Source of the DNA: an uncultured Pelagibacteraceae bacterium | Lineage (GTDB): Bacteria > Pseudomonadota > Alphaproteobacteria > Pelagibacterales > AG-422-B15 | DNA: 52,047 nucleotides | Direction: 5' to 3' | NCBI GenBank assembly: GCA_902524795.1 | Contig: CABZEU010000008.1 | Location: forward strand, 1-52,047 | Shown here: one piece after another, positions 1 through 52,047 of the stretch | Layout: every line of letters begins with the position of its first letter | Position numbering within the stretch: the stretch's first letter is position 1 | Notes under the pieces: model-generated | The model's database searches: none | What the model was told of the DNA's origin: nothing | The model's input: the letters and a program-made list of their open reading frames with translations, nothing else | Made by a program: the position numbers and the translations under genes

Positions 1-346
1 CAATGAAAAGGTTGTCCGCCAAGGCTAGGATAAATGGCTGTTGAGTAATAAATTTATTAGCAACATTTATTGCATCTGGTATGCCTTTCTGTTTCGCCTG
101 GAAAGAATATTTAAAACGCATACCTAACTGATTACCTGTGCCAAACAGTTTTTTAAAATTAGGCATATCCTGCTTACGTGAAATAAATAATACTTCCCTA
201 ATGCCTGCAAGCATTAAATTAGACAGTGCATAATAAAGCAATGGCTTATCATACAAGGGTAGTAAAGGCTTTGGTACCGCTTCAGTTGATGGAAACAGTC
301 GAGTTCCCTTACCAGCGGCAAGAATAATTCCTTTTTTAAATCTCAT
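1..346 (-). CDS. rmlA: Glucose-1-phosphate thymidylyltransferase-type nucleotidyltransferase, N-terminal part (cut by window edge)
   Basis: The first 115 codons of a leftward gene lie in the window; the rest runs off the left edge. The protein begins MRFKKGIILAAGKGTRLFPS, the glycine-rich nucleotide-binding signature of sugar-phosphate nucleotidyltransferases. It continues with a PKPLLPLYDKP segment, LSNLMLAGIREVLFIS and a late ALADN, which line up with RmlA (KQLLPVYDKPMIYYPL, LMLAGIREILIIS, LGDN). RmlA makes dTDP-glucose from dTTP and glucose-1-phosphate, the first step to dTDP-rhamnose for lipopolysaccharide or other surface sugars. The ATG at 346 is chosen because the conserved motif begins within six residues of it. 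UTP- or other NTP-glucose pyrophosphorylases share this fold, so the sugar nucleotide is likely rather than proven. The neighbouring sugar genes lie outside the window. Confidence 0.78.
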   Translation of the reverse strand, partial: MRFKKGIILAAGKGTRLFPSTEAVPKPLLPLYDKPLLYYALSNLMLAGIREVLFISRKQDMPNFKKLFGTGNQLGMRFKYSFQAKQKGIPDAINVANKFITQQPFILALADNLFI

Positions 347-366
347 TTAAATTTTTTATATCTGAT

Positions 367-1236
367 TTACTGCTTATCAGATTTACGTTTTAGGAAATTT
401 TTATTCCTTAAGTTCCTATATTCAGGATCTTTTTTTTGCATTTTTGCCATCATGGTGTTCATGACATCTTCTTTATGAAGGGTCGCCGCATTCCATAATG
501 CTACATTTTCTAATCCCTCTTTTACCGAATGGTCTCTAGAATAATTTAAAACTTCTTTAGTGACCCACATAGCTAAAGGTGTTTTTGAAGCAAGTCTCTC
601 AGCAATTTTAAATGCACTATCCAGCATTTCTTCATGGTTTTCATGAAGAGAACTTACAAGTCCTACTTCTTTTGCTCTATCTGCAGAAACTTTCTCTCCC
701 ATCATTGTCCATTCTCTCGCAATACCAGCAGGAATAATTTTGGGTAGTCTTTGAATAGTGCCAATGTCTGCGGCAAGTCCAACATTAATTTCTTCTATTA
801 AAAAGAAGGCATCTTTTGTGCATAATCTAATATCAGCTGCAGTGATTAAGTCTATTCCTCCACCAATACATCCACCTTGAACAGCTGCTATAACTGGAAA
901 CCGAGCTGTTTCTAAACAAGTAGCTGCGTTCTGTAAATAATGTAGCTGTTGTAAGAAGTAACCTCTGCTTCTTCCAAGTTCATTTTCACTCTGGTTTTCA
1001 ACTACATCATCCTTAAACATATTCAAATCTATGCCAGATGAAAAGTGAGGCCCTGTAGACGAAACAACCAAGGCTCTGATTTCACCACTACTGTCTAATT
1101 CCTCAACTTCTTTCGGAAATAGATTCCAAAAATCCTCATTCATTGAGTTTCTTTTCTCAGGCCTGTTAAACCTTATATGAGCTATAGAATTGTTTATTTC
1201 GACATCAAATGGTTTAGACATATTTTTTACTCGCAT
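367..1236 (-). CDS. Enoyl-CoA hydratase/isomerase family, delta(3,5)-delta(2,4)-dienoyl-CoA isomerase-like
   Basis: A crotonase-fold protein of 289 residues whose central block resembles eukaryotic ECH1. It has the oxyanion-hole segments SSTGPHFSSGIDL (about 59-71) and AAVQGGCIGGGIDLITAADI (117-136), then EEINVGLAADIGTIQRLPK. The three acidic residues used by ECH1 appear to be kept: Asp129, Glu149 and Asp157. ECH1 shifts the double bonds of 3,5-dienoyl-CoA so that odd-numbered unsaturated fatty acids can enter beta-oxidation. This fits the R-hydratase and acyl-CoA dehydrogenase genes on the other side of a 59-bp divergent promoter region, and the dienoyl-CoA reductase-like gene at 7668. A second ATG at 1221 (MSKPFDVEI) has a weak GAG upstream and may be the true start. 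The exact substrate is inferred; the crotonase family assignment is firm. Confidence 0.85.
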   Translation of the reverse strand: MRVKNMSKPFDVEINNSIAHIRFNRPEKRNSMNEDFWNLFPKEVEELDSSGEIRALVVSSTGPHFSSGIDLNMFKDDVVENQSENELGRSRGYFLQQLHYLQNAATCLETARFPVIAAVQGGCIGGGIDLITAADIRLCTKDAFFLIEEINVGLAADIGTIQRLPKIIPAGIAREWTMMGEKVSADRAKEVGLVSSLHENHEEMLDSAFKIAERLASKTPLAMWVTKEVLNYSRDHSVKEGLENVALWNAATLHKEDVMNTMMAKMQKKDPEYRNLRNKNFLKRKSDKQ

Positions 1237-1295
1237 TAAATATTTGAACTATATAAACTATATATATATTTAAAACTTACTAAAATACATAAAAA

Positions 1296-2144
1296 ATGGC
1301 TATTAATTACGATGAAATAATGTCTATGACATCTGAGAATGTTGAAATTTCTTACTCTGATAAGGACTCAATTCTCTATAGCCTTGGAGTTGGTCTAGGT
1401 AATGATCCAATGAATATGGCAGAGTTAAAATATGTTTATGAAAACTCGCAAGTTGCGTTGCCATCGATGGCAACAAATTTTCAATATCGTTCACCTTTAC
1501 TTCTAAAAGCTAACATAAATTTCATTTTAGTAGTGCATGGTGAGCAAAAACTGTCTTTTACAAATCCCCTGCCGGTATCAGGAGATTTTATTTCTAATGC
1601 TAAGGTAATAGGCTGCTATGATAAAGGTGTAGGCAAAGGTGCAATCATAGATGTAGAGACAACAATAAATCTAAAAAAAGATAATACTGAGATCTGTAAA
1701 CTTGTAAGCACAACATTTGCAAGGGGTGATGGAGGCTTTGGAGGTCCTGAGTCTCCAAAAACTGAACTATTTAAACCGGAGGGTGATCCAGATATCATTC
1801 ATGAAATTGCAACAAAGCCAGATCAAGCTTTAATATTTAGACTCTCAGGCGACTATAATCCGTTGCACTCCGATCCAAATTTTGCAAAGACTGCAGGATT
1901 TGAAAAGCCTATTCTTCATGGCATGTGCACTTATGGTATAGCGTGCCGCTCAATCGTAGAAACTTTATGTGAGGGTCATGCTAAAAGATTAAAAAAATTT
2001 GATTGCCGTTTTTCATCCCCAGTATATCCTGGTGAAACAATCGTTACTGAAATGTGGAAAGACGGCAGTAAGGTGCACTTTCAATCTAAAGTAAAAGAGC
2101 GAAACAAAATTGTGATTAAGAATGGAGTAAGTGAAGTGACATGA
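1296..2144 (+). CDS. MaoC-like (R)-specific enoyl-CoA hydratase, double hot-dog hydratase-2 type
   Basis: A 282-residue MaoC-family dehydratase with two hot-dog halves. The C-terminal half carries the hydratase-2 signature as RLSGDYNPLHSDP (182-194), with likely catalytic Asp186 and His191 and the conserved Asn188, followed by GFEKPILHGMCTYG. The N-terminal half is a divergent hot-dog domain that probably shapes the acyl-chain pocket, as in the hydratase-2 part of peroxisomal multifunctional enzyme 2. The expected reaction is reversible hydration of trans-2-enoyl-CoA to (R)-3-hydroxyacyl-CoA in the cytoplasm. The stop codon overlaps the ATG of the following acyl-CoA dehydrogenase by four bases (ATGA), so the two are probably translationally coupled. 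No strong ribosome-binding site is visible before the ATG at 1296. Confidence 0.88.
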   Translation: MAINYDEIMSMTSENVEISYSDKDSILYSLGVGLGNDPMNMAELKYVYENSQVALPSMATNFQYRSPLLLKANINFILVVHGEQKLSFTNPLPVSGDFISNAKVIGCYDKGVGKGAIIDVETTINLKKDNTEICKLVSTTFARGDGGFGGPESPKTELFKPEGDPDIIHEIATKPDQALIFRLSGDYNPLHSDPNFAKTAGFEKPILHGMCTYGIACRSIVETLCEGHAKRLKKFDCRFSSPVYPGETIVTEMWKDGSKVHFQSKVKERNKIVIKNGVSEVT

Positions 2145-3328
2145 TACCAAAAGTTGGAATAGCTGAGGGAAAAGAGCCTTTATTTTATAATGATTCTCAT
2201 CACGCTTGGAGAGATGAGGTTAGAAAATTTGTAGCTAAAGAAATAGTACCATTTGTGGAAGAATGGGAAGAAGCAGGAGAATTCCCCAGAGAATTATACA
2301 AAAAAGCCGCCGAGGTTGGTCTGATGGGCATGGGTTATGATGAGAAATACGGTGGGACCACAGAAGGTATTGATATATTTCATGGCATTGTAACTGCAGA
2401 AGAATTTGCTCAAGGTTGCGGCGGTGTTTCTGCTAGCCTACTTTCACATAACATTGCAATTCCTTTAATTCAATCTCTTGGAACTGAAGAACAAAAAGAA
2501 AAATTTATACCCCCTGTTGTGAAGGGTGAAAAAATAGCAGCACTTGCAATGACCGAACCTTCAGGTGGCTCTGATGTTGCAAGCTTAAAAACTAAAGCTG
2601 TAAGAAAAGATGACCATTTTATAGTTAATGGTTCAAAAATGTTCATTACAAGTGGCATGAGAGCTGACACTTTTGTTGTTGGAGTAAGAACTGGTGGCGA
2701 AGGAGCTTCTGGAATATCTGTACTTGTAATTGAAAAAGATACGCCTGGCTTTACTCAAACTCCACTCAAGAAAATGGGCTGGTTAAGCTCTGATACAGCT
2801 GTATTATATTTTGACGATTGCAAAGTCCCTGTTGAAAATTTAATAGGTGGCGAAAATAGTGGTTGGATTGGTGTGATGAGCAATTTTAGTCAGGAAAGAT
2901 TGGGTATGGCTGCAGGAATGAATGCTTATTCGCAAATCTGCATTGATGAAGCAGTAGCCTGGGCCAAGGAAAGAAAAACTTTTGGTAAGCCACTCATTGA
3001 TAATCAAGTTATCAAACATAAACTTGTTGAAATGAATAGAGTTGTAAGAACATCTCGAGCATGGACTGAATTATTATCTTGGAGAGTCATGAATGGAGAA
3101 AGTCCTATTGCAGATCTAGCTATGCTAAAAGTTCATGCAAGTAAGGCTATGGAATTATGTGCACGAGAAGCAATGCAAATACTTGGCGGTGCAGGATACC
3201 TCAGAGCAAACAGTGGTCCTGGTAAAGTTGAGAGGATCTACAGAGAAGTAAGAGTTAATGCAATTGGTGGTGGTTCAGAAGAAATTATGTATGATTTAGC
3301 TGCAAGACAATTAGGTTATAGATCTTAA
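2141..3328 (+). CDS. Acyl-CoA dehydrogenase, long-chain/isovaleryl type
   Basis: A 395-residue flavoprotein with the standard acyl-CoA dehydrogenase layout: an N-terminal helical domain, the FAD-contacting AMTEPSGGSDVASLKT strand (136-151), the beta-barrel and the C-terminal helical domain. The C-terminal region has GGAGYLRANSGPGKVERIYREV and GGGSEEIMYDLAARQLG. In the usual YEGT position of short- and medium-chain enzymes there is no glutamate. Instead FSQERLGMAAG places Glu252 where isovaleryl-CoA and long-chain dehydrogenases keep their catalytic base. The enzyme should oxidise an acyl-CoA to trans-2-enoyl-CoA and pass electrons to ETF. It overlaps the preceding R-hydratase by four bases and converges on the next gene with no gap. 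Chain-length preference cannot be read reliably from sequence. Confidence 0.9.
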   Translation: MIPKVGIAEGKEPLFYNDSHHAWRDEVRKFVAKEIVPFVEEWEEAGEFPRELYKKAAEVGLMGMGYDEKYGGTTEGIDIFHGIVTAEEFAQGCGGVSASLLSHNIAIPLIQSLGTEEQKEKFIPPVVKGEKIAALAMTEPSGGSDVASLKTKAVRKDDHFIVNGSKMFITSGMRADTFVVGVRTGGEGASGISVLVIEKDTPGFTQTPLKKMGWLSSDTAVLYFDDCKVPVENLIGGENSGWIGVMSNFSQERLGMAAGMNAYSQICIDEAVAWAKERKTFGKPLIDNQVIKHKLVEMNRVVRTSRAWTELLSWRVMNGESPIADLAMLKVHASKAMELCAREAMQILGGAGYLRANSGPGKVERIYREVRVNAIGGGSEEIMYDLAARQLGYRS

Positions 3329-5098
3329 TTAAAACTCAGCTACTTCCATATCCATCATTGATGATTTACCTGCCTGTACTTTTTGAGAATACATTACTAA
3401 TTCTGGCATAATTTTTTCTACAAAATAAGTGCCTGTTTTAATCTTGTTCTTATGAATGGGCTCATTTTTTCCCATTGAAAACTTAGCCATTCTTGCCCAC
3501 ATGTAGGTCATTGAAGATAAAGCCATTAAATTAAGGTAATCTGTTGCTGATGATAGGGCATTTTCAGGATCCTGCATTCCATTTTGCATTAGCCACATAG
3601 TTGAAGTTGTGACTTCTTTTAATGCATTTTCTAAGGGCTTTATGAAGGTTGCGATTTCATTATTATCTTTATTTTCATTTAAAAAGCTTTGAACTTCTTT
3701 TTGGAAATTTTGTAACATTCTGCCTTTGTGCATTGTGAGTTTTCTTCCAACTAGATCTAATGCTTGAATACCATTAGTGCCTTCATAAATCATAGTAATT
3801 CTTACATCTCTTAAGTATTGTTCAAGAGGGTATTCCTGAGTAAAACCGCTACCCCCAAGTACTTGAAGACTTTCAGAACAATTCATGAAACCTTTTTCTG
3901 TACAATAAGCTTTTATTATCGGCGTCATTAAGGCCGCAAAATCGTCAGCATCCTGCCTCACTTGCTCATCAGGATGGTCCTCTGCAAGATCAATTTTCAT
4001 AGCTGTATATATACAAAGTGCTCTCATTGCTTCAGTAGTTGATTTAACATTCATCAGCATTCGTCTAACATCAGGGTGAACAAGGATGCTGTCTGCTTTA
4101 CTGTCTGGATCTTGTTTCTCTTTGACTACTGATCTCATCTGCTTTCGTTCTTTTGCAAAAACTAATGCATTTTGATAAGAAATTTCAGACATTGCTATAG
4201 CTTGTAAACCAACTTTCAGTCTAGCATCGTTCATCATTAAAAACATTGCTTCCATACCTTTATTTTCTTCACCTACAAGCCAACCTTTGGCATTATCTAG
4301 ATTCATGACACATGTTGGTGATGAATTAATACCAAGTTTATGCTCTAAGCCACCACAAAAAATAGGGTTCCTCGAATTATCATCTAATCTCTTGGGAACT
4401 AAAAATAAACTTATACCTTTAATTCCCGCTGGTGCGTTGGGTGTTCGAGCTAATACAAGGTGAATTATATTTTCTGTAAGGTCATGTTCACCGAATGAAA
4501 TCCAGATCTTCTGACCATTTAGTTCATAATGATTATCAATTGGTTTCGCTGTTGTTTTGATTAAACCTAAATCAGTTCCACATTGTGGCTCGGTAAGACA
4601 CATAGTTCCCATCCACTCACCAGAGGTCATGTTTGGCAAATACTTATCTTTCAATTCTTCAGTAGCCTTTTTAAGTATTGTTTTCATTGCGCCATGACTG
4701 AGTCCAGGACCCATGTAAAATGCCATGTTAGATGCGATCCCAACTTCTCCTGCAAGTATGGCTGTGGTAAATGGAGCTCCACCTCCTCCATATTGAGTTG
4801 GCATCGTGGCCCCTACATAGCCAGAGTCCTTTACAACCTGGTAAATTTTTTTAAACTCTTCAGGAGTATGAACTTCTGGGCCTTCTGGGCCATCGGGAAG
4901 ATATTTAAGACCTTCTCGATCACCAATTTTGTTGCTATCAACAACCTCTAATTCATTAAGACGACCAATCTCTCCAACAACGCTCATCAGCGTTTCGGAG
5001 TCATAATCCTTGAATTTATCTATACCTGCAATGACCTCATCATAATTGAGCATGGCAAGGTTATATTTGAAATCTTCTATTGGACTTTTATACGACAT
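3329..5098 (-). CDS. Large acyl-CoA dehydrogenase, DmdC/FadE5-like (about 590 residues)
   Basis: A 589-residue acyl-CoA dehydrogenase with the extended N-terminus and extra C-terminal domain of the FadE5/DmdC group. The N-terminal YKSPIEDFKYNLAMLNYDEV resembles the start of 3-methylmercaptopropionyl-CoA dehydrogenases. The FAD motif is CLTEPQCGTDLGLIKT (167-182), and the catalytic base is expected at Glu439 in MIYEGTNGIQALDLVGRKL. In DmdC of Ruegeria the base is a glutamate in the same motif at a similar position. DmdC dehydrogenates methylmercaptopropionyl-CoA in DMSP demethylation; close relatives act on ordinary medium- or long-chain acyl-CoAs, so the substrate is open. The gene is divergent from the TauE exporter at 5213 and converges on the acyl-CoA dehydrogenase ending at 3328. 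No dmdA or dmdB gene is present in this window. Confidence 0.85.
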   Translation of the reverse strand: MSYKSPIEDFKYNLAMLNYDEVIAGIDKFKDYDSETLMSVVGEIGRLNELEVVDSNKIGDREGLKYLPDGPEGPEVHTPEEFKKIYQVVKDSGYVGATMPTQYGGGGAPFTTAILAGEVGIASNMAFYMGPGLSHGAMKTILKKATEELKDKYLPNMTSGEWMGTMCLTEPQCGTDLGLIKTTAKPIDNHYELNGQKIWISFGEHDLTENIIHLVLARTPNAPAGIKGISLFLVPKRLDDNSRNPIFCGGLEHKLGINSSPTCVMNLDNAKGWLVGEENKGMEAMFLMMNDARLKVGLQAIAMSEISYQNALVFAKERKQMRSVVKEKQDPDSKADSILVHPDVRRMLMNVKSTTEAMRALCIYTAMKIDLAEDHPDEQVRQDADDFAALMTPIIKAYCTEKGFMNCSESLQVLGGSGFTQEYPLEQYLRDVRITMIYEGTNGIQALDLVGRKLTMHKGRMLQNFQKEVQSFLNENKDNNEIATFIKPLENALKEVTTSTMWLMQNGMQDPENALSSATDYLNLMALSSMTYMWARMAKFSMGKNEPIHKNKIKTGTYFVEKIMPELVMYSQKVQAGKSSMMDMEVAEF

Positions 5099-5212
5099 AG
5101 GTTTATGACTAATTATTGTAATTTAATTTAATATATAACCATTGTCTTATAAATTGCAAATTTCTAATTTTGCTTTACTTATTGTAAGGAAAAGTCTGAA
5201 AAGTGTGAAAGC

Positions 5213-6136
5213 ATGAGTATTTATCTGCCAATTGCAGAGCTCTCAGTTAACATAATTTTACTACTATCAATAGGCGGCGTAGTCGGTTTTTTGTCAGGTA
5301 TGTTTGGTTTAGGTGGGGGATTTTTAATGACCCCTATCCTCATATTTATGGGTATTCCAACAAATGTGGCTGTAGCAACATCAGCTAATCAAATCGTTGC
5401 TTCATCAATTTCTGGAACAATTGGTTACTGGCGACAAGGCTTAGTTGACTTCAAAATGGGCGGTGTCTTGCTGATAGGTTCATTCTTTGGATCTATATTA
5501 GGCGTGTGGATTTTTAGTAGATTAGTCGTCCTCGGTCAAATTGATACTGTCATATCAATTCTGTATTTTGCTCTCCTTACTTCAATTGGTCTAATTATGC
5601 TCATTGAAAGCTCTCAAGTCATTAGAGATAGAGTAAGAAGAAAAACAGTAAAGAGAAAAATTCATTATCATAATTGGGCACATAAATTGCCATTCAAAAT
5701 GAAATTCTATAAATCTAAATTATATATTAGCGCAATACCTCCTATCATCATTGGGTTCGTTATTGGCATTTTGTCTGCAACAATGGGTATTGGCGGTACA
5801 TTCATATTAATCCCTGCCATGATTTATTTTCTCGGAATGCCAACATCCAAGGTAATCGGAACATCATTATTTCAAATTATATTTGTTACTGCTCTTGTAA
5901 CATTGCTCCATGCAACAACTACATTTGCTGTTGATGCAGTTTTAGCATTCTTTCTAATAATCGCATCTGTTATCGGTGCACAATTAGGAGTATTAGCCGC
6001 TAATAAATTAAGAGGTGAAGAAATTAGAGCACTTCTTGCAATTATTGTGTTGGGTGTTGCAACTAAAATAGCACTCGACTTGCTAGTGGAACCAAAAGAG
6101 ATTTTTAATATTTCTGTCATCCGGGCTTTTTTCTAA
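5213..6136 (+). CDS. TauE/SafE family sulfite or organic-anion exporter
   Basis: A 307-residue integral membrane protein with about eight hydrophobic segments in two homologous halves. Each half has the glycine-rich TauE signature, GFLSGMFGLGGGFLMTP near residue 30 and SATMGIGGTFILIPA near residue 190. Family members export sulfite, sulfoacetate or other small anions across the inner membrane. A basic cytoplasmic loop (RDRVRRKTVKRKIHYH) separates the halves. The stop is one base from the ATG of the TIGR02186 gene, a recurrent partner of this exporter in Alphaproteobacteria. The exporter may relieve sulfite made from organosulfur catabolism, which would fit the DmdC-like neighbour, but the substrate is inferred. 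Confidence 0.88.
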   Translation: MSIYLPIAELSVNIILLLSIGGVVGFLSGMFGLGGGFLMTPILIFMGIPTNVAVATSANQIVASSISGTIGYWRQGLVDFKMGGVLLIGSFFGSILGVWIFSRLVVLGQIDTVISILYFALLTSIGLIMLIESSQVIRDRVRRKTVKRKIHYHNWAHKLPFKMKFYKSKLYISAIPPIIIGFVIGILSATMGIGGTFILIPAMIYFLGMPTSKVIGTSLFQIIFVTALVTLLHATTTFAVDAVLAFFLIIASVIGAQLGVLAANKLRGEEIRALLAIIVLGVATKIALDLLVEPKEIFNISVIRAFF

Positions 6137-6137
6137 A

Positions 6138-6926
6138 ATGAATTTTAAAATATTTTTATTAATTAATTTATTTATATTATTTTTAATCTCGTCAGCCTCA
6201 GCACTTGTGATTGGATCTGATGAAGAAGAAATATATATTGATGCTAATTTTTCAGGAAAAAACCTTCTTGTATTTGGAGCATTTTATTCTGATCCCTCGC
6301 AAGCAAGAGATGATAAGAGTGATATTCTTATTGAAGTAGTCGGTCCATCTGAGGATGTAGTTATAAGAAAGAAAGAGTCTTTTTTTGGCTTCTGGCTGAA
6401 TTCAAAAAGTGTGGGGTTTAATGATGTTCCTGGATTTTATTACCTATCAAGTACAAATGTGATAACCAATAAATTTTTAAATGAAAACAATATTGGCCTA
6501 TTAAATAAAAAAGATACTCAGCTTATAGACTGGAGTGCATTAAATATTGACTGGGGAAATGTCAAAAATCAAAAAGAAAAAAACACTTTTTATGATGCGC
6601 TAATAAGAACAAAAGAGAGTGAAGATGTGTACAGAAAGGTCAATGGTGAAATTGAAATAATTGATGGAAATTTATTTAGATCTTATATTGAGATACCCAA
6701 TACTGTTCCTGTCGGCCAATACAAAGTTAATTTGTATTTGATTATAGATAATAAAATTTCGAATGAATATTCTTATAATTTTATGGTAACCAGAGTAGGC
6801 ATTGAAGAAGCAATCTATTCCTTTTCAAAAAACTATCCTTTAATTTACGGATTGATTTCTCTTCTAATCGCTATACTTATAGGCTTGAGCGGCGCAGAAG
6901 TATTTAAAAGATTTAGAAAAGTTTAA
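6138..6926 (+). CDS. TIGR02186 / Alph_Pro_TM family protein, periplasmic with C-terminal anchor
   Basis: A 262-residue protein with an N-terminal signal peptide (about 1-23, ending SSASA), a beta-rich exported domain and one C-terminal transmembrane helix (about 233-253) followed by a short basic tail. The exported part shows the pattern I associate with the alphaproteobacterial family TIGR02186: GKNLLVFGAF near residue 40, then an EVVGPSEDVVIRKKESFFGFWLNSKSV block. The molecular function is unknown. The family is typically encoded directly beside TauE/SafE exporters, as here, so an accessory role in export or sensing is plausible. It begins one base after the exporter stop, and its own stop shares a base with the ATG of ccdA (TAATG), so the three genes form a tight operon. 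Confidence 0.75.
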   Translation: MNFKIFLLINLFILFLISSASALVIGSDEEEIYIDANFSGKNLLVFGAFYSDPSQARDDKSDILIEVVGPSEDVVIRKKESFFGFWLNSKSVGFNDVPGFYYLSSTNVITNKFLNENNIGLLNKKDTQLIDWSALNIDWGNVKNQKEKNTFYDALIRTKESEDVYRKVNGEIEIIDGNLFRSYIEIPNTVPVGQYKVNLYLIIDNKISNEYSYNFMVTRVGIEEAIYSFSKNYPLIYGLISLLIAILIGLSGAEVFKRFRKV

Positions 6927-7657
6927 TGACAGAAATATCATATTTTTACGTTGTCCTTGCGGGACTACTCAGTTTTTTGTCACCTTGTGTATTACCTATT
7001 GTGCCAGGTTATTTATGCTTTTTAGCGGGTACAAGTTTAGATAAGATTGCCTCAGGTGAGGATGCTTCAAAAGAAAGAAATGTATTTTATTTTGCGTTAA
7101 GTTTTGTTTTTGGATTTTCTACTGTATTCATTTTATTGGGCGCCTCAGCGACTTTATTAAGTGGCATAGTTTATGAATACTTAGATATTTTGAGAGTCAT
7201 TGGTGGAATTATTATTATTATTTTTGGTATTCATTTTATGCAAATTATCCAACTTCCATTCCTAAATAGAGATACCAGGTACCAAATTGAAAGCTATAGA
7301 CCTGGAATAGTTGGATCTTACGTAATTGGACTCTCTTTTGCCTTCGGATGGACGCCTTGTATAGGTCCAATTTTAGGCAGTGTCCTATCAATTGCGGCAA
7401 GCTCAGAAACAGTTACTTATGGGATTGTTCTTTTAATGCTCTACTCTGCAGGCCTTGGTATCCCATTTCTACTTGCTGCATATGCTATTAATGGTTTCAT
7501 GAAATTTTTATCAAAAATAAGAAATTATATTAGAGTTATAGAAATTTTTACTGGTGTATTACTTGTAATATTTGGTATTCTCATTTTAACTAATAGAATT
7601 CAAGAATTGGCTTTCTTTTTTATAAAGTATTTTCCGTTCTTAACGCAATTTGGATAA
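6926..7657 (+). CDS. ccdA: CcdA-type thiol-disulfide transporter (DsbD membrane-domain family)
   Basis: A 243-residue membrane protein with about six helices and the two CcdA/DsbD proline-cysteine motifs, FLSPCVLPIVPGYL (Cys21) and GWTPCIGPILG (Cys145). These cysteines carry reducing equivalents from cytoplasmic thioredoxin across the membrane, usually for cytochrome c maturation or periplasmic thiol repair. The length is that of the stand-alone CcdA form, with no attached thioredoxin domains. It is the third gene of the tauE-TIGR02186-ccdA run, starting within the stop codon of the preceding gene. No ccm genes are nearby, but at least two c-type cytochromes are encoded elsewhere in the window (37743 and 47327). 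Confidence 0.9.
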   Translation: MTEISYFYVVLAGLLSFLSPCVLPIVPGYLCFLAGTSLDKIASGEDASKERNVFYFALSFVFGFSTVFILLGASATLLSGIVYEYLDILRVIGGIIIIIFGIHFMQIIQLPFLNRDTRYQIESYRPGIVGSYVIGLSFAFGWTPCIGPILGSVLSIAASSETVTYGIVLLMLYSAGLGIPFLLAAYAINGFMKFLSKIRNYIRVIEIFTGVLLVIFGILILTNRIQELAFFFIKYFPFLTQFG

Positions 7658-7662
7658 AGGAG
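7656..7662 (+). promoter_or_regulatory. Strong Shine-Dalgarno site fixing the start at 7668
   Basis: AAAGGAG lies five bases before the ATG at 7668. Most genes here lack a clear Shine-Dalgarno sequence, so this site decides the start of the SDR gene in favour of 7668 over the upstream in-frame TTG at 7650, which lies inside the end of ccdA. Confidence 0.8.
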
Positions 7663-7667
7663 TATAT

Positions 7668-8543
7668 ATGTTTCAAAAAAATTTGTTGAAAAATAAAAGA
7701 ATTTTGGTATCAGGTGGTGGGTCTGGACTTGGAAAAGCAATGTCTACACGATATTTAGAGCTTGGGGCAGATATCTATATTTGCGGTAGAAGAAAATTAG
7801 TTTTAGATGAAACTGCAAAAGAATTAATGGATTTGCACGGCGGATCTGTGAAAGCTATTTCATGTGATATTAAAGTTCCAGAAGCCATCGAGGATATGGT
7901 TAATGAAATTTGGAGTGAAGGACCTCTCACAGGACTATTAAACAATGCAGCAGGTAATTTTATTTCTAGAACAGAAGATTTATCTCCAAGAGCTTTCACT
8001 GCTATCTCTAATATAGTTTTTAATGGAACTTTTTATATGACTAATGCCATTGGTAAAAGATGGTTAAAAGAAAATCTAAAAGGAAGCATTATTTCTATTC
8101 TAACTACTTGGGTTGACAGTAGTGGGCCTTATACAGTTCCATCGGCGATGTCGAAATCTGGCTTAGCGACAATGACAAGATCACTTGCTGCTGAATGGGG
8201 AAATAGAGGAATAAGACTAAATGGAATTGCTCCAGGTCCATTTCCTACAAAGGGAGCTTGGGATCGATTGGCGCCTGGAGGTAAAGGAGCAGACTTAATG
8301 AATTCAGTTCCCATGAAGAGAACTGGTGAATTAAGTGAACTTGCAAATCTTGCAACTTTTTTAATGGCAGATGGCTGTGAATATTTAACAGGTGAAATTG
8401 TAGCGATAGATGGTGCTCAATGGCTAAACCATGCAGGAAATTTCTATGAAATGTTAAAAGATGTAACTGATCAGGAGTGGGAAATGCTGAGAAATATGAT
8501 TAAATCCTCAAATGACGCCGATAAGGCAAAAAGATCAGTTTAA
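7668..8543 (+). CDS. SDR-family 2,4-dienoyl-CoA reductase-like oxidoreductase
   Basis: A 291-residue short-chain dehydrogenase with SGGGSGLG (15-22) for NADP(H) and the LLNNAAGNFIS block characteristic of mitochondrial-type 2,4-dienoyl-CoA reductase. Later segments SLAAEWGNRGIRLNGIAPGPF and TKGAWDRL also match DECR. DECR reduces 2,4-dienoyl-CoA during degradation of polyunsaturated fatty acids, which fits the dienoyl-CoA isomerase-like gene at 367. As in DECR, the classical YxxxK tyrosine is a serine (Ser159) while Lys163 is kept. However, the aligned position of the DECR1 active-site tyrosine is Trp148 (ILTTWVDSSG), so the specific reaction is less certain than the family. The gene follows ccdA by ten bases and has a strong ribosome-binding site. 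Confidence 0.82.
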   Translation: MFQKNLLKNKRILVSGGGSGLGKAMSTRYLELGADIYICGRRKLVLDETAKELMDLHGGSVKAISCDIKVPEAIEDMVNEIWSEGPLTGLLNNAAGNFISRTEDLSPRAFTAISNIVFNGTFYMTNAIGKRWLKENLKGSIISILTTWVDSSGPYTVPSAMSKSGLATMTRSLAAEWGNRGIRLNGIAPGPFPTKGAWDRLAPGGKGADLMNSVPMKRTGELSELANLATFLMADGCEYLTGEIVAIDGAQWLNHAGNFYEMLKDVTDQEWEMLRNMIKSSNDADKAKRSV

Positions 8544-9343
8544 ATAAAAGTATCTTTGAAAAGCTTTTTACTCATTCTTCTAATAAAAGAAGGAATATAA
8601 CGCATTAAGAATGTAGCAAGATTTGCTTCTAATCCTACAGTATGATGGATTTTCTTACTTCTATATGCCAGCCAGACTTTATCAACGACTTTTGAAACTG
8701 GGTATATCCTAGTTCGCTCATTTACAAAATCTCGTTCCCATTGACTTTGCATATCAGATGACACGTTTCTCGCCTCAAGTATTGGCGTTTCTGTAAACCA
8801 TGGATTAATTTCAGAAACTCTTATGCCATGTCTTTCATATTCAATTCTTAAAGACTCGGTTAGTGAACTTACTGCATGCTTGGTTGCTCCATAGATAGCA
8901 ATACCAGGTGTAGGCACTAGCCCTGCTACGGAACTGGTATTTAAAAGAAGACTATTCTCTGTATTCTTTAATAAACTCAGCATCGAAATACATCCATTGG
9001 CAACTCCTTTAAAATTAACATCTATTATTTTATAAATTTCATCGACAGGTACGTCTTCAAAAGCTCCAGCAAAATTAGCTATGCCCGCATTATTAAAAAA
9101 AATATTGCATGTTCCTGATGTATATTCTGAGAAACTTTTTTCAGCTTCTTTCCACTCCTGAATACTTGTCACATCTAGCTTCTGATACATGCATTTGTTA
9201 TGTCCAATTTCATTTGCTACTTCTTTGAGACCTTCCTCATTGATATCAAACAAACCAACATTCCAACCTTTTTCAGCAAATGATATTGCTGTAGCTTTGC
9301 CTATGCCAGAGGCTGCCCCAGTAATAAATATACTTTTTGCCAT
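8540..9343 (-). CDS. Classical short-chain dehydrogenase/reductase
   Basis: A 267-residue SDR with TGAASGIG (8-15) for the dinucleotide, NNAG (84-87), and a complete active site: Ser138, Tyr151 and Lys155 (YGATK). Asp33 in the FDIN motif at the end of the second beta strand suggests NAD(H) preference. The C-terminal part is extended and ends in a hydrophobic, basic segment (ATFLMRYIPSFIRRMSKKLF), which may touch the membrane. The substrate is unknown. The gene lies three bases after a TetR regulator gene on the same strand, so the regulator may control it. Its stop codon overlaps that of the convergent DECR-like gene: the single TTAA at 8539-8542 supplies both stops. Confidence 0.88.
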   Translation of the reverse strand: MAKSIFITGAASGIGKATAISFAEKGWNVGLFDINEEGLKEVANEIGHNKCMYQKLDVTSIQEWKEAEKSFSEYTSGTCNIFFNNAGIANFAGAFEDVPVDEIYKIIDVNFKGVANGCISMLSLLKNTENSLLLNTSSVAGLVPTPGIAIYGATKHAVSSLTESLRIEYERHGIRVSEINPWFTETPILEARNVSSDMQSQWERDFVNERTRIYPVSKVVDKVWLAYRSKKIHHTVGLEANLATFLMRYIPSFIRRMSKKLFKDTFI

Positions 9344-9346
9344 AAA

Positions 9347-9961
9347 TTATAAGCCCTTCAAAAAAAGTTTAGTCGCAAAGTTTGAAGCATCATCAGGGGA
9401 TACATCACTGCGTGTCAACATTTCGTCACCAAGATTTATACATACTGCCATGACAGATGTGATCATAAAAGAAATATCGTTTTGAGGAAATTTTGTTTTT
9501 TTTGAGAGATTAATCACGAATTCATATAAATTATTATTAAATCTCGCATACTCCTTAGAATGAGCCGAAAGCCACTTTAAGTCTAATATGTATTTTCTAT
9601 TATTTTTTATAAATAAGTAATTTTCTTCTTCATCTAAAATCCAATTAAACCAACTATTAAAGGCTATCTCAACAGTCTGATCGAAAGATTGAGCTTCATT
9701 TATTTTTTTCATAAAGTAATTGCTGAATTCATTGACTAGCCTTTCAATGATTATTAAAAAAACTGCATTTTTATCATCAAAGTAATTATAAAATGTACCA
9801 GAACCAAGTTTAGCGATTGAAACAATTTCTCTAACACTTGCATTATCTATACTTTTTTCAGTAAGAATTTTTCTTGAGGAAGTTATTATAGACTCTCGAT
9901 TATTTTTTTTATTAATTTGTCTTTTTCTTTGATGAAATGGAATATCCATTATTTTGTTCAT
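9347..9961 (-). CDS. TetR/AcrR-family transcriptional regulator
   Basis: A 204-residue protein with an N-terminal TetR DNA-binding domain. The helix-turn-helix region runs through SVREIVSIAKLGSGTFYNYFDDK, with the family's GTFYNYF recognition-helix end and the following DK. The remainder is helical and has no recognisable ligand signature. The start overlaps the pyrD stop (ATGA); an internal ATG at 9946 (MDIPFHQRK) is a possible alternative. It lies between pyrD and an SDR gene, and the likeliest target is its own operon or the nearby fatty-acid genes. FadR- and PsrA-like TetR proteins often control beta-oxidation, but nothing here proves that. Confidence 0.85.
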   Translation of the reverse strand: MNKIMDIPFHQRKRQINKKNNRESIITSSRKILTEKSIDNASVREIVSIAKLGSGTFYNYFDDKNAVFLIIIERLVNEFSNYFMKKINEAQSFDQTVEIAFNSWFNWILDEEENYLFIKNNRKYILDLKWLSAHSKEYARFNNNLYEFVINLSKKTKFPQNDISFMITSVMAVCINLGDEMLTRSDVSPDDASNFATKLFLKGL

Positions 9962-11001
9962 GAATGAATAATACCTACTGCATCTGAGATACTTTTGTGT
10001 CCATCATTTTGCAAAAGATAGGATAAATCCTTTTTCACGTTATTTATCATTTGAGGTCCATTGAAAGTAAGTGCTGTATACAATTGAACTAATGACGCTC
10101 CCAATTTAATTTTAGTATAAACATCTTCTGCATTAGAAATGCCTCCGACACCAATAAGAAGCAATTCTCCGTTTGTTTCTTTTGAGAGGAAACTTAATAC
10201 TTTATTTGATAATTCTTTAAGTGGCTGTCCTGAAATGCCCCCTTCTTCATCTTTATACTCATCTCTTAAATCTTTAGGACGAGAAATAGTTGTATTAGTA
10301 GCAATTATGCCGTCGATTTTGTATTTCTGAACTAAATTAAGTATCATGCTGTAGTGCTGTTTAGTACTATCAGGATCAATTTTTAGGATAATCTTTTTTT
10401 GTGTCTTCATATTTTTTCTTAATTGAGATAATTCGTAAAGCAATGTATTTAATGTATCGTGCTCTTGTATCTCTCTTAAATTCTTAGTATTAGGTGAAGA
10501 TACATTTACAGTAACGTAATCTGAGTAATCAACTACTTGAGAGTATAAATTAATAAAATCATCAACAAAATTTTCTGTGTCTCTGTTGGGCCCAATATTT
10601 GCTCCAAGGACTCCATTTTTGTTTGATTTACTCATATTTGTCAAAAATTTTTCAATGCCATTATTATTAAAGCCTAGTCTATTTATGATAGCTTTATCCG
10701 ATGCTAATCGGAATACCCTAGGTTTAACATTTCCAAATTGAGGTCTTAGTGTGACAGTTCCACACTCGGTAAAACCAAATCCTAAATTGAATAATGAATT
10801 TATAACTTCAGCATTTTTATCAAATCCTGCAGCCATTCCGATAGGATTCTTAAAACTTAGTCCATTAATATCATTGCTTAAAATAGAAAAATCATTATTA
10901 CTTTCAATAAATGGATTTGGAAGTTTAAGCGCATTTATTGTTAAGTTGTGGGCAACTTCGGGGTCAAGGTTCTTTAGTATATTAAAAAATATCCTTCTCA
11001 T
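9958..11001 (-). CDS. pyrD: Dihydroorotate dehydrogenase (quinone), class 2
   Basis: A 347-residue PyrD with the N-terminal membrane-associating helices of class 2 enzymes (MRRIFFNILKNLDPEVAHNL). The flavin-binding core includes GMAAGFDKNAEVI, TECGTVTLRPQFGNVKPRVF and INRLGFNNNG. The catalytic serine lies in VNVSSPNTKNLR (168-169), where class 1 enzymes have cysteine. It oxidises dihydroorotate to orotate and passes electrons to quinone in the inner membrane, in de novo pyrimidine synthesis. It follows lysS by six bases and overlaps the TetR gene, within a leftward lysS-pyrD-tetR-SDR run. Length is normal for the class. Confidence 0.95.
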   Translation of the reverse strand: MRRIFFNILKNLDPEVAHNLTINALKLPNPFIESNNDFSILSNDINGLSFKNPIGMAAGFDKNAEVINSLFNLGFGFTECGTVTLRPQFGNVKPRVFRLASDKAIINRLGFNNNGIEKFLTNMSKSNKNGVLGANIGPNRDTENFVDDFINLYSQVVDYSDYVTVNVSSPNTKNLREIQEHDTLNTLLYELSQLRKNMKTQKKIILKIDPDSTKQHYSMILNLVQKYKIDGIIATNTTISRPKDLRDEYKDEEGGISGQPLKELSNKVLSFLSKETNGELLLIGVGGISNAEDVYTKIKLGASLVQLYTALTFNGPQMINNVKKDLSYLLQNDGHKSISDAVGIIHS

Positions 11002-11007
11002 TTAAAT

Positions 11008-12582
11008 TTACTTTAACTTTTCTTCAATCAACTCAATGGTCTGTTTTATTCCATATATCGCAATAAAAGTTCCAAATCTTGGTCCGTCTTCTTTGCCAAA
11101 AAGTACTTGATAAATAAGTTTAAACCAATCCCTGAGGTTTTCAAAATTGTGATCTTTTCCTATTTGATATATCTCAGTTTGAATGGTTTCAGCATCGGCA
11201 TTTTCACTCTGACTACGCAATCTATTTATTAGATCCTCAAAGATCTTTCTTTCCTCACTTGATGGGGTCTTATAATTTATTTGTTCTGAAGTAATGTCTA
11301 TTTCAAAATTAATTGCCCCTTTTATTAAATCATTAATAAATTGACTATTAGAACTACTTATATTTTCATCGTATTTCTTAACAAAATCTAAAATAATCGC
11401 AGGATCATTTTTTCCACTTGCAGCAACGAGATTTAATATAAGATTATATGTTACATTTACATTTCCTATAGAGTTTTCACCGTTCATAATGTGCCAAACT
11501 GGATTTTCAATTTTCTCTTGATCAGATTGAGTATTAAATTTGTTTAAATGACTTAAGAACTCATCAGATGACTTTGGGATGATATCATGAAAGAGTTTCT
11601 TGGCCCTTCTTGGGTTTTGATACATAAAATAACTTAACGTTTCTTTAGGTGCGTATGACAACCATTGCTCTATGGTTAATCCATTTCCTTTAGACTTCGA
11701 TATTTTTTCCCCATTTTGATCAAGAAAAAGTTCATAAAAATAGTTCTCTGGAGGTGGATAACCAAGTGCTCGGCTTACTTTTGCAGAAAGTTGGAATGTA
11801 GGTATTAGATCTTTTCCGTACATTTCATAATCAATATCAAGGGCACCCCATCGCATTGCCCAATCAACTTTCCATTGGAGTTTACATTTTCCTTTTAAAA
11901 TAGATTGCTCAACTTCTTTATTCTTACTTAAATATGTAATTGTATTGTTTTCAGGATTAATTGAAACGATTTCAACTTCCAGAACATGTCCAGAGTCCGG
12001 GCATATTGGAAGAAATGGGCTGTATGTTTTTTTTCTTTCTTCTCCTAATGTTGGTAGAATAATATTTTTAATTGACTCATAATTATTCAATACATTAATA
12101 AGTTGATTATCAAAAAACCCCGAAGTGTAAAGTTCAGTCGCACTTTTAAAGGTATATTTAAAATCAAATTTATCTAAAAATTCTTGCAACATTTCATTAT
12201 TATGGTCACCAAAACTCTTACTTATCTCAAATGGATCTGGAATTGATGTGAGTGGCTTATGAAGATTTTCTTCTAATATTCTTTGATTAGGGACATTGTC
12301 AGGTACCTTACGAAGTCCATCCATATCATCAGAGAAGGCTATAAGCTCTACTTCAATTTCTGATAATGATTTTATGGCATTCAGAATCATTGTTGTTCTT
12401 GCGACCTCACCAAATGTACCAATATGTGGTAATCCACTTGGACCATATCCAGTTTGTAATCTAATTTTTTGCTTATTATTATTTTGAGCTTTTTTTATTA
12501 TTTTCTTAGCCTCAACAAATGGCCATGCTTTTGCATCTTTACTAATTTCACGTATTGACGGCATATTTCTGGACATTAACAT
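11008..12582 (-). CDS. lysS: Lysyl-tRNA synthetase, class I
   Basis: A 524-residue class I LysRS, the form found in archaea, Alphaproteobacteria and some other bacteria. The HIGH-type signature is LPHIGT (51-56) and the KMSKS-type loop is EKISKSKGNG (292-301). The C-terminal half is the helical anticodon-binding region. It charges tRNA-Lys in the cytoplasm. The start is uncertain: ATGs at 12582, 12576 and 12564 are all in frame, and the last (MPSIREISKDAKAWPF) fits the typical start of alphaproteobacterial proteins best. It is the first gene of the leftward run with pyrD. A 135-bp divergent region separates it from folE. Confidence 0.93.
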   Translation of the reverse strand: MLMSRNMPSIREISKDAKAWPFVEAKKIIKKAQNNNKQKIRLQTGYGPSGLPHIGTFGEVARTTMILNAIKSLSEIEVELIAFSDDMDGLRKVPDNVPNQRILEENLHKPLTSIPDPFEISKSFGDHNNEMLQEFLDKFDFKYTFKSATELYTSGFFDNQLINVLNNYESIKNIILPTLGEERKKTYSPFLPICPDSGHVLEVEIVSINPENNTITYLSKNKEVEQSILKGKCKLQWKVDWAMRWGALDIDYEMYGKDLIPTFQLSAKVSRALGYPPPENYFYELFLDQNGEKISKSKGNGLTIEQWLSYAPKETLSYFMYQNPRRAKKLFHDIIPKSSDEFLSHLNKFNTQSDQEKIENPVWHIMNGENSIGNVNVTYNLILNLVAASGKNDPAIILDFVKKYDENISSSNSQFINDLIKGAINFEIDITSEQINYKTPSSEERKIFEDLINRLRSQSENADAETIQTEIYQIGKDHNFENLRDWFKLIYQVLFGKEDGPRFGTFIAIYGIKQTIELIEEKLK

Positions 12583-12717
12583 ATTATTCTTGTAAATAGC
12601 TGAAAAATTAACAAATTTTATATATTATTGTCTATTCTGATTATTAATTGGTTTTTTTCATAAATAATAAAACTATATATTTTATAGATTTTCATATAGT
12701 AATCTGACTTCAAAATC

Positions 12718-13323
12718 ATGAAAAAAAAGAAAAATATAAAGCCTACTCGTCAAGAAGCAGAGGCAGCAGTTAAAACCCTATTATCTTTTGTTGGAGAGAA
12801 TGCTGATAGACCAGGCTTATTAGAGACTCCTAAAAGAGTTGTAAGGGCCTATGAAGATTGGTTTTCAGGTTACAATGATGATCCTAAAGAAGTATTATCA
12901 AAAACTTTTGACGAACTTGAGGGTTATGATGAAATTATTATGCTACGCGACATCAGGATTGAATCGCACTGTGAACACCATATTGCCCCTTTTATCGGTT
13001 CGGCGCATGTAGCATATTTACCCAATAAAAGAGTGGTAGGAATAAGTAAGCTTGCAAGAATTACGCGTATTTACATGAAAAGAATGCAAATCCAGGAAAA
13101 GCTAACTGCTCAAATTGCTAATTGTATTCAAGATGTTCTTAAACCAAAAGGTGTAGCAGTTGTTGTTGAAGCGCAGCACCAATGCATGACAACAAGAGGA
13201 ATTGGTACACCAGGTATTTCTATGGTCACAAGTCAACTTTTAGGCAAATTTAGAACTGACTCCTCTACTAGGAGAGAGTTTTATAGTATGATCGATCAAG
13301 GATCTATTCTTAAAAAGAATTAA
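12718..13323 (+). CDS. folE: GTP cyclohydrolase I
   Basis: A 201-residue FolE of normal length. Zinc ligands are visible as Cys85 and His88 in SHCEHHIAPF and Cys156 in EAQHQCMTTRG. The substrate-binding segments VVGISKLARI and TTRGIGTPG are intact. It converts GTP to dihydroneopterin triphosphate, the entry step to folate and, in many bacteria, to queuosine. It forms decamers in the cytoplasm. The ATG at 12718 has no evident Shine-Dalgarno sequence, but the lysine-rich start and the following conserved RPGLLETPKRV block support it. The next gene, trkH, starts 12 bases downstream. Confidence 0.96.
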   Translation: MKKKKNIKPTRQEAEAAVKTLLSFVGENADRPGLLETPKRVVRAYEDWFSGYNDDPKEVLSKTFDELEGYDEIIMLRDIRIESHCEHHIAPFIGSAHVAYLPNKRVVGISKLARITRIYMKRMQIQEKLTAQIANCIQDVLKPKGVAVVVEAQHQCMTTRGIGTPGISMVTSQLLGKFRTDSSTRREFYSMIDQGSILKKN

Positions 13324-13335
13324 TAATTAAATTTG

Positions 13336-14787
13336 ATGATAAATTTTAAGATAATACTTAATGTATTAGGGTATCTTTTAATTGCCCTTAGTCTCGTAAT
13401 GCTTATCCCAATGATAATTGATCTTGGAATGGGTAATAATACATGGAAGTCTTTTATTACAAGTGCGATTATAACATTTGGATTTGGTGTTACATTCCTA
13501 ATATCTACTCGAAATGAAGTAAGTAATAAAATTTTGATGCAGGATGCATTTTTAATTACTTCATTATCCTGGTTATCAATTAGTATATTTGCTTCTTTTC
13601 CTTTTTATTTTTCTGAAGACGGTTTGGATATTACGAACTCTATATTTGAGTCAATGTCGGGAATTACAACAACTGGATCGAGTGTTATTCAAAATGTTGA
13701 GTCATTAACTGAGGGAATGTTAATATGGAGAGGTTTGTTGCAATGGATGGGTGGTATTGGAATTATTGTGATGGCTGTAAGTATTTTGCCTGTTCTTCGG
13801 GTTGGAGGAATGCAGGTATTCAGGGCAGAAAACTCAGATACAACAGATAAAATTCTTCCCAGAACAACACAGATAGCCTCTGCTGTCATCATAATTTATT
13901 TTACACTCACATTAGTTTGCTTAGTTGCATATTGGTTAGGCGGGATGAACTTCTTTGATGCTCTAGTTCACTCAATGACAACAATTGCTACTGGTGGATT
14001 TTCAACTCAAAATAATTCATTTGCTAGTTTTAACAGTCAGTCGTTGGAATATATTGCAATAATTTTTATGGTACTGAGTAGTCTTCCAATATTAATTTAT
14101 CTTGAAGCATTCAAGGATGGTTTCAAAAGAATAATTTCAGACACACAGATACTCACGTTTCTTGGAATAATATTTTTTAGCTCTCTGTTGGTAATATTAT
14201 ATTTATGGTTCACTGATATAAAAGGTATTGAAGATTCAATTAGAAGTGGAGCATTCAATGTTATTTCTATAATTACTGGGACTGGTTATACATCCGATAA
14301 TTATAATTTATGGGGACCTTTTCCAATTTATCTTTTATTTTTTGGAATGTTTATTGGAGGTTGTGCTGGTTCAACAACATGTGGAATAAAAGTATTTAGA
14401 CTCCAAATCTTGTTACAAACATTAAAAATGCAAATTCAAAAACTGCTTCATCCTCATGGAGTTTTTGTTCCTCACTATAATCATAAAAAAATTGAAGAAG
14501 ATGTGACTTCGTCCGTAATGAGTTTTTTCTTTATATTTATTTTGAGTTTTATTGTTATTACATTATTACTTTCTACAACAGAACTAGATTTTGTGACCAG
14601 TTTGTCAGCTGCTGCAACATCACTTGCAAATGTTGGGCCTGGTCTTGGCGAAATGATTGGTCCTGAAAACTCCTTTTATGAAATTAGTACATTTGCAAAA
14701 TGGGTATTGATTTTTTCAATGTTATTGGGAAGGCTTGAGATTCTCACTGTTCTAGTGATACTTCATCCTGCCTTTTGGAAAAAATAA
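13336..14787 (+). CDS. trkH: TrkH-family potassium uptake transmembrane protein
   Basis: A 483-residue membrane protein of the TrkH/KtrB superfamily. The four selectivity-loop repeats are recognisable: MSGITTTGSSV, TIATGGFSTQ, IITGTGYTSDN and SLANVGPGLG. The SGITTTG and GGCAGSTTCGIKVFR segments are typical of TrkH. It forms the K+ conducting channel and normally works with the cytoplasmic regulator TrkA, which is not encoded in this window. The start is taken as the ATG at 13336; a TTG directly before it is not favoured. It converges on argF with no intergenic space. Confidence 0.93.
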   Translation: MINFKIILNVLGYLLIALSLVMLIPMIIDLGMGNNTWKSFITSAIITFGFGVTFLISTRNEVSNKILMQDAFLITSLSWLSISIFASFPFYFSEDGLDITNSIFESMSGITTTGSSVIQNVESLTEGMLIWRGLLQWMGGIGIIVMAVSILPVLRVGGMQVFRAENSDTTDKILPRTTQIASAVIIIYFTLTLVCLVAYWLGGMNFFDALVHSMTTIATGGFSTQNNSFASFNSQSLEYIAIIFMVLSSLPILIYLEAFKDGFKRIISDTQILTFLGIIFFSSLLVILYLWFTDIKGIEDSIRSGAFNVISIITGTGYTSDNYNLWGPFPIYLLFFGMFIGGCAGSTTCGIKVFRLQILLQTLKMQIQKLLHPHGVFVPHYNHKKIEEDVTSSVMSFFFIFILSFIVITLLLSTTELDFVTSLSAAATSLANVGPGLGEMIGPENSFYEISTFAKWVLIFSMLLGRLEILTVLVILHPAFWKK

Positions 14788-15696
14788 CTATATTAATATT
14801 CTAAGAATTTGTTTTTGGACATGGAGTCTATTAGATGCCTCTTCCCAAATTCTTGAGTTTGCTCCATCAATTACTGCTTCTTCAACTTCTTGACCCCTAT
14901 TTGCTGGTAAGCAATGCATAAACATGCAATCTTTTTTTGCCTTATTCATTAATGATTTTGTTACTCTATAATCATGTAACTCTTTAATCACTTGTTCATC
15001 AGTTTCTTCGCCCATTGACTGCCATGTGTCTGTCATAATTACATCAGCTGCAGATAAAATTTCATCATTAATTTGATTATGAATAATACTTTCTACATTT
15101 AAGTTTTCTTTATATTTTTTAGTCTTAGATAAGTATAAATCTCTCGATCTGTCAGGTGAAAAAATACTAAATTTAAATCCTAAATTTTTGGAATGAGCTT
15201 CAATCCATGAATGCGCTACATTGGTTATAGGGCCAAACCAAATAATATTTAAATTTTCTAAAGAACCTTTTTCTTCAATGATTGTCATTAGACCCGCCAT
15301 GCATTGGCACGGATGAGATAAATTTGAAAGTCCATTAATAATAGGCACACTTGAAACTTCTATAGTTTCCAATATGGTCTGGTGATTATTTACTCGCATA
15401 ACAACCCCTTCAGAATAGAGACCGAAAGTTTTGATTGTGTCTGAGAGACTTTCCTTACCGCTGCTCAAGTGTATATCTGAGCCATTGAGTATAATTGATG
15501 AACCGCCAAGTTGCTTAACTGCAAGATCAAATGAAAGCCTTGTTCTTGTAGAATTTTTCTCAAAAAATAAAATTAGGTTTTTTCCAGACAATATTTCTTC
15601 TGAGCTTAAGTTGTGATTTTTATTTTCTATAGCTGAATTAAGCACAGCATTAATTTCAGCAGCAGTAAAATCTTTAATATCTACAAAGTTTTTCAC
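14788..15696 (-). CDS. argF: Ornithine carbamoyltransferase
   Basis: From a GTG start at 15696 this encodes 302 residues. The carbamoyl-phosphate motif STRTR (49-53), HPCQ (128-131), the ornithine loop DTWQSMGEE and HCLP (261-264) are all present, which marks ornithine rather than aspartate transcarbamylase. It forms citrulline in arginine synthesis. The start was chosen because GTG overlaps the argD stop by four bases (GTGA) and has AAGAG eight bases upstream. A TTG further upstream at 15714 would only add a short non-conserved extension. It is the last gene of the ABC permease-argD-argF operon. Confidence 0.95.
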   Translation of the reverse strand: MKNFVDIKDFTAAEINAVLNSAIENKNHNLSSEEILSGKNLILFFEKNSTRTRLSFDLAVKQLGGSSIILNGSDIHLSSGKESLSDTIKTFGLYSEGVVMRVNNHQTILETIEVSSVPIINGLSNLSHPCQCMAGLMTIIEEKGSLENLNIIWFGPITNVAHSWIEAHSKNLGFKFSIFSPDRSRDLYLSKTKKYKENLNVESIIHNQINDEILSAADVIMTDTWQSMGEETDEQVIKELHDYRVTKSLMNKAKKDCMFMHCLPANRGQEVEEAVIDGANSRIWEEASNRLHVQKQILRILI

Positions 15697-16862
15697 GAGG
15701 ATAGCTCTTTGCAAGTCGATCTAATTTTATCAATTGCTTCTTCACATTCTGAATTAGATAAATTTATTGGGGGAAGAAGCCTTACAACATTATCAGAGGC
15801 CTTAACCGTTAAAATGAAATTTTTACGTGCTTGTCTAACAAAATCTTCATTATTAATGTTACATTTTAATCCTAGAATAAAACCCTTTCCTCTTATGCCC
15901 TCAATAATATCTGGGTAATCATTAGCAACTTTATTTAGATCTAATAATAATTTTTCAGAGACTGTGATAACTTCACTAAAAAATTTAGAGGAAGTCATCA
16001 AATCTAGCACAGCATTTCCAACACTGCACGCTAGTGGATTTCCACCAAAGGTAGATCCGTGTGACCCAAACTCCATAGCGTCACCTACCTTTTTTGAGGT
16101 CAAACATGCTCCGATTGGAAAACCGTTACCAATTGCCTTTGCTATAGTCATTATATCTGGTTCTATATTTGACCACTGATATGCGAACATTTTTCCTGTT
16201 CGACCCATTCCACATTGCACTTCATCAAATATAAGCAAAACTTCATTTTCATCACACAATTTCCTGATCGCATCTAAGCAAAATGAAGGAACTTCTCTTA
16301 CTCCGCCTTCACCTTGAATGGGTTCTATTATTACCGCTGCAGTGTTTTCATTAATTGCACTTTTTAATAATTCATGATCACCAAACTCAAGAAACTTAAA
16401 ATCATTCACAGCTGTATTAAATGTTTCCATTTTTTCAGGGCCTTGAGCAGCAAGCGCACCTATAGTTCTTCCATGGAAAGATCCACTAAAACTAATAATC
16501 TCTTTTTTCACTTTAGAATTTTTAGTTTTGTGAAAATATCTTCTAGCAATTTTAATACTTGCCTCTACTGCTTCAGTGCCTGAATTACAAAAGAAAGCAT
16601 AGTCTGCAAAACATAATTCACACAAACGTGAAGCTAATAGTTCTTGCTCAGGAATTTGATATACATTTGAAAGGTGCCAGAGTTTTTCTGATTGTTCCTT
16701 TAGTTTTTGAATTAGGTAAGGATGAGAATATCCTAACGAATTTACTGCTATACCTGTACCAAAGTCCAAATATTTTTTACCTGATTTTTCGTATAAATAA
16801 CTTCCTTCGCCGTGAGTAAACGTTAACTCAGACCTTGGGTATGTTGGCAATATATTATTCAT
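15693..16862 (-). CDS. argD: Acetylornithine aminotransferase (class III PLP enzyme)
   Basis: A 389-residue class III aminotransferase. The PLP lysine is expected at Lys242 in IAKAIGNGFPIGA and the cofactor aspartate at Asp213 in IFDEVQCGMGRTG. The FGTGIAVNSLGYSHP start and CNSGTEAVEASIKIARR are typical of ArgD. It transaminates N-acetylglutamate semialdehyde to N-acetylornithine and may also serve as succinyldiaminopimelate aminotransferase in lysine synthesis, complementing dapD and dapE elsewhere in the window. It starts one base after the ABC permease stop and overlaps argF by four bases. Confidence 0.94.
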   Translation of the reverse strand: MNNILPTYPRSELTFTHGEGSYLYEKSGKKYLDFGTGIAVNSLGYSHPYLIQKLKEQSEKLWHLSNVYQIPEQELLASRLCELCFADYAFFCNSGTEAVEASIKIARRYFHKTKNSKVKKEIISFSGSFHGRTIGALAAQGPEKMETFNTAVNDFKFLEFGDHELLKSAINENTAAVIIEPIQGEGGVREVPSFCLDAIRKLCDENEVLLIFDEVQCGMGRTGKMFAYQWSNIEPDIMTIAKAIGNGFPIGACLTSKKVGDAMEFGSHGSTFGGNPLACSVGNAVLDLMTSSKFFSEVITVSEKLLLDLNKVANDYPDIIEGIRGKGFILGLKCNINNEDFVRQARKNFILTVKASDNVVRLLPPINLSNSECEEAIDKIRSTCKELSS

Positions 16863-16863
16863 T

Positions 16864-17631
16864 TTAAACTCTTAATTTATAACCAGTTTTTAACATTAAA
16901 TAATTAATAACTATTAGAGATATCAAAACCATAATCAATATAGTAAATGCATGTAAAATTGAAGAGTCGCTTGCCCCTAAGAATCCAAACCTAAAGCCAT
17001 CTATCATATAAAAGAATGGGTTAATGAGGCTTGCCTTTTGTATTGCATCAGGTAGGACTGTAATTGAATAAAAAGTTCCAGATAAAAAAGATAGTGGTAC
17101 GATCACAAAATTACCAACTGTACCTAAATGGTCCCATTTTTCAGCCCAGATACCAGATATCATCCCAATTAATGACATTATAGCTGATGCTAGAATTGCA
17201 AAGATCAAAATAATCCACAAATTATAAACAGTTACCTCAATGAATGGCATCATAACTAAAGCACACGCTATAGCTGAAGCAAGACCACGAGTTATTCCAG
17301 CAAGAGTGAATGCCAAAATAATTTCAACGTTACTAAGTGGAGGCATAAGCAAATCTACAATATTTCCTTGTACCTTTGACATTAAAATTGATGATGAATT
17401 ATTCATAAACGCATTCTGAATAATAGTCATCATGATAAGTCCAGGAAAAAGAAAATTTTTAAAACTATCTAGTGGATAGTCTGCCCTGACAGAGCCAATG
17501 GCAGTTGTGAATATGATTAAAAATAACAAGCTTGTTAAAGCAGGTGCAGCAATTGTCTGCAAAGGTATTTTTGTAAATCTTTGGACTTCCTTTTTATAAA
17601 GAGTGATAAAACCTATAGGGTTGTAATTCAT
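16864..17631 (-). CDS. ABC-2 type transporter permease
   Basis: A 255-residue membrane protein with six predicted helices and the ABC-2 pattern: a cytoplasmic N-terminal helix (ITLYKKEVQRF), then FLFPGLIMMTIIQNAF, a SKVQGNIVDLLMPPLS cytoplasmic segment and a late LSGTFYSI element. This arrangement is shared by NodJ-, DrrB- and YadH-type exporters. The matching ATP-binding subunit is not adjacent, which is unusual; upstream is the gcrA regulatory region and downstream is argD. The substrate cannot be inferred. Co-transcription with argD and argF appears to be positional rather than functional. Confidence 0.87.
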   Translation of the reverse strand: MNYNPIGFITLYKKEVQRFTKIPLQTIAAPALTSLLFLIIFTTAIGSVRADYPLDSFKNFLFPGLIMMTIIQNAFMNNSSSILMSKVQGNIVDLLMPPLSNVEIILAFTLAGITRGLASAIACALVMMPFIEVTVYNLWIILIFAILASAIMSLIGMISGIWAEKWDHLGTVGNFVIVPLSFLSGTFYSITVLPDAIQKASLINPFFYMIDGFRFGFLGASDSSILHAFTILIMVLISLIVINYLMLKTGYKLRV

Positions 17632-17673
17632 AGCAACTATTTAAATATATTTCGTAAAATGTCATTAATATTT

Positions 17674-17707
17674 AAATTTCAATAAGATAACTATTTATCT
17701 GAAATTT
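17674..17707. repeat. AT-rich nested inverted repeat upstream of gcrA and the ABC permease
   Basis: AAATTTCA (17674-17681) and TGAAATTT (17700-17707) are perfect 8-bp arms. Nested inside them are GATAA (17686-17690) and TTATC (17695-17699). The element lies in the 189-bp divergent region between the ABC-2 permease and gcrA. It could be an operator or a cruciform-prone site; AT-rich sequence also produces such repeats by chance. Confidence 0.35.
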
Positions 17708-17768
17708 AATGAAAATTTATATCTACTCACAAGAAATTTAAAATAATTCAATATTTAGTATATTTGTA

Positions 17769-17798
17769 TTGAATTTACTCAAAATGTAGTGGTAAGAT
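17769..17798 (+). promoter_or_regulatory. Candidate sigma70-type promoter for gcrA
   Basis: TTGAAT (17769-17774) and TAAGAT (17793-17798) are separated by 18 bp, each matching four of six consensus positions. The predicted start site near 17805 is only about 16 bases before the ATG, leaving a short leader that includes the Shine-Dalgarno site. Upstream AT-rich sequence gives many weak matches, so this is tentative. Confidence 0.35.
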
Positions 17799-17808
17799 TT
17801 TAATAATT

Positions 17809-17814
17809 AAGGAG
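17809..17814 (+). promoter_or_regulatory. Strong ribosome-binding site of gcrA
   Basis: AAGGAG lies six bases before the gcrA ATG. It is one of the few near-perfect Shine-Dalgarno sequences in the window, suggesting high translation of this regulator. Confidence 0.8.
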
Positions 17815-17820
17815 ATTACT

Positions 17821-18279
17821 ATGTCTTGGACTTATGAAAGAGTGGAAAAACTTAAGCAATTGTGGGAAGAAGGACTTACAGCTAGCAGAATTGCGACTGA
17901 ACTTGGAGAAGTGACCAGGAATGCAGTAATTGGTAAAGCTCATAGACTAGGACTTTCTGGAAGGATGGCATCAAAGAAGTCTAATGGTGGTATCTCAATT
18001 ATAAGAAAGAAAAGGGTTAATATATCTCAAGCACAAAAAATAATAGATATTTCACCCGTCATCGATGAGCCGATGAATCCGACAGCATTTCAGGATATAA
18101 AAGATGGACTTTGCCGATGGCCCTTAGGTGAACCAGAGGAAATCGATTTTAAGTTTTGTGGCAGAAACACCAAAGAAGGTGTTGTATATTGTCAATCTCA
18201 TTACAAGCAAGCCTACCAGCCATTAAGTAAGGTTAGAGAAAGAAGAAAAGCTAAAAAAAAGTTTAGGATAAGTAATTAA
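17821..18279 (+). CDS. gcrA: GcrA cell-cycle regulator
   Basis: A 152-residue protein with the GcrA N-terminal DNA-binding domain: MSWTYERVEKLKQLWEEGLT, ASRIATELGEVTRNAVIGKA and HRLGLSGR. The C-terminal sigma70-interacting part is also present as CRWPLGEPEEIDFKFCGRN and YCQSHYKQAYQP. GcrA is confined to Alphaproteobacteria, binds sigma70-RNA polymerase and activates promoters carrying CcrM-methylated GANTC sites, so it links transcription to replication. The middle linker is basic and low in complexity. The gene stands alone, with a strong ribosome-binding site. Its stop overlaps that of a possible 27-codon ORF on the other strand. Confidence 0.96.
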   Translation: MSWTYERVEKLKQLWEEGLTASRIATELGEVTRNAVIGKAHRLGLSGRMASKKSNGGISIIRKKRVNISQAQKIIDISPVIDEPMNPTAFQDIKDGLCRWPLGEPEEIDFKFCGRNTKEGVVYCQSHYKQAYQPLSKVRERRKAKKKFRISN

Positions 18280-18359
18280 AAACTCAAAATTAAACTTAAG
18301 CTGAAAGAAAACACCAACAAAATTACTACTACGCATATCACAGCGTTCATTAAACTCAT
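18276..18359 (-). CDS. Possible 27-residue hydrophobic membrane microprotein
   Basis: Three bases after the M48 protease stop codon, on the same strand, an ATG opens a 27-codon frame: MSLMNAVICVVVILLVFSFS then LSLILSF. It has no charged residues and could form one transmembrane helix. Its TAA overlaps the gcrA stop on the opposite strand by two bases. The close coupling to the protease gene suggests it could be co-translated. Against it, the frame is short, no Shine-Dalgarno sequence is visible, and conservation is unknown. It matches no family I recognise. Confidence 0.35.
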   Translation of the reverse strand: MSLMNAVICVVVILLVFSFSLSLILSF

Positions 18360-18362
18360 TTT

Positions 18363-19427
18363 TTAATCAGCTTTCTCATAACTAGGAATTAATGGTTCAT
18401 TTTTTTCTATTTTATTTTTAATTTCTTGAATTGTCGCTTCCATTCTTACATATCTTTCTGCTGTTGATGGATGTGTACCACCCTGAGAATATATAGAATT
18501 TGGAACTTCTACTGCAAACCTCCTCCAAAAATCAACCGCGTCATCAAGATTATAGCCAGCCCTCTGAAGAATATACATACTTAAGTAATCTGCCTCATTC
18601 TCATAATCAATTGAATATGCGGAGGCCCCCATACTTTGACCAATTTCCATCATATCTTGGGGAAGACCGACATAAATGCCTAAAAGTAAACCCAGAAGTG
18701 CTCCCGCCTGAGCGTTCTCAATTTTATCAGTAACATGCTTATTTGCATTATGACCCAGTTCATGTGCAAAAACGATTGCTGCACCTGTTTCATTCATCAT
18801 TAACCACTTGGCCATTCTCAGTGAAAAGACCATGATGTCACCATTCGCAAATGCATTAAATGTATTGTTATCGAGGTCAATCACAAAATCAAATCTACAT
18901 CTCTGCTCACTTCGAACCTCAAAATCAATAATCTCACTATTTCTCAAGATTTTTAAATCATACAATTTTTTATATTCTCTATCTACCTTCTCGATATATG
19001 AGGAATATGCATCCTTACCTTGTTTGATCTTTTCTCCATCAATTTCAAGAATCTCATCTCCAGCTAATATTCCTGCTTTACCAGCCGGTGAAACTGAGCC
19101 AAGGCTTACAACCTTTAACTTAGATCCTAGACCTAATGATTGATTTATCTCTTCTCGAATACTCTCATATGCTGAATTTTCATTTCCTAAGTTCATGCCT
19201 AGAGAATAAATGCGGTCATCTTCCTCACAAAGATCTGCAGCACTAAATAAAATATCAGTCCCCATTACAGAAAATGGAATGTAAGTATTTAGCCAAGAAT
19301 CTGCGAACATCTGATTTTGAATATCTCTTTCTTTATCAGTAAGGACGGTACTGTATTCTGGAAGCTTTGTTTGAGGCTGAGCACATGAAAAAATTAATAA
19401 AAAAGAAAACAGTATTAAAACTCTCAT
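18363..19427 (-). CDS. M48-family metalloprotease with PDZ domain, lipoprotein
   Basis: A 354-residue protein beginning with a lipoprotein-type signal peptide; Cys15 in LIFSCAQPQ is the likely lipidated residue. A PDZ-like domain spans about 100-175 (SLGSVSPAGKAGILAGDEILEIDG). The peptidase core has the zinc motif HELGH (222-226), with Glu278 in YENEADYLSMYI as probable third ligand, and a late GTHPSTAERY block. The layout suggests a periplasm-facing quality-control protease related to BepA/YcaL/LoiP, but with a PDZ domain between signal peptide and catalytic domain. The start overlaps the stop of the DMT permease gene upstream (ATGA). Confidence 0.9.
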   Translation of the reverse strand: MRVLILFSFLLIFSCAQPQTKLPEYSTVLTDKERDIQNQMFADSWLNTYIPFSVMGTDILFSAADLCEEDDRIYSLGMNLGNENSAYESIREEINQSLGLGSKLKVVSLGSVSPAGKAGILAGDEILEIDGEKIKQGKDAYSSYIEKVDREYKKLYDLKILRNSEIIDFEVRSEQRCRFDFVIDLDNNTFNAFANGDIMVFSLRMAKWLMMNETGAAIVFAHELGHNANKHVTDKIENAQAGALLGLLLGIYVGLPQDMMEIGQSMGASAYSIDYENEADYLSMYILQRAGYNLDDAVDFWRRFAVEVPNSIYSQGGTHPSTAERYVRMEATIQEIKNKIEKNEPLIPSYEKAD

Positions 19428-20305
19428 AGAGCTGCCTTATCAATATTTTCTTTTTTAATCATGTAATAAGAATGTCCAAATACTATAAGTATAATTAATA
19501 TTCCACCTATCAAGGTTTTCTGAGTAGGTTCTTCAAATATAAACAGCCATACCCATAAAGGACCCAGCGAAGTTTCAAGTAGAAAAAATATGCCAACTTC
19601 TGGCGAACTAACATATTGAGGCGCTATACTTATAAATACAAACGATACTCCTACAGTTATAATCATAAGAGATATCAATAATAGATCATGCGTGCCAATC
19701 ACAAATACTGAGACAAAAAATGCTGATAGTACAGCAGTAGCTAGTTTACCTAGGATATATGAGGGTACGAAATTTATTTCAGGCGATCTTCTCATTACCG
19801 TAAGACTAGCGCCAACAAAAATTGCGCATAGTAGTCCATAGAAGTCTCCTAGGTACTTATTGAGTTCATATGACTCATAAAAAATGAAAATTACAGCTAA
19901 TAGGCATCCAAAAGAACAGAACCACGTAATTATCTCAGGCTTTTCATTTAAGAAAATAAAAGAGAAAATTGCTGCAATTATTGGCACCAAACTAATCATG
20001 ATAAGTGCATTTGCTACATCTGTATTTGCCAGCGCCATCACAAAAGTTACGTTAGCTCCAAGAACTAAAAGTGCATTGATGATGCCTGGCAAGCCAATGT
20101 TTTTAAAATCATCCAAGGCTCTATGATAAAAAAAAATAAAATACCCAATTAAGAGAGCAAGTCCTGGTAAAAGTGAACGGTAAAATAAAAGATCCCATGT
20201 CTCTACACTCACAGATCTGATAATAAGCGCATCTGGAGTAATAATCATGACACCTATAAAGGCAAGTAACGTTCCTTTTTGTTTATTTGATAATTTTTCA
20301 AACAT
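19424..20305 (-). CDS. DMT-superfamily (EamA) permease
   Basis: A 293-residue protein with about ten hydrophobic helices in two EamA halves. It starts at MFEKLSNKQKGTLLAFIGVM, and RSVSVETWDLLFYRSLLPGL and LGANVTFVMALANTDVANAL are typical EamA segments; the second half contains QYVSSPEVGIFFLLETSLGPLW. It is a drug/metabolite exporter of unknown substrate. A longer open frame extends upstream through the tRNA-Arg gene, but that extension is only the translated tRNA, so the ATG at 20305 is taken. It overlaps the M48 gene by four bases. Confidence 0.88.
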   Translation of the reverse strand: MFEKLSNKQKGTLLAFIGVMIITPDALIIRSVSVETWDLLFYRSLLPGLALLIGYFIFFYHRALDDFKNIGLPGIINALLVLGANVTFVMALANTDVANALIMISLVPIIAAIFSFIFLNEKPEIITWFCSFGCLLAVIFIFYESYELNKYLGDFYGLLCAIFVGASLTVMRRSPEINFVPSYILGKLATAVLSAFFVSVFVIGTHDLLLISLMIITVGVSFVFISIAPQYVSSPEVGIFFLLETSLGPLWVWLFIFEEPTQKTLIGGILIILIVFGHSYYMIKKENIDKAAL

Positions 20306-20315
20306 AATATTTTTT

Positions 20316-20392
20316 TGGCGCGCCGGGAGAGATTCGAACTCCCGACCCCCAGATTCGTAGTCTGGTGCTCTATCCAGCTGAGCCACCGGCGC
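20316..20392 (-). tRNA. tRNA-Arg (anticodon ACG)
   Basis: A 77-nt tRNA on the minus strand. The acceptor arms GCGCCGG and CCGGCGC pair perfectly, followed by G and an encoded CCA. The D-arm is GCTCAGCTGGATAGAGC. The anticodon stem CCAGA/TCTGG encloses the loop CTACGAA, giving anticodon ACG, in which A34 is normally deaminated to inosine to read CGN codons. The T-arm contains GTTCGAATC. It lies between the DMT permease and the DedA-like gene. Confidence 0.97.
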
Positions 20393-20430
20393 ATGTAGAA
20401 TTGTTTATAAGCTACTCTTATATTAATAAA

Positions 20431-21120
20431 CTAAAATCTTTTTTTAATAAATTTATAAATCACAGGAATTATAACAATTACACTAATTAAAAGAACTGGA
20501 AGCAAATACTCTACTTTGAGAATATCTTCACTAGAGAAGCTTTGTGTATCAACTATATTTTGAATACCATTTCCAATACTAACAAGAATATATGCCCAGG
20601 GGATTACTCCAAATATAGTTGCAATAAAATAGTCTCTTAATTTCATGTCTAATACTGCGGGAAGTAAATTCTGTATTCCAAAAGGTACTCCGCCAATTAC
20701 CCTTATAAAAAGAAGATAACTTATTGCATTACGATTAAAGCCCTCTTTAAACTTATCAAATCTTGAACCAAACTGTCTCAGAATATATTCTTTAAAGAAA
20801 TACCGTGCATAAACAAATACAACCATAGCCCCTATCACTTCTCCTATGATTGCAATGATCAATCCAATGTATATGCCAAAGTAGAAACCTGCTAAAATAC
20901 ATACAGGTGTAATTGGTCCCATAATTGAGATCATCAGCGCTATAATCAATGCACAGAAAAATACGGATAAAACGGGATTTGCAATAATATAATCTTGTAT
21001 TAAGCCATGTTGATTAATTAAAAATTCCATTGATATGGGGTTATATTTGCCTAGTAAATAGAGAACACTCACAAATAAGGAGATGCCAATGATGGTGTTT
21101 ATTATCTTGTTTTTGAACAT
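20431..21120 (-). CDS. VTT/DedA-superfamily membrane protein (TVP38/TMEM64-like)
   Basis: A 229-residue membrane protein with five or six hydrophobic segments and the VTT-domain pattern: a SIMGPITPVCILAGFYFGIY re-entrant-type loop, EVIGAMVVFVYARYFFKEY, and RVIGGVPFGIQNLLPAVLDMKLRDYFIATIFG. The family is linked to phospholipid scrambling or transport and to membrane homeostasis; the bacterial TVP38/TMEM64 branch has no defined substrate. It is divergent from rpmH across an 84-bp promoter region. Confidence 0.86.
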   Translation of the reverse strand: MFKNKIINTIIGISLFVSVLYLLGKYNPISMEFLINQHGLIQDYIIANPVLSVFFCALIIALMISIMGPITPVCILAGFYFGIYIGLIIAIIGEVIGAMVVFVYARYFFKEYILRQFGSRFDKFKEGFNRNAISYLLFIRVIGGVPFGIQNLLPAVLDMKLRDYFIATIFGVIPWAYILVSIGNGIQNIVDTQSFSSEDILKVEYLLPVLLISVIVIIPVIYKFIKKRF

Positions 21121-21143
21121 TTAACTTAATTAATGAATATTAA

Positions 21144-21172
21144 TTGACTATATAATGAATGCAATTTATAAG
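21144..21172 (+). promoter_or_regulatory. Sigma70-type promoter of the rpmH-rnpA-yidD-yidC operon
   Basis: TTGACT (21144-21149) and TATAAG (21167-21172) are separated by exactly 17 bp, each matching five of six consensus positions. The predicted start near 21179 gives a leader of about 26 bases before rpmH. This is the best promoter match seen in the window and fits a highly expressed ribosomal protein gene. Confidence 0.75.
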
Positions 21173-21204
21173 CCATTTCACAAATTCAATCTAATTAATT
21201 TATT

Positions 21205-21339
21205 ATGAAAAGAACGTTTCAGCCCAGTAATCTAGTAAAGAAAAGACGACACGGTTTTAGAGCCCGGTCTGCTACTAAAGATGGTCGTATAATCTTGGCT
21301 AGACGTCGCTCTAAAGGTAGAAAAGTTCTTTCAGCCTAA
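21205..21339 (+). CDS. rpmH: 50S ribosomal protein L34
   Basis: A 44-codon frame starting [20 protein letters not shown] and ending [12 protein letters not shown]. It is the full conserved L34 sequence, very basic and of normal length. L34 is a structural protein of the large ribosomal subunit. It heads the rpmH-rnpA-yidD-yidC operon, with rnpA beginning 14 bases downstream, the usual bacterial arrangement. A good sigma70-type promoter lies directly upstream. Confidence 0.98.
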
Positions 21340-21353
21340 ATAATCAGTCCATC

Positions 21354-21686
21354 ATGAAAAGTCTAGTTACACTTAAATCCTCTAAGGATTTTCTAGAGGC
21401 TAAAAAAGGTCTATTTTATCGGAGTAGATCCTTTCTTTTACAAGCATTTGAGGTTAAGAATAGCAATGAAATTAAGGTTGGCTATACAGTCTCAAAACAA
21501 AATGGAAATGCGGTAGTACGTAATAAAATTAAAAGAAGATTAAGAGTGCTAGCAAATACAGTATTAGCGAACTATGGCATTAAAAAATGGAATTATGTCA
21601 TCATTGGAAAAAAAAATGCAATGGTTGAAGATTTTAAAAAATTAGAAAATGAAATGCTTACAGCATTAAAAAAAATACACAGATAA
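21354..21686 (+). CDS. rnpA: Ribonuclease P protein component
   Basis: A 110-residue basic protein with the RNR motif [13 protein letters not shown] (54-66) and the [15 protein letters not shown] strand typical of RnpA. It binds the catalytic RNase P RNA and helps remove tRNA 5' leaders. It lies between rpmH and yidD, with four bases before the yidD ATG. The catalytic RNA gene (rnpB) was not found in this window. Confidence 0.95.
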
Positions 21687-21690
21687 TTTT

Positions 21691-21930
21691 ATGATAAAAT
21701 ATTGTTTCCTATTTTTAATTACCATTTATCAAAGGTTAATCTCTCCTTATTTTCCAAGTTCATGTCGTTTTATACCAACATGCTCTGAATATACAAAAGA
21801 AGCTATTCAATATCACGGTGCACTCAAAGGAACATGCCTTGGAATTAAAAGAATTAGCAAGTGCCATCCAATAAAATTTCTTGGTAGCTCTGAGGGATAT
21901 GACCCGGTACCGAAGGAAAGAAATAAGTAA
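21691..21930 (+). CDS. yidD: YidD membrane-protein insertion efficiency factor
   Basis: A 79-residue protein with the YidD signature [20 protein letters not shown], including Cys25 and Cys31, then [15 protein letters not shown] and a C-terminal GYDPVP. It has an N-terminal amphipathic helix and acts at the inner membrane alongside YidC. Its TAA is immediately followed by the yidC ATG with no spacing, so translation is likely coupled. Confidence 0.95.
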
Positions 21931-23652
21931 ATGGAAAGCAGAAACCTAATTTTTGCGATAATTCTCTCAATTGGAGTACTTTTCATATGGAGTTTCTTTT
22001 TTGAAGCTCCTGAGCAGCAAAATTTAGATGGGTTTAGCCTTGATGAAGAAATATCTGAAGTTAACTCAGACGAACTAGACATGGAAGCGATAGCCGAGAT
22101 TGAAGACTCACTTGGCATAGATAATGGGAATACTATTGATTTGAGTGAAGCCCTAAGCAAAGATCAAAGAGTTAATATAAATACTCAGAGTATTTCTGGT
22201 TCAATTAATTTAAAAGGTCTTAAAATTGATGATATTGTTTTAAAGAAATATAATGAAACGCAGGAAGAAGAGTCAGAAAATATTAGACTTCTTCAACCGT
22301 TAGACACCTTTGATGGATACGAAGTTACTTTTGGATGGATAAAAAATCCAGACGCTGCATTTGAAACACCAAATGCTGAAACAGTGTGGAAAATCAAAAA
22401 TAATGTTTCAGTTTTAGATACTTCAAATGAAGTTGAATTTGAATGGTCAAATAAAAGCGGACAAACTTTTATCACAAGCATAACCCTTGATGAAGATTAC
22501 ATGTTCGATGTCACTCAAAAAGTCGTCAATGACTCCACTGATAATATAGTTATTAACAATGCAAGCAAAGTAACTCGGAAACAATCACCATCTTTATCAG
22601 GAATGTTTATTCTTCACGAAGGATTGCTTGGGGTTCTCAAAGAAAAACTTGAACTTATCGACTATAGTGATTTAAAAGATGATCAAGAAACACTTAATTT
22701 TGAAAGTGATAATGGCTGGGTTGGTATAACTGATAAATACTGGCTGGCTGCATTGATACCTGATCAAGAAAAATCTTTTAAAGCCATTTATACGTATGAC
22801 AATGGCTATATTGCTTATTATAGATCTTTAAACGCTACGAATGTGCCTGGTGGTGAAACGCATACCGTTGATAGTCAAATTTTTATTGGAGCCAAAGAAG
22901 CTAAATTAATTGATAGATACAAAGAAGATTATGGCATCTATAATTTTGATCTTGCCATTGATTGGGGTTGGTTTTACTTCCTAACTAAACCATTGTTTAA
23001 TGTTATTTACTTCTTCTCTCAATTGTCAGGTAATTTCGGCTTGGCTATTATTTACCTAACTGTCATAACAAGAATAGTCTTTTTCCCACTCGCAAACTGG
23101 TCATTCGTTTCAATGGCAAAAATGAAAATGCTTCAACCAGAAATGACTCGAATAAAAGATCTCTATAAAGATGATCGAACCCAACAACAACAAGCGTTGA
23201 TGGCATTATACAAAAAAGAAAAAGTGAATCCGATATCAGGATGTTTACCTATACTGATTCAAATCCCTTTCTTCTTTGCGATTTACAAAATGCTTTTTGT
23301 ATCAATTGAAATGAGGCATGCGCCTTTTTATGGTTGGATACAAGACTTGGCGGCAAAAGATCCCACAACTATCTTTAATTTATTTGGCTTAATTCCGTGG
23401 GATCCCCCTTCTTTTATGATTATTGGCATTTGGCCAGTATTGATGGGTGTCACAATGTATATTCAACAAAAATTAAACCCAGCACCACCTGATCCAATTC
23501 AAGCAAGAATATTTATGTTTTTTCCATTTTTCATAACAGTTCTACTGGCACAATTTGCAGCTGGACTAGTGATTTATTGGACTACGAATAACGTTCTTTC
23601 AATCATCCAGCAGTGGATTATTACTAAAAGAACCACAATAAAAACAAATTAA
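21931..23652 (+). CDS. yidC: Membrane protein insertase YidC
   Basis: A 573-residue YidC/Oxa1 insertase of Gram-negative type: an N-terminal helix (about 6-24), a large periplasmic beta-sandwich domain (about 55-345), then five conserved C-terminal helices. The Oxa1 core includes LAIIYLTVITRIVFFPLANW, the cytoplasmic helical hairpin with KMKMLQPEMTRIKDLYKDDR, and NPISGCLPILIQIPFFFAIY. It inserts inner-membrane proteins with or without SecYEG. It is followed four bases later by argB; the GTPase gene engB, often found between these two in Alphaproteobacteria, is absent here. Confidence 0.97.
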   Translation: MESRNLIFAIILSIGVLFIWSFFFEAPEQQNLDGFSLDEEISEVNSDELDMEAIAEIEDSLGIDNGNTIDLSEALSKDQRVNINTQSISGSINLKGLKIDDIVLKKYNETQEEESENIRLLQPLDTFDGYEVTFGWIKNPDAAFETPNAETVWKIKNNVSVLDTSNEVEFEWSNKSGQTFITSITLDEDYMFDVTQKVVNDSTDNIVINNASKVTRKQSPSLSGMFILHEGLLGVLKEKLELIDYSDLKDDQETLNFESDNGWVGITDKYWLAALIPDQEKSFKAIYTYDNGYIAYYRSLNATNVPGGETHTVDSQIFIGAKEAKLIDRYKEDYGIYNFDLAIDWGWFYFLTKPLFNVIYFFSQLSGNFGLAIIYLTVITRIVFFPLANWSFVSMAKMKMLQPEMTRIKDLYKDDRTQQQQALMALYKKEKVNPISGCLPILIQIPFFFAIYKMLFVSIEMRHAPFYGWIQDLAAKDPTTIFNLFGLIPWDPPSFMIIGIWPVLMGVTMYIQQKLNPAPPDPIQARIFMFFPFFITVLLAQFAAGLVIYWTTNNVLSIIQQWIITKRTTIKTN

Positions 23653-23656
23653 TAAA

Positions 23657-24544
23657 ATGTCTCTTCAAAATAAACAGTCTGAAAGCAAAGAGCTTTTAGA
23701 AAGATATTGGATATCTGGTAAAAAATTCCATACCAAAACTTTTTCCTTTATAAAAAAATATCAGAATAAAATTATCGTTATAAAGTATGGAGGATACGCT
23801 CTGACTAAACCTGCACTTTTAAAATCATTTGCAAAAAATATATCCTTATTAAATCAATTGGGTATTAAAGTTATTGTAGTTCACGGTGGTGGTCCTCAAA
23901 TAGAAAAAGAATTAAAAAAAAGAAAAATTAATAATGAAGAGTATCAAGGATTAAGGGTGACTACAAAAAGTGTGCTTGGAGTTGTCAAAAGAATTTTGTC
24001 TCACGATTTGAATAAACTAATATCTGATGAAATCAAAAAAAATGGGGGTAAAACAAAAAGATTTAATGGAATAATGACAAGAGTGCTTAAGGCAAAGATT
24101 GCGATGAATGGTAATATTGGTTTCGTGGGGGAGCCTAGAGGTATTGATAAAAATTTGATAATGAAAGCCCTTAAAAGTAATCATATTCCAATTATCGCAC
24201 CACTTGGAATTGATACAAATAAAAATACATTGAATATTAATGCAGACACAGCAGCTGCTTACATCGCTGAGTCAGTAAAAGCTGAGAGGTTATTGCTTTT
24301 AACCGATGTAGCAGGAGTGCTGGATAACAATAAGAAATTGATAACAGAGCTCGATCGTAAAAAAGCATTTCAATACATAAAAAAAGGCACTATAAAAAGC
24401 GGTATGATACCTAAGATCAAAGCATGCTTTAATACCTTAAAAAATGGGGCAAAAGGGGTCGCCTTAATTGATGGGAGAAAACAAAACGCTGTTGCCATGG
24501 AGCTTCTAACAACGCAAGGAGCAGGGACATTAATAAAAAAGTAA
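23657..24544 (+). CDS. argB: Acetylglutamate kinase
   Basis: A 295-residue amino-acid kinase with [12 protein letters not shown] (42-52) for ATP phosphates and [12 protein letters not shown] (75-86) for N-acetylglutamate. [30 protein letters not shown] and [20 protein letters not shown] follow in the expected order. It phosphorylates N-acetylglutamate in arginine synthesis, upstream of ArgD and ArgF, which are encoded at 14788-16862. The roughly 30-residue N-terminal extension is typical of arginine-feedback-sensitive enzymes. It lies between yidC and dapD. Confidence 0.95.
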
Positions 24545-24548
24545 ACTT

Positions 24549-25373
24549 ATGAGTGAAAATCAAAAATTAAAAGAGAGTATTGAAAGCGCTTGGGAGAATA
24601 TAGCAAACTTATCACCAAGTGATACAGATGTTTCTCAAGCAGTAAATCAAGTTATTAAGAAACTAGACAGTGGTGAGCTCCGAATTGCTGAAAAAGTTGA
24701 TAATCAGTGGACTGTAAATCAATGGTTAAAAAAAGCTGTTCTTATTTCATTCAGAATTAATGAAAATACAATCCTCAGAGGTCCTTACACATCATGGTTT
24801 GACAAAGTCAAAGGCAAAACTGTTGATTGGGATGAAGATCAATGGAAAGCAGCTGGTTATCGGCACGTGCCAAATGGAACAGTACGAGAGGGTTCATTTG
24901 TTGGCAAGGGAGTTGTCTTGATGCCTTCATTTGTAAACATTGGTGCCTATATTGACGAAGGAACTATGGTTGATACATGGGCAACTGTAGGTTCATGCGC
25001 TCAGATCGGCAAGAATTGTCATCTTTCTGGGGGGGTTGGCATCGGCGGTGTCCTTGAACCTCTACAAGCAAATCCTGTAATAATTGAAGATAATTGTTTT
25101 GTAGGCGCTCGAGCCGAGGTTGCAGAGGGTGTTATTGTTCGAGAAGGGTCAGTTTTGTCTATGGGTGTTTATCTCGGCGCCTCCACAAAAATAGTTAATC
25201 GTGCAACTGGTGAAATACTGTATGGTGAAGTTCCCGCATACTCTGTCGTTGTTCCTGGGACAATGCCAAATGAAGATCCAGCAAAACCAAGTCTTTATTG
25301 TGTAGTCATTGTTAAGACAGTTGATGAAAATACAAGAAAAAAGACCTCCATTAATGATCTATTAAGAGAGTAA
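24549..25373 (+). CDS. dapD: 2,3,4,5-tetrahydropyridine-2,6-dicarboxylate N-succinyltransferase
   Basis: A 274-residue protein, the same length as E. coli DapD. An N-terminal helical domain precedes a left-handed beta-helix of hexapeptide repeats (about 100-215), including [40 protein letters not shown] and [15 protein letters not shown]. It succinylates tetrahydrodipicolinate in the lysine and diaminopimelate pathway. It lies four bases after argB and six bases before dapE. Confidence 0.97.
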
Positions 25374-25379
25374 AGTATT

Positions 25380-26525
25380 ATGGAAGTTATCGAATTAACA
25401 AAGGCGCTGATATCTTGTCAGAGTGTCACTCCTAAAAATGATGGTGTACTAGATTTACTTGAAAAAGAGTTATCAAACATTGGTTTTAATTGTAAGCGAT
25501 ATTTATTTAGTGATAGCGATACGCCAGATGTAGACAATCTCTTTGCTAAAATTGGAAATGGTGCACCTCATATCTGTTTTGGTGGGCATACAGATGTTGT
25601 TCCAGTTGGTGATATAAACGCATGGGGCTGTGACCCGTTTAATGCAACTGAAAAAGATGGAAATGTTTATGGCCGTGGAGCTAGCGACATGAAGTCTGCA
25701 ATTGCTGCATTTGTTTGTGCTGTGAAAGATTATATTAATAATAATGAACTCAAAGGCACTATAAGTCTGCTAATAACTAATGATGAAGAAGGGCCAGCAA
25801 TAAATGGAACTAAAAAAGTATTAGAGGAAATATACAATAATGGAGAAAAAATCGACTCATGTATCGTTGGTGAACCAACTTGTCCGAGTATGTTGGGTGA
25901 GATGGTTAAAATTGGAAGAAGAGGAAGCTTTACTGCTAAAATTAGCATCACTGGTAAACAAGGCCATGTTGCATACCCTCAATGGACACTAAATCCGATC
26001 GACTCTCTCACTAAAATTTTGAACAATATAATTAGTTTAGAATTAGATAAGGGGACTGAAGACTTTCCTCCTTCAAACGTAGAAATTGTTAAAATAAATT
26101 CAAGTGATGGCGCTTCAAATGTTGTGCCTCAAAGTGCAGAAGGTACATTTAATATTAGATATAATATTAAGCATAGTAAGGAGAGTTTAATAAAAACTAT
26201 TGATACAATTATCAGTGAACAAGTTAAAAATACTGATTATGTATCCAATGTTGAGTATAATAATTCAGCAGAACCCTTTCTAACTAAACAGGGAAGTTTT
26301 ACAGAAATTATAAAAAGTTCGTCTGATGAAATCACTGGCTTAAGTGCAGAACTTACAACAACAGGGGGTACTTCCGATGCAAGGTTTTTTAAAGATTATT
26401 GTGAGGTTGCAGAATTTGGCCTCATAGGTGAAACAGCTCACCAGATAGATGAACACGTAAAATTGCAAGATATAGAAAATCTCAAAGAAATTTATTTACT
26501 TGTTTTAAAAAAATATTTTAGTTAG
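25380..26525 (+). CDS. dapE: Succinyl-diaminopimelate desuccinylase
   Basis: A 381-residue M20 zinc hydrolase. Metal ligands and catalytic residues are visible: His70 and Asp72 in FGGHTDVVPVGD, Asp103 in GRGASDMK, the Glu136-Glu137 pair in NDEEGPA, Glu165 in VGEPT and a C-terminal histidine in AHQIDEHV. The GRRGS and NVVP segments are typical of DapE. It releases succinate and LL-diaminopimelate for lysine and peptidoglycan. It ends the rpmH-to-dapE run and converges on a thioesterase gene with three intervening bases. Confidence 0.95.
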   Translation: MEVIELTKALISCQSVTPKNDGVLDLLEKELSNIGFNCKRYLFSDSDTPDVDNLFAKIGNGAPHICFGGHTDVVPVGDINAWGCDPFNATEKDGNVYGRGASDMKSAIAAFVCAVKDYINNNELKGTISLLITNDEEGPAINGTKKVLEEIYNNGEKIDSCIVGEPTCPSMLGEMVKIGRRGSFTAKISITGKQGHVAYPQWTLNPIDSLTKILNNIISLELDKGTEDFPPSNVEIVKINSSDGASNVVPQSAEGTFNIRYNIKHSKESLIKTIDTIISEQVKNTDYVSNVEYNNSAEPFLTKQGSFTEIIKSSSDEITGLSAELTTTGGTSDARFFKDYCEVAEFGLIGETAHQIDEHVKLQDIENLKEIYLLVLKKYFS

Positions 26526-26528
26526 ATA

Positions 26529-26948
26529 TTATTTAGTTTCTGAACCGTAAAAATTTTTATCAAAGATTTCCGTAATTTCATTTGGTGGGGTTGTAATTTT
26601 TCTAGAATTAAGATCAAACCACGCTCCGTTGGCAAGAATTTTAACTGCTAACTCTCCAGAACTTTTAAATAATAGGATTTTTCGTATCCATTTTCTTTTA
26701 TCTTCAGGAGGAGTTAACCGTTCTATTCTAAATTCGATTTCCTCATGCTCAAACACCTCTTTAAGATAATCAATTTTAGATGAAAATGTTACGGGTGCGC
26801 ATGATAATTGAAGAAATTTCTGCGATGTGCCGATTTCTTTGTTGAATTCCCACAACGCATCTATTGCGATTGACAAATAGCCAGCCTCTCCAACATGCCC
26901 ATTTTGGTCAATGTATTTTGAGGTAACAACAATTTTTTTAGATCTCAT
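26529..26948 (-). CDS. Hot-dog fold thioesterase (4HBT family)
   Basis: A 139-residue single hot-dog domain. The motif YIDQNGHVGEAGYLSIAIDA near the N-terminus matches the DxxGHVxNxxY signature of 4-hydroxybenzoyl-CoA-type thioesterases, with the aspartate in the nucleophile/base position. The central helix and following strands (SSKIDYLKEVFEHEEIEFRI) fit. It probably hydrolyses an acyl-CoA in the cytoplasm; similar proteins lie in carnitine and fatty-acid clusters. The substrate is unknown. It stands alone between dapE (convergent) and a sparsely coding gap. Confidence 0.82.
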   Translation of the reverse strand: MRSKKIVVTSKYIDQNGHVGEAGYLSIAIDALWEFNKEIGTSQKFLQLSCAPVTFSSKIDYLKEVFEHEEIEFRIERLTPPEDKRKWIRKILLFKSSGELAVKILANGAWFDLNSRKITTPPNEITEIFDKNFYGSETK

Positions 26949-27302
26949 CTTCTGCGTGGAAAATGAATATAGTATTGAGGCATTTATATTTTACCAAATA
27001 TTAATAGTATTCTACTTTGGTATTATCAATAACATGAGCATGATTGTCAGAGCTATGTCTAATTTAAGAGGTGATGGGTTAAAGTTCCATTTCGTACCAA
27101 ACATAAAAACCCTAGAGAATCGCTCCAAAAATAAGGTAAATGAAGTAAATAACTATAAGACCAGGAAAATATTTAAGGGAGAAATTAAAGCCTTTTTCAA
27201 TTTTTTTTCTCATGAGCGATAAATACTCAGATTTTTTGACCTTTAATAGAAAATAAATCTGTCAATTTGGCAATTGCATAAAATTAAATAAATCCATTGT
27301 TT
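26949..27302. other. Sparsely coding gap of about 350 bp before the ATP-grasp operon
   Basis: This is the longest stretch without a firmly supported gene. It contains one rightward frame of possible coding value (27034-27222, listed separately) and the upstream region of the ATP-grasp operon. A 5-bp inverted repeat CAATT/AATTG lies near 27257-27270, and a TTGACC near 27237 lacks a well-spaced -10. No RNA gene or mobile element remnant was recognised. Confidence 0.5.
27034..27222 (+). CDS. Possible small basic protein of 62 residues
   Basis: An ATG at 27034 opens a 62-codon frame beginning MSMIVRAMSNLRGDGLKFHF and ending KAFFNFFSHER. It is rich in lysine and arginine and has no signal peptide or transmembrane helix. 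No Shine-Dalgarno sequence precedes it and no family is recognised. Its position in the only long gap, co-directional with the ATP-grasp operon, is the main reason to keep it. It may be noncoding leader sequence. Confidence 0.25.
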   Translation: MSMIVRAMSNLRGDGLKFHFVPNIKTLENRSKNKVNEVNNYKTRKIFKGEIKAFFNFFSHER

Positions 27303-28724
27303 ATGTATGTTGACAGCATGTTTGATGAAATGTACAGCGATAACGCTGAAATTAGAGAGCACTATCTAAATGTTAATTCATGGCTCAGAACAATGTCTTC
27401 TACAGCGATCAGTAAGAAAAATGTAGAAGCTGAAAGTCATTTTAAAAGAATAGGGATAACATTTTCAGTTCAAGATGATTCAATGTCAGAAAGAATCATT
27501 CCCTTTGACTTAATACCTAGAATATTGACTAACCATGAATGGTCTAAAATTGAGAAAGGCGTCATTCAAAGAACCAAAGCTCTCAATGCATTCTTAGCAG
27601 ATATTTATAGCAGTGGAGAAATTTTTAAAGCAAAGATAATTCCTGAAGAAATTGTTTATAAAAAAGCATCTTTTGACCAATCAATGGTAGGTTTTTCACC
27701 GCCGCGCAAAATATACAGTCCCATTGTAGGAGTTGATTTAGTAAGAACTGGAAGAGATCAATTTTATGTTTTGGAAGATAACTGTCGAACACCTTCAGGT
27801 GTGTCATACATGTTGGAGAACAGGGAAATTATGATGAAAATGTTTCCTGATTTGTTTCATTCAAATCGCGTTCAAAGAGTCGATGATTATCCCACAAGAC
27901 TGTTGCAAACGCTAATGAGCTTGGCTCCTAAGAAATGTGATAGCTCCATTCCCACAGTTGTACTCTTAACTCCTGGACATTTAAATAGCGCTTATTATGA
28001 ACATACTTTTCTATCTGATCAAATGGGAATAGAAATGGTCGAGGCCAGTGACCTTTATGTAGAAAATGACCTTGTTTATATGAAAACTGTTGATGGGCCA
28101 AAAAAAGTTGATGTTATATATCGACGCATTGATGATGATTACATAGATCCATTATTTTATAATCCTAACTCAGTTATTGGTGTACCAGGTATTATCCACG
28201 CATATCGAACTGGTGGGGTTAATATTTGCTCTGCGCCAGGCTGCGGTATTGCAGACGATAAAGCTATTTATATTTATGTTCCTGAAATGATAAAATTTTA
28301 TTTAGGTGAGATGCCTATTCTTGAAAATGTTGAGACTTGGCGATGCGAAAAAGATGATGAATTAAAATTTGTTTTAGAAAATATTAAAAATCTCGTTGTA
28401 AAAGAGGTTGATGGCTCTGGCGGCTATGGAATGTTAATTGGTCCAAAATCCACAAAAAAAACTATTGAGCAATTCTCTCTTAAATTAAAAAATAATCCTA
28501 AAGGCTATATTGCCCAACCAACTTTGGATCTTTCATCATCACCTACTCTCATTGATAATGAAATAACAGGAAGACGTGTGGACTTGAGACCATACTGCTT
28601 GATAGGTAAGCAAGCTCAACTATGCCCAGGTGGCCTTACAAGAGTTGCGCTAAATAAAGGATCATACGTCGTGAATTCATCACAAGGAGGAGGAGTCAAG
28701 GACACTTGGGTTCTTGCTGATTAA
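27303..28724 (+). CDS. Circularly permuted ATP-grasp type 2 protein
   Basis: A 473-residue protein of the circularly permuted ATP-grasp family (former DUF404/DUF407). It starts MYVDSMFDEMYSDNAEIREH, includes FSPPRKIYSPIVGVDLVRTG and VLEDNCRTPSGVSYMLENR, and later the ATP-grasp elements NIKNLVVKEVDGSGGYGMLI, YIAQPTLDLSSSPTL and RRVDLRPYCLIG. Family members are predicted amidoligases that form amide or peptide bonds on an unidentified substrate. The ATG at 27303 is preferred over a TTG two codons upstream. It begins an operon with an alpha-E protein and a transglutaminase, spaced five bases and one base apart. Confidence 0.9.
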   Translation: MYVDSMFDEMYSDNAEIREHYLNVNSWLRTMSSTAISKKNVEAESHFKRIGITFSVQDDSMSERIIPFDLIPRILTNHEWSKIEKGVIQRTKALNAFLADIYSSGEIFKAKIIPEEIVYKKASFDQSMVGFSPPRKIYSPIVGVDLVRTGRDQFYVLEDNCRTPSGVSYMLENREIMMKMFPDLFHSNRVQRVDDYPTRLLQTLMSLAPKKCDSSIPTVVLLTPGHLNSAYYEHTFLSDQMGIEMVEASDLYVENDLVYMKTVDGPKKVDVIYRRIDDDYIDPLFYNPNSVIGVPGIIHAYRTGGVNICSAPGCGIADDKAIYIYVPEMIKFYLGEMPILENVETWRCEKDDELKFVLENIKNLVVKEVDGSGGYGMLIGPKSTKKTIEQFSLKLKNNPKGYIAQPTLDLSSSPTLIDNEITGRRVDLRPYCLIGKQAQLCPGGLTRVALNKGSYVVNSSQGGGVKDTWVLAD

Positions 28725-28729
28725 TTAAT

Positions 28730-29665
28730 ATGTTAAGTAGAACTGCCGAAAATTTATATTGGATCAGTAGATACATGGAAAGAGCTGAAACAATGGCACG
28801 CCTATTAGATGTGGGGTATCGCATGTCTCTATTTCCGAACCCAAAAGGGTATCATAATGAATGGGACTCTGTTTTGTCAGCAGCAGGTGCTTCTCAAGGA
28901 TATTTTCAAAAATATAATGAAATTAATCAAGTAAATGTCGAGGATTATCTTTTCTTTGATGAGGATAATCCCTCCTCAGTTTACAGCTGTATTTTAAACG
29001 CAAGAAACAACGCACTAGTTGTACGAACTGCTTTCACACCTGAGGCGTGGGTTGCAATTAATAAATCTTACCAAGAAATGCTTGAATTTAAAAAAAATAA
29101 ATATTCTCGATCAGACTTACCGAATTTTACCGAGTGGACAATACAACAGGTGAATATGTTTCGAGGATCAGCTAATTCATTACTTAGAAATGATGGTTAT
29201 CATTTTATATTTCTTGGAACATTTATTGAAAGAGCAGATAATTCAGCAAGATTACTTGACGTAAAATATTTTGTTCTTTTGCCAACGGCAGATTACATTG
29301 GAGGTAATCTAGATAATTTACAATGGATCATACTTTTAAGGTCACTATCCTCTTTTAGGGCATTTCGTTGGGCTTATGATGGAGATGTAACATCAACTAA
29401 AATTGCTCATTTTTTTATACTCAATAATGACTGCTCAAGATCGCTTAGCTTCTGTATTAATAATATTGTCTATCATTTAAACAGCCTAAAATGTAGTCCA
29501 GAAAAAATTACAGATATATATATGGGACTGAAAGATGTCCATGACTCAGTCAAAACAGAAACCGTTGATTCAATAATTAGTTTTGGGCTGCATGAGTATG
29601 TTACAAATTTTGTTTCCAAGATATCGTTTTTAGACAATCAAATTCAAACACATTTTTTTAGATAA
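28730..29665 (+). CDS. Alpha-E domain protein (DUF403)
   Basis: A 311-residue, mostly helical protein. MLSRTAENLYWISRYMERAE at the very N-terminus is the hallmark of the alpha-E domain. The repeated pattern FIERADNSARLLDVKYFVLL (about 166-185) and the following RSLSSFRAFRW are also typical. The biochemical role is unknown. The domain occurs beside, or fused to, circularly permuted ATP-grasp and transglutaminase proteins, which is exactly the arrangement here. It lies five bases after the ATP-grasp gene and one base before the transglutaminase gene. Confidence 0.92.
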   Translation: MLSRTAENLYWISRYMERAETMARLLDVGYRMSLFPNPKGYHNEWDSVLSAAGASQGYFQKYNEINQVNVEDYLFFDEDNPSSVYSCILNARNNALVVRTAFTPEAWVAINKSYQEMLEFKKNKYSRSDLPNFTEWTIQQVNMFRGSANSLLRNDGYHFIFLGTFIERADNSARLLDVKYFVLLPTADYIGGNLDNLQWIILLRSLSSFRAFRWAYDGDVTSTKIAHFFILNNDCSRSLSFCINNIVYHLNSLKCSPEKITDIYMGLKDVHDSVKTETVDSIISFGLHEYVTNFVSKISFLDNQIQTHFFR

Positions 29666-29666
29666 T

Positions 29667-30488
29667 ATGCACCTTACTGTTAATCATACAACAAATTACC
29701 ATTATGATAATAATCTTTTAGGATTAATACAAACCACTAAGCTTATACCCTCTTCATACAATGGTTTAAAAATCATTGATTGGGAAGTTACAAGAAACGA
29801 AAAGAAGGGTGGTGATATCTTTAGAGACGCAGAAGGAAACAATGTAGTAAATTTTAAAAGTGAAGAGAAAGAAACTAATGTTTACTTTCTTGTAAAAGGA
29901 ATTGTAGAGACATTTAATACTGATGGTGTTTACAAAAGTGTAAATGATAAAGTTAATCCCTTGGTTTACATGAGAAATACAAGACTTACTCAGCCAAATA
30001 AGGAGATTTATGAACTTGGCTTAGAAGCAAGAGAGAGTTGTAACGATAACGAGATATTAAAAATGGCACATAATATTCTCGGACTTGTTTCTGAGAAAAT
30101 TGATTATGTTCCATATACTACAAATACACAAACTACTGCTGCAATGGCTATGGAACAAAAAAAAGGAGTGTGCCAAGACCAGGCTCATATTATGATCTCT
30201 GCTGCTAAATCAATTGGTTTACCCTCAAGATATGTAAGTGGTTATATGCACAAAAACGAAAACGATTCTGAGTTTCAAGCAACTCATGCCTGGGCTGAAG
30301 TTTATATAAATGATCTAGGTTGGGTTGGATTTGATCCTACAAATCGCTGCTCCCCTGATGAGAGATACATCAGAGTTTCTTGTGGACTTGATGCAAGTTT
30401 TGCAGCTCCGATCAGAGGTGTTTATTACGGAAATAGCAATGAAAACTTAGAAATAAGTGTTCAGACAATCGAGAATTCCCCCCAATAA
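29667..30488 (+). CDS. Transglutaminase-like cysteine peptidase/amidotransferase
   Basis: A 273-residue protein with an N-terminal beta domain (MHLTVNHTTNYHYDNNLLGL) and a papain-like transglutaminase core. The catalytic triad is visible: Cys169 in KKGVCQDQAH, His207 in THAWAEVYI and Asp223 in GFDPTNR. It has no signal peptide, so it should act in the cytoplasm. With the ATP-grasp and alpha-E partners it probably makes or removes an amide-linked tag or peptide; the substrate is unknown. It ends one base before a strong intergenic hairpin. Confidence 0.92.
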   Translation: MHLTVNHTTNYHYDNNLLGLIQTTKLIPSSYNGLKIIDWEVTRNEKKGGDIFRDAEGNNVVNFKSEEKETNVYFLVKGIVETFNTDGVYKSVNDKVNPLVYMRNTRLTQPNKEIYELGLEARESCNDNEILKMAHNILGLVSEKIDYVPYTTNTQTTAAMAMEQKKGVCQDQAHIMISAAKSIGLPSRYVSGYMHKNENDSEFQATHAWAEVYINDLGWVGFDPTNRCSPDERYIRVSCGLDASFAAPIRGVYYGNSNENLEISVQTIENSPQ

Positions 30489-30514
30489 TTAAGAGGCCAA
30501 ACCAGGCCTCTTAA
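30489..30514. terminator. Perfect 10-bp hairpin between convergent operons
   Basis: TTAAGAGGCC (30489-30498) and GGCCTCTTAA (30505-30514) form a perfect stem around a 6-base loop. It lies precisely between the transglutaminase stop (30488) and the truA stop (30517). A transcription terminator serving both strands is the natural reading, although neither side has a long T-run (TTATT follows on the minus strand). Confidence 0.7.
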
Positions 30515-30516
30515 AC

Positions 30517-31257
30517 CTAGTATTTTACTTCCATAAAATACAAACCATCTGGAGGAGCAACTGCTCCACATTTCGATCTTTCCTTAGAATCGAGAGCATC
30601 ATGAAAATCACTTACCAGCCAGCTTTGTTCACCGACTAATTTAAGACTTCCTACAATTGACCTTACTTGGTGATGTAAGAATGATTTCGCTGAAAATCCG
30701 AAATAAATATTTTCTTCTGATTTTGTAATTTGAAGGCTATCAATTGTCTTTATAGGACTGTCTGACTGGCAATGAGCAGAACGGAACGTTGTAAAGTCAT
30801 GCTTGCCTTCAATCGATGATATACATTCCTTCATAAGATCTACATCTATCTCTTTGTGCGCATGCCATGCTCTACCCTTTTCAATTGTTAAGGGAGATTT
30901 GCGATTAACTATTCGATATAAATATTTTCTTTGACGTGCATTAAAACGGGCATGAAACGTATTATCAACTTCATCGACTTCTAAGATAGCTATTGGAAAA
31001 GGGCGTAGATGATCATTAAGTGCATTTTTAATTACAAAAGGTTCAAGCTCTTTGTTATTGATATCAAAATGAGCGACCTGTCCCATAGCATGAACGCCAG
31101 CATCTGTTCTTCCGGCTCCGAAAATGGTCACAGTTTCTTCAAATAAATTTTTAATCGAATCTTCTATGGCCCCTTGTATCGATTGTCCTTTGTCTTGCCT
31201 TTGCCAACCGATAAATGGAGTGCCATCGTATTCAATTTTTATTTTATATCTCTTCAT
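30517..31257 (-). CDS. truA: tRNA pseudouridine(38-40) synthase
   Basis: A 246-residue TruA of normal length. It begins MKRYKIKIEYDGTPFIGWQR, and the catalytic aspartate is Asp52 in GAGRTDAGVHA. KYLYRI and SFLHHQVRSIVG are later family motifs. It isomerises uridines 38-40 in tRNA anticodon arms. It is the last gene of a leftward run, and its start overlaps the fmt stop by four bases. Confidence 0.96.
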   Translation of the reverse strand: MKRYKIKIEYDGTPFIGWQRQDKGQSIQGAIEDSIKNLFEETVTIFGAGRTDAGVHAMGQVAHFDINNKELEPFVIKNALNDHLRPFPIAILEVDEVDNTFHARFNARQRKYLYRIVNRKSPLTIEKGRAWHAHKEIDVDLMKECISSIEGKHDFTTFRSAHCQSDSPIKTIDSLQITKSEENIYFGFSAKSFLHHQVRSIVGSLKLVGEQSWLVSDFHDALDSKERSKCGAVAPPDGLYFMEVKY

Positions 31258-32174
31258 TCAAGCATTGAGCCTACTGATATTTTATTGCCCAGTAAAAATT
31301 CTTCTATACCGCAACTTTTTTTGCCTTCTACCTTTAAAATTAATGGTCTAATTGATTTATTTCCACAGCCAATAGTCAGATCATCATCAACAACTTTTCC
31401 TGGTTTAGCATCAATATCAACCTCCATCGCTTTTAATATTTTTACTCTTTTATTTTTCCACATAAACCAGGCGCCTGGATTGGGATTATATGCATTAATT
31501 CGTCTTACTATTTTTAAGGCATCCTCTTTCCAATCTATCTTAGTTTCTTGCTTGGATATTTTTTCTGCATAACAAGAAAGAGTATCATCTTGCTTCTGCA
31601 TAATATTTTTGAAAAGAGAATCTTTGAAAAATTTTTCAAATAAATCAGCTCCCATTAATGAAAGCCTTGTTTCTAGTTCTGTGTAACTCTCTGAAATATT
31701 AATTTTGATTTTATCTTGTAAAACAATATCTCCGGTATCTAATCCCTTATTCATTTTCATAATGGTCACCCCGGTCATTTCATCTCCTTCAATCATTGAT
31801 CTTTGAATTGGTGCTGCCCCTCTCCATCGTGGTAAAACCGAGGCATGGAGATTATAGCAGCCAAATTTTGGAAGATTAAGAATCTCTTCAGGCAGTATAA
31901 GGCCATAGGCAATAACAACTATAAAATCAAGTTTCATGTCTTTGATGAATTTAATTTCTTCTGAAGAGTGTAATTCTTTTGGTGAATACAATTTTAAGTT
32001 ATTTTCTTCTGCATATAATGCTACTGGTGACTTTGAAATTTTCATTCCACGATTTGCTTTCTTTGACGGCGACGTGTAGACACCTTTAAGCTCGTATCCA
32101 CTAGTAGTAATTTTTTTCAAAGTTGGTATAGAAAAAGGGGCTGTACCCATAAAAAGAATTCGAAAATTGGTCAT
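31254..32174 (-). CDS. fmt: Methionyl-tRNA formyltransferase
   Basis: A 306-residue Fmt. It begins FRILFMGTAPFSIPTLKKI. The formyltransferase core contains YNLHASVLPRWRGAAPIQRS with catalytic Asn, His and later Asp in GVTIMKMNKGLDTGDI. The C-terminal OB-like domain follows (AYNPNPGAWF). It formylates initiator Met-tRNA with 10-formyl-THF. It lies between def and truA, five bases after def and overlapping truA by four, the classic def-fmt pairing. Confidence 0.97.
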   Translation of the reverse strand: MTNFRILFMGTAPFSIPTLKKITTSGYELKGVYTSPSKKANRGMKISKSPVALYAEENNLKLYSPKELHSSEEIKFIKDMKLDFIVVIAYGLILPEEILNLPKFGCYNLHASVLPRWRGAAPIQRSMIEGDEMTGVTIMKMNKGLDTGDIVLQDKIKINISESYTELETRLSLMGADLFEKFFKDSLFKNIMQKQDDTLSCYAEKISKQETKIDWKEDALKIVRRINAYNPNPGAWFMWKNKRVKILKAMEVDIDAKPGKVVDDDLTIGCGNKSIRPLILKVEGKKSCGIEEFLLGNKISVGSMLE

Positions 32175-32179
32175 TTTGA

Positions 32180-32716
32180 TTAAGCGACGATACGCTCTTT
32201 ACTTGATTGTTTTTTTGATTTGATTAATTTTTTAACAATCATATTTTTTTTCAAATTTGATAAGTAATCAATAAATAGAATACCTTCAAGATGATCCATT
32301 TCATGTTGAATACAGGTAGCGAGAAGTCCCTCCGCTTGCAATGTTGCATTCTTTCCATTGTAATCTAGGTAGCTTACCTCACATTCCTCAGGTCTATCAA
32401 TTTCAGCATACTGATCAGGAACTGAGAGGCAACCCTCTTCGTATGTTGACATATTCTTTGTCTTTACTTTAATTTCAGGATTAACAAAAAAATAAGGTTC
32501 TTTCTTTCCTTCTTCATTTCTCCAACTGATATCCATCACTATTACTCTTAGAGGAACTCCTATTTGTACAGCGGCTAAACCAATACCAGGTGCGTCATAC
32601 ATGGTATCAAGCATATCATCCATTAATAATTGGATATCTTTTGTTACTTCCTTCACTGGAGTTGATACCTGCTTTAAAAAAGGATCTGGAGCAGTAAGGA
32701 TTTTCTTTATAGCCAT
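32180..32716 (-). CDS. def: Peptide deformylase
   Basis: From the ATG at 32716 this is a 178-residue deformylase. It has the three classic motifs: GIGLAAVQIG (44-53), EGCLSV (94-99) with metal ligand Cys96, and QHEMDHLEG (137-145) with His138, Glu139 and His142. It removes the N-formyl group from nascent proteins. The open frame continues 30 codons upstream to 32806, but that stretch overlaps the end of recR and is not conserved-looking, while MAIKKILTAPDPFLKQVSTP is the usual start. It is followed five bases later by fmt. Confidence 0.96.
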   Translation of the reverse strand: MAIKKILTAPDPFLKQVSTPVKEVTKDIQLLMDDMLDTMYDAPGIGLAAVQIGVPLRVIVMDISWRNEEGKKEPYFFVNPEIKVKTKNMSTYEEGCLSVPDQYAEIDRPEECEVSYLDYNGKNATLQAEGLLATCIQHEMDHLEGILFIDYLSNLKKNMIVKKLIKSKKQSSKERIVA

Positions 32717-32786
32717 AAAACTTAGATAGGCTAACTTAGTTACAAGGTCAAGATTGAATAGAAAAATGACTGAAAAACAGACACAA

Positions 32787-33392
32787 CTATATTTTCTGGC
32801 GAGCACTCAAGGCAGCTGCGATAGTGCCTTCATCCATATAATCTAGTTCTCCTCCTACTGGGACACCATGTCCTAAACGGCTTATAACTATATCTTCTTG
32901 AGACAAAGTATCTGCAACATAATGTGCTGTAGTTTGGCCATCTACAGTTGCACTAAGAGCTAATATTACCTCTTCCACTTCATCACCACTCACCCTATCG
33001 ATTAACTTTTTTAAATTAAGATCCTCAGGACCTACACTATTTATCGCAGATAAATTACCCCCAAGAATATGATACATTCCGTTAAACACTTCTGCTTTTT
33101 CTAGTGCCCATAAGTCAGCAATATTCTCCACTACACAAATTTGTTTTTTTGACCGTTTCTCATCATTACAAATACTGCAAGGACTATGTAAATCGATATT
33201 TCCACAAACTTCACAAGTAATAATTTTTTCACTGGAAGATAGAAGTGCTTCTGCCAGAGGTATCATTAACTGTTCCTTTTTTTTTAAAAGGTGTAAAGCT
33301 GCCCTACTTGCTGACTTTGGGCCAAAGCCAGGCAACTTACTTATTAATAATATCAGTTTATCAATTTCTGGATTCGAAGATCGGGATCGCAT
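32787..33392 (-). CDS. recR: Recombination protein RecR
   Basis: A 201-residue RecR with the helix-hairpin-helix region (LPGFGPKSASRAALHLL), a four-cysteine zinc motif (CEVCGNIDLHSPCSIC), and a Toprim domain starting ICVVENIADLWALEKAEVF. GMYHILGGNLSAINSVGPED and a C-terminal RLGHGVPVGGELDYMDEGT complete the family pattern. It works with RecF and RecO in loading RecA at gaps. It lies one base after ybaB in the dnaX-ybaB-recR operon. Confidence 0.97.
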   Translation of the reverse strand: MRSRSSNPEIDKLILLISKLPGFGPKSASRAALHLLKKKEQLMIPLAEALLSSSEKIITCEVCGNIDLHSPCSICNDEKRSKKQICVVENIADLWALEKAEVFNGMYHILGGNLSAINSVGPEDLNLKKLIDRVSGDEVEEVILALSATVDGQTTAHYVADTLSQEDIVISRLGHGVPVGGELDYMDEGTIAAALSARQKI

Positions 33393-33393
33393 T

Positions 33394-33717
33394 TTAAAAA
33401 GGCAATTTCATTCCTGGGGGAAGTTTTAATCCTCCAGTAACTGAACTCATTTCATCGGCTATCTTTTTTTGTATTTTTTCTTTAGCATCATTAAATGCTG
33501 CCATAATAAGATCTTCTAATATTTCTTTTTCATTTTTATCAATGACACTTTCATCGATATTAATTGAGGTTACATTATTCTTTCCATTAATTGTAACCTT
33601 TACAATTCCACCACCAGCAACACCTTCTGCCTCAAGTGTCTCAACTTTCTGTTGCGCATCTGCCATTTTCTGTTGCAGCTCTTGGGCTTGTTTGATCATA
33701 TTGTTAAAATTATTCAT
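33394..33717 (-). CDS. ybaB: YbaB/EbfC family nucleoid-associated protein
   Basis: A 107-residue protein beginning MNNFNNMIKQAQELQQKMAD, with a coiled-coil N-terminus, GVAGGGIVKVTINGKNNVTS strands and a C-terminal VTGGLKLPPGMKLPF. These are standard YbaB/EbfC features. It forms dimers that bind DNA with weak specificity. The gene lies between dnaX (four bases) and recR (one base), the widely conserved order. Confidence 0.95.
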   Translation of the reverse strand: MNNFNNMIKQAQELQQKMADAQQKVETLEAEGVAGGGIVKVTINGKNNVTSINIDESVIDKNEKEILEDLIMAAFNDAKEKIQKKIADEMSSVTGGLKLPPGMKLPF

Positions 33718-33721
33718 GCTA

Positions 33722-34993
33722 CTATTCTTCTAAATTCTCCACTTTTGTACCAGGAAAAAAGTCAACAATTTCCTTTAGTTTTGGATCCATTTCTTTGACT
33801 TCTTTAACTTTTATACTTTCTACGTTATTGGCCTGATTTTCAACCAAATTGTTTAAATCACCAATCAGCTGATCGGGTTTTGGAATATCATTTAAATAAA
33901 TAATTCTAATTATCAGCATTTCGAGAGTAGAAATTGGAGAAAATGAGTCCGATACCTCACCCAGTCCTTTATTGAGCATTTGCCAAAACATTGAGAGTGT
34001 TGGTAAGTCAATATTATCTGCAATTTCATTAACTTCTTTATACTCCGCTTCAGTCAGTGAGTTTTTTACGCCTTGATCAGCATTTATTTTTACCATGGAT
34101 ATGTCATGAATGGATGAAATTAAATCACGAACAATTACAGATGGATCAGCTCCATTATCATAAAAAGAATTAATCATTTCAATGCACTTGATCGTCTCAC
34201 CTGAAGTCAATAATTTTATAAAATCGATTATTTCTGTAGGATTGTTTAATCCTATCATTTCTTTTACTTTGCTTTCTGTTAACTCTTTATCAGAAAATGT
34301 AATTGATTGATCTAAAATTGATAATCCATCTCTAACTGAACCGTCAGCTGCACGTGCAATAATTTTTAATGAGCCCTGGTCAAATTGTACACCTTCCATA
34401 TCACAAATTTTCTTTAGGAAAGAAATTAAATCATCAGGCTCAACCCGTTTTAAATCGTATCTTTGACATCTAGATAAGATTGTTGTTGGAATCTTTCTCA
34501 CTTCAGTCGTCGCAAAAATAAATTTTACATGCGGTGGTGGTTCTTCTAATGTTTTAAGCAATCCATTAAAAGCTGCTGTAGATAACATATGAACTTCGTC
34601 AATAATATAAACTTTATGCTTGGAAGATACAGGTGAGTATTGGACGCCTTCAATCAATTCTCTTATGTCAGCAATACCCGTTCGTGACGCTGCATCCATT
34701 TCATATACATCAACACTTCTTGACTCTGTAATAGCAACACAATTTTCACAAATACCGCAGGGCTCTTTTTCACCATTAGAATCTATATTCAAACAATTTA
34801 GTAATTTAGCAATAATCCTCGCTGTTGTTGTTTTCCCAACGCCCCTCACACCTGTAAGCAAATAAGCATTGGCAACTCGGTCTGTCTCAATTGCTTTCTG
34901 AATTGTTTGAGACATAAGATCCTGACCAATAAGTTCACTAAACTTTAATGGTCGATATTTTAGAGGGATTGGTAAGTTTTTTTGCTCTGACAT
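33722..34993 (-). CDS. dnaX: DNA polymerase III subunit gamma/tau
   Basis: A 423-residue clamp-loader ATPase. It has Walker A GVRGVGKT (48-55), a zinc module including CGICENC, Walker B VYIIDEVHML, sensor ATTEVRKIPTTILSRCQRYD and an SRC motif. Domains I-III are complete. The C-terminal tail is short compared with E. coli tau (643 residues) and ends with PKLKEIVDFFPGTKVENLEE, the kind of terminal domain seen in compact alphaproteobacterial proteins. No clear A-rich slippage heptamer for making a separate gamma form was found. It is the first protein gene after the SRP RNA. Confidence 0.95.
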   Translation of the reverse strand: MSEQKNLPIPLKYRPLKFSELIGQDLMSQTIQKAIETDRVANAYLLTGVRGVGKTTTARIIAKLLNCLNIDSNGEKEPCGICENCVAITESRSVDVYEMDAASRTGIADIRELIEGVQYSPVSSKHKVYIIDEVHMLSTAAFNGLLKTLEEPPPHVKFIFATTEVRKIPTTILSRCQRYDLKRVEPDDLISFLKKICDMEGVQFDQGSLKIIARAADGSVRDGLSILDQSITFSDKELTESKVKEMIGLNNPTEIIDFIKLLTSGETIKCIEMINSFYDNGADPSVIVRDLISSIHDISMVKINADQGVKNSLTEAEYKEVNEIADNIDLPTLSMFWQMLNKGLGEVSDSFSPISTLEMLIIRIIYLNDIPKPDQLIGDLNNLVENQANNVESIKVKEVKEMDPKLKEIVDFFPGTKVENLEE

Positions 34994-35011
34994 CTATATA
35001 TATTAATACTG

Positions 35012-35103
35012 TGGGAGATTAAAGTAACCCAAATATCATCGTTGCGGCTGCTTCTTTTCAGACCTGACCGGATTGGCGAATAACTTGTCTACTCAATCTC
35101 CCA
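35012..35103 (-). ncRNA. ffs: Signal recognition particle RNA, small bacterial (4.5S) type
   Basis: The minus strand encodes a hairpin RNA of about 92 nt. Its tip contains GGTCAGGTCTGAAAAGAAGC followed by AGCC, matching the conserved SRP core GGTCAGGTCCGGAAGGAAGCAGCC with a slightly altered tetraloop (TGAA for CGGA or similar). The terminal arms TGGGAGATT and AATCTCCCA pair perfectly over nine bases. It should bind Ffh for cotranslational targeting. It lies directly upstream of dnaX, a common alphaproteobacterial order. The ends are approximate, placed from the outer stem. Confidence 0.93.
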
Positions 35104-35107
35104 AAAT

Positions 35108-35116
35108 ATTGTAGCA
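35108..35116 (-). promoter_or_regulatory. Extended -10 promoter element of the SRP RNA gene
   Basis: On the minus strand TGCTACAAT, an extended -10 element (TGnTACAAT), ends five to six bases before the predicted 5' end of the SRP RNA. No good -35 is evident, which is typical when an extended -10 is present. Confidence 0.6.
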
Positions 35117-35142
35117 TACGATCATTAAATATTGTTTATTAA

Positions 35143-36078
35143 ATGAAAAAAATCATGAGTAAAATTGTATTTGCAAATAATCCTCTAGACAGAATGTCTA
35201 GTATAAGAGGTGATGAAGAGTGGCAAAAAACCTCAATGAGCAGCTCTGACGCGAGATATATTATTTTTGATTCTGGCAAACCTCTCATTCAAGTAAGCAA
35301 AGAACCAGGAAGTAAATCCGAAATATATTTGTCTAAGTTCGAGTCGATTATGAAACACACTAAAGCGTGTCAGATTATCTTTCTCGGTGAAATGAAAAAT
35401 ATTAAATATTATGTTATCGATATTACTAAGGAGCGTAGTCATTTTGATGTTGAAATCTTTATTGGATGTAAATTTATCGATTTAAGATCTATAGCCCAAA
35501 GTCTGTCCCCTGAAGATACAGGAATTCTTGCCCAAGCCAAATCCATGGTGGAATGGAATGCCACTAATATTTTTTGTAGTCGGTGTGAAAATTCAAAGCT
35601 CAGAACAGTTGATGCAGGATCTAAAAAGGTTTGTGATAAATGTAAAACGGAATTATTTCCTCGCGTGGATCCTGTTGTTATCATGTTACCTATTTTTAAT
35701 GAAAAATGTCTTTTAGGACGTCAGAAAATTTTTCCTCCAAGAATGTACTCTGCCCTCGCGGGTTTTCTCGAACCAGGAGAAACCATTGAAGATGCGGTTG
35801 TGAGGGAAGTGAAAGAAGAAGTGGGACTTAATGTAAATAGTGTTGAATATAAATTTACACAGCCATGGCCTTTTTCTTCTCAGTTAATGATTGGCTGTTT
35901 TTCAAATGTGAATGATGACAAAACTAATCTCGATGAAGATGAGATTGAACATGCTGTGTGGTTATCACGTGAGGATATAAATCGAATTTTTGTTGGGAAA
36001 AGCCCAGATAGAATTTGGATACCCCCCGCTATGGCTGTAGCGCATCAACTTATTGTTGAATGGTTGCACAATAAATAA
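35143..36078 (+). CDS. nudC: NAD(+) diphosphatase / RNA de-NADding Nudix enzyme NudC
   Basis: A 311-residue Nudix protein. It has a zinc ribbon with Cys145, Cys148, Cys164 and Cys167 (CSRC and CDKC), then a full Nudix box GFLEPGETIEDAVVREVKEE (207-226) continuing VGL. The NudC-specific QPWPFSSQ motif follows. It hydrolyses NADH and removes NAD caps from RNA. The start may be the ATG at 35143 or the one at 35155. The gene is divergent from the SRP RNA and converges on pheA with one intervening base. Confidence 0.94.
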   Translation: MKKIMSKIVFANNPLDRMSSIRGDEEWQKTSMSSSDARYIIFDSGKPLIQVSKEPGSKSEIYLSKFESIMKHTKACQIIFLGEMKNIKYYVIDITKERSHFDVEIFIGCKFIDLRSIAQSLSPEDTGILAQAKSMVEWNATNIFCSRCENSKLRTVDAGSKKVCDKCKTELFPRVDPVVIMLPIFNEKCLLGRQKIFPPRMYSALAGFLEPGETIEDAVVREVKEEVGLNVNSVEYKFTQPWPFSSQLMIGCFSNVNDDKTNLDEDEIEHAVWLSREDINRIFVGKSPDRIWIPPAMAVAHQLIVEWLHNK

Positions 36079-36079
36079 A

Positions 36080-36913
36080 CTATTGGTTCCTGTAAGAATG
36101 TTTTGGATAAACGCCAAGAACCTGAAGTTTTTCTGTGTAAAATGATAATTCATCAAGAGCTCCTTTAACAGAAGAGTCATCAACATGGCCGTCAAGGTCA
36201 ATGTAAAACTGCGCTTTATTAAAATCACCATCGACTATAAAGCTCTCGAGCTTCGTTAGATTAACGCCATTAGTCGCAAAGCCTCCAAGAGCTTTATATA
36301 ATGCCGATGGCACACTTCGAACTTCAAAAATACAGCTTGTTAAATATGATAATTTTTCGTCTCTTTCCTGCTGTGCGCCTTTAGACATAATAAGAAATCG
36401 TGTCGTGTTGTGTCTCATATCTTGAATATCTGACTTTAAAATCTCTAATCCATAAATTTCTGCAGCTAAGTGGGAGGCAATCGCAGAGTCCTCATTCGTA
36501 CCTATTTCACTAATATGTTTAGCGGACCCAGCGGTATCAGCCATTACAATGGGGGTAAGATTTAATCTCTGAATCGCTGATTGACATTGACCAATAGCCA
36601 TTGAGTGACTTCTTACAAATTTTATCTCGTCAATGGTAGTTCCTTTTTTTGCAAGGAGCTGATGCTTGACTTCCTGAAAATGTTCAGCATAAATTTTAAG
36701 ATCATAATCTCCTAATAAGTAATGAATATCAGCAACTCGACCAGCGACGGAGTTTTCAACAGGTATCATTGCTAAATCTGCTTTCTCTTCTCTTACACAA
36801 TTTAGCGCTGCTTCAAATGTTCTGCAGGGAACAGATTCATAATCTGTCATTGCTTCTTTACATGCTAAATGTGAATAAGCACCTAGTTCTCCCTGGTAAG
36901 ATATTTTTTTCAT
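36080..36913 (-). CDS. pheA: Prephenate dehydratase
   Basis: A 277-residue monofunctional PheA without a chorismate mutase domain. It has the N-terminal YQGELGAYSHLA, PVENSVAGRV (51-60) and the catalytic TTRFLIM (Thr171-Phe173 region). The C-terminal ACT domain begins near residue 188 and should confer phenylalanine feedback inhibition. It converts prephenate to phenylpyruvate. Its start overlaps the kdsB stop by four bases (ATGA), and kdsB-pheA beside a membrane cytochrome c is a common alphaproteobacterial group. Confidence 0.95.
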   Translation of the reverse strand: MKKISYQGELGAYSHLACKEAMTDYESVPCRTFEAALNCVREEKADLAMIPVENSVAGRVADIHYLLGDYDLKIYAEHFQEVKHQLLAKKGTTIDEIKFVRSHSMAIGQCQSAIQRLNLTPIVMADTAGSAKHISEIGTNEDSAIASHLAAEIYGLEILKSDIQDMRHNTTRFLIMSKGAQQERDEKLSYLTSCIFEVRSVPSALYKALGGFATNGVNLTKLESFIVDGDFNKAQFYIDLDGHVDDSSVKGALDELSFYTEKLQVLGVYPKHSYRNQ

Positions 36914-37653
36914 TTCTTTAAAATTTCTTTAATTTCCTCTAAATCCTCAGGAGTATCCACTCCCACAGGCAAAAAGTCAATTAAACCAACTTTTATTTTC
37001 ATGTCATTATCTAAGGCTCTTAATTGTTCAAGTTTTTCATTTTTTTCTCTTTCAGTTTGAGATAAAGAAACAAACTTTTTAAGAGACTCTTTTCTAAAAG
37101 AATAGATTCCAATGTGATGGTATAATTTGTTATGATCGTAGCTATCACTTTTCCTTGTGAAGTCTAGTCCCATAGTAGAGATTTCATTTTCTTCATAGTC
37201 ACAATAGGCTTTAACAACTTGGTTTTTCCTTATTTCAGACTTATTTCTAAAAACACAGGCTAGAGTGCCTATTTCAGAGCTATCATCTTCAATTAAACTA
37301 AGTACAGTACTCAGGGCCTCTGTATTGATTGTTGGAAGATCACCTTGTAAATTAATTATAAATTCAATTCTTTGATCAAGATCAATTTTATTTAAAGCCT
37401 CATATATTCGATCAGTACCAGATATATGTTTGGTTGATGTCATGCATGCATTGCCCCCCAAGCCTTCAATTAAATTTTTAATATCTTTACTATCCGTCGC
37501 GACAAGAACCTCACCGAGTTGAGATGAAACAGCCTTTTCCCAAACATGTTGGATCATTGGCTTACCATGAATGTCAAGCAAAGGCTTGTTTGGAAGTCTG
37601 CTGGCTTGAAGTCTTGCAGGTATAATAATTGCTGTATTATCTTGAGTAATCAT
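36910..37653 (-). CDS. kdsB: 3-deoxy-manno-octulosonate cytidylyltransferase (CMP-Kdo synthetase)
   Basis: A 247-residue protein with the CMP-Kdo synthetase N-terminal signature IIPARLQASRLPNKPL (10-25) and LDIHGKPMIQHVWEKA, then VLVATDSKDI and INLQGDLPTINTEAL. It activates Kdo for lipid A inner-core synthesis, which shows a Gram-negative outer membrane with Kdo. It is divergent from cycM and overlaps pheA by four bases. Confidence 0.95.
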   Translation of the reverse strand: MITQDNTAIIIPARLQASRLPNKPLLDIHGKPMIQHVWEKAVSSQLGEVLVATDSKDIKNLIEGLGGNACMTSTKHISGTDRIYEALNKIDLDQRIEFIINLQGDLPTINTEALSTVLSLIEDDSSEIGTLACVFRNKSEIRKNQVVKAYCDYEENEISTMGLDFTRKSDSYDHNKLYHHIGIYSFRKESLKKFVSLSQTEREKNEKLEQLRALDNDMKIKVGLIDFLPVGVDTPEDLEEIKEILKK

Positions 37654-37660
37654 AATGTTT

Positions 37661-37683
37661 TTATGCGACTAGAAGACGCATAA
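37661..37683. repeat. Perfect 7-bp inverted repeat between kdsB and cycM
   Basis: TTATGCG (37661-37667) and CGCATAA (37677-37683) flank a 9-base spacer. The element begins eight bases before the kdsB start codon in the divergent region. A 16-bp centre-to-centre spacing suits a dimeric regulator, but no factor is identified. Confidence 0.4.
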
Positions 37684-37742
37684 TAACTTGAATAAATTAG
37701 AATAGTGTTTAATTAATAGCATATATTCTGCAAAAAAACATT

Positions 37743-38297
37743 ATGGATTCATTCGAAATTAATAAAATCGTAGCCTGTATTTTAGTTGTAGCACTTGTGT
37801 TTATAGGATTAGCTAACTTTAGTGAAATTCTCTATCACGTTGAAAAGCCGAAGGTTGCCGCGTACCAGGTTGAAGGAGGCGATAATATTATAATGGAAGT
37901 GGCTTCAACCTCAACAGAGGCAGTTGCCCAGGCTCCAACCGAAGACCCTATTCAATTTCTTCTTGCTAGTGCTGATCTAGATAAGGGTAAAAAAGTATTC
38001 AAGAAATGCTCACAGTGCCACGTTATGGAAAAAGGCGGTGCTAATAAAATTGGTCCAGCTTTGTGGAACATTGTAAATAAAGATATTGGCTCAAAGGATG
38101 ATTATAAATATTCTAGTGCAATGGCAGCCTTTGAAGGTGATTGGACATATGAGCAATTAAATAGTTATTTGATTAACCCAAAAAAATATATCAAAGGTAC
38201 AAAGATGTCTTTTGTTGGCCTCAAAAAAGCTAAAGACCGCGCAAATGTTATTCTTTATTTAAGAAGTTTCAGCGATAATCCTGCTCCTATTGAATAA
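37743..38297 (+). CDS. Membrane-anchored cytochrome c (CycM-type, c2-like)
   Basis: A 184-residue protein with an uncleaved N-terminal helix (about 9-27), an Ala/Thr/Pro-rich linker and a class I cytochrome c domain. The heme motif is CSQCH (89-93), and Met155 in GTKMSFVGL is the likely sixth ligand. It resembles alphaproteobacterial CycM, which links the bc1 complex to terminal oxidase from the periplasmic face of the membrane. Its position beside kdsB-pheA matches that family's usual context. Confidence 0.93.
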   Translation: MDSFEINKIVACILVVALVFIGLANFSEILYHVEKPKVAAYQVEGGDNIIMEVASTSTEAVAQAPTEDPIQFLLASADLDKGKKVFKKCSQCHVMEKGGANKIGPALWNIVNKDIGSKDDYKYSSAMAAFEGDWTYEQLNSYLINPKKYIKGTKMSFVGLKKAKDRANVILYLRSFSDNPAPIE

Positions 38298-38359
38298 ATC
38301 AATAGTCACTTAATATATTAATTGACTGCTGCATACAGTAAACCTTATCCTCATCTAGT

Positions 38360-39691
38360 ATGACAAAAGAAAATGTTGGCTTATCAATTTATTTTGATAA
38401 CAGAATGCTTCGCATTTTACTTTTGGGTGCTATCAGTGGTTTCCCGTGGGTAATAATTGGTAGTGCACTTTCACTTTGGTTAAAAGACTTTGAACTTTCA
38501 AGAAGTACTATTGGTTGGGCGGGATTAATATTTGGAGTTTATGCAATTAACTTTTTATGGGCTCCTTTAATTGATAGAATAAAAATTCCCATTCTAACAG
38601 ATAAAATAGGTCACAGGAAATCTTGGATAATTTCTCTTCAATTTATAATTTTATGCAGTCTTATTTTTTGGAGTTTTCTCAATCCAGTAAATAATCTTGA
38701 GGTTATTATTTTCTTAGGTTTATTAATTGCAATCTCATCAGCATCACAAGATATAACAATTGACGCTCTAAGAATTGAACAAATATCTGCAAATGAAAAA
38801 GCATCAATGGCTGCAGGAGCTTCTATTGCAGTAGTTGGATGGTGGACAGGTTATAAAATTGGAGGAATGTTGACGTTATTCGTTGCTGATTATTTAGAAA
38901 TAGTTGGATTTGCAAATTACTGGCAGCTCACTTTTATATTTCTTTGCCTATTAATTCTTTTATTTAATGTTGGATTGCTTTTTATTCCTGAAGATACCTC
39001 CAATGAAAGACAAAAAGCGCAAAGTAAGGATCAAGAAAATTTTAAAGCTGCTGGATTTTCAGCATGGTTTATAAGCACAATTATAAGTCCATTGATGAGC
39101 TTCTTTAAGAAAAACGGTATAACCATCAGCTTGTTAATTATCGGATTTATTTTCCTCTTTAAAATAGGCGAGGCTTTTCTTGGAAGAATGTCCATCATAT
39201 TTTATGATGAAATGGGATTTTCAAAATCTGATATTGCGATTTATTCAAAAGGTCTTGGATGGATTACAACTATTACATTTACTCTATTGGGTGGGTGGTT
39301 TGCCATTAAATCCGGCGTTGTCAGGGCGTTGTTTCTATCTGGGATAGCAATGGCCATAACAAACATTATGTTTAGTTTCATGGCATGGTCAGACAAATCT
39401 GAATTGTTATTTGCTGCTGCTGTTCTTCTTGATGATCTTGCTGCTGCATTTGCAACCGTTGCCTTTGTTACATTTATTTCGTTACTTGTGGATAGGACCT
39501 ATACTGCAACACAGTATGCACTTCTTGCCTCTCTTGGAACAGCTGGAAGAACATTAATGGCATCTTCATCGGGTTCTCTTGTAGATTGGTTGCAGGGTGA
39601 TTGGGGAACATTCTTTATAATTACCGCCTTAATGGTAATCCCCTCATTAATACTTCTTTGGTTTATCAGAAATAAATTTAGTTTCAGTTAG
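38360..39691 (+). CDS. ampG: AmpG-like MFS permease for muropeptides
   Basis: A 443-residue major facilitator with 12 or more helices. The N-terminal LLLGAISGFPWVIIGSALSL, DFELSRSTIGWAG and LWAPLIDRI, with GHRKSWI in the following loop, are typical of AmpG. SSASQDITIDALRIE in the fourth helix region is another family hallmark. AmpG imports GlcNAc-anhydroMurNAc peptides from the periplasm for cell-wall recycling. It converges on an NlpC/P60 peptidase gene one base downstream, which supports a murein role. Other AmpG-type carriers for siderophores exist. Confidence 0.87.
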   Translation: MTKENVGLSIYFDNRMLRILLLGAISGFPWVIIGSALSLWLKDFELSRSTIGWAGLIFGVYAINFLWAPLIDRIKIPILTDKIGHRKSWIISLQFIILCSLIFWSFLNPVNNLEVIIFLGLLIAISSASQDITIDALRIEQISANEKASMAAGASIAVVGWWTGYKIGGMLTLFVADYLEIVGFANYWQLTFIFLCLLILLFNVGLLFIPEDTSNERQKAQSKDQENFKAAGFSAWFISTIISPLMSFFKKNGITISLLIIGFIFLFKIGEAFLGRMSIIFYDEMGFSKSDIAIYSKGLGWITTITFTLLGGWFAIKSGVVRALFLSGIAMAITNIMFSFMAWSDKSELLFAAAVLLDDLAAAFATVAFVTFISLLVDRTYTATQYALLASLGTAGRTLMASSSGSLVDWLQGDWGTFFIITALMVIPSLILLWFIRNKFSFS

Positions 39692-39692
39692 T

Positions 39693-40523
39693 CTAAGGTC
39701 TGCCCATTTTTCTTATTTTACCATTCGTTTTAAATATTCTTTTTTTTGCAGAACTTAATAACTCAATTGCAGTTTTCATGTGGTAAGCATTAGCGTGAAT
39801 AATATATTTATTATCTATCATCATGGCTACATGACCCTTCCAAAAAATTAAATCACCTGCTTTAAGTTTCTTTTCACTCAAAATATCTTTAGTTATAAAA
39901 ATTTCTTGCATATCTGTATCTCTTGGAAAAGTTTTATTATTAATTTGTACTAAATTTTGAATAAGCCCCGAACAATCAATACCTAGAGAACTTCTTCCTC
40001 CCCATAAATAAGGAGTATTTAGATACTGCTTGGCATATTTAACATTATTAAACTCCACCTTATTAATTGCAGATAAATCAATTGTAGGACACCAACCTAA
40101 TCCGTTGATTAGAGAAAACTTTCCTTTAGTTTTTTTTACTTCTAAAACAGAATTAAAGCTTAAGGGAAATAGATCTTTGCTCTTAATATCAGGTTCATTG
40201 TAAATGTATGTACGAAGAGACGTTACTTTATGAGTGGGTTTAAATAATTTTTTTGTTAGATTTGCCGTTGGTATATATCCCACATATTGATCTCTTGACG
40301 ATTGAACCCAAGACCAATCCTTAGATACTTCATAAGCGATACATTCTTCTCCAAATAAAAGTTGAGTGCTTAATTTAGATTTTTTATTTGAATACAATGG
40401 TGCAAACGAACAGGCTACAGTATATTTTTTGCCTTTAGAGTATTTTTTCCTTTTAACGATATATTTATAAGTTGAAGCAGCCAAATTACTCTTAATGGGA
40501 GTTATTCGTGGGTCGAACTTCAC
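39693..40523 (-). CDS. NlpC/P60 (C40) peptidase with N-terminal SH3-like domains
   Basis: A 276-residue protein with two SH3-like regions (about 30-90 and 95-150) and a C-terminal C40 peptidase. The catalytic Cys184 lies in LGIDCSGLIQ, His231 in WKGHVAMMID and a third polar residue near His243 in IIHANAYH. No signal peptide is visible, so a cytoplasmic role cleaving imported murein peptides, like dipeptidyl-peptidase VI, is likelier than action on the sacculus. The convergent AmpG gene supports this. It lies six bases after the next leftward gene. Confidence 0.88.
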   Translation of the reverse strand: MKFDPRITPIKSNLAASTYKYIVKRKKYSKGKKYTVACSFAPLYSNKKSKLSTQLLFGEECIAYEVSKDWSWVQSSRDQYVGYIPTANLTKKLFKPTHKVTSLRTYIYNEPDIKSKDLFPLSFNSVLEVKKTKGKFSLINGLGWCPTIDLSAINKVEFNNVKYAKQYLNTPYLWGGRSSLGIDCSGLIQNLVQINNKTFPRDTDMQEIFITKDILSEKKLKAGDLIFWKGHVAMMIDNKYIIHANAYHMKTAIELLSSAKKRIFKTNGKIRKMGRP

Positions 40524-40529
40524 TTTTAT

Positions 40530-40850
40530 TTAAAGTGCAAAACCAAGATATAAAAAAACAATCGTGATGACAGCAATACCTCCAAAAATCATTGTAGCTC
40601 TAATCACAACATCTAATTCCCTAGCAACAAACATATGATAAATAAGCGGGCCAATTAATGGGATAAACATCAATAACAATGTCCAAATTATTTTAGATGA
40701 AGAATTTCTGTATTTTCCAATATGCAAATCAAATAAAGCTGTTGCCGTCCAAGTAGCATACAAAAAGATAGGAAGGTAATATCCATAAAAATTAAAAAAG
40801 AGTGATAAGAATGGAACATCCTCTAATGGAAAAAAAGTTACTCCAGGCAT
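40530..40850 (-). CDS. Small membrane protein with PLDc_N-like segment
   Basis: A 106-residue protein with three hydrophobic segments. The middle one, SKIIWTLLLMFIPLIGPLIY, resembles the short membrane region (PLDc_N) that precedes cardiolipin synthase domains and also occurs alone. The function is unknown. It shares strand and close spacing with the NlpC/P60 gene, so the two may be co-transcribed. Confidence 0.65.
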   Translation of the reverse strand: MPGVTFFPLEDVPFLSLFFNFYGYYLPIFLYATWTATALFDLHIGKYRNSSSKIIWTLLLMFIPLIGPLIYHMFVARELDVVIRATMIFGGIAVITIVFLYLGFAL

Positions 40851-40889
40851 TTATTTTATCTCCTCATTGTAGGTTAAACAATTAGAGGA

Positions 40890-42551
40890 TTAGTTCAAAT
40901 AGTTTCTAGCCTCTGAAGGCAGCTCTATTTCGTTCAAAACATCTTCATATTGACGAAAAACCTCAACTGCAGGCTTAACCGAGCTCCATATTTTAGTAAC
41001 AGGCAAGTTAGTTTTATCATAACCCAGACTTATTAATTGATCCATAATGGGCATATTGGGTTGGTTAGCGGGCACTTCAAATGTTCGCCAATCACCTTGA
41101 TTATAGTTTCCATCACTTGTATGAATTACACGCGCTAAAGATGACCACATACCTGATAAATCTGCGCTTAGGGGATAGAAAGAAGAGTGACAATTATTGA
41201 GTGATTGCAAGCCTGGTGGAATTGAAGTATTGAAATAATTATTTTCAAAACAATTACCTAAATTTGAGAGACCGCTAGATGCTATATCAGCTCTTTTAGA
41301 ATTTATAATTAAATTACTTTCAACCCGATTTCCATGAGCAGGCCAGTAATTAACATCTGCAGTGGCTGTTATAATAACACCATAAAGGTTATGATTAGCT
41401 ATAACATTATTTTTAATAATATTATTATTTCCTCCTGCTATGACAACTCCATTTCCAAGGGATAAATTGGTTGCTTGGGTTGCAGGGGCATTTATGTTGT
41501 TATTGTTTTCAATAAGATTTCCAATAATAAAAGTTTCTCTTTCTGGCGGTAAAAGTTCCGAGTCCAAAGTATTGGGAGCTAATCCACCTTTATTATTTTT
41601 AAAAACTGAACTTATAATATACAGAGATCCACCAGAGTTTGTTCCTGAGTAACCTAGACCATTATTTTCAGAGATGACATTATTAACAATTGCATCACAT
41701 GGGTAACATTGACCAATATAAAAACCTGCATCTGGTGAGCCAGAAGCATAAGAATGATCTAAAACTCCGTCGACTGCATCAAAAGCATATACACCATAAT
41801 CGCCATTATTATATGCTGTTAAATATGAACCCCTATAACCTTTTACTGTTGCCCAATAAAAACCATTAAGTAAAGCATTTCTAGCTGTAATATTTTCTAT
41901 TACAACTCCATCAACACCTGCAACTAAAATGCCATTACCTCTCTCAAACTCACCATCGATGATTGTTTTATTTCTGTCCCAACCTCTAATGGTAATTGAG
42001 GGAACATTCACAACCACTTCTTCATAGTAAATTCCCGGCTTAATTAAAACGAGGTCGCCTGGGTTTGAAGCATTTACAGCGTCTTGAATTGTTTCATATG
42101 TATCGGGCACATGCCTAACATTACCTGTAAATCTAGAGACCACGTCTTTTTTTGAAAAGTTGGTGTAATCTTCATAGTTTATATCACCTACGACAACAGA
42201 TCCGACCATGCCCCACTTTCCATCTGGAGAAGCGTGAAATGAGCACAAATATTTATATAGTCCTTCATTTTGGTAATCTATATCCAAATAATCACCTTTA
42301 GGAATTTCAGCAAGAGAGCCCCAACTTTCATCAACAGCAATCACGTTGTGAGGGTTATTGCCCCAATTGTTAAATCTCACTTTGCCACCGGGATTAATGC
42401 GAACAACAGGCGGCGAATAAGAATTGTCAATGACTCTAACTCCTGTAAAAGCCGCGGACTGATCTTGACCATTATCGCAAGACGTAAAGAAGATTATAGA
42501 AGATATAAAAAAGAAAATAATTATGAATACTTTTTTGAGAGTTTGTTCCAT
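40890..42551 (-). CDS. Lipoprotein fusing a cupredoxin domain to a NosD-like parallel beta-helix
   Basis: A 553-residue protein. A lipoprotein signal precedes Cys25 (IIFFTSC). Residues about 37-123 form a plastocyanin-like domain with the type 1 copper ligands in order: His68 (NPHN), Cys103 and His106 (LCSFHA), and Met115 (KWGMVG). Residues about 145-460 are right-handed beta-helix repeats of the NosD/CASH type (DAVNASNPGDLVLIKPGIYY, then many short turns such as NNNIIKNNVIANHNLYGVII). The C-terminal 90 residues look globular. NosD helps copper delivery to nitrous oxide reductase, but no nos genes are here. The copper ligands suggest an electron-transfer or copper-binding surface protein; its role is unknown. 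Confidence 0.85.
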   Translation of the reverse strand: MEQTLKKVFIIIFFFISSIIFFTSCDNGQDQSAAFTGVRVIDNSYSPPVVRINPGGKVRFNNWGNNPHNVIAVDESWGSLAEIPKGDYLDIDYQNEGLYKYLCSFHASPDGKWGMVGSVVVGDINYEDYTNFSKKDVVSRFTGNVRHVPDTYETIQDAVNASNPGDLVLIKPGIYYEEVVVNVPSITIRGWDRNKTIIDGEFERGNGILVAGVDGVVIENITARNALLNGFYWATVKGYRGSYLTAYNNGDYGVYAFDAVDGVLDHSYASGSPDAGFYIGQCYPCDAIVNNVISENNGLGYSGTNSGGSLYIISSVFKNNKGGLAPNTLDSELLPPERETFIIGNLIENNNNINAPATQATNLSLGNGVVIAGGNNNIIKNNVIANHNLYGVIITATADVNYWPAHGNRVESNLIINSKRADIASSGLSNLGNCFENNYFNTSIPPGLQSLNNCHSSFYPLSADLSGMWSSLARVIHTSDGNYNQGDWRTFEVPANQPNMPIMDQLISLGYDKTNLPVTKIWSSVKPAVEVFRQYEDVLNEIELPSEARNYLN

Positions 42552-42552
42552 T

Positions 42553-42771
42553 TTAAAAACCGACCAGCAATCTTCTGGCTAAGCCAACTAAAGGAGCGAG
42601 AAAACCAAGATTGCCACGAAATAGTAAATAAATAACTCCAAAAATTATTGCAGCAATAAAAATTACTCGTAAAAATCTTCCAACTTTACCTGGCTCACTG
42701 TTAACAAATGAACGTATTATGAAATACAAGGTCGCTGCACCTAAAACAAAAAACACCAAAAACTTAATCAT
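42553..42771 (-). CDS. Small membrane protein resembling the anchor of alphaproteobacterial J-proteins
   Basis: A 72-residue protein with two or three hydrophobic segments. Its pattern, an N-terminal helix, FVNSEPGKVGRFLRVIFIAA, then LLFRGNLGFLAPLVGLA, recalls the membrane region that precedes a C-terminal J domain in alphaproteobacterial DnaJ-like proteins. Here the frame stops before any J domain, and no HPD motif follows. It is either a stand-alone version or a remnant. It lies one base before the cupredoxin/beta-helix gene on the same strand. Confidence 0.6.
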   Translation of the reverse strand: MIKFLVFFVLGAATLYFIIRSFVNSEPGKVGRFLRVIFIAAIIFGVIYLLFRGNLGFLAPLVGLARRLLVGF

Positions 42772-42819
42772 ACTATCTAGGTTTTTAGCATAGTTAGGGA
42801 TTTCAAAGAAATCAACAGT

Positions 42820-43413
42820 TTAGAGATTATTTTCAATTTCATATTTCACAATAGCATCTCTAAGCGCTTTTTTTTCAGTACAATTAAAGTTGCACAAATC
42901 AGAAAGTTTTTCTAAATTCTCAAGTGCTAACTCGTATCTGCCTGTCTGTAAAAAAAGTTCGCCCTGATAAGATAATATACCTTCGTGATTAGGTGATATT
43001 TCTAACCCAGTATTGTAATATAATTCCGCATCATCATACTTTCCCAATTTCCTGCTTGTAAAACCAATGAAATTCCATGCATGAGCATTTTCGGGATTCT
43101 CATAAACATAAACCTCTAGTTCTTTTAGAGCGCCATTATAGTTTTTTTCTTTTTCAATCTGAAAAATTATTTCTTTAAGTACCTTATCTACACCTTGATA
43201 ACCTGCGTACCCACTACCACCAGAACCTGATCCTGAACTACCAGAGCTGCCTCCTGATCCTCCAGAGCTGCCTCCTGATCCTCCAGAGTTGCCTCCTGAG
43301 CCTCCAGAGTTGCCTCCTGAGCCTCCAGAATTGCCTCCTGAGCCGCTACCAGCTGCAAAAGCTGAAAAAACAAGGACAAATGAAACCAAAATAGTAAATA
43401 ATATATTTTTCAT
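42820..43413 (-). CDS. Exported TPR protein with Gly/Ser-rich repeat linker
   Basis: From the ATG at 43413 this is a 197-residue protein. It has a signal peptide (MKNILFTILVSFVLVFSAFA), then a Gly-Ser-Asn repeat region of about 45 residues built from 7-residue units (GGSGGNS/GGSGGSS). The C-terminal part is a set of tetratricopeptide repeats (ENAHAWNFIGFTSRKLGKYD, then DAELYYNTGLEISPNHEGIL). TPRs mediate protein contacts, so a periplasmic or surface scaffold is plausible. An ATG 12 codons upstream is possible but would place extra polar residues before the signal peptide. Confidence 0.8.
   Translation of the reverse strand: MKNILFTILVSFVLVFSAFAAGSGSGGNSGGSGGNSGGSGGNSGGSGGSSGGSGGSSGSSGSGSGGSGYAGYQGVDKVLKEIIFQIEKEKNYNGALKELEVYVYENPENAHAWNFIGFTSRKLGKYDDAELYYNTGLEISPNHEGILSYQGELFLQTGRYELALENLEKLSDLCNFNCTEKKALRDAIVKYEIENNL
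43236..43346. repeat. 21-bp minisatellite encoding the Gly/Ser linker
   Basis: About five tandem 21-bp units, near TCCTGATCCTCCAGAGCTGCC on the plus strand, with a few substitutions between copies. The unit length is a multiple of three, so copy-number change keeps the TPR protein in frame. Local GC content is well above the surroundings. Confidence 0.85.
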
Positions 43414-43460
43414 ACTTTTTTCATTTAATTCTGATGTTATATATTTCAATAGAAATTGTT

Positions 43461-44285
43461 ATGAATGAATTAGATATATATTTATATGGAATTCCTATAG
43501 TTCTCTCGCTTATCGTAGCTGAAATAGCTTACTCGACCATCAATAATCTAAATTACTATAAACTAAAAGACTCGCTTGCAGGTTTAGGGCTATTGTTTGG
43601 TAATGTTGTAATTTCACTTTTAACCAAAGGTTCAATCTTTCTTTTCTCTCTTTATCTTTACCAATATAAATTGTTAACAATAAATGAAATCTTACCCACC
43701 TGGTCTGTTTGGGTCTTAACATTTATCATGATCGACTTTGTATATTATTGGTATCACCGCTGCTCACATAGAATTAGATTTTTATGGGCTGTACATATGA
43801 ATCATCATTCAAGTGAAGAAATGAATTTCACAGTAGCTTTAAGACAGCCATGGTTTGGCTCTTTAACCAAAGTTCCATTTTTTGCTGTAATGCCATTAAT
43901 AGGTTTTGATCCAGTTGTAACTGCCATAGCAGGCTCAGTATCTACATTATATGGCTTGTTAACACATACTAAGTGGGTCAATAAACTTGGAGCTCTCGAA
44001 TATATATTCGTCACTCCTTCGCATCACCGGGTGCACCATGGGAGTAATGAAATTTATATTGATAAGAATTATGGTAATCTTCTAATTATCTGGGACAAAA
44101 TATTTGGTACCTATGCAGAAGAAAAAGAGAAAGTTACTTATGGTATTCGAGAGAATGTTAATACTTTCAACCCCTTAAAAATTACCTTTATGTTATGGTA
44201 TTCAATGTATAAAGATTTCAAAAAAACAAAGGTTTTAAAAAATAAACTATTATCTTTCTTTGGGACTCCAGAATGGAAACTATAG
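43461..44285 (+). CDS. Sterol desaturase / fatty acid hydroxylase family di-iron membrane enzyme
   Basis: A 274-residue membrane protein with four hydrophobic segments and the eight-histidine metal-binding pattern: HRCSH (99-103), HMNHH (112-116) and HHRVHH (188-193). This superfamily uses a di-iron centre to hydroxylate or desaturate lipid substrates in the membrane. The subgroup resembles alkylglycerol monooxygenase-like bacterial proteins, but the substrate is unknown. The start at 43461 (MNELDIYLYG) is preferred; an ATG at 43434 would add nine residues. Confidence 0.88.
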   Translation: MNELDIYLYGIPIVLSLIVAEIAYSTINNLNYYKLKDSLAGLGLLFGNVVISLLTKGSIFLFSLYLYQYKLLTINEILPTWSVWVLTFIMIDFVYYWYHRCSHRIRFLWAVHMNHHSSEEMNFTVALRQPWFGSLTKVPFFAVMPLIGFDPVVTAIAGSVSTLYGLLTHTKWVNKLGALEYIFVTPSHHRVHHGSNEIYIDKNYGNLLIIWDKIFGTYAEEKEKVTYGIRENVNTFNPLKITFMLWYSMYKDFKKTKVLKNKLLSFFGTPEWKL

Positions 44286-44295
44286 TAGTAATTAC

Positions 44296-44523
44296 TCACT
44301 CAGGATTTTCCCTCAAATGATTTAAATATTTTATTATCTCATTAATCTTATCATCAGGAATATCTTTATAAGTCATCCCAAAATGATTTTTAACCATCAA
44401 AGCCACATGCGCATAAGGGTTTCTTCCTCTGGGGTGATTGGGGTGTGCAGGCAATCTACCTTTTAAATTTTCACCAGTTTGTTGAATAAGCTTCCAAATT
44501 GTGGATGAGTTTTCTTTATTCAT
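44296..44523 (-). CDS. Small conserved-looking protein of unknown function
   Basis: A 75-residue soluble protein, MNKENSSTIWKLIQQTGENL, then a distinctive GRLPAHPNHPRGRNPYAHVA segment and a helical tail with TYKDIPDDKINEIIKYLNHL. The YKDIP pattern followed by a helix loosely recalls C-terminal modules of phage-type regulators, but this is a weak resemblance. No family is assigned. It converges on the sterol desaturase-type gene with 10 bases between stops. Confidence 0.6.
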   Translation of the reverse strand: MNKENSSTIWKLIQQTGENLKGRLPAHPNHPRGRNPYAHVALMVKNHFGMTYKDIPDDKINEIIKYLNHLRENPE

Positions 44524-44658
44524 ATATTAAAGAAAAAATTAATAGGTTTTTAATATATATTAGCCACGTTCAAGTAAAAGACGCCAATATGGCAACCAAT
44601 TATACTTAATTATTATCTATAAAAAATAATATGATTATCACATAATTAAAAGTAAATA

Positions 44659-45036
44659 ATGAAACCAGAAACGATATTTAAAGGCGTAAACCAGCAGATT
44701 AAGGTATTTGACTCAGCTGGAGATAAAAAGATTTTTGGAAGACTGAGTCATTTTAGACGCTCTGTTTATGGCATTAGAATTTGTTTTGAAATCATGAAAT
44801 TTCATTTCGATGAAGATGTGAATAAAATTGAATGTACGAAAGAATACTTAACAAAAAATATGGCTGATTTAGCGTCAAGAGCCACAATAATAAATTTTAT
44901 CAATGATGAGATAAGTAAAGGATCCTTGACTACTCAAGTTAGTACAAAGGATAAAAGAGTAAAAATCATCCAGCCTTCAAGTGAATTGATAGACGAATTC
45001 ACTATGTGGCTAGATATGATTTATAAAGCTGCTTAG
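44659..45036 (+). CDS. Probable winged-helix (MarR-like) DNA-binding protein
   Basis: A 125-residue protein. The second half has the look of a winged helix-turn-helix: ECTKEYLTKNMADLASRATI, INFINDEISKGSLTTQ and the wing STKDKRVKIIQPSSELIDEF. The ASRATIINFINDEISKG stretch and the following basic DKRVK turn are MarR-like. The N-terminal part (SVYGIRICFEIMKFHFDEDV) would be the dimerisation helices. The ligand is unknown. It is divergent from the 75-residue gene across 135 bp and converges on cspA with two bases between stops. Confidence 0.6.
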   Translation: MKPETIFKGVNQQIKVFDSAGDKKIFGRLSHFRRSVYGIRICFEIMKFHFDEDVNKIECTKEYLTKNMADLASRATIINFINDEISKGSLTTQVSTKDKRVKIIQPSSELIDEFTMWLDMIYKAA

Positions 45037-45038
45037 AT

Positions 45039-45245
45039 TTATTCTGAGATCTGCAAATTAACTGCAGATACTTTTCCATTTTTTTCTTCAGCTTCGTAGC
45101 TTATTTTTTGGCCTTCATCCAATCTGTTGATACCAGCTGCTTGAACAGCTGTGATATGAACAAAAATGTCTTTATCGCCCTCATCAGGTGCAACAAAACC
45201 ATAACCTTTTTTTGGATTGAACCATTTAACAGTACCAGTAGCCAT
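45039..45245 (-). CDS. Cold-shock domain protein (CspA family)
   Basis: A 68-residue OB-fold protein beginning [20 protein letters not shown], with RNP1 KGYGFV (13-18) and RNP2 DIFVH (26-30). It binds single-stranded nucleic acid and acts as an RNA chaperone. A probable promoter lies at 45323-45350, giving a leader of about 70 nt that contains a small hairpin (GACTT/AAGTC), in keeping with post-transcriptional control of csp genes. Confidence 0.95.
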
Positions 45246-45322
45246 ATTATTCTTATTCCTTTTTTTAAATTTAGACTTCGTTCAAGTCCAATTAGGAACA
45301 AGCACTCAATCTTTAAGTCGAT

Positions 45323-45350
45323 CTTATAGTGATATCTAATAAAAAAGCAA
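45323..45350 (-). promoter_or_regulatory. Candidate sigma70-type promoter of the cold-shock gene
   Basis: On the minus strand TTGCTT (45350-45345) and TATAAG (45328-45323) are separated by 16 bp. The predicted start near 45316 leaves a leader of about 70 nt before the csp ATG, including a GACTT-GAACG-AAGTC hairpin close to the ribosome-binding region. Confidence 0.5.
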
Positions 45351-45395
45351 ATTTTATTTACTTATGAATTTGTGATAATTTGCAACAATTTTTAT

Positions 45396-46859
45396 CTATG
45401 TTCCGCAGAAAGTTTTATAAGGTTCAGCCTTAATTTGAGGGGTTTTATAATATTTATCATCAATGTCGGATTGCTCATATGGATTTGATAAAACTGCAAG
45501 TAGTTCATTAAATTTTGTAAATTTACCTTCTGTTTCAGCTTCATTTAAAGCTTCTTCAACTAAATGATTTCTAGGAATTAAGATAGGATTGGTTTTTTTC
45601 ATGATATTTAGACAATCATTGTTATTAACTCTTTCTTTCCAATTTTTTTTCCATAATACGAAATCACTATCTTCAAACTCCTCATCATTAGCATGATTGA
45701 TGTCCATTAAGTTGCAAAAAGTATTGGTAAAGTCTGGTTTTTTTGATTGCATCCAAGTTAACAAATCCCTAATTAAAGCATCATTCTCTTCACTTCTATC
45801 AGTAAGTCCAAGTTTTGATCTCATCATATTTTTCCATGTTTCGTTAAATATTTCATTAAAAGAATCAATTGTTTTTTGTGCAATTTCTATTGATTTCGTC
45901 TCATCCTTATCGATTAAAGGAACCAAGCTTTCAACAAGTCTGATTAAATTCCAATGAATAGTCGCAGGTTGATTGCCATAAGCGTATCTTCCTTGAAAAT
46001 CGATTGAACTGAAAACTGCTTTATGATCATACTGATCCATGAATGCGCATGGACCATAGTCTATAGTTTCGCCACAAATAGTTGAATTATCAGTATTCAT
46101 AACACCATGAATAAATCCAACCCGCATCCAGTTTACAATAAGATCAATTTGTTTTGACATCACTAACTCAATAAATTTAATTACTTTATTTGGACTATCT
46201 ATAATTTCTGGAAAATGTCTTTTGATGCAATAGTCAAGTAACTTTGACATAGCGTCGATGTCTTTATGAGCTGCCAAGAATTGAAATGTACCAAACCTAA
46301 TATGACTAGCTGCAACTCTAGTTAAGATTGCTCCTTTCAAAGGTGTCTCTCTGAAAACTTTTTCTCCAGTCTCAACAACAGCAAGACTCCTTGTGGTAGG
46401 AATATTTAAATAGAACATGGCTTCACTAATTAAATATTCACGAAGCATAGGGCCAAGAGCCGCTCTACCATCACCTCCCCTTGAGTATGGGGTTCTTCCT
46501 GATCCCTTAAACTGAATATCATAGAGTTCGCCTTTAGGTGTGCTTTGCTCCCCTATAGTTAAAGCCCTTCCATCACCAAGTATTGTGAAATTTCCAAATT
46601 GATGACCGGCGTATGCTTGTGCAAAAGGACCAATTCCACTGGGTATTATATTACCAGATAAAAAATAAGAGAGATCTTCACTAGACAGTTTTGAAAAATC
46701 AATTCCCAATTCGGTGGATAATGCTTCATTGAGAGCTACAGTTTTGGGGTCTTTAACACTTATTGGCATTAGTTTAGAGAAAAGAATCTCAGGCAATTGG
46801 GTATAAGTTGCCTTAAGCTTTAATCCAATATTTGAAAATGACTCATTATGATTTATCAT
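45396..46859 (-). CDS. selO: SelO-family protein adenylyltransferase (YdiU)
   Basis: A 487-residue pseudokinase-fold enzyme. The SelO pattern is clear: GPFAQAYAGHQFGNFTILGD, then GRALTIGE and the glycine-rich FKGSGRTPYSRGGDGRAALG, later AVVETGEKVFRE, RVAASHIRFGTF, GVMNTDNSTICGETIDYGPC and a C-terminal FCGT. SelO transfers AMP from ATP to Ser, Thr or Tyr of target proteins and is tied to redox responses. The C-terminal cysteine corresponds to the conserved redox region that in eukaryotes contains selenocysteine. Length is normal for bacterial forms. It is divergent from yjbQ. Confidence 0.95.
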   Translation of the reverse strand: MINHNESFSNIGLKLKATYTQLPEILFSKLMPISVKDPKTVALNEALSTELGIDFSKLSSEDLSYFLSGNIIPSGIGPFAQAYAGHQFGNFTILGDGRALTIGEQSTPKGELYDIQFKGSGRTPYSRGGDGRAALGPMLREYLISEAMFYLNIPTTRSLAVVETGEKVFRETPLKGAILTRVAASHIRFGTFQFLAAHKDIDAMSKLLDYCIKRHFPEIIDSPNKVIKFIELVMSKQIDLIVNWMRVGFIHGVMNTDNSTICGETIDYGPCAFMDQYDHKAVFSSIDFQGRYAYGNQPATIHWNLIRLVESLVPLIDKDETKSIEIAQKTIDSFNEIFNETWKNMMRSKLGLTDRSEENDALIRDLLTWMQSKKPDFTNTFCNLMDINHANDEEFEDSDFVLWKKNWKERVNNNDCLNIMKKTNPILIPRNHLVEEALNEAETEGKFTKFNELLAVLSNPYEQSDIDDKYYKTPQIKAEPYKTFCGT

Positions 46860-46901
46860 TATTTTATATTTAAATTAATTTCCTAATTATTGATATCTAA
46901 A

Positions 46902-47324
46902 ATGTTAATCCAAAAAGAACTCGAAATAACCATTGATGGCAAAGGGCTTTATAATATCACTGAAATAATAAATCAGGCTATCGCAAAACACAGAATCGCA
47001 AAAGGTTTGTGTACATTATTTATTAAGCACACTTCAGCATCACTTATTATTCAAGAAAATGCGGATCCAAATGTTCTAAAGGACATATTAGATTTTTTTG
47101 ATCGTGTAGTTCCTGAATCAGAAATTTATGCGCACAGGGAAGAAGGACCTGACGATATGCCAGCCCATATTAAGTCAGCTTTAACAAATACAAGCATTAA
47201 TATACCTATCAAAGAGAAAAAGCTTGATTTGGGAATATGGCAAGGAGTTTTTATTTTTGAGCATCGTTATAAAAATAATGATCCTGGCATAAGAAGAATA
47301 ATTAGCATGACAATTGTAGCTTAA
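46902..47324 (+). CDS. YjbQ family protein (UPF0047)
   Basis: A 141-codon frame (140 residues) with the YjbQ pattern: GLCTLFIKHTSASLIIQENA, DPNVLKDILDFFDRVVPE, a basic HREEGPDDMPAHIKSALT and a final GIWQGVFIFEHRY. Some family members show weak thiamin phosphate synthase activity, but the main role is unknown. The ATG at 46902 replaces a TTG four codons upstream. It converges on the cytochrome c' gene with two bases between stops. Confidence 0.92.
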   Translation: MLIQKELEITIDGKGLYNITEIINQAIAKHRIAKGLCTLFIKHTSASLIIQENADPNVLKDILDFFDRVVPESEIYAHREEGPDDMPAHIKSALTNTSINIPIKEKKLDLGIWQGVFIFEHRYKNNDPGIRRIISMTIVA

Positions 47325-47326
47325 GT

Positions 47327-47779
47327 TTAATGAGGCATTCTAAACTTATCGTGACAAGTCTTACAACTTGACCAGATTAGTTTCTTTTGGGCATCTTTCA
47401 ACTCATTGCCAGTTAGTTCAGATGCAAGAACTGTAAACTCTTTAACTTTATTTGAAGTCTCTATCATTAGAGTATTAAACTCTTCTTTTTGTAGCCATAT
47501 CGTTGGCAAAGCCTCTGTATCGTAGCCTGTTTTGGTGTTATCTGGGAATAAATCTAAAAGCCTGTCATAATTTGTGCTCATCTTTTGTGATAGCTCAATC
47601 ACTTTCTCATTATTCCCTTTAGTAATTTCAGCACTCATTCTCTTAGCATGGCTATAATTCTGCTTAAATAGTGATTTTCTCTCCTTAATAATATTTCCAT
47701 GATCGTCTGCAAAAGCAATTACAATTAAGAGCAATATCGATAGAATTGTGGAGACAACAAATTGAAAAAAGTTAATCAT
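47327..47779 (-). CDS. Cytochrome c' (class II cytochrome c) family protein
   Basis: A 150-residue exported protein with a signal peptide (about 1-24) and a four-helix class II cytochrome. The heme motif CKTCH (139-143) is close to the C-terminus, followed by DKFRMPH, as usual for cytochrome c'. These proteins bind NO or serve in periplasmic electron transfer. Start codons of this gene and of a divergent cytochrome b561 gene are only 17 bases apart, which suggests shared control. Confidence 0.9.
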   Translation of the reverse strand: MINFFQFVVSTILSILLLIVIAFADDHGNIIKERKSLFKQNYSHAKRMSAEITKGNNEKVIELSQKMSTNYDRLLDLFPDNTKTGYDTEALPTIWLQKEEFNTLMIETSNKVKEFTVLASELTGNELKDAQKKLIWSSCKTCHDKFRMPH

Positions 47780-47796
47780 GTAATTAATTATATAAT

Positions 47797-48327
47797 ATGA
47801 AAATTACAAATGACATTAATTCTTATGGATTTCTTGCACGTTTTTTTCACTGGATTACTTTTGTTATATTGTTGCTACAACTCCCTTTAGGAATATATTT
47901 AGATAATCTTGAATTTTCAGAATTTAAACTTTCTATTGAAAATATTCATACAATAATTGGAATGACTATTTTTTACGTAACTCTTCTAAGATTAATATGG
48001 AAATCAATTAATACTAAGCCCATTGATAGTATTTCGATGAGCAGTATCCAGATTATTGCCTCTCGAATTGTGCATGGACTTTTCTATATGACTTTATTAG
48101 TCATCACTATAAGTGGCATAGGTAAACATTTATTATCCGGTGAGGAAGTCAATTTTATCATTATGAAAGCATCAATTGATTACTACAACTTTGATCTCGC
48201 TGATAGATTTTATGCGATTCACGCGTTGTCAGCTTATTTTCTTTTAATTCTTTTCTCTATCCATTTGAGTGCCGTCATATATCATCATGCTTTTCAAAAG
48301 GATAAGATTTTGAGAAAAATGCTTTAG
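47797..48327 (+). CDS. Cytochrome b561
   Basis: A 176-residue four-helix membrane cytochrome of the bacterial b561 (CybB) type. It begins with YGFLARFFHWITFVILLLQL; conserved histidines at 18, 51, 93, 142 and 156 can supply the two b-heme ligand pairs. It transfers electrons from quinol, often to superoxide or a partner cytochrome. The divergent cytochrome c' gene is a possible electron partner. It lies eight bases before the carboxyltransferase gene. Confidence 0.92.
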   Translation: MKITNDINSYGFLARFFHWITFVILLLQLPLGIYLDNLEFSEFKLSIENIHTIIGMTIFYVTLLRLIWKSINTKPIDSISMSSIQIIASRIVHGLFYMTLLVITISGIGKHLLSGEEVNFIIMKASIDYYNFDLADRFYAIHALSAYFLLILFSIHLSAVIYHHAFQKDKILRKML

Positions 48328-48335
48328 AGCTAAAT

Positions 48336-49844
48336 ATGGAAGAAAAAAAACACTTTACTGAATTTATTGAACGGCTCAATAAAACAACTGATAATTTTAG
48401 AGAAAAGGCAAAACACAAACGACATAAACTCAATCTAAGAACTGCAAGAGAAAATCTTTTTGATCTTGTCGATAAAGATAGCTTTCTTGAGTATGGAGCA
48501 TTTGCTGTAGCGGCTCAAAAAAGTCGTAAAAACAAAGAAGAGCTTTTGATGGAAACTTCTGGTGATGGCGTTATCACTGGGTTCTGTAAAATTAATAGTA
48601 AAATAATAGATAATGAGTCAACTGATGCTGTTGCTATTGTATATGATTATTCTGTCTTAGCGGGGACACAAGGTTATTTTCATCATATGAAGCTTGATCG
48701 GATTTGCGAGAAAGCAAAAAAATATAAACTACCTATAGTTATATTTACTGAGGGTGGAGGTGGTAGACCGGGTGATACTGACATCACTACAAGCATTGCC
48801 GGATTGCATGTCCCTACTTTTGCTTTATGGGGAGGTCTTACTGGAAAATGCTTACGAATTGCCATAAATAATGGTTTCTGTTTTGCAGGCAATGCTGCTC
48901 TATTTGGATGTGCAGATATTAGAATAGCCACTAAAAATTCCTGGATCGGTATGGCAGGTCCTGCAATGATTGAAGGAGGGGGTCTCGGATCATATAGCCC
49001 AAAAGAAATAGGTCCATCAGAGGTTAATGAAAAGAATGGTGTCATTGATTTAGTAGCAAAAGATGAAGCTGAAGCGACAGACTTTGCAAAGAAAATACTT
49101 TCTTACTTTCAAGGTGATTTAGTTGATTGGGAAGTTGAAGATCAGACTCAATTAAAAGATATCATGCCAAAAAATAGAAAGTGGTCTTATCCAGTCAGAA
49201 ATATTATTAATATCATTTCTGATAAAGATACTTTTATAGAACTCAAAAGGATGTATGGGAAAAGCATTGTAGTAGGGCTTATACGCATTGAAGGAAAAGC
49301 TTTTGGATTGATGGCGAGCGATAGCCAATATTTAGGTGGAGCAATCGATTCAGAGTCCGCTGATAAGGCGTATAGTTTTATTGAGCTTTGCAATCTTCAA
49401 AATCTTCCTATCATTTCTTTAGTCGATACCCCTGGTTTTATGGTTGGACCCAATAGTGAAGAAGAAGGGGCAGTTAGAAGAATGTCCGCTCTTTTTAAAG
49501 TTGGTTCGCAAATAAATATACCTTTAATCACAATTTTTTTGAGAAAAGGTTACGGACTGGGTGCACAAGCATTAGCTGGAGGAAGCTTTCATCAACCAGT
49601 ATACTCAGCTGCATGGCCTACTGGAGAATTTGGAGCGATGGGATTAGAAGGTGCCATCAAGCTTGGATTCAAAAAAGAACTTGTTGAAATAAAAGACGAA
49701 AAAAAGAAAGAAGAACTGTTTAATAGGTTAGTCGATCAATTGTACGAAAAAGGGAAAGCAATTGAAGCCGCAGCTCACCTTGAGATTGATGCAGTTATTG
49801 ATCCTGCAGAAACTAGAAGTGTAATATTAAAAGCAGCGAGATAA
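48336..49844 (+). CDS. Acyl-CoA carboxylase beta (carboxyltransferase) subunit
   Basis: A 502-residue carboxyltransferase with both crotonase-like halves. The N-terminal half includes VAIVYDYSVLAGTQGYFHHM, IFTEGGGGRPGD and WIGMAGPAMIEGGGLG; the C-terminal half includes SLVDTPGFMVGPNSEEEGAV and RKGYGLGAQALAGGSF. It belongs to the acyl-CoA carboxylase family (propionyl-, methylcrotonyl-, geranyl-CoA). No biotin carboxylase or biotin carrier gene is adjacent, so the alpha subunit must lie elsewhere. The substrate is unknown. The next gene, five bases downstream, is a maleate isomerase-family protein. Confidence 0.88.
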   Translation: MEEKKHFTEFIERLNKTTDNFREKAKHKRHKLNLRTARENLFDLVDKDSFLEYGAFAVAAQKSRKNKEELLMETSGDGVITGFCKINSKIIDNESTDAVAIVYDYSVLAGTQGYFHHMKLDRICEKAKKYKLPIVIFTEGGGGRPGDTDITTSIAGLHVPTFALWGGLTGKCLRIAINNGFCFAGNAALFGCADIRIATKNSWIGMAGPAMIEGGGLGSYSPKEIGPSEVNEKNGVIDLVAKDEAEATDFAKKILSYFQGDLVDWEVEDQTQLKDIMPKNRKWSYPVRNIINIISDKDTFIELKRMYGKSIVVGLIRIEGKAFGLMASDSQYLGGAIDSESADKAYSFIELCNLQNLPIISLVDTPGFMVGPNSEEEGAVRRMSALFKVGSQINIPLITIFLRKGYGLGAQALAGGSFHQPVYSAAWPTGEFGAMGLEGAIKLGFKKELVEIKDEKKKEELFNRLVDQLYEKGKAIEAAAHLEIDAVIDPAETRSVILKAAR

Positions 49845-49849
49845 GTTTT

Positions 49850-50596
49850 ATGGAGACGAATTTTGAGCTAGATGATCCAAACTATTACAGCATGAAATTT
49901 GGATTAATCGTACTGCAAAGTGATGAGACAATTGAGCAAGAAATTAGAAGCACGCTTGATGAAAGTATGGCCATTTATCACTCAAGGATCCCGTGTGACC
50001 AATCTGTCAATAATGAAAATCTTGCAAAAATGGAAAATGATTTACCAATTGCAGTGCATCTACTCCCAAAAATTGACTTTAACAGTATTGGATATGCATG
50101 TACCTCTGGTGCAACAGTAATTGGCTCTGAAAAAATAAATAAATTAATTAAAGAGCAACATAAAAATGCTTTTATAACAGATCCAATAAGAGCGGTTAAG
50201 GAAGCGCTTAATAGCTTTGGATGCAAGAATATTGCATTTGTTTCACCCTATGAACAATCTATAACTCAAAAACTCAAACAAAATCTTCAGAGTGATAATT
50301 TTAATATATCAAACGAGAAATCATTTAATGAGTCTAATGACACAGTAGTGGCAAGAATATCTGAAAAAGATAGTTTGAGAGAAATATTAGAAATTGGAAA
50401 AAATAATTGTGATGCAGTATTTATTTCATGCACAAATTTGAAAACATTTAAAATAATAGATGAAGCAGAACGCTTACTGAATAAACCTGTTGTATCTTCA
50501 AACCAGGCAATGATATGGCATATGTTTCGTGGTTCTGGAAATGACTCAACAAAAGGGCCTGGGATGCTTTTTAAACAGAGTCTAACTAAGAGCTAA
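49850..50596 (+). CDS. Maleate isomerase / arylmalonate decarboxylase family (Asp/Glu racemase superfamily)
   Basis: A 248-residue protein with two active-site cysteine motifs: YACTSGATVIG (Cys84) and FISCTNLKTF (Cys194). Two cysteines in these places are found in maleate isomerases and Asp/Glu racemases; arylmalonate decarboxylase keeps only the second. A late KPVVSSNQAMIWHMF is also typical. The reaction here is probably a cis-trans isomerisation or racemisation of a small dicarboxylate. Tight spacing to the carboxyltransferase gene suggests one pathway. Its 3' end overlaps the convergent LysE-family gene by 15 bases. Confidence 0.87.
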   Translation: METNFELDDPNYYSMKFGLIVLQSDETIEQEIRSTLDESMAIYHSRIPCDQSVNNENLAKMENDLPIAVHLLPKIDFNSIGYACTSGATVIGSEKINKLIKEQHKNAFITDPIRAVKEALNSFGCKNIAFVSPYEQSITQKLKQNLQSDNFNISNEKSFNESNDTVVARISEKDSLREILEIGKNNCDAVFISCTNLKTFKIIDEAERLLNKPVVSSNQAMIWHMFRGSGNDSTKGPGMLFKQSLTKS

Positions 50597-51208
50597 CCAA
50601 ATTCCAACGCCTACCATTAGTAAACCAGCTAAACGATTTATTGATTGAATATTTTTTTGTTTCTTCAAGATAATACCAAGGATCTGTCCGCCAGTTGCAT
50701 AAATCATTAAAGATATGAATTCTATTATTAAAATGATGACGACTAATGCTGACATCTGAGGCATGAGCGCTAAGTCATAATTGATAAATGCGGGTACCAT
50801 AGCAATAAAAAAAGCCCATCCCTTAGGGTTGGCAACTGCAGTAATAAAGCCCTGACTTGCTAGCTTTAAAAAATTAATTTCAAAAGAATGTGTTCCATCT
50901 ATGTTTAATGCTAATGACCCTCTTGAATTGAACATTTGATAGCCAACAAACATCAAATAAATTCCTCCCCCATATTTAAAAAAGAGAAATGTCATTGGAT
51001 ATGATGAAATAATTGCACCACCACCAATAACTGCACTTCCAGCAACAATTAAGACACCCAAAAGTTCCCCTACCATCATCTTCATCGTATTTTTAAGGCC
51101 AATGGTAATTCCCATAGTTAAAGCAAGAGTCATGCAAAGACCTGGAGTTATTGAAATAACAAAAAACAAAGGAATAAAAAAATAGAGAAGAGTGAAGTCT
51201 AAAAACAT
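50582..51208 (-). CDS. LysE/RhtB-family amino-acid exporter
   Basis: A 208-residue membrane protein with about six helices. The N-terminal LFFVISITPGLCMTLALTMG is the LysE-family signature, followed by GLKNTMKMMVGELLGVLIV and a middle YLMFVGYQMF. ANPKGWAFFIAMVPAFI is another family hallmark. These proteins export amino acids or related metabolites. A structured leader with an intrinsic terminator lies 36-140 bases upstream, so expression may depend on readthrough. The gene converges on the maleate isomerase-family gene with a 15-base overlap. Confidence 0.9.
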   Translation of the reverse strand: MFLDFTLLYFFIPLFFVISITPGLCMTLALTMGITIGLKNTMKMMVGELLGVLIVAGSAVIGGGAIISSYPMTFLFFKYGGGIYLMFVGYQMFNSRGSLALNIDGTHSFEINFLKLASQGFITAVANPKGWAFFIAMVPAFINYDLALMPQMSALVVIILIIEFISLMIYATGGQILGIILKKQKNIQSINRLAGLLMVGVGIWLALS

Positions 51209-51243
51209 ATGAAATTTGTATCCGATTTTTAGATACTAAGCAC

Positions 51244-51293
51244 AAAAAAAACGGGGCGCTACAAATACCCCGAAAGGTTTCTGTATCGCCCCG
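51244..51293 (-). terminator. Intrinsic terminator upstream of the LysE-family gene
   Basis: On the minus strand the arms CGGGGCG (51293-51287) and CGCCCCG (51258-51252) pair perfectly. Inside them TACA/TGTA and an ACC/GGGT segment extend the helix to a UUCG-type tip. Eight T residues follow at 51251-51244. This is the clearest intrinsic terminator in the window and is directed toward the LysE-family start codon 36 bases further on. Confidence 0.85.
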
Positions 51294-51300
51294 AAATTCC

Positions 51301-51321
51301 GGACAAACTCTGAACAAACTC
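51301..51321. repeat. Tandem 10-bp direct repeat GRACAAACTC
   Basis: GGACAAACTC (51301-51310) and GAACAAACTC (51312-51321) differ at one base and have an 11-bp period, about one helical turn. They lie within the leader of the LysE-family gene and may act in RNA pairing or as a protein-binding site. Confidence 0.6.
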
Positions 51322-51360
51322 CCCAAAAGGCTTTCGATCTTCGTTGTTCCGATAAATAAA

Positions 51361-51484
51361 CTTTATTATTTTTAAAAAAAATTTTAAAGCAAAAAAAAAT
51401 TATTTCCATTTCTTAACTTGTGGATAAGTGGAAAACTTATTTTGTAATAGAATCAATAAAATAATAAATAAATTTAATCTATAC
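51361..51484. other. Very AT-rich patch with a perfect DnaA-box sequence
   Basis: This stretch consists largely of A- and T-runs. TGTGGATAA at 51419-51427 is the exact complement of the DnaA box TTATCCACA. On the minus strand it is directly preceded by TTTTCCACT, a weaker match overlapping by one base. Two boxes beside an AT-rich patch are compatible with a replication-origin part or a DnaA-controlled site, but chance is not excluded. Confidence 0.35.
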
Positions 51485-52047
51485 TTAAGCAATTTTTCTT
51501 TTGATTGGTTTTTCAGTAATTGGAAAATGCATTAATGCGGAAACAAAACCAAGAATTACACATACCCACCACATGATATCGTATGAACCATAAAAATCAT
51601 AAAAACGGCCTCCAAACCAAGAGCCCATAAATGAACCAACTTGATGTGAGAGGAATGTAAAGCCATATAACATAGACATATATTTTGTGCCAAAAATTAC
51701 GGAAATAATTCCGCTAGTTAGAGGAACAGTTGATAGCCAAAGAATGCCTAACAATGCAGCAAAAATTAGTACAGTGATCTCAGTTTTAGGAAGAAAAATA
51801 AATACTAAGAATAAAACTGCACGAAGTGTGTATAAAATAACTAGAAGATTTTTTTTAGAATTTTGATCACCTAAATGGCCGAAATATAATGTTCCAAAAA
51901 CATTGAATAAACCAATCAAAGCGAGCGACCAAGAACTAATCCACAAAGGTAATGAGAGGTCGGTCAAATAAGCTGGTAAATGAGTTGCTACAAATGAAAC
52001 ATGAAAGCCGCATACAAAAAAACCAACTGTTAACAACACATAGCTTT
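51485..52047 (-). CDS. MFS transporter, C-terminal part (cut by window edge)
   Basis: The frame is open to the right end of the window, so only the C-terminal 187 or so residues are seen. They contain about six hydrophobic helices. GFFVCGFHVSFVATHLPAYL, GHLGDQNSKKNLL in a cytoplasmic loop and SHQVGSFMGSWFGGRFYD are typical of the monocarboxylate/oxalate-formate type of major facilitator. The substrate is unknown. The GTG at 52039 is internal to the frame and should not be taken as the start. Confidence 0.85.
   Translation of the reverse strand, partial: SYVLLTVGFFVCGFHVSFVATHLPAYLTDLSLPLWISSWSLALIGLFNVFGTLYFGHLGDQNSKKNLLVILYTLRAVLFLVFIFLPKTEITVLIFAALLGILWLSTVPLTSGIISVIFGTKYMSMLYGFTFLSHQVGSFMGSWFGGRFYDFYGSYDIMWWVCVILGFVSALMHFPITEKPIKRKIA

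What the first reader, a model, noticed from the sequence alone, without database searches (positions are those of the whole stretch)
51244..51349. Terminator-bearing structured leader ahead of a LysE-family exporter: possible new riboswitch or attenuator
Seen: a GC-richer block in an AT-rich gap, a perfect 7-bp stem (51252-51258 with 51287-51293) extended by inner pairs, eight T residues, and the start codon of the exporter 36 bases downstream. The 5' element GAACAA can pair with either of two consecutive near-identical copies (TTGTTC or TTGTCC), giving mutually exclusive folds. TTTCGGGG also occurs twice around the terminator. Known: intrinsic terminators in leaders of exporter genes often belong to metabolite-sensing RNAs. 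Inferred: the RNA may sense the exported compound. I recognise no known riboswitch core.
Basis: partly seen in the sequence, partly recalled or inferred. Interest (0 to 1): 0.72.

Follow-up and report, generated by a model that had tools for sequence, protein, structure and literature searches.

The report
DnaA-box-linked small RNA gene
In ocean bacteria of the SAR11 group, a conserved stretch of DNA with its own predicted promoter and terminator likely makes a small structured RNA of about 110 bases, likely controlled by the replication-starter protein DnaA, and is probably not a switch belonging to the exporter gene that happens to follow it.

Summary
The structured, terminator-bearing element is real (minus strand, 51353 to 51244) and conserved as RNA: 9 of 28 pairs show changes on both sides that keep pairing; 0 of 500 shuffles reach this. 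It is not tied to LysE. LysE follows it in 37 of 37 examined main-clade genomes, but in the three divergent genomes that carry it (G042, G043, G045) facing genes follow; in G042 LysE lies 5.4 kb away. What travels with the RNA lies upstream: a tandem DnaA-box-like pair ending 64-66 nt before it and a TANNNT hexamer ending 5-7 nt before it, each in 41 of 41 loci. Best reading: a stand-alone small-RNA gene without an Rfam family, probably controlled by DnaA. It is probably not the replication origin: the mnmE-to-parB cluster and the gene-orientation switch lie about 150-270 kb away in the best relative. Transcription, DnaA binding and targets are untested.

The parts
51419..51435 (-). tandem DnaA-box-like pair TTTTCCACT/TTATCCACA sharing one base (8-bp direct repeat)
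   Evidence: pair present with its end 64-66 nt before the RNA in 41 of 41 distinct loci; only match in the own genome (80% complete) at up to 2 mismatches
51383..51388 (-). predicted -35 element TTTAAA, 17-nt spacer
   Evidence: best of three spacings matches 4 of 6 of TTGACA in 36 of 41 loci, 3 of 6 in 5 (no shuffle control run)
51360..51365 (-). predicted -10 element TAAAGT
   Evidence: TANNNT ends 6 nt before the RNA in 34 of 41 loci and at 5-7 nt in 41 of 41; the best other single offset has 25, the best non-overlapping three-offset window 30
51244..51353 (-). small structured RNA (predicted start ATCGG, end in T8)
   Evidence: model R1 finds it in 42 of 53 genomes of the family; covariation
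51348..51351 (-). helix P1, 5' side (pairs with 51300-51303)
   Evidence: 83% of cells paired; one pair goes A-U to U-A and C-G but is unpaired in 13 of 28 distinct sequences
51315..51336 (-). hairpin P2 CGAAAGCCTTTTGGGGAGTTTG, most conserved internal block
   Evidence: 17 of 22 columns invariant over 28 distinct sequences; no changes on both sides
51300..51303 (-). helix P1, 3' side
51244..51293 (-). intrinsic terminator: stem-loop 51293-51252 and T run 51251-51244
   Evidence: 8 of 17 pairs with changes on both sides, 94.7% of cells paired
50582..51208 (-). neighbouring LysE-family exporter (Pfam PF01810), not part of the conserved unit
   Evidence: adjacency absent in G042, G043, G045
51485..52045 (-). 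neighbouring MFS transporter (cut by the contig end), upstream of the unit
   Evidence: still upstream in G042, replaced by an aldehyde dehydrogenase in G043 and by a c-type-cytochrome-like frame, named by eye only, in G045

Best explanation
This is likely a stand-alone small-RNA gene: a conserved DnaA-box-like pair and a predicted sigma-70 promoter stand upstream of a structured element of about 110 nt that ends in a predicted intrinsic terminator, and the RNA would be made independently of the LysE gene that follows. Shown by the calls: the unit (box pair, AT-rich spacer of fixed length with a -10-like hexamer, RNA, terminator) stays together while the downstream gene differs in three divergent genomes and the upstream gene in two of them, and the RNA pairs covary. 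Inferred: RNA polymerase starts at or near ATCGG and stops at T8; DnaA, whose box-reading motif is intact here, binds the pair centred about 74 bp upstream of the start and turns the promoter up or down with the replication state of the cell; the RNA then acts in trans, more probably by presenting its near-invariant hairpin to a protein than by Hfq-assisted pairing, because no Hfq was found and the unpaired linkers are among the least conserved parts. In the main clade some transcripts may read through into LysE.
For: RNA: fold z -3.1; model hits in 40 of 43 genus genomes, the three misses being 55-64% complete; 9 of 28 pairs with changes on both sides, 0 of 500 shuffles; several pairs are mostly G-U, which fits the minus strand as the RNA strand. 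Independence: downstream genes face the RNA in G042 (an 87-aa frame without Pfam match), G043 (a 77-aa frame without Pfam match, then DUF3299) and G045 (DUF3299); in G042 LysE is 5.4 kb on. Own promoter: -10-like hexamer at 5-7 nt in 41 of 41, -35-like TTTAAA. Box pair at a fixed distance in 41 of 41, unique in the own genome; DnaA with GRDHTT in 4 of 4 genomes. No Hfq and no CsrA in 5 of 5 genomes.
Against: No transcript data. The promoter is a consensus-level prediction in an AT-rich stretch, and the 41 loci are related, so counts are not independent. LysE follows in 37 of 37 examined main-clade genomes, and no good promoter is visible by eye in the 35 nt between. P2 has no covariation; P1 is weak (one pair unpaired in 13 of 28); the covariation alignment was fitted to the model. 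One divergent member (L163) does not fold better than shuffles (z -1.0). Only three genomes carry the independence argument. DnaA binding is inferred from sequence; another regulator could read the repeat.
Confidence: 0.66

Rival explanations
1. A cis-acting attenuator or riboswitch in the leader of LysE: the RNA senses a compound and lets polymerase pass the terminator.
For: LysE in the same orientation directly downstream in 37 of 37 examined main-clade genomes; strong conserved terminator between; little room for a separate LysE promoter (by eye); the first proposed pairing, GAACAA with TTGTTC, is present in 10 of 28 distinct sequences.
Against: RNA kept without LysE in G042, G043, G045, with facing genes downstream; the two-copy alternative is in 1 of 28 distinct sequences; no Rfam riboswitch; 55 of 80 fetched LysE loci lack it, among them two with LysE over 80% identical (L061 and L063).
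Confidence: 0.13
2. The unit is the chromosomal replication origin: DnaA boxes plus an AT-rich unwinding stretch, with a GC-rich hairpin beside it.
For: The only two boxes with at most one mismatch within 100 bp of each other in 960 kb of the best relative; AT-rich stretch of about 65 nt beside them; the full unit occurs once in each genome that has it.
Against: In G037 the mnmE-mnmG-rsmG-parA-parB cluster (about 411-417 kb) and the skew minimum and gene-orientation switch (340-460 kb) lie about 150-270 kb from the unit at 608.8 kb, though third-position skew corrected for gene strand is near zero throughout, so replication itself leaves no clear mark; no minus-to-plus skew change at the unit in the stretches read of four genomes; RNA absent from 13 of 13 sampled sister-family genomes and no exact box pair in 11 of 11; promoter and RNA-strand features.
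Confidence: 0.1
3. An ordinary transcription terminator of the upstream gene with chance structure in its 3' end.
For: The upstream gene is co-directional in the window and in G042, G043, G045.
Against: The upstream gene differs in G043 and G045; the 5' domain hairpin has 17 of 22 columns invariant; fixed promoter and box pair stand between the gene and the RNA.
Confidence: 0.06

Closest known systems
Intergenic trans-acting bacterial small RNA genes (general kind; e.g. the alphaproteobacterial mmgR/suhB, RF00519)
   Same: predicted own promoter, about 100 nt, hairpins ending in a rho-independent terminator
   Different: suhB scores 18.6 bits against a gathering score of 41; no Hfq found in these genomes; DnaA-box-like pair upstream
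Candidate motifs of Candidatus Pelagibacter ubique (Meyer et al. 2009, PMC2704228; abstract and section 10 read)
   Same: GC-rich block in a long intergenic gap of a SAR11 genome; their first potential motif is flanked by rhtB (a LysE-type translocator) and is directly followed by poly-U in about half of its cases; their fourth is suggested to be a separately transcribed RNA because its neighbours vary
   Different: the first is a single bulged hairpin, the fourth a three-stem junction; model R2 finds no relative of the present RNA below E 0.1 in 13 of 13 sampled genomes of the sister family. Their alignments were not seen, so homology was tested only through the model
Leader attenuators and riboswitches of exporter genes
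   Same: structured RNA and terminator before an exporter start codon in the main clade
   Different: the RNA is kept without the exporter elsewhere; no conserved two-copy alternative fold

Membership tests
Riboswitch/attenuator of LysE | linked to the same gene or pathway across genomes | tested here: not met
   linked in 37 of 37 examined main-clade genomes, unlinked in G042, G043, G045
Riboswitch/attenuator of LysE | conserved mutually exclusive folds | tested here: not met
Riboswitch/attenuator of LysE | terminator between sensor and start codon | tested here: met
Riboswitch/attenuator of LysE | match to a known riboswitch family | tested here: not met
   Rfam 15
Riboswitch/attenuator of LysE | ligand binding | not testable with these tools
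   needs in-line probing
Stand-alone sRNA gene | own promoter | tested here: met
   by sequence prediction only: positioned -10 in 41 of 41, -35 4/6 in 36 of 41
Stand-alone sRNA gene | own terminator | tested here: met
   by sequence and covariation
Stand-alone sRNA gene | conserved RNA structure with compensatory change | tested here: met
   mostly in the terminator helix
Stand-alone sRNA gene | independent of flanking genes | tested here: met
   three divergent genomes
Stand-alone sRNA gene | discrete transcript observed | not testable with these tools
   no RNA data
suhB/mmgR (RF00519) | score at or above the gathering cut-off | tested here: not met
   18.6 of 41 bits
DnaA-controlled promoter | boxes like TTATCCACA (consensus recalled) at a fixed place | tested here: met
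   41 of 41 loci
DnaA-controlled promoter | DnaA with the box-reading DHTT motif (motif recalled) | tested here: met
   4 of 4 genomes
DnaA-controlled promoter | DnaA binding and effect on transcription | not testable with these tools
   needs gel shift or DAP-seq and a reporter
Chromosomal origin oriC | at the strand-bias switch | tested here: not met
Chromosomal origin oriC | cluster of several DnaA boxes | tested here: inconclusive
   a pair only, but the closest good pair in 960 kb; groups of four looser boxes (2 mismatches) exist at four other places

The most novel reading that the evidence does not exclude
A replication-linked small RNA: DnaA itself drives or represses a dedicated sRNA gene through a tandem box pair fixed about 65 bp upstream, giving Hfq-less, streamlined SAR11 bacteria an RNA readout of the replication cycle.
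Probability: 0.3. Interest if true: 0.75.

Novelty: new member of a known kind. Interest (0 to 1): 0.5.

Why it matters
SAR11 bacteria are among the most abundant cells in the sea and keep few regulators (general knowledge). A conserved sRNA gene in relatives in which no Hfq was found, tied to a DnaA-type operator, would be an unusual direct link between replication control and RNA regulation, and it is a short, testable unit. It also shows that a convincing leader-riboswitch picture inside one clade can dissolve once divergent relatives are read.

Tried and rejected
LysE riboswitch: rejected because neither linkage nor switch is conserved. Replication origin: rejected on location, though the box pair is the closest good pair found. 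CsrA sponge (the RNA is rich in GGA): no CsrA in 5 of 5 genomes. Hfq-dependent sRNA: no Hfq in 5 of 5. Duplicated hairpin as the function: P2 and the terminator tip are alike in L002, L003, L016 and, in another register, L164 (0-1 of 60 shuffles as good), but not in L027 (8 of 60), L163 (31) or L165 (42). DnaA-box avoidance: TTATCCACA 4 times in 960 kb against a median of 10 for 400 same-composition words, 15.8% of them as low, so not significant. Viral copies: no exact match of a P2 pattern in viral contigs, no blastn match in the phage records. Meyer motif 4 through SOUL genes: 3 of 7 genomes had SOUL and no similar block was seen there; not informative. Ten one-mismatch box pairs in other genomes carry no such RNA behind them on reading by eye. 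Model R2 gave nothing below E 0.1 in g3 (5 genomes), g4 (2), G044 of g2 (79% complete) or the sister family (13); a second weak match in G042 (E 0.039, 19.5 bits) was not followed. R1 also matches the opposite strand weakly (30.5 against 128.4 bits in the own genome), as the terminator hairpin is nearly palindromic. For the 41-locus counts loci were taken by a sequence pattern, and duplicates and those with under 100 nt upstream were dropped. Target prediction by base pairing was not attempted. Paper searches for Pelagibacter small RNA/riboswitch, SAR11 oriC, DnaA-linked sRNA and SAR11 small RNAs (listings) showed no paper that names such a unit in its title or the start of its abstract; only PMC2704228 (abstract, section 10) and PMC5069720 (passages) were opened.

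Full report
What is there. On the minus strand of the window, 51353 to 51244, lies a GC-rich block in an AT-rich gap. It folds better than all 200 shuffles and ends in a 7-bp perfect outer stem and eight T. No Rfam family reaches its gathering score there; the best weak match is suhB at 18.6 of 41 bits. Record titles of the closest LysE loci name uncultured Pelagibacteraceae, so the window is from a SAR11-type bacterium.

Conservation. The gap is matched in 42 of 43 genomes of the genus by DNA comparison, G006 and G034 through short AT-rich stretches only. A covariance model of 30 sequences finds the RNA in 40 of 43 genus genomes and 2 of 10 others of the family, 42 of 53 in all; the misses in the genus are 55-64% complete. 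A second model (18 sequences, three of them divergent) finds nothing below E 0.1 in five g3, two g4 and 13 sampled sister-family genomes. On 41 aligned loci (28 distinct) 94.4% of cells are paired, 9 of 28 pairs have changes on both sides, 0 of 500 shuffles reach any of the five measures, and sliding gives 2-5 such pairs. That alignment was fitted to the model, which favours the structure. Support sits mainly in the terminator helix (8 pairs), plus one pair of P1 (A-U to U-A and C-G) that is unpaired in 13 of 28. Hairpin P2 is nearly invariant and so untested by covariation. Of six relatives folded alone, L163 is no better than shuffles (z -1.0) and the others have z -2.4 to -3.8. Several pairs are mostly G-U, which would be mismatches on the other strand, so the minus strand is probably the RNA strand.

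Not a LysE switch. LysE follows in 30 of 30 loci and in seven more genomes (37 of 37 examined; G016 and G036 carry the RNA but their loci were not looked at). In G042 of the same genus the MFS gene is still upstream, but a facing 87-aa frame follows and LysE is 5.4 kb on. In G043 an aldehyde dehydrogenase lies upstream and a facing 77-aa frame plus DUF3299 downstream; in G045 a c-type-cytochrome-like frame (by eye) upstream and a facing DUF3299 downstream.

What moves with it. Upstream of the RNA stands TWTCCAC[AT]TATCCACA or a close variant, two DnaA-box-like words overlapping by a base. Its end is 65 nt before the RNA in 31, 64 in 6 and 66 in 4 of 41 distinct loci, while the spacer sequence drifts. 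A TANNNT hexamer ends 6 nt before the RNA in 34 and within 5-7 nt in 41 of 41; the best other single offset has 25 and the best non-overlapping three-offset window 30. A TTGACA-like hexamer (TTTAAA in 29) 16-18 nt further up matches 4 of 6 in 36 of 41 (no control). This is the layout of a promoter with an upstream operator. The box consensus and the box-reading motif of DnaA are recalled knowledge; DnaA proteins of four genomes carry GRDHTT. The pair is the only match in the own genome, 80% complete, at up to 2 mismatches.

Not the origin. In the best relative (G037) the RNA is at 608.8 kb of contig C1. dnaA is at 490 kb; mnmE-mnmG-rsmG-parA-parB lie at about 411-417 kb (named from the translations by recall, no profile search); cumulative skew is lowest at 340-460 kb; and coding goes from mixed or minus-rich to plus-rich at about 360-440 kb. 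Third-position skew corrected for gene strand is near zero, so replication leaves no separate mark. Skew does not change from minus to plus at the unit in the stretches read of four genomes. Against this, the pair is the only one with two boxes of at most one mismatch within 100 bp in the 960 kb read, so the origin reading keeps some weight.

How it probably works. Inferred: DnaA, or another protein reading the repeat, controls a sigma-70 promoter; a 110-nt RNA is made and released at its terminator. The 5' end and P2 are the most conserved parts (5 of 6 and 17 of 22 columns invariant); the two linkers have 0 of 11 each and the 3' side of P1 0 of 4. With no Hfq and no CsrA found, a protein-binding role for P2 is my preferred guess, at low confidence. 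Meyer et al. 2009 (PMC2704228, abstract and section 10 read) describe a hairpin flanked by rhtB in P. ubique, followed by poly-U in about half of its cases, and another motif that may be a separate RNA; the architectures differ, and R2 finds no relative in the sampled sister-family genomes.

Noticed in passing
50582-50596: LysE (minus) and the arylmalonate-decarboxylase-like gene 49850-50596 (plus; Pfam Amdase) overlap tail to tail by 15 bases.
   Followed up: no
L027:1189-1540 and most of L018-L031: One clade has several hundred extra bases between the MFS gene and the box pair, including a conserved stretch with CTATTTATTATTTTCATGA and TCTTGGGG, not identified.
   Followed up: no
L148:850-1472: LysE of G032 appears in two tblastn pieces near its end; sequencing error or real change not known.
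   Followed up: no
L080-L132: LysE relatives at 51-73% identity lie in records named for gammaproteobacteria, Campylobacterota and others, suggesting wide horizontal spread of this exporter.
   Followed up: no
G037 C1 and C2 (960 kb read): Apart from the pair at the unit, only loose DnaA-box groups (2 mismatches, or one group of three) were found, none near the mnmE-parB cluster, so the true origin of this lineage is not recognised by boxes.
   Followed up: partly
35007-35105 and 20319-20392: Bacterial small SRP RNA and a tRNA, both minus strand, the only Rfam hits at gathering score in the window.
   Followed up: no
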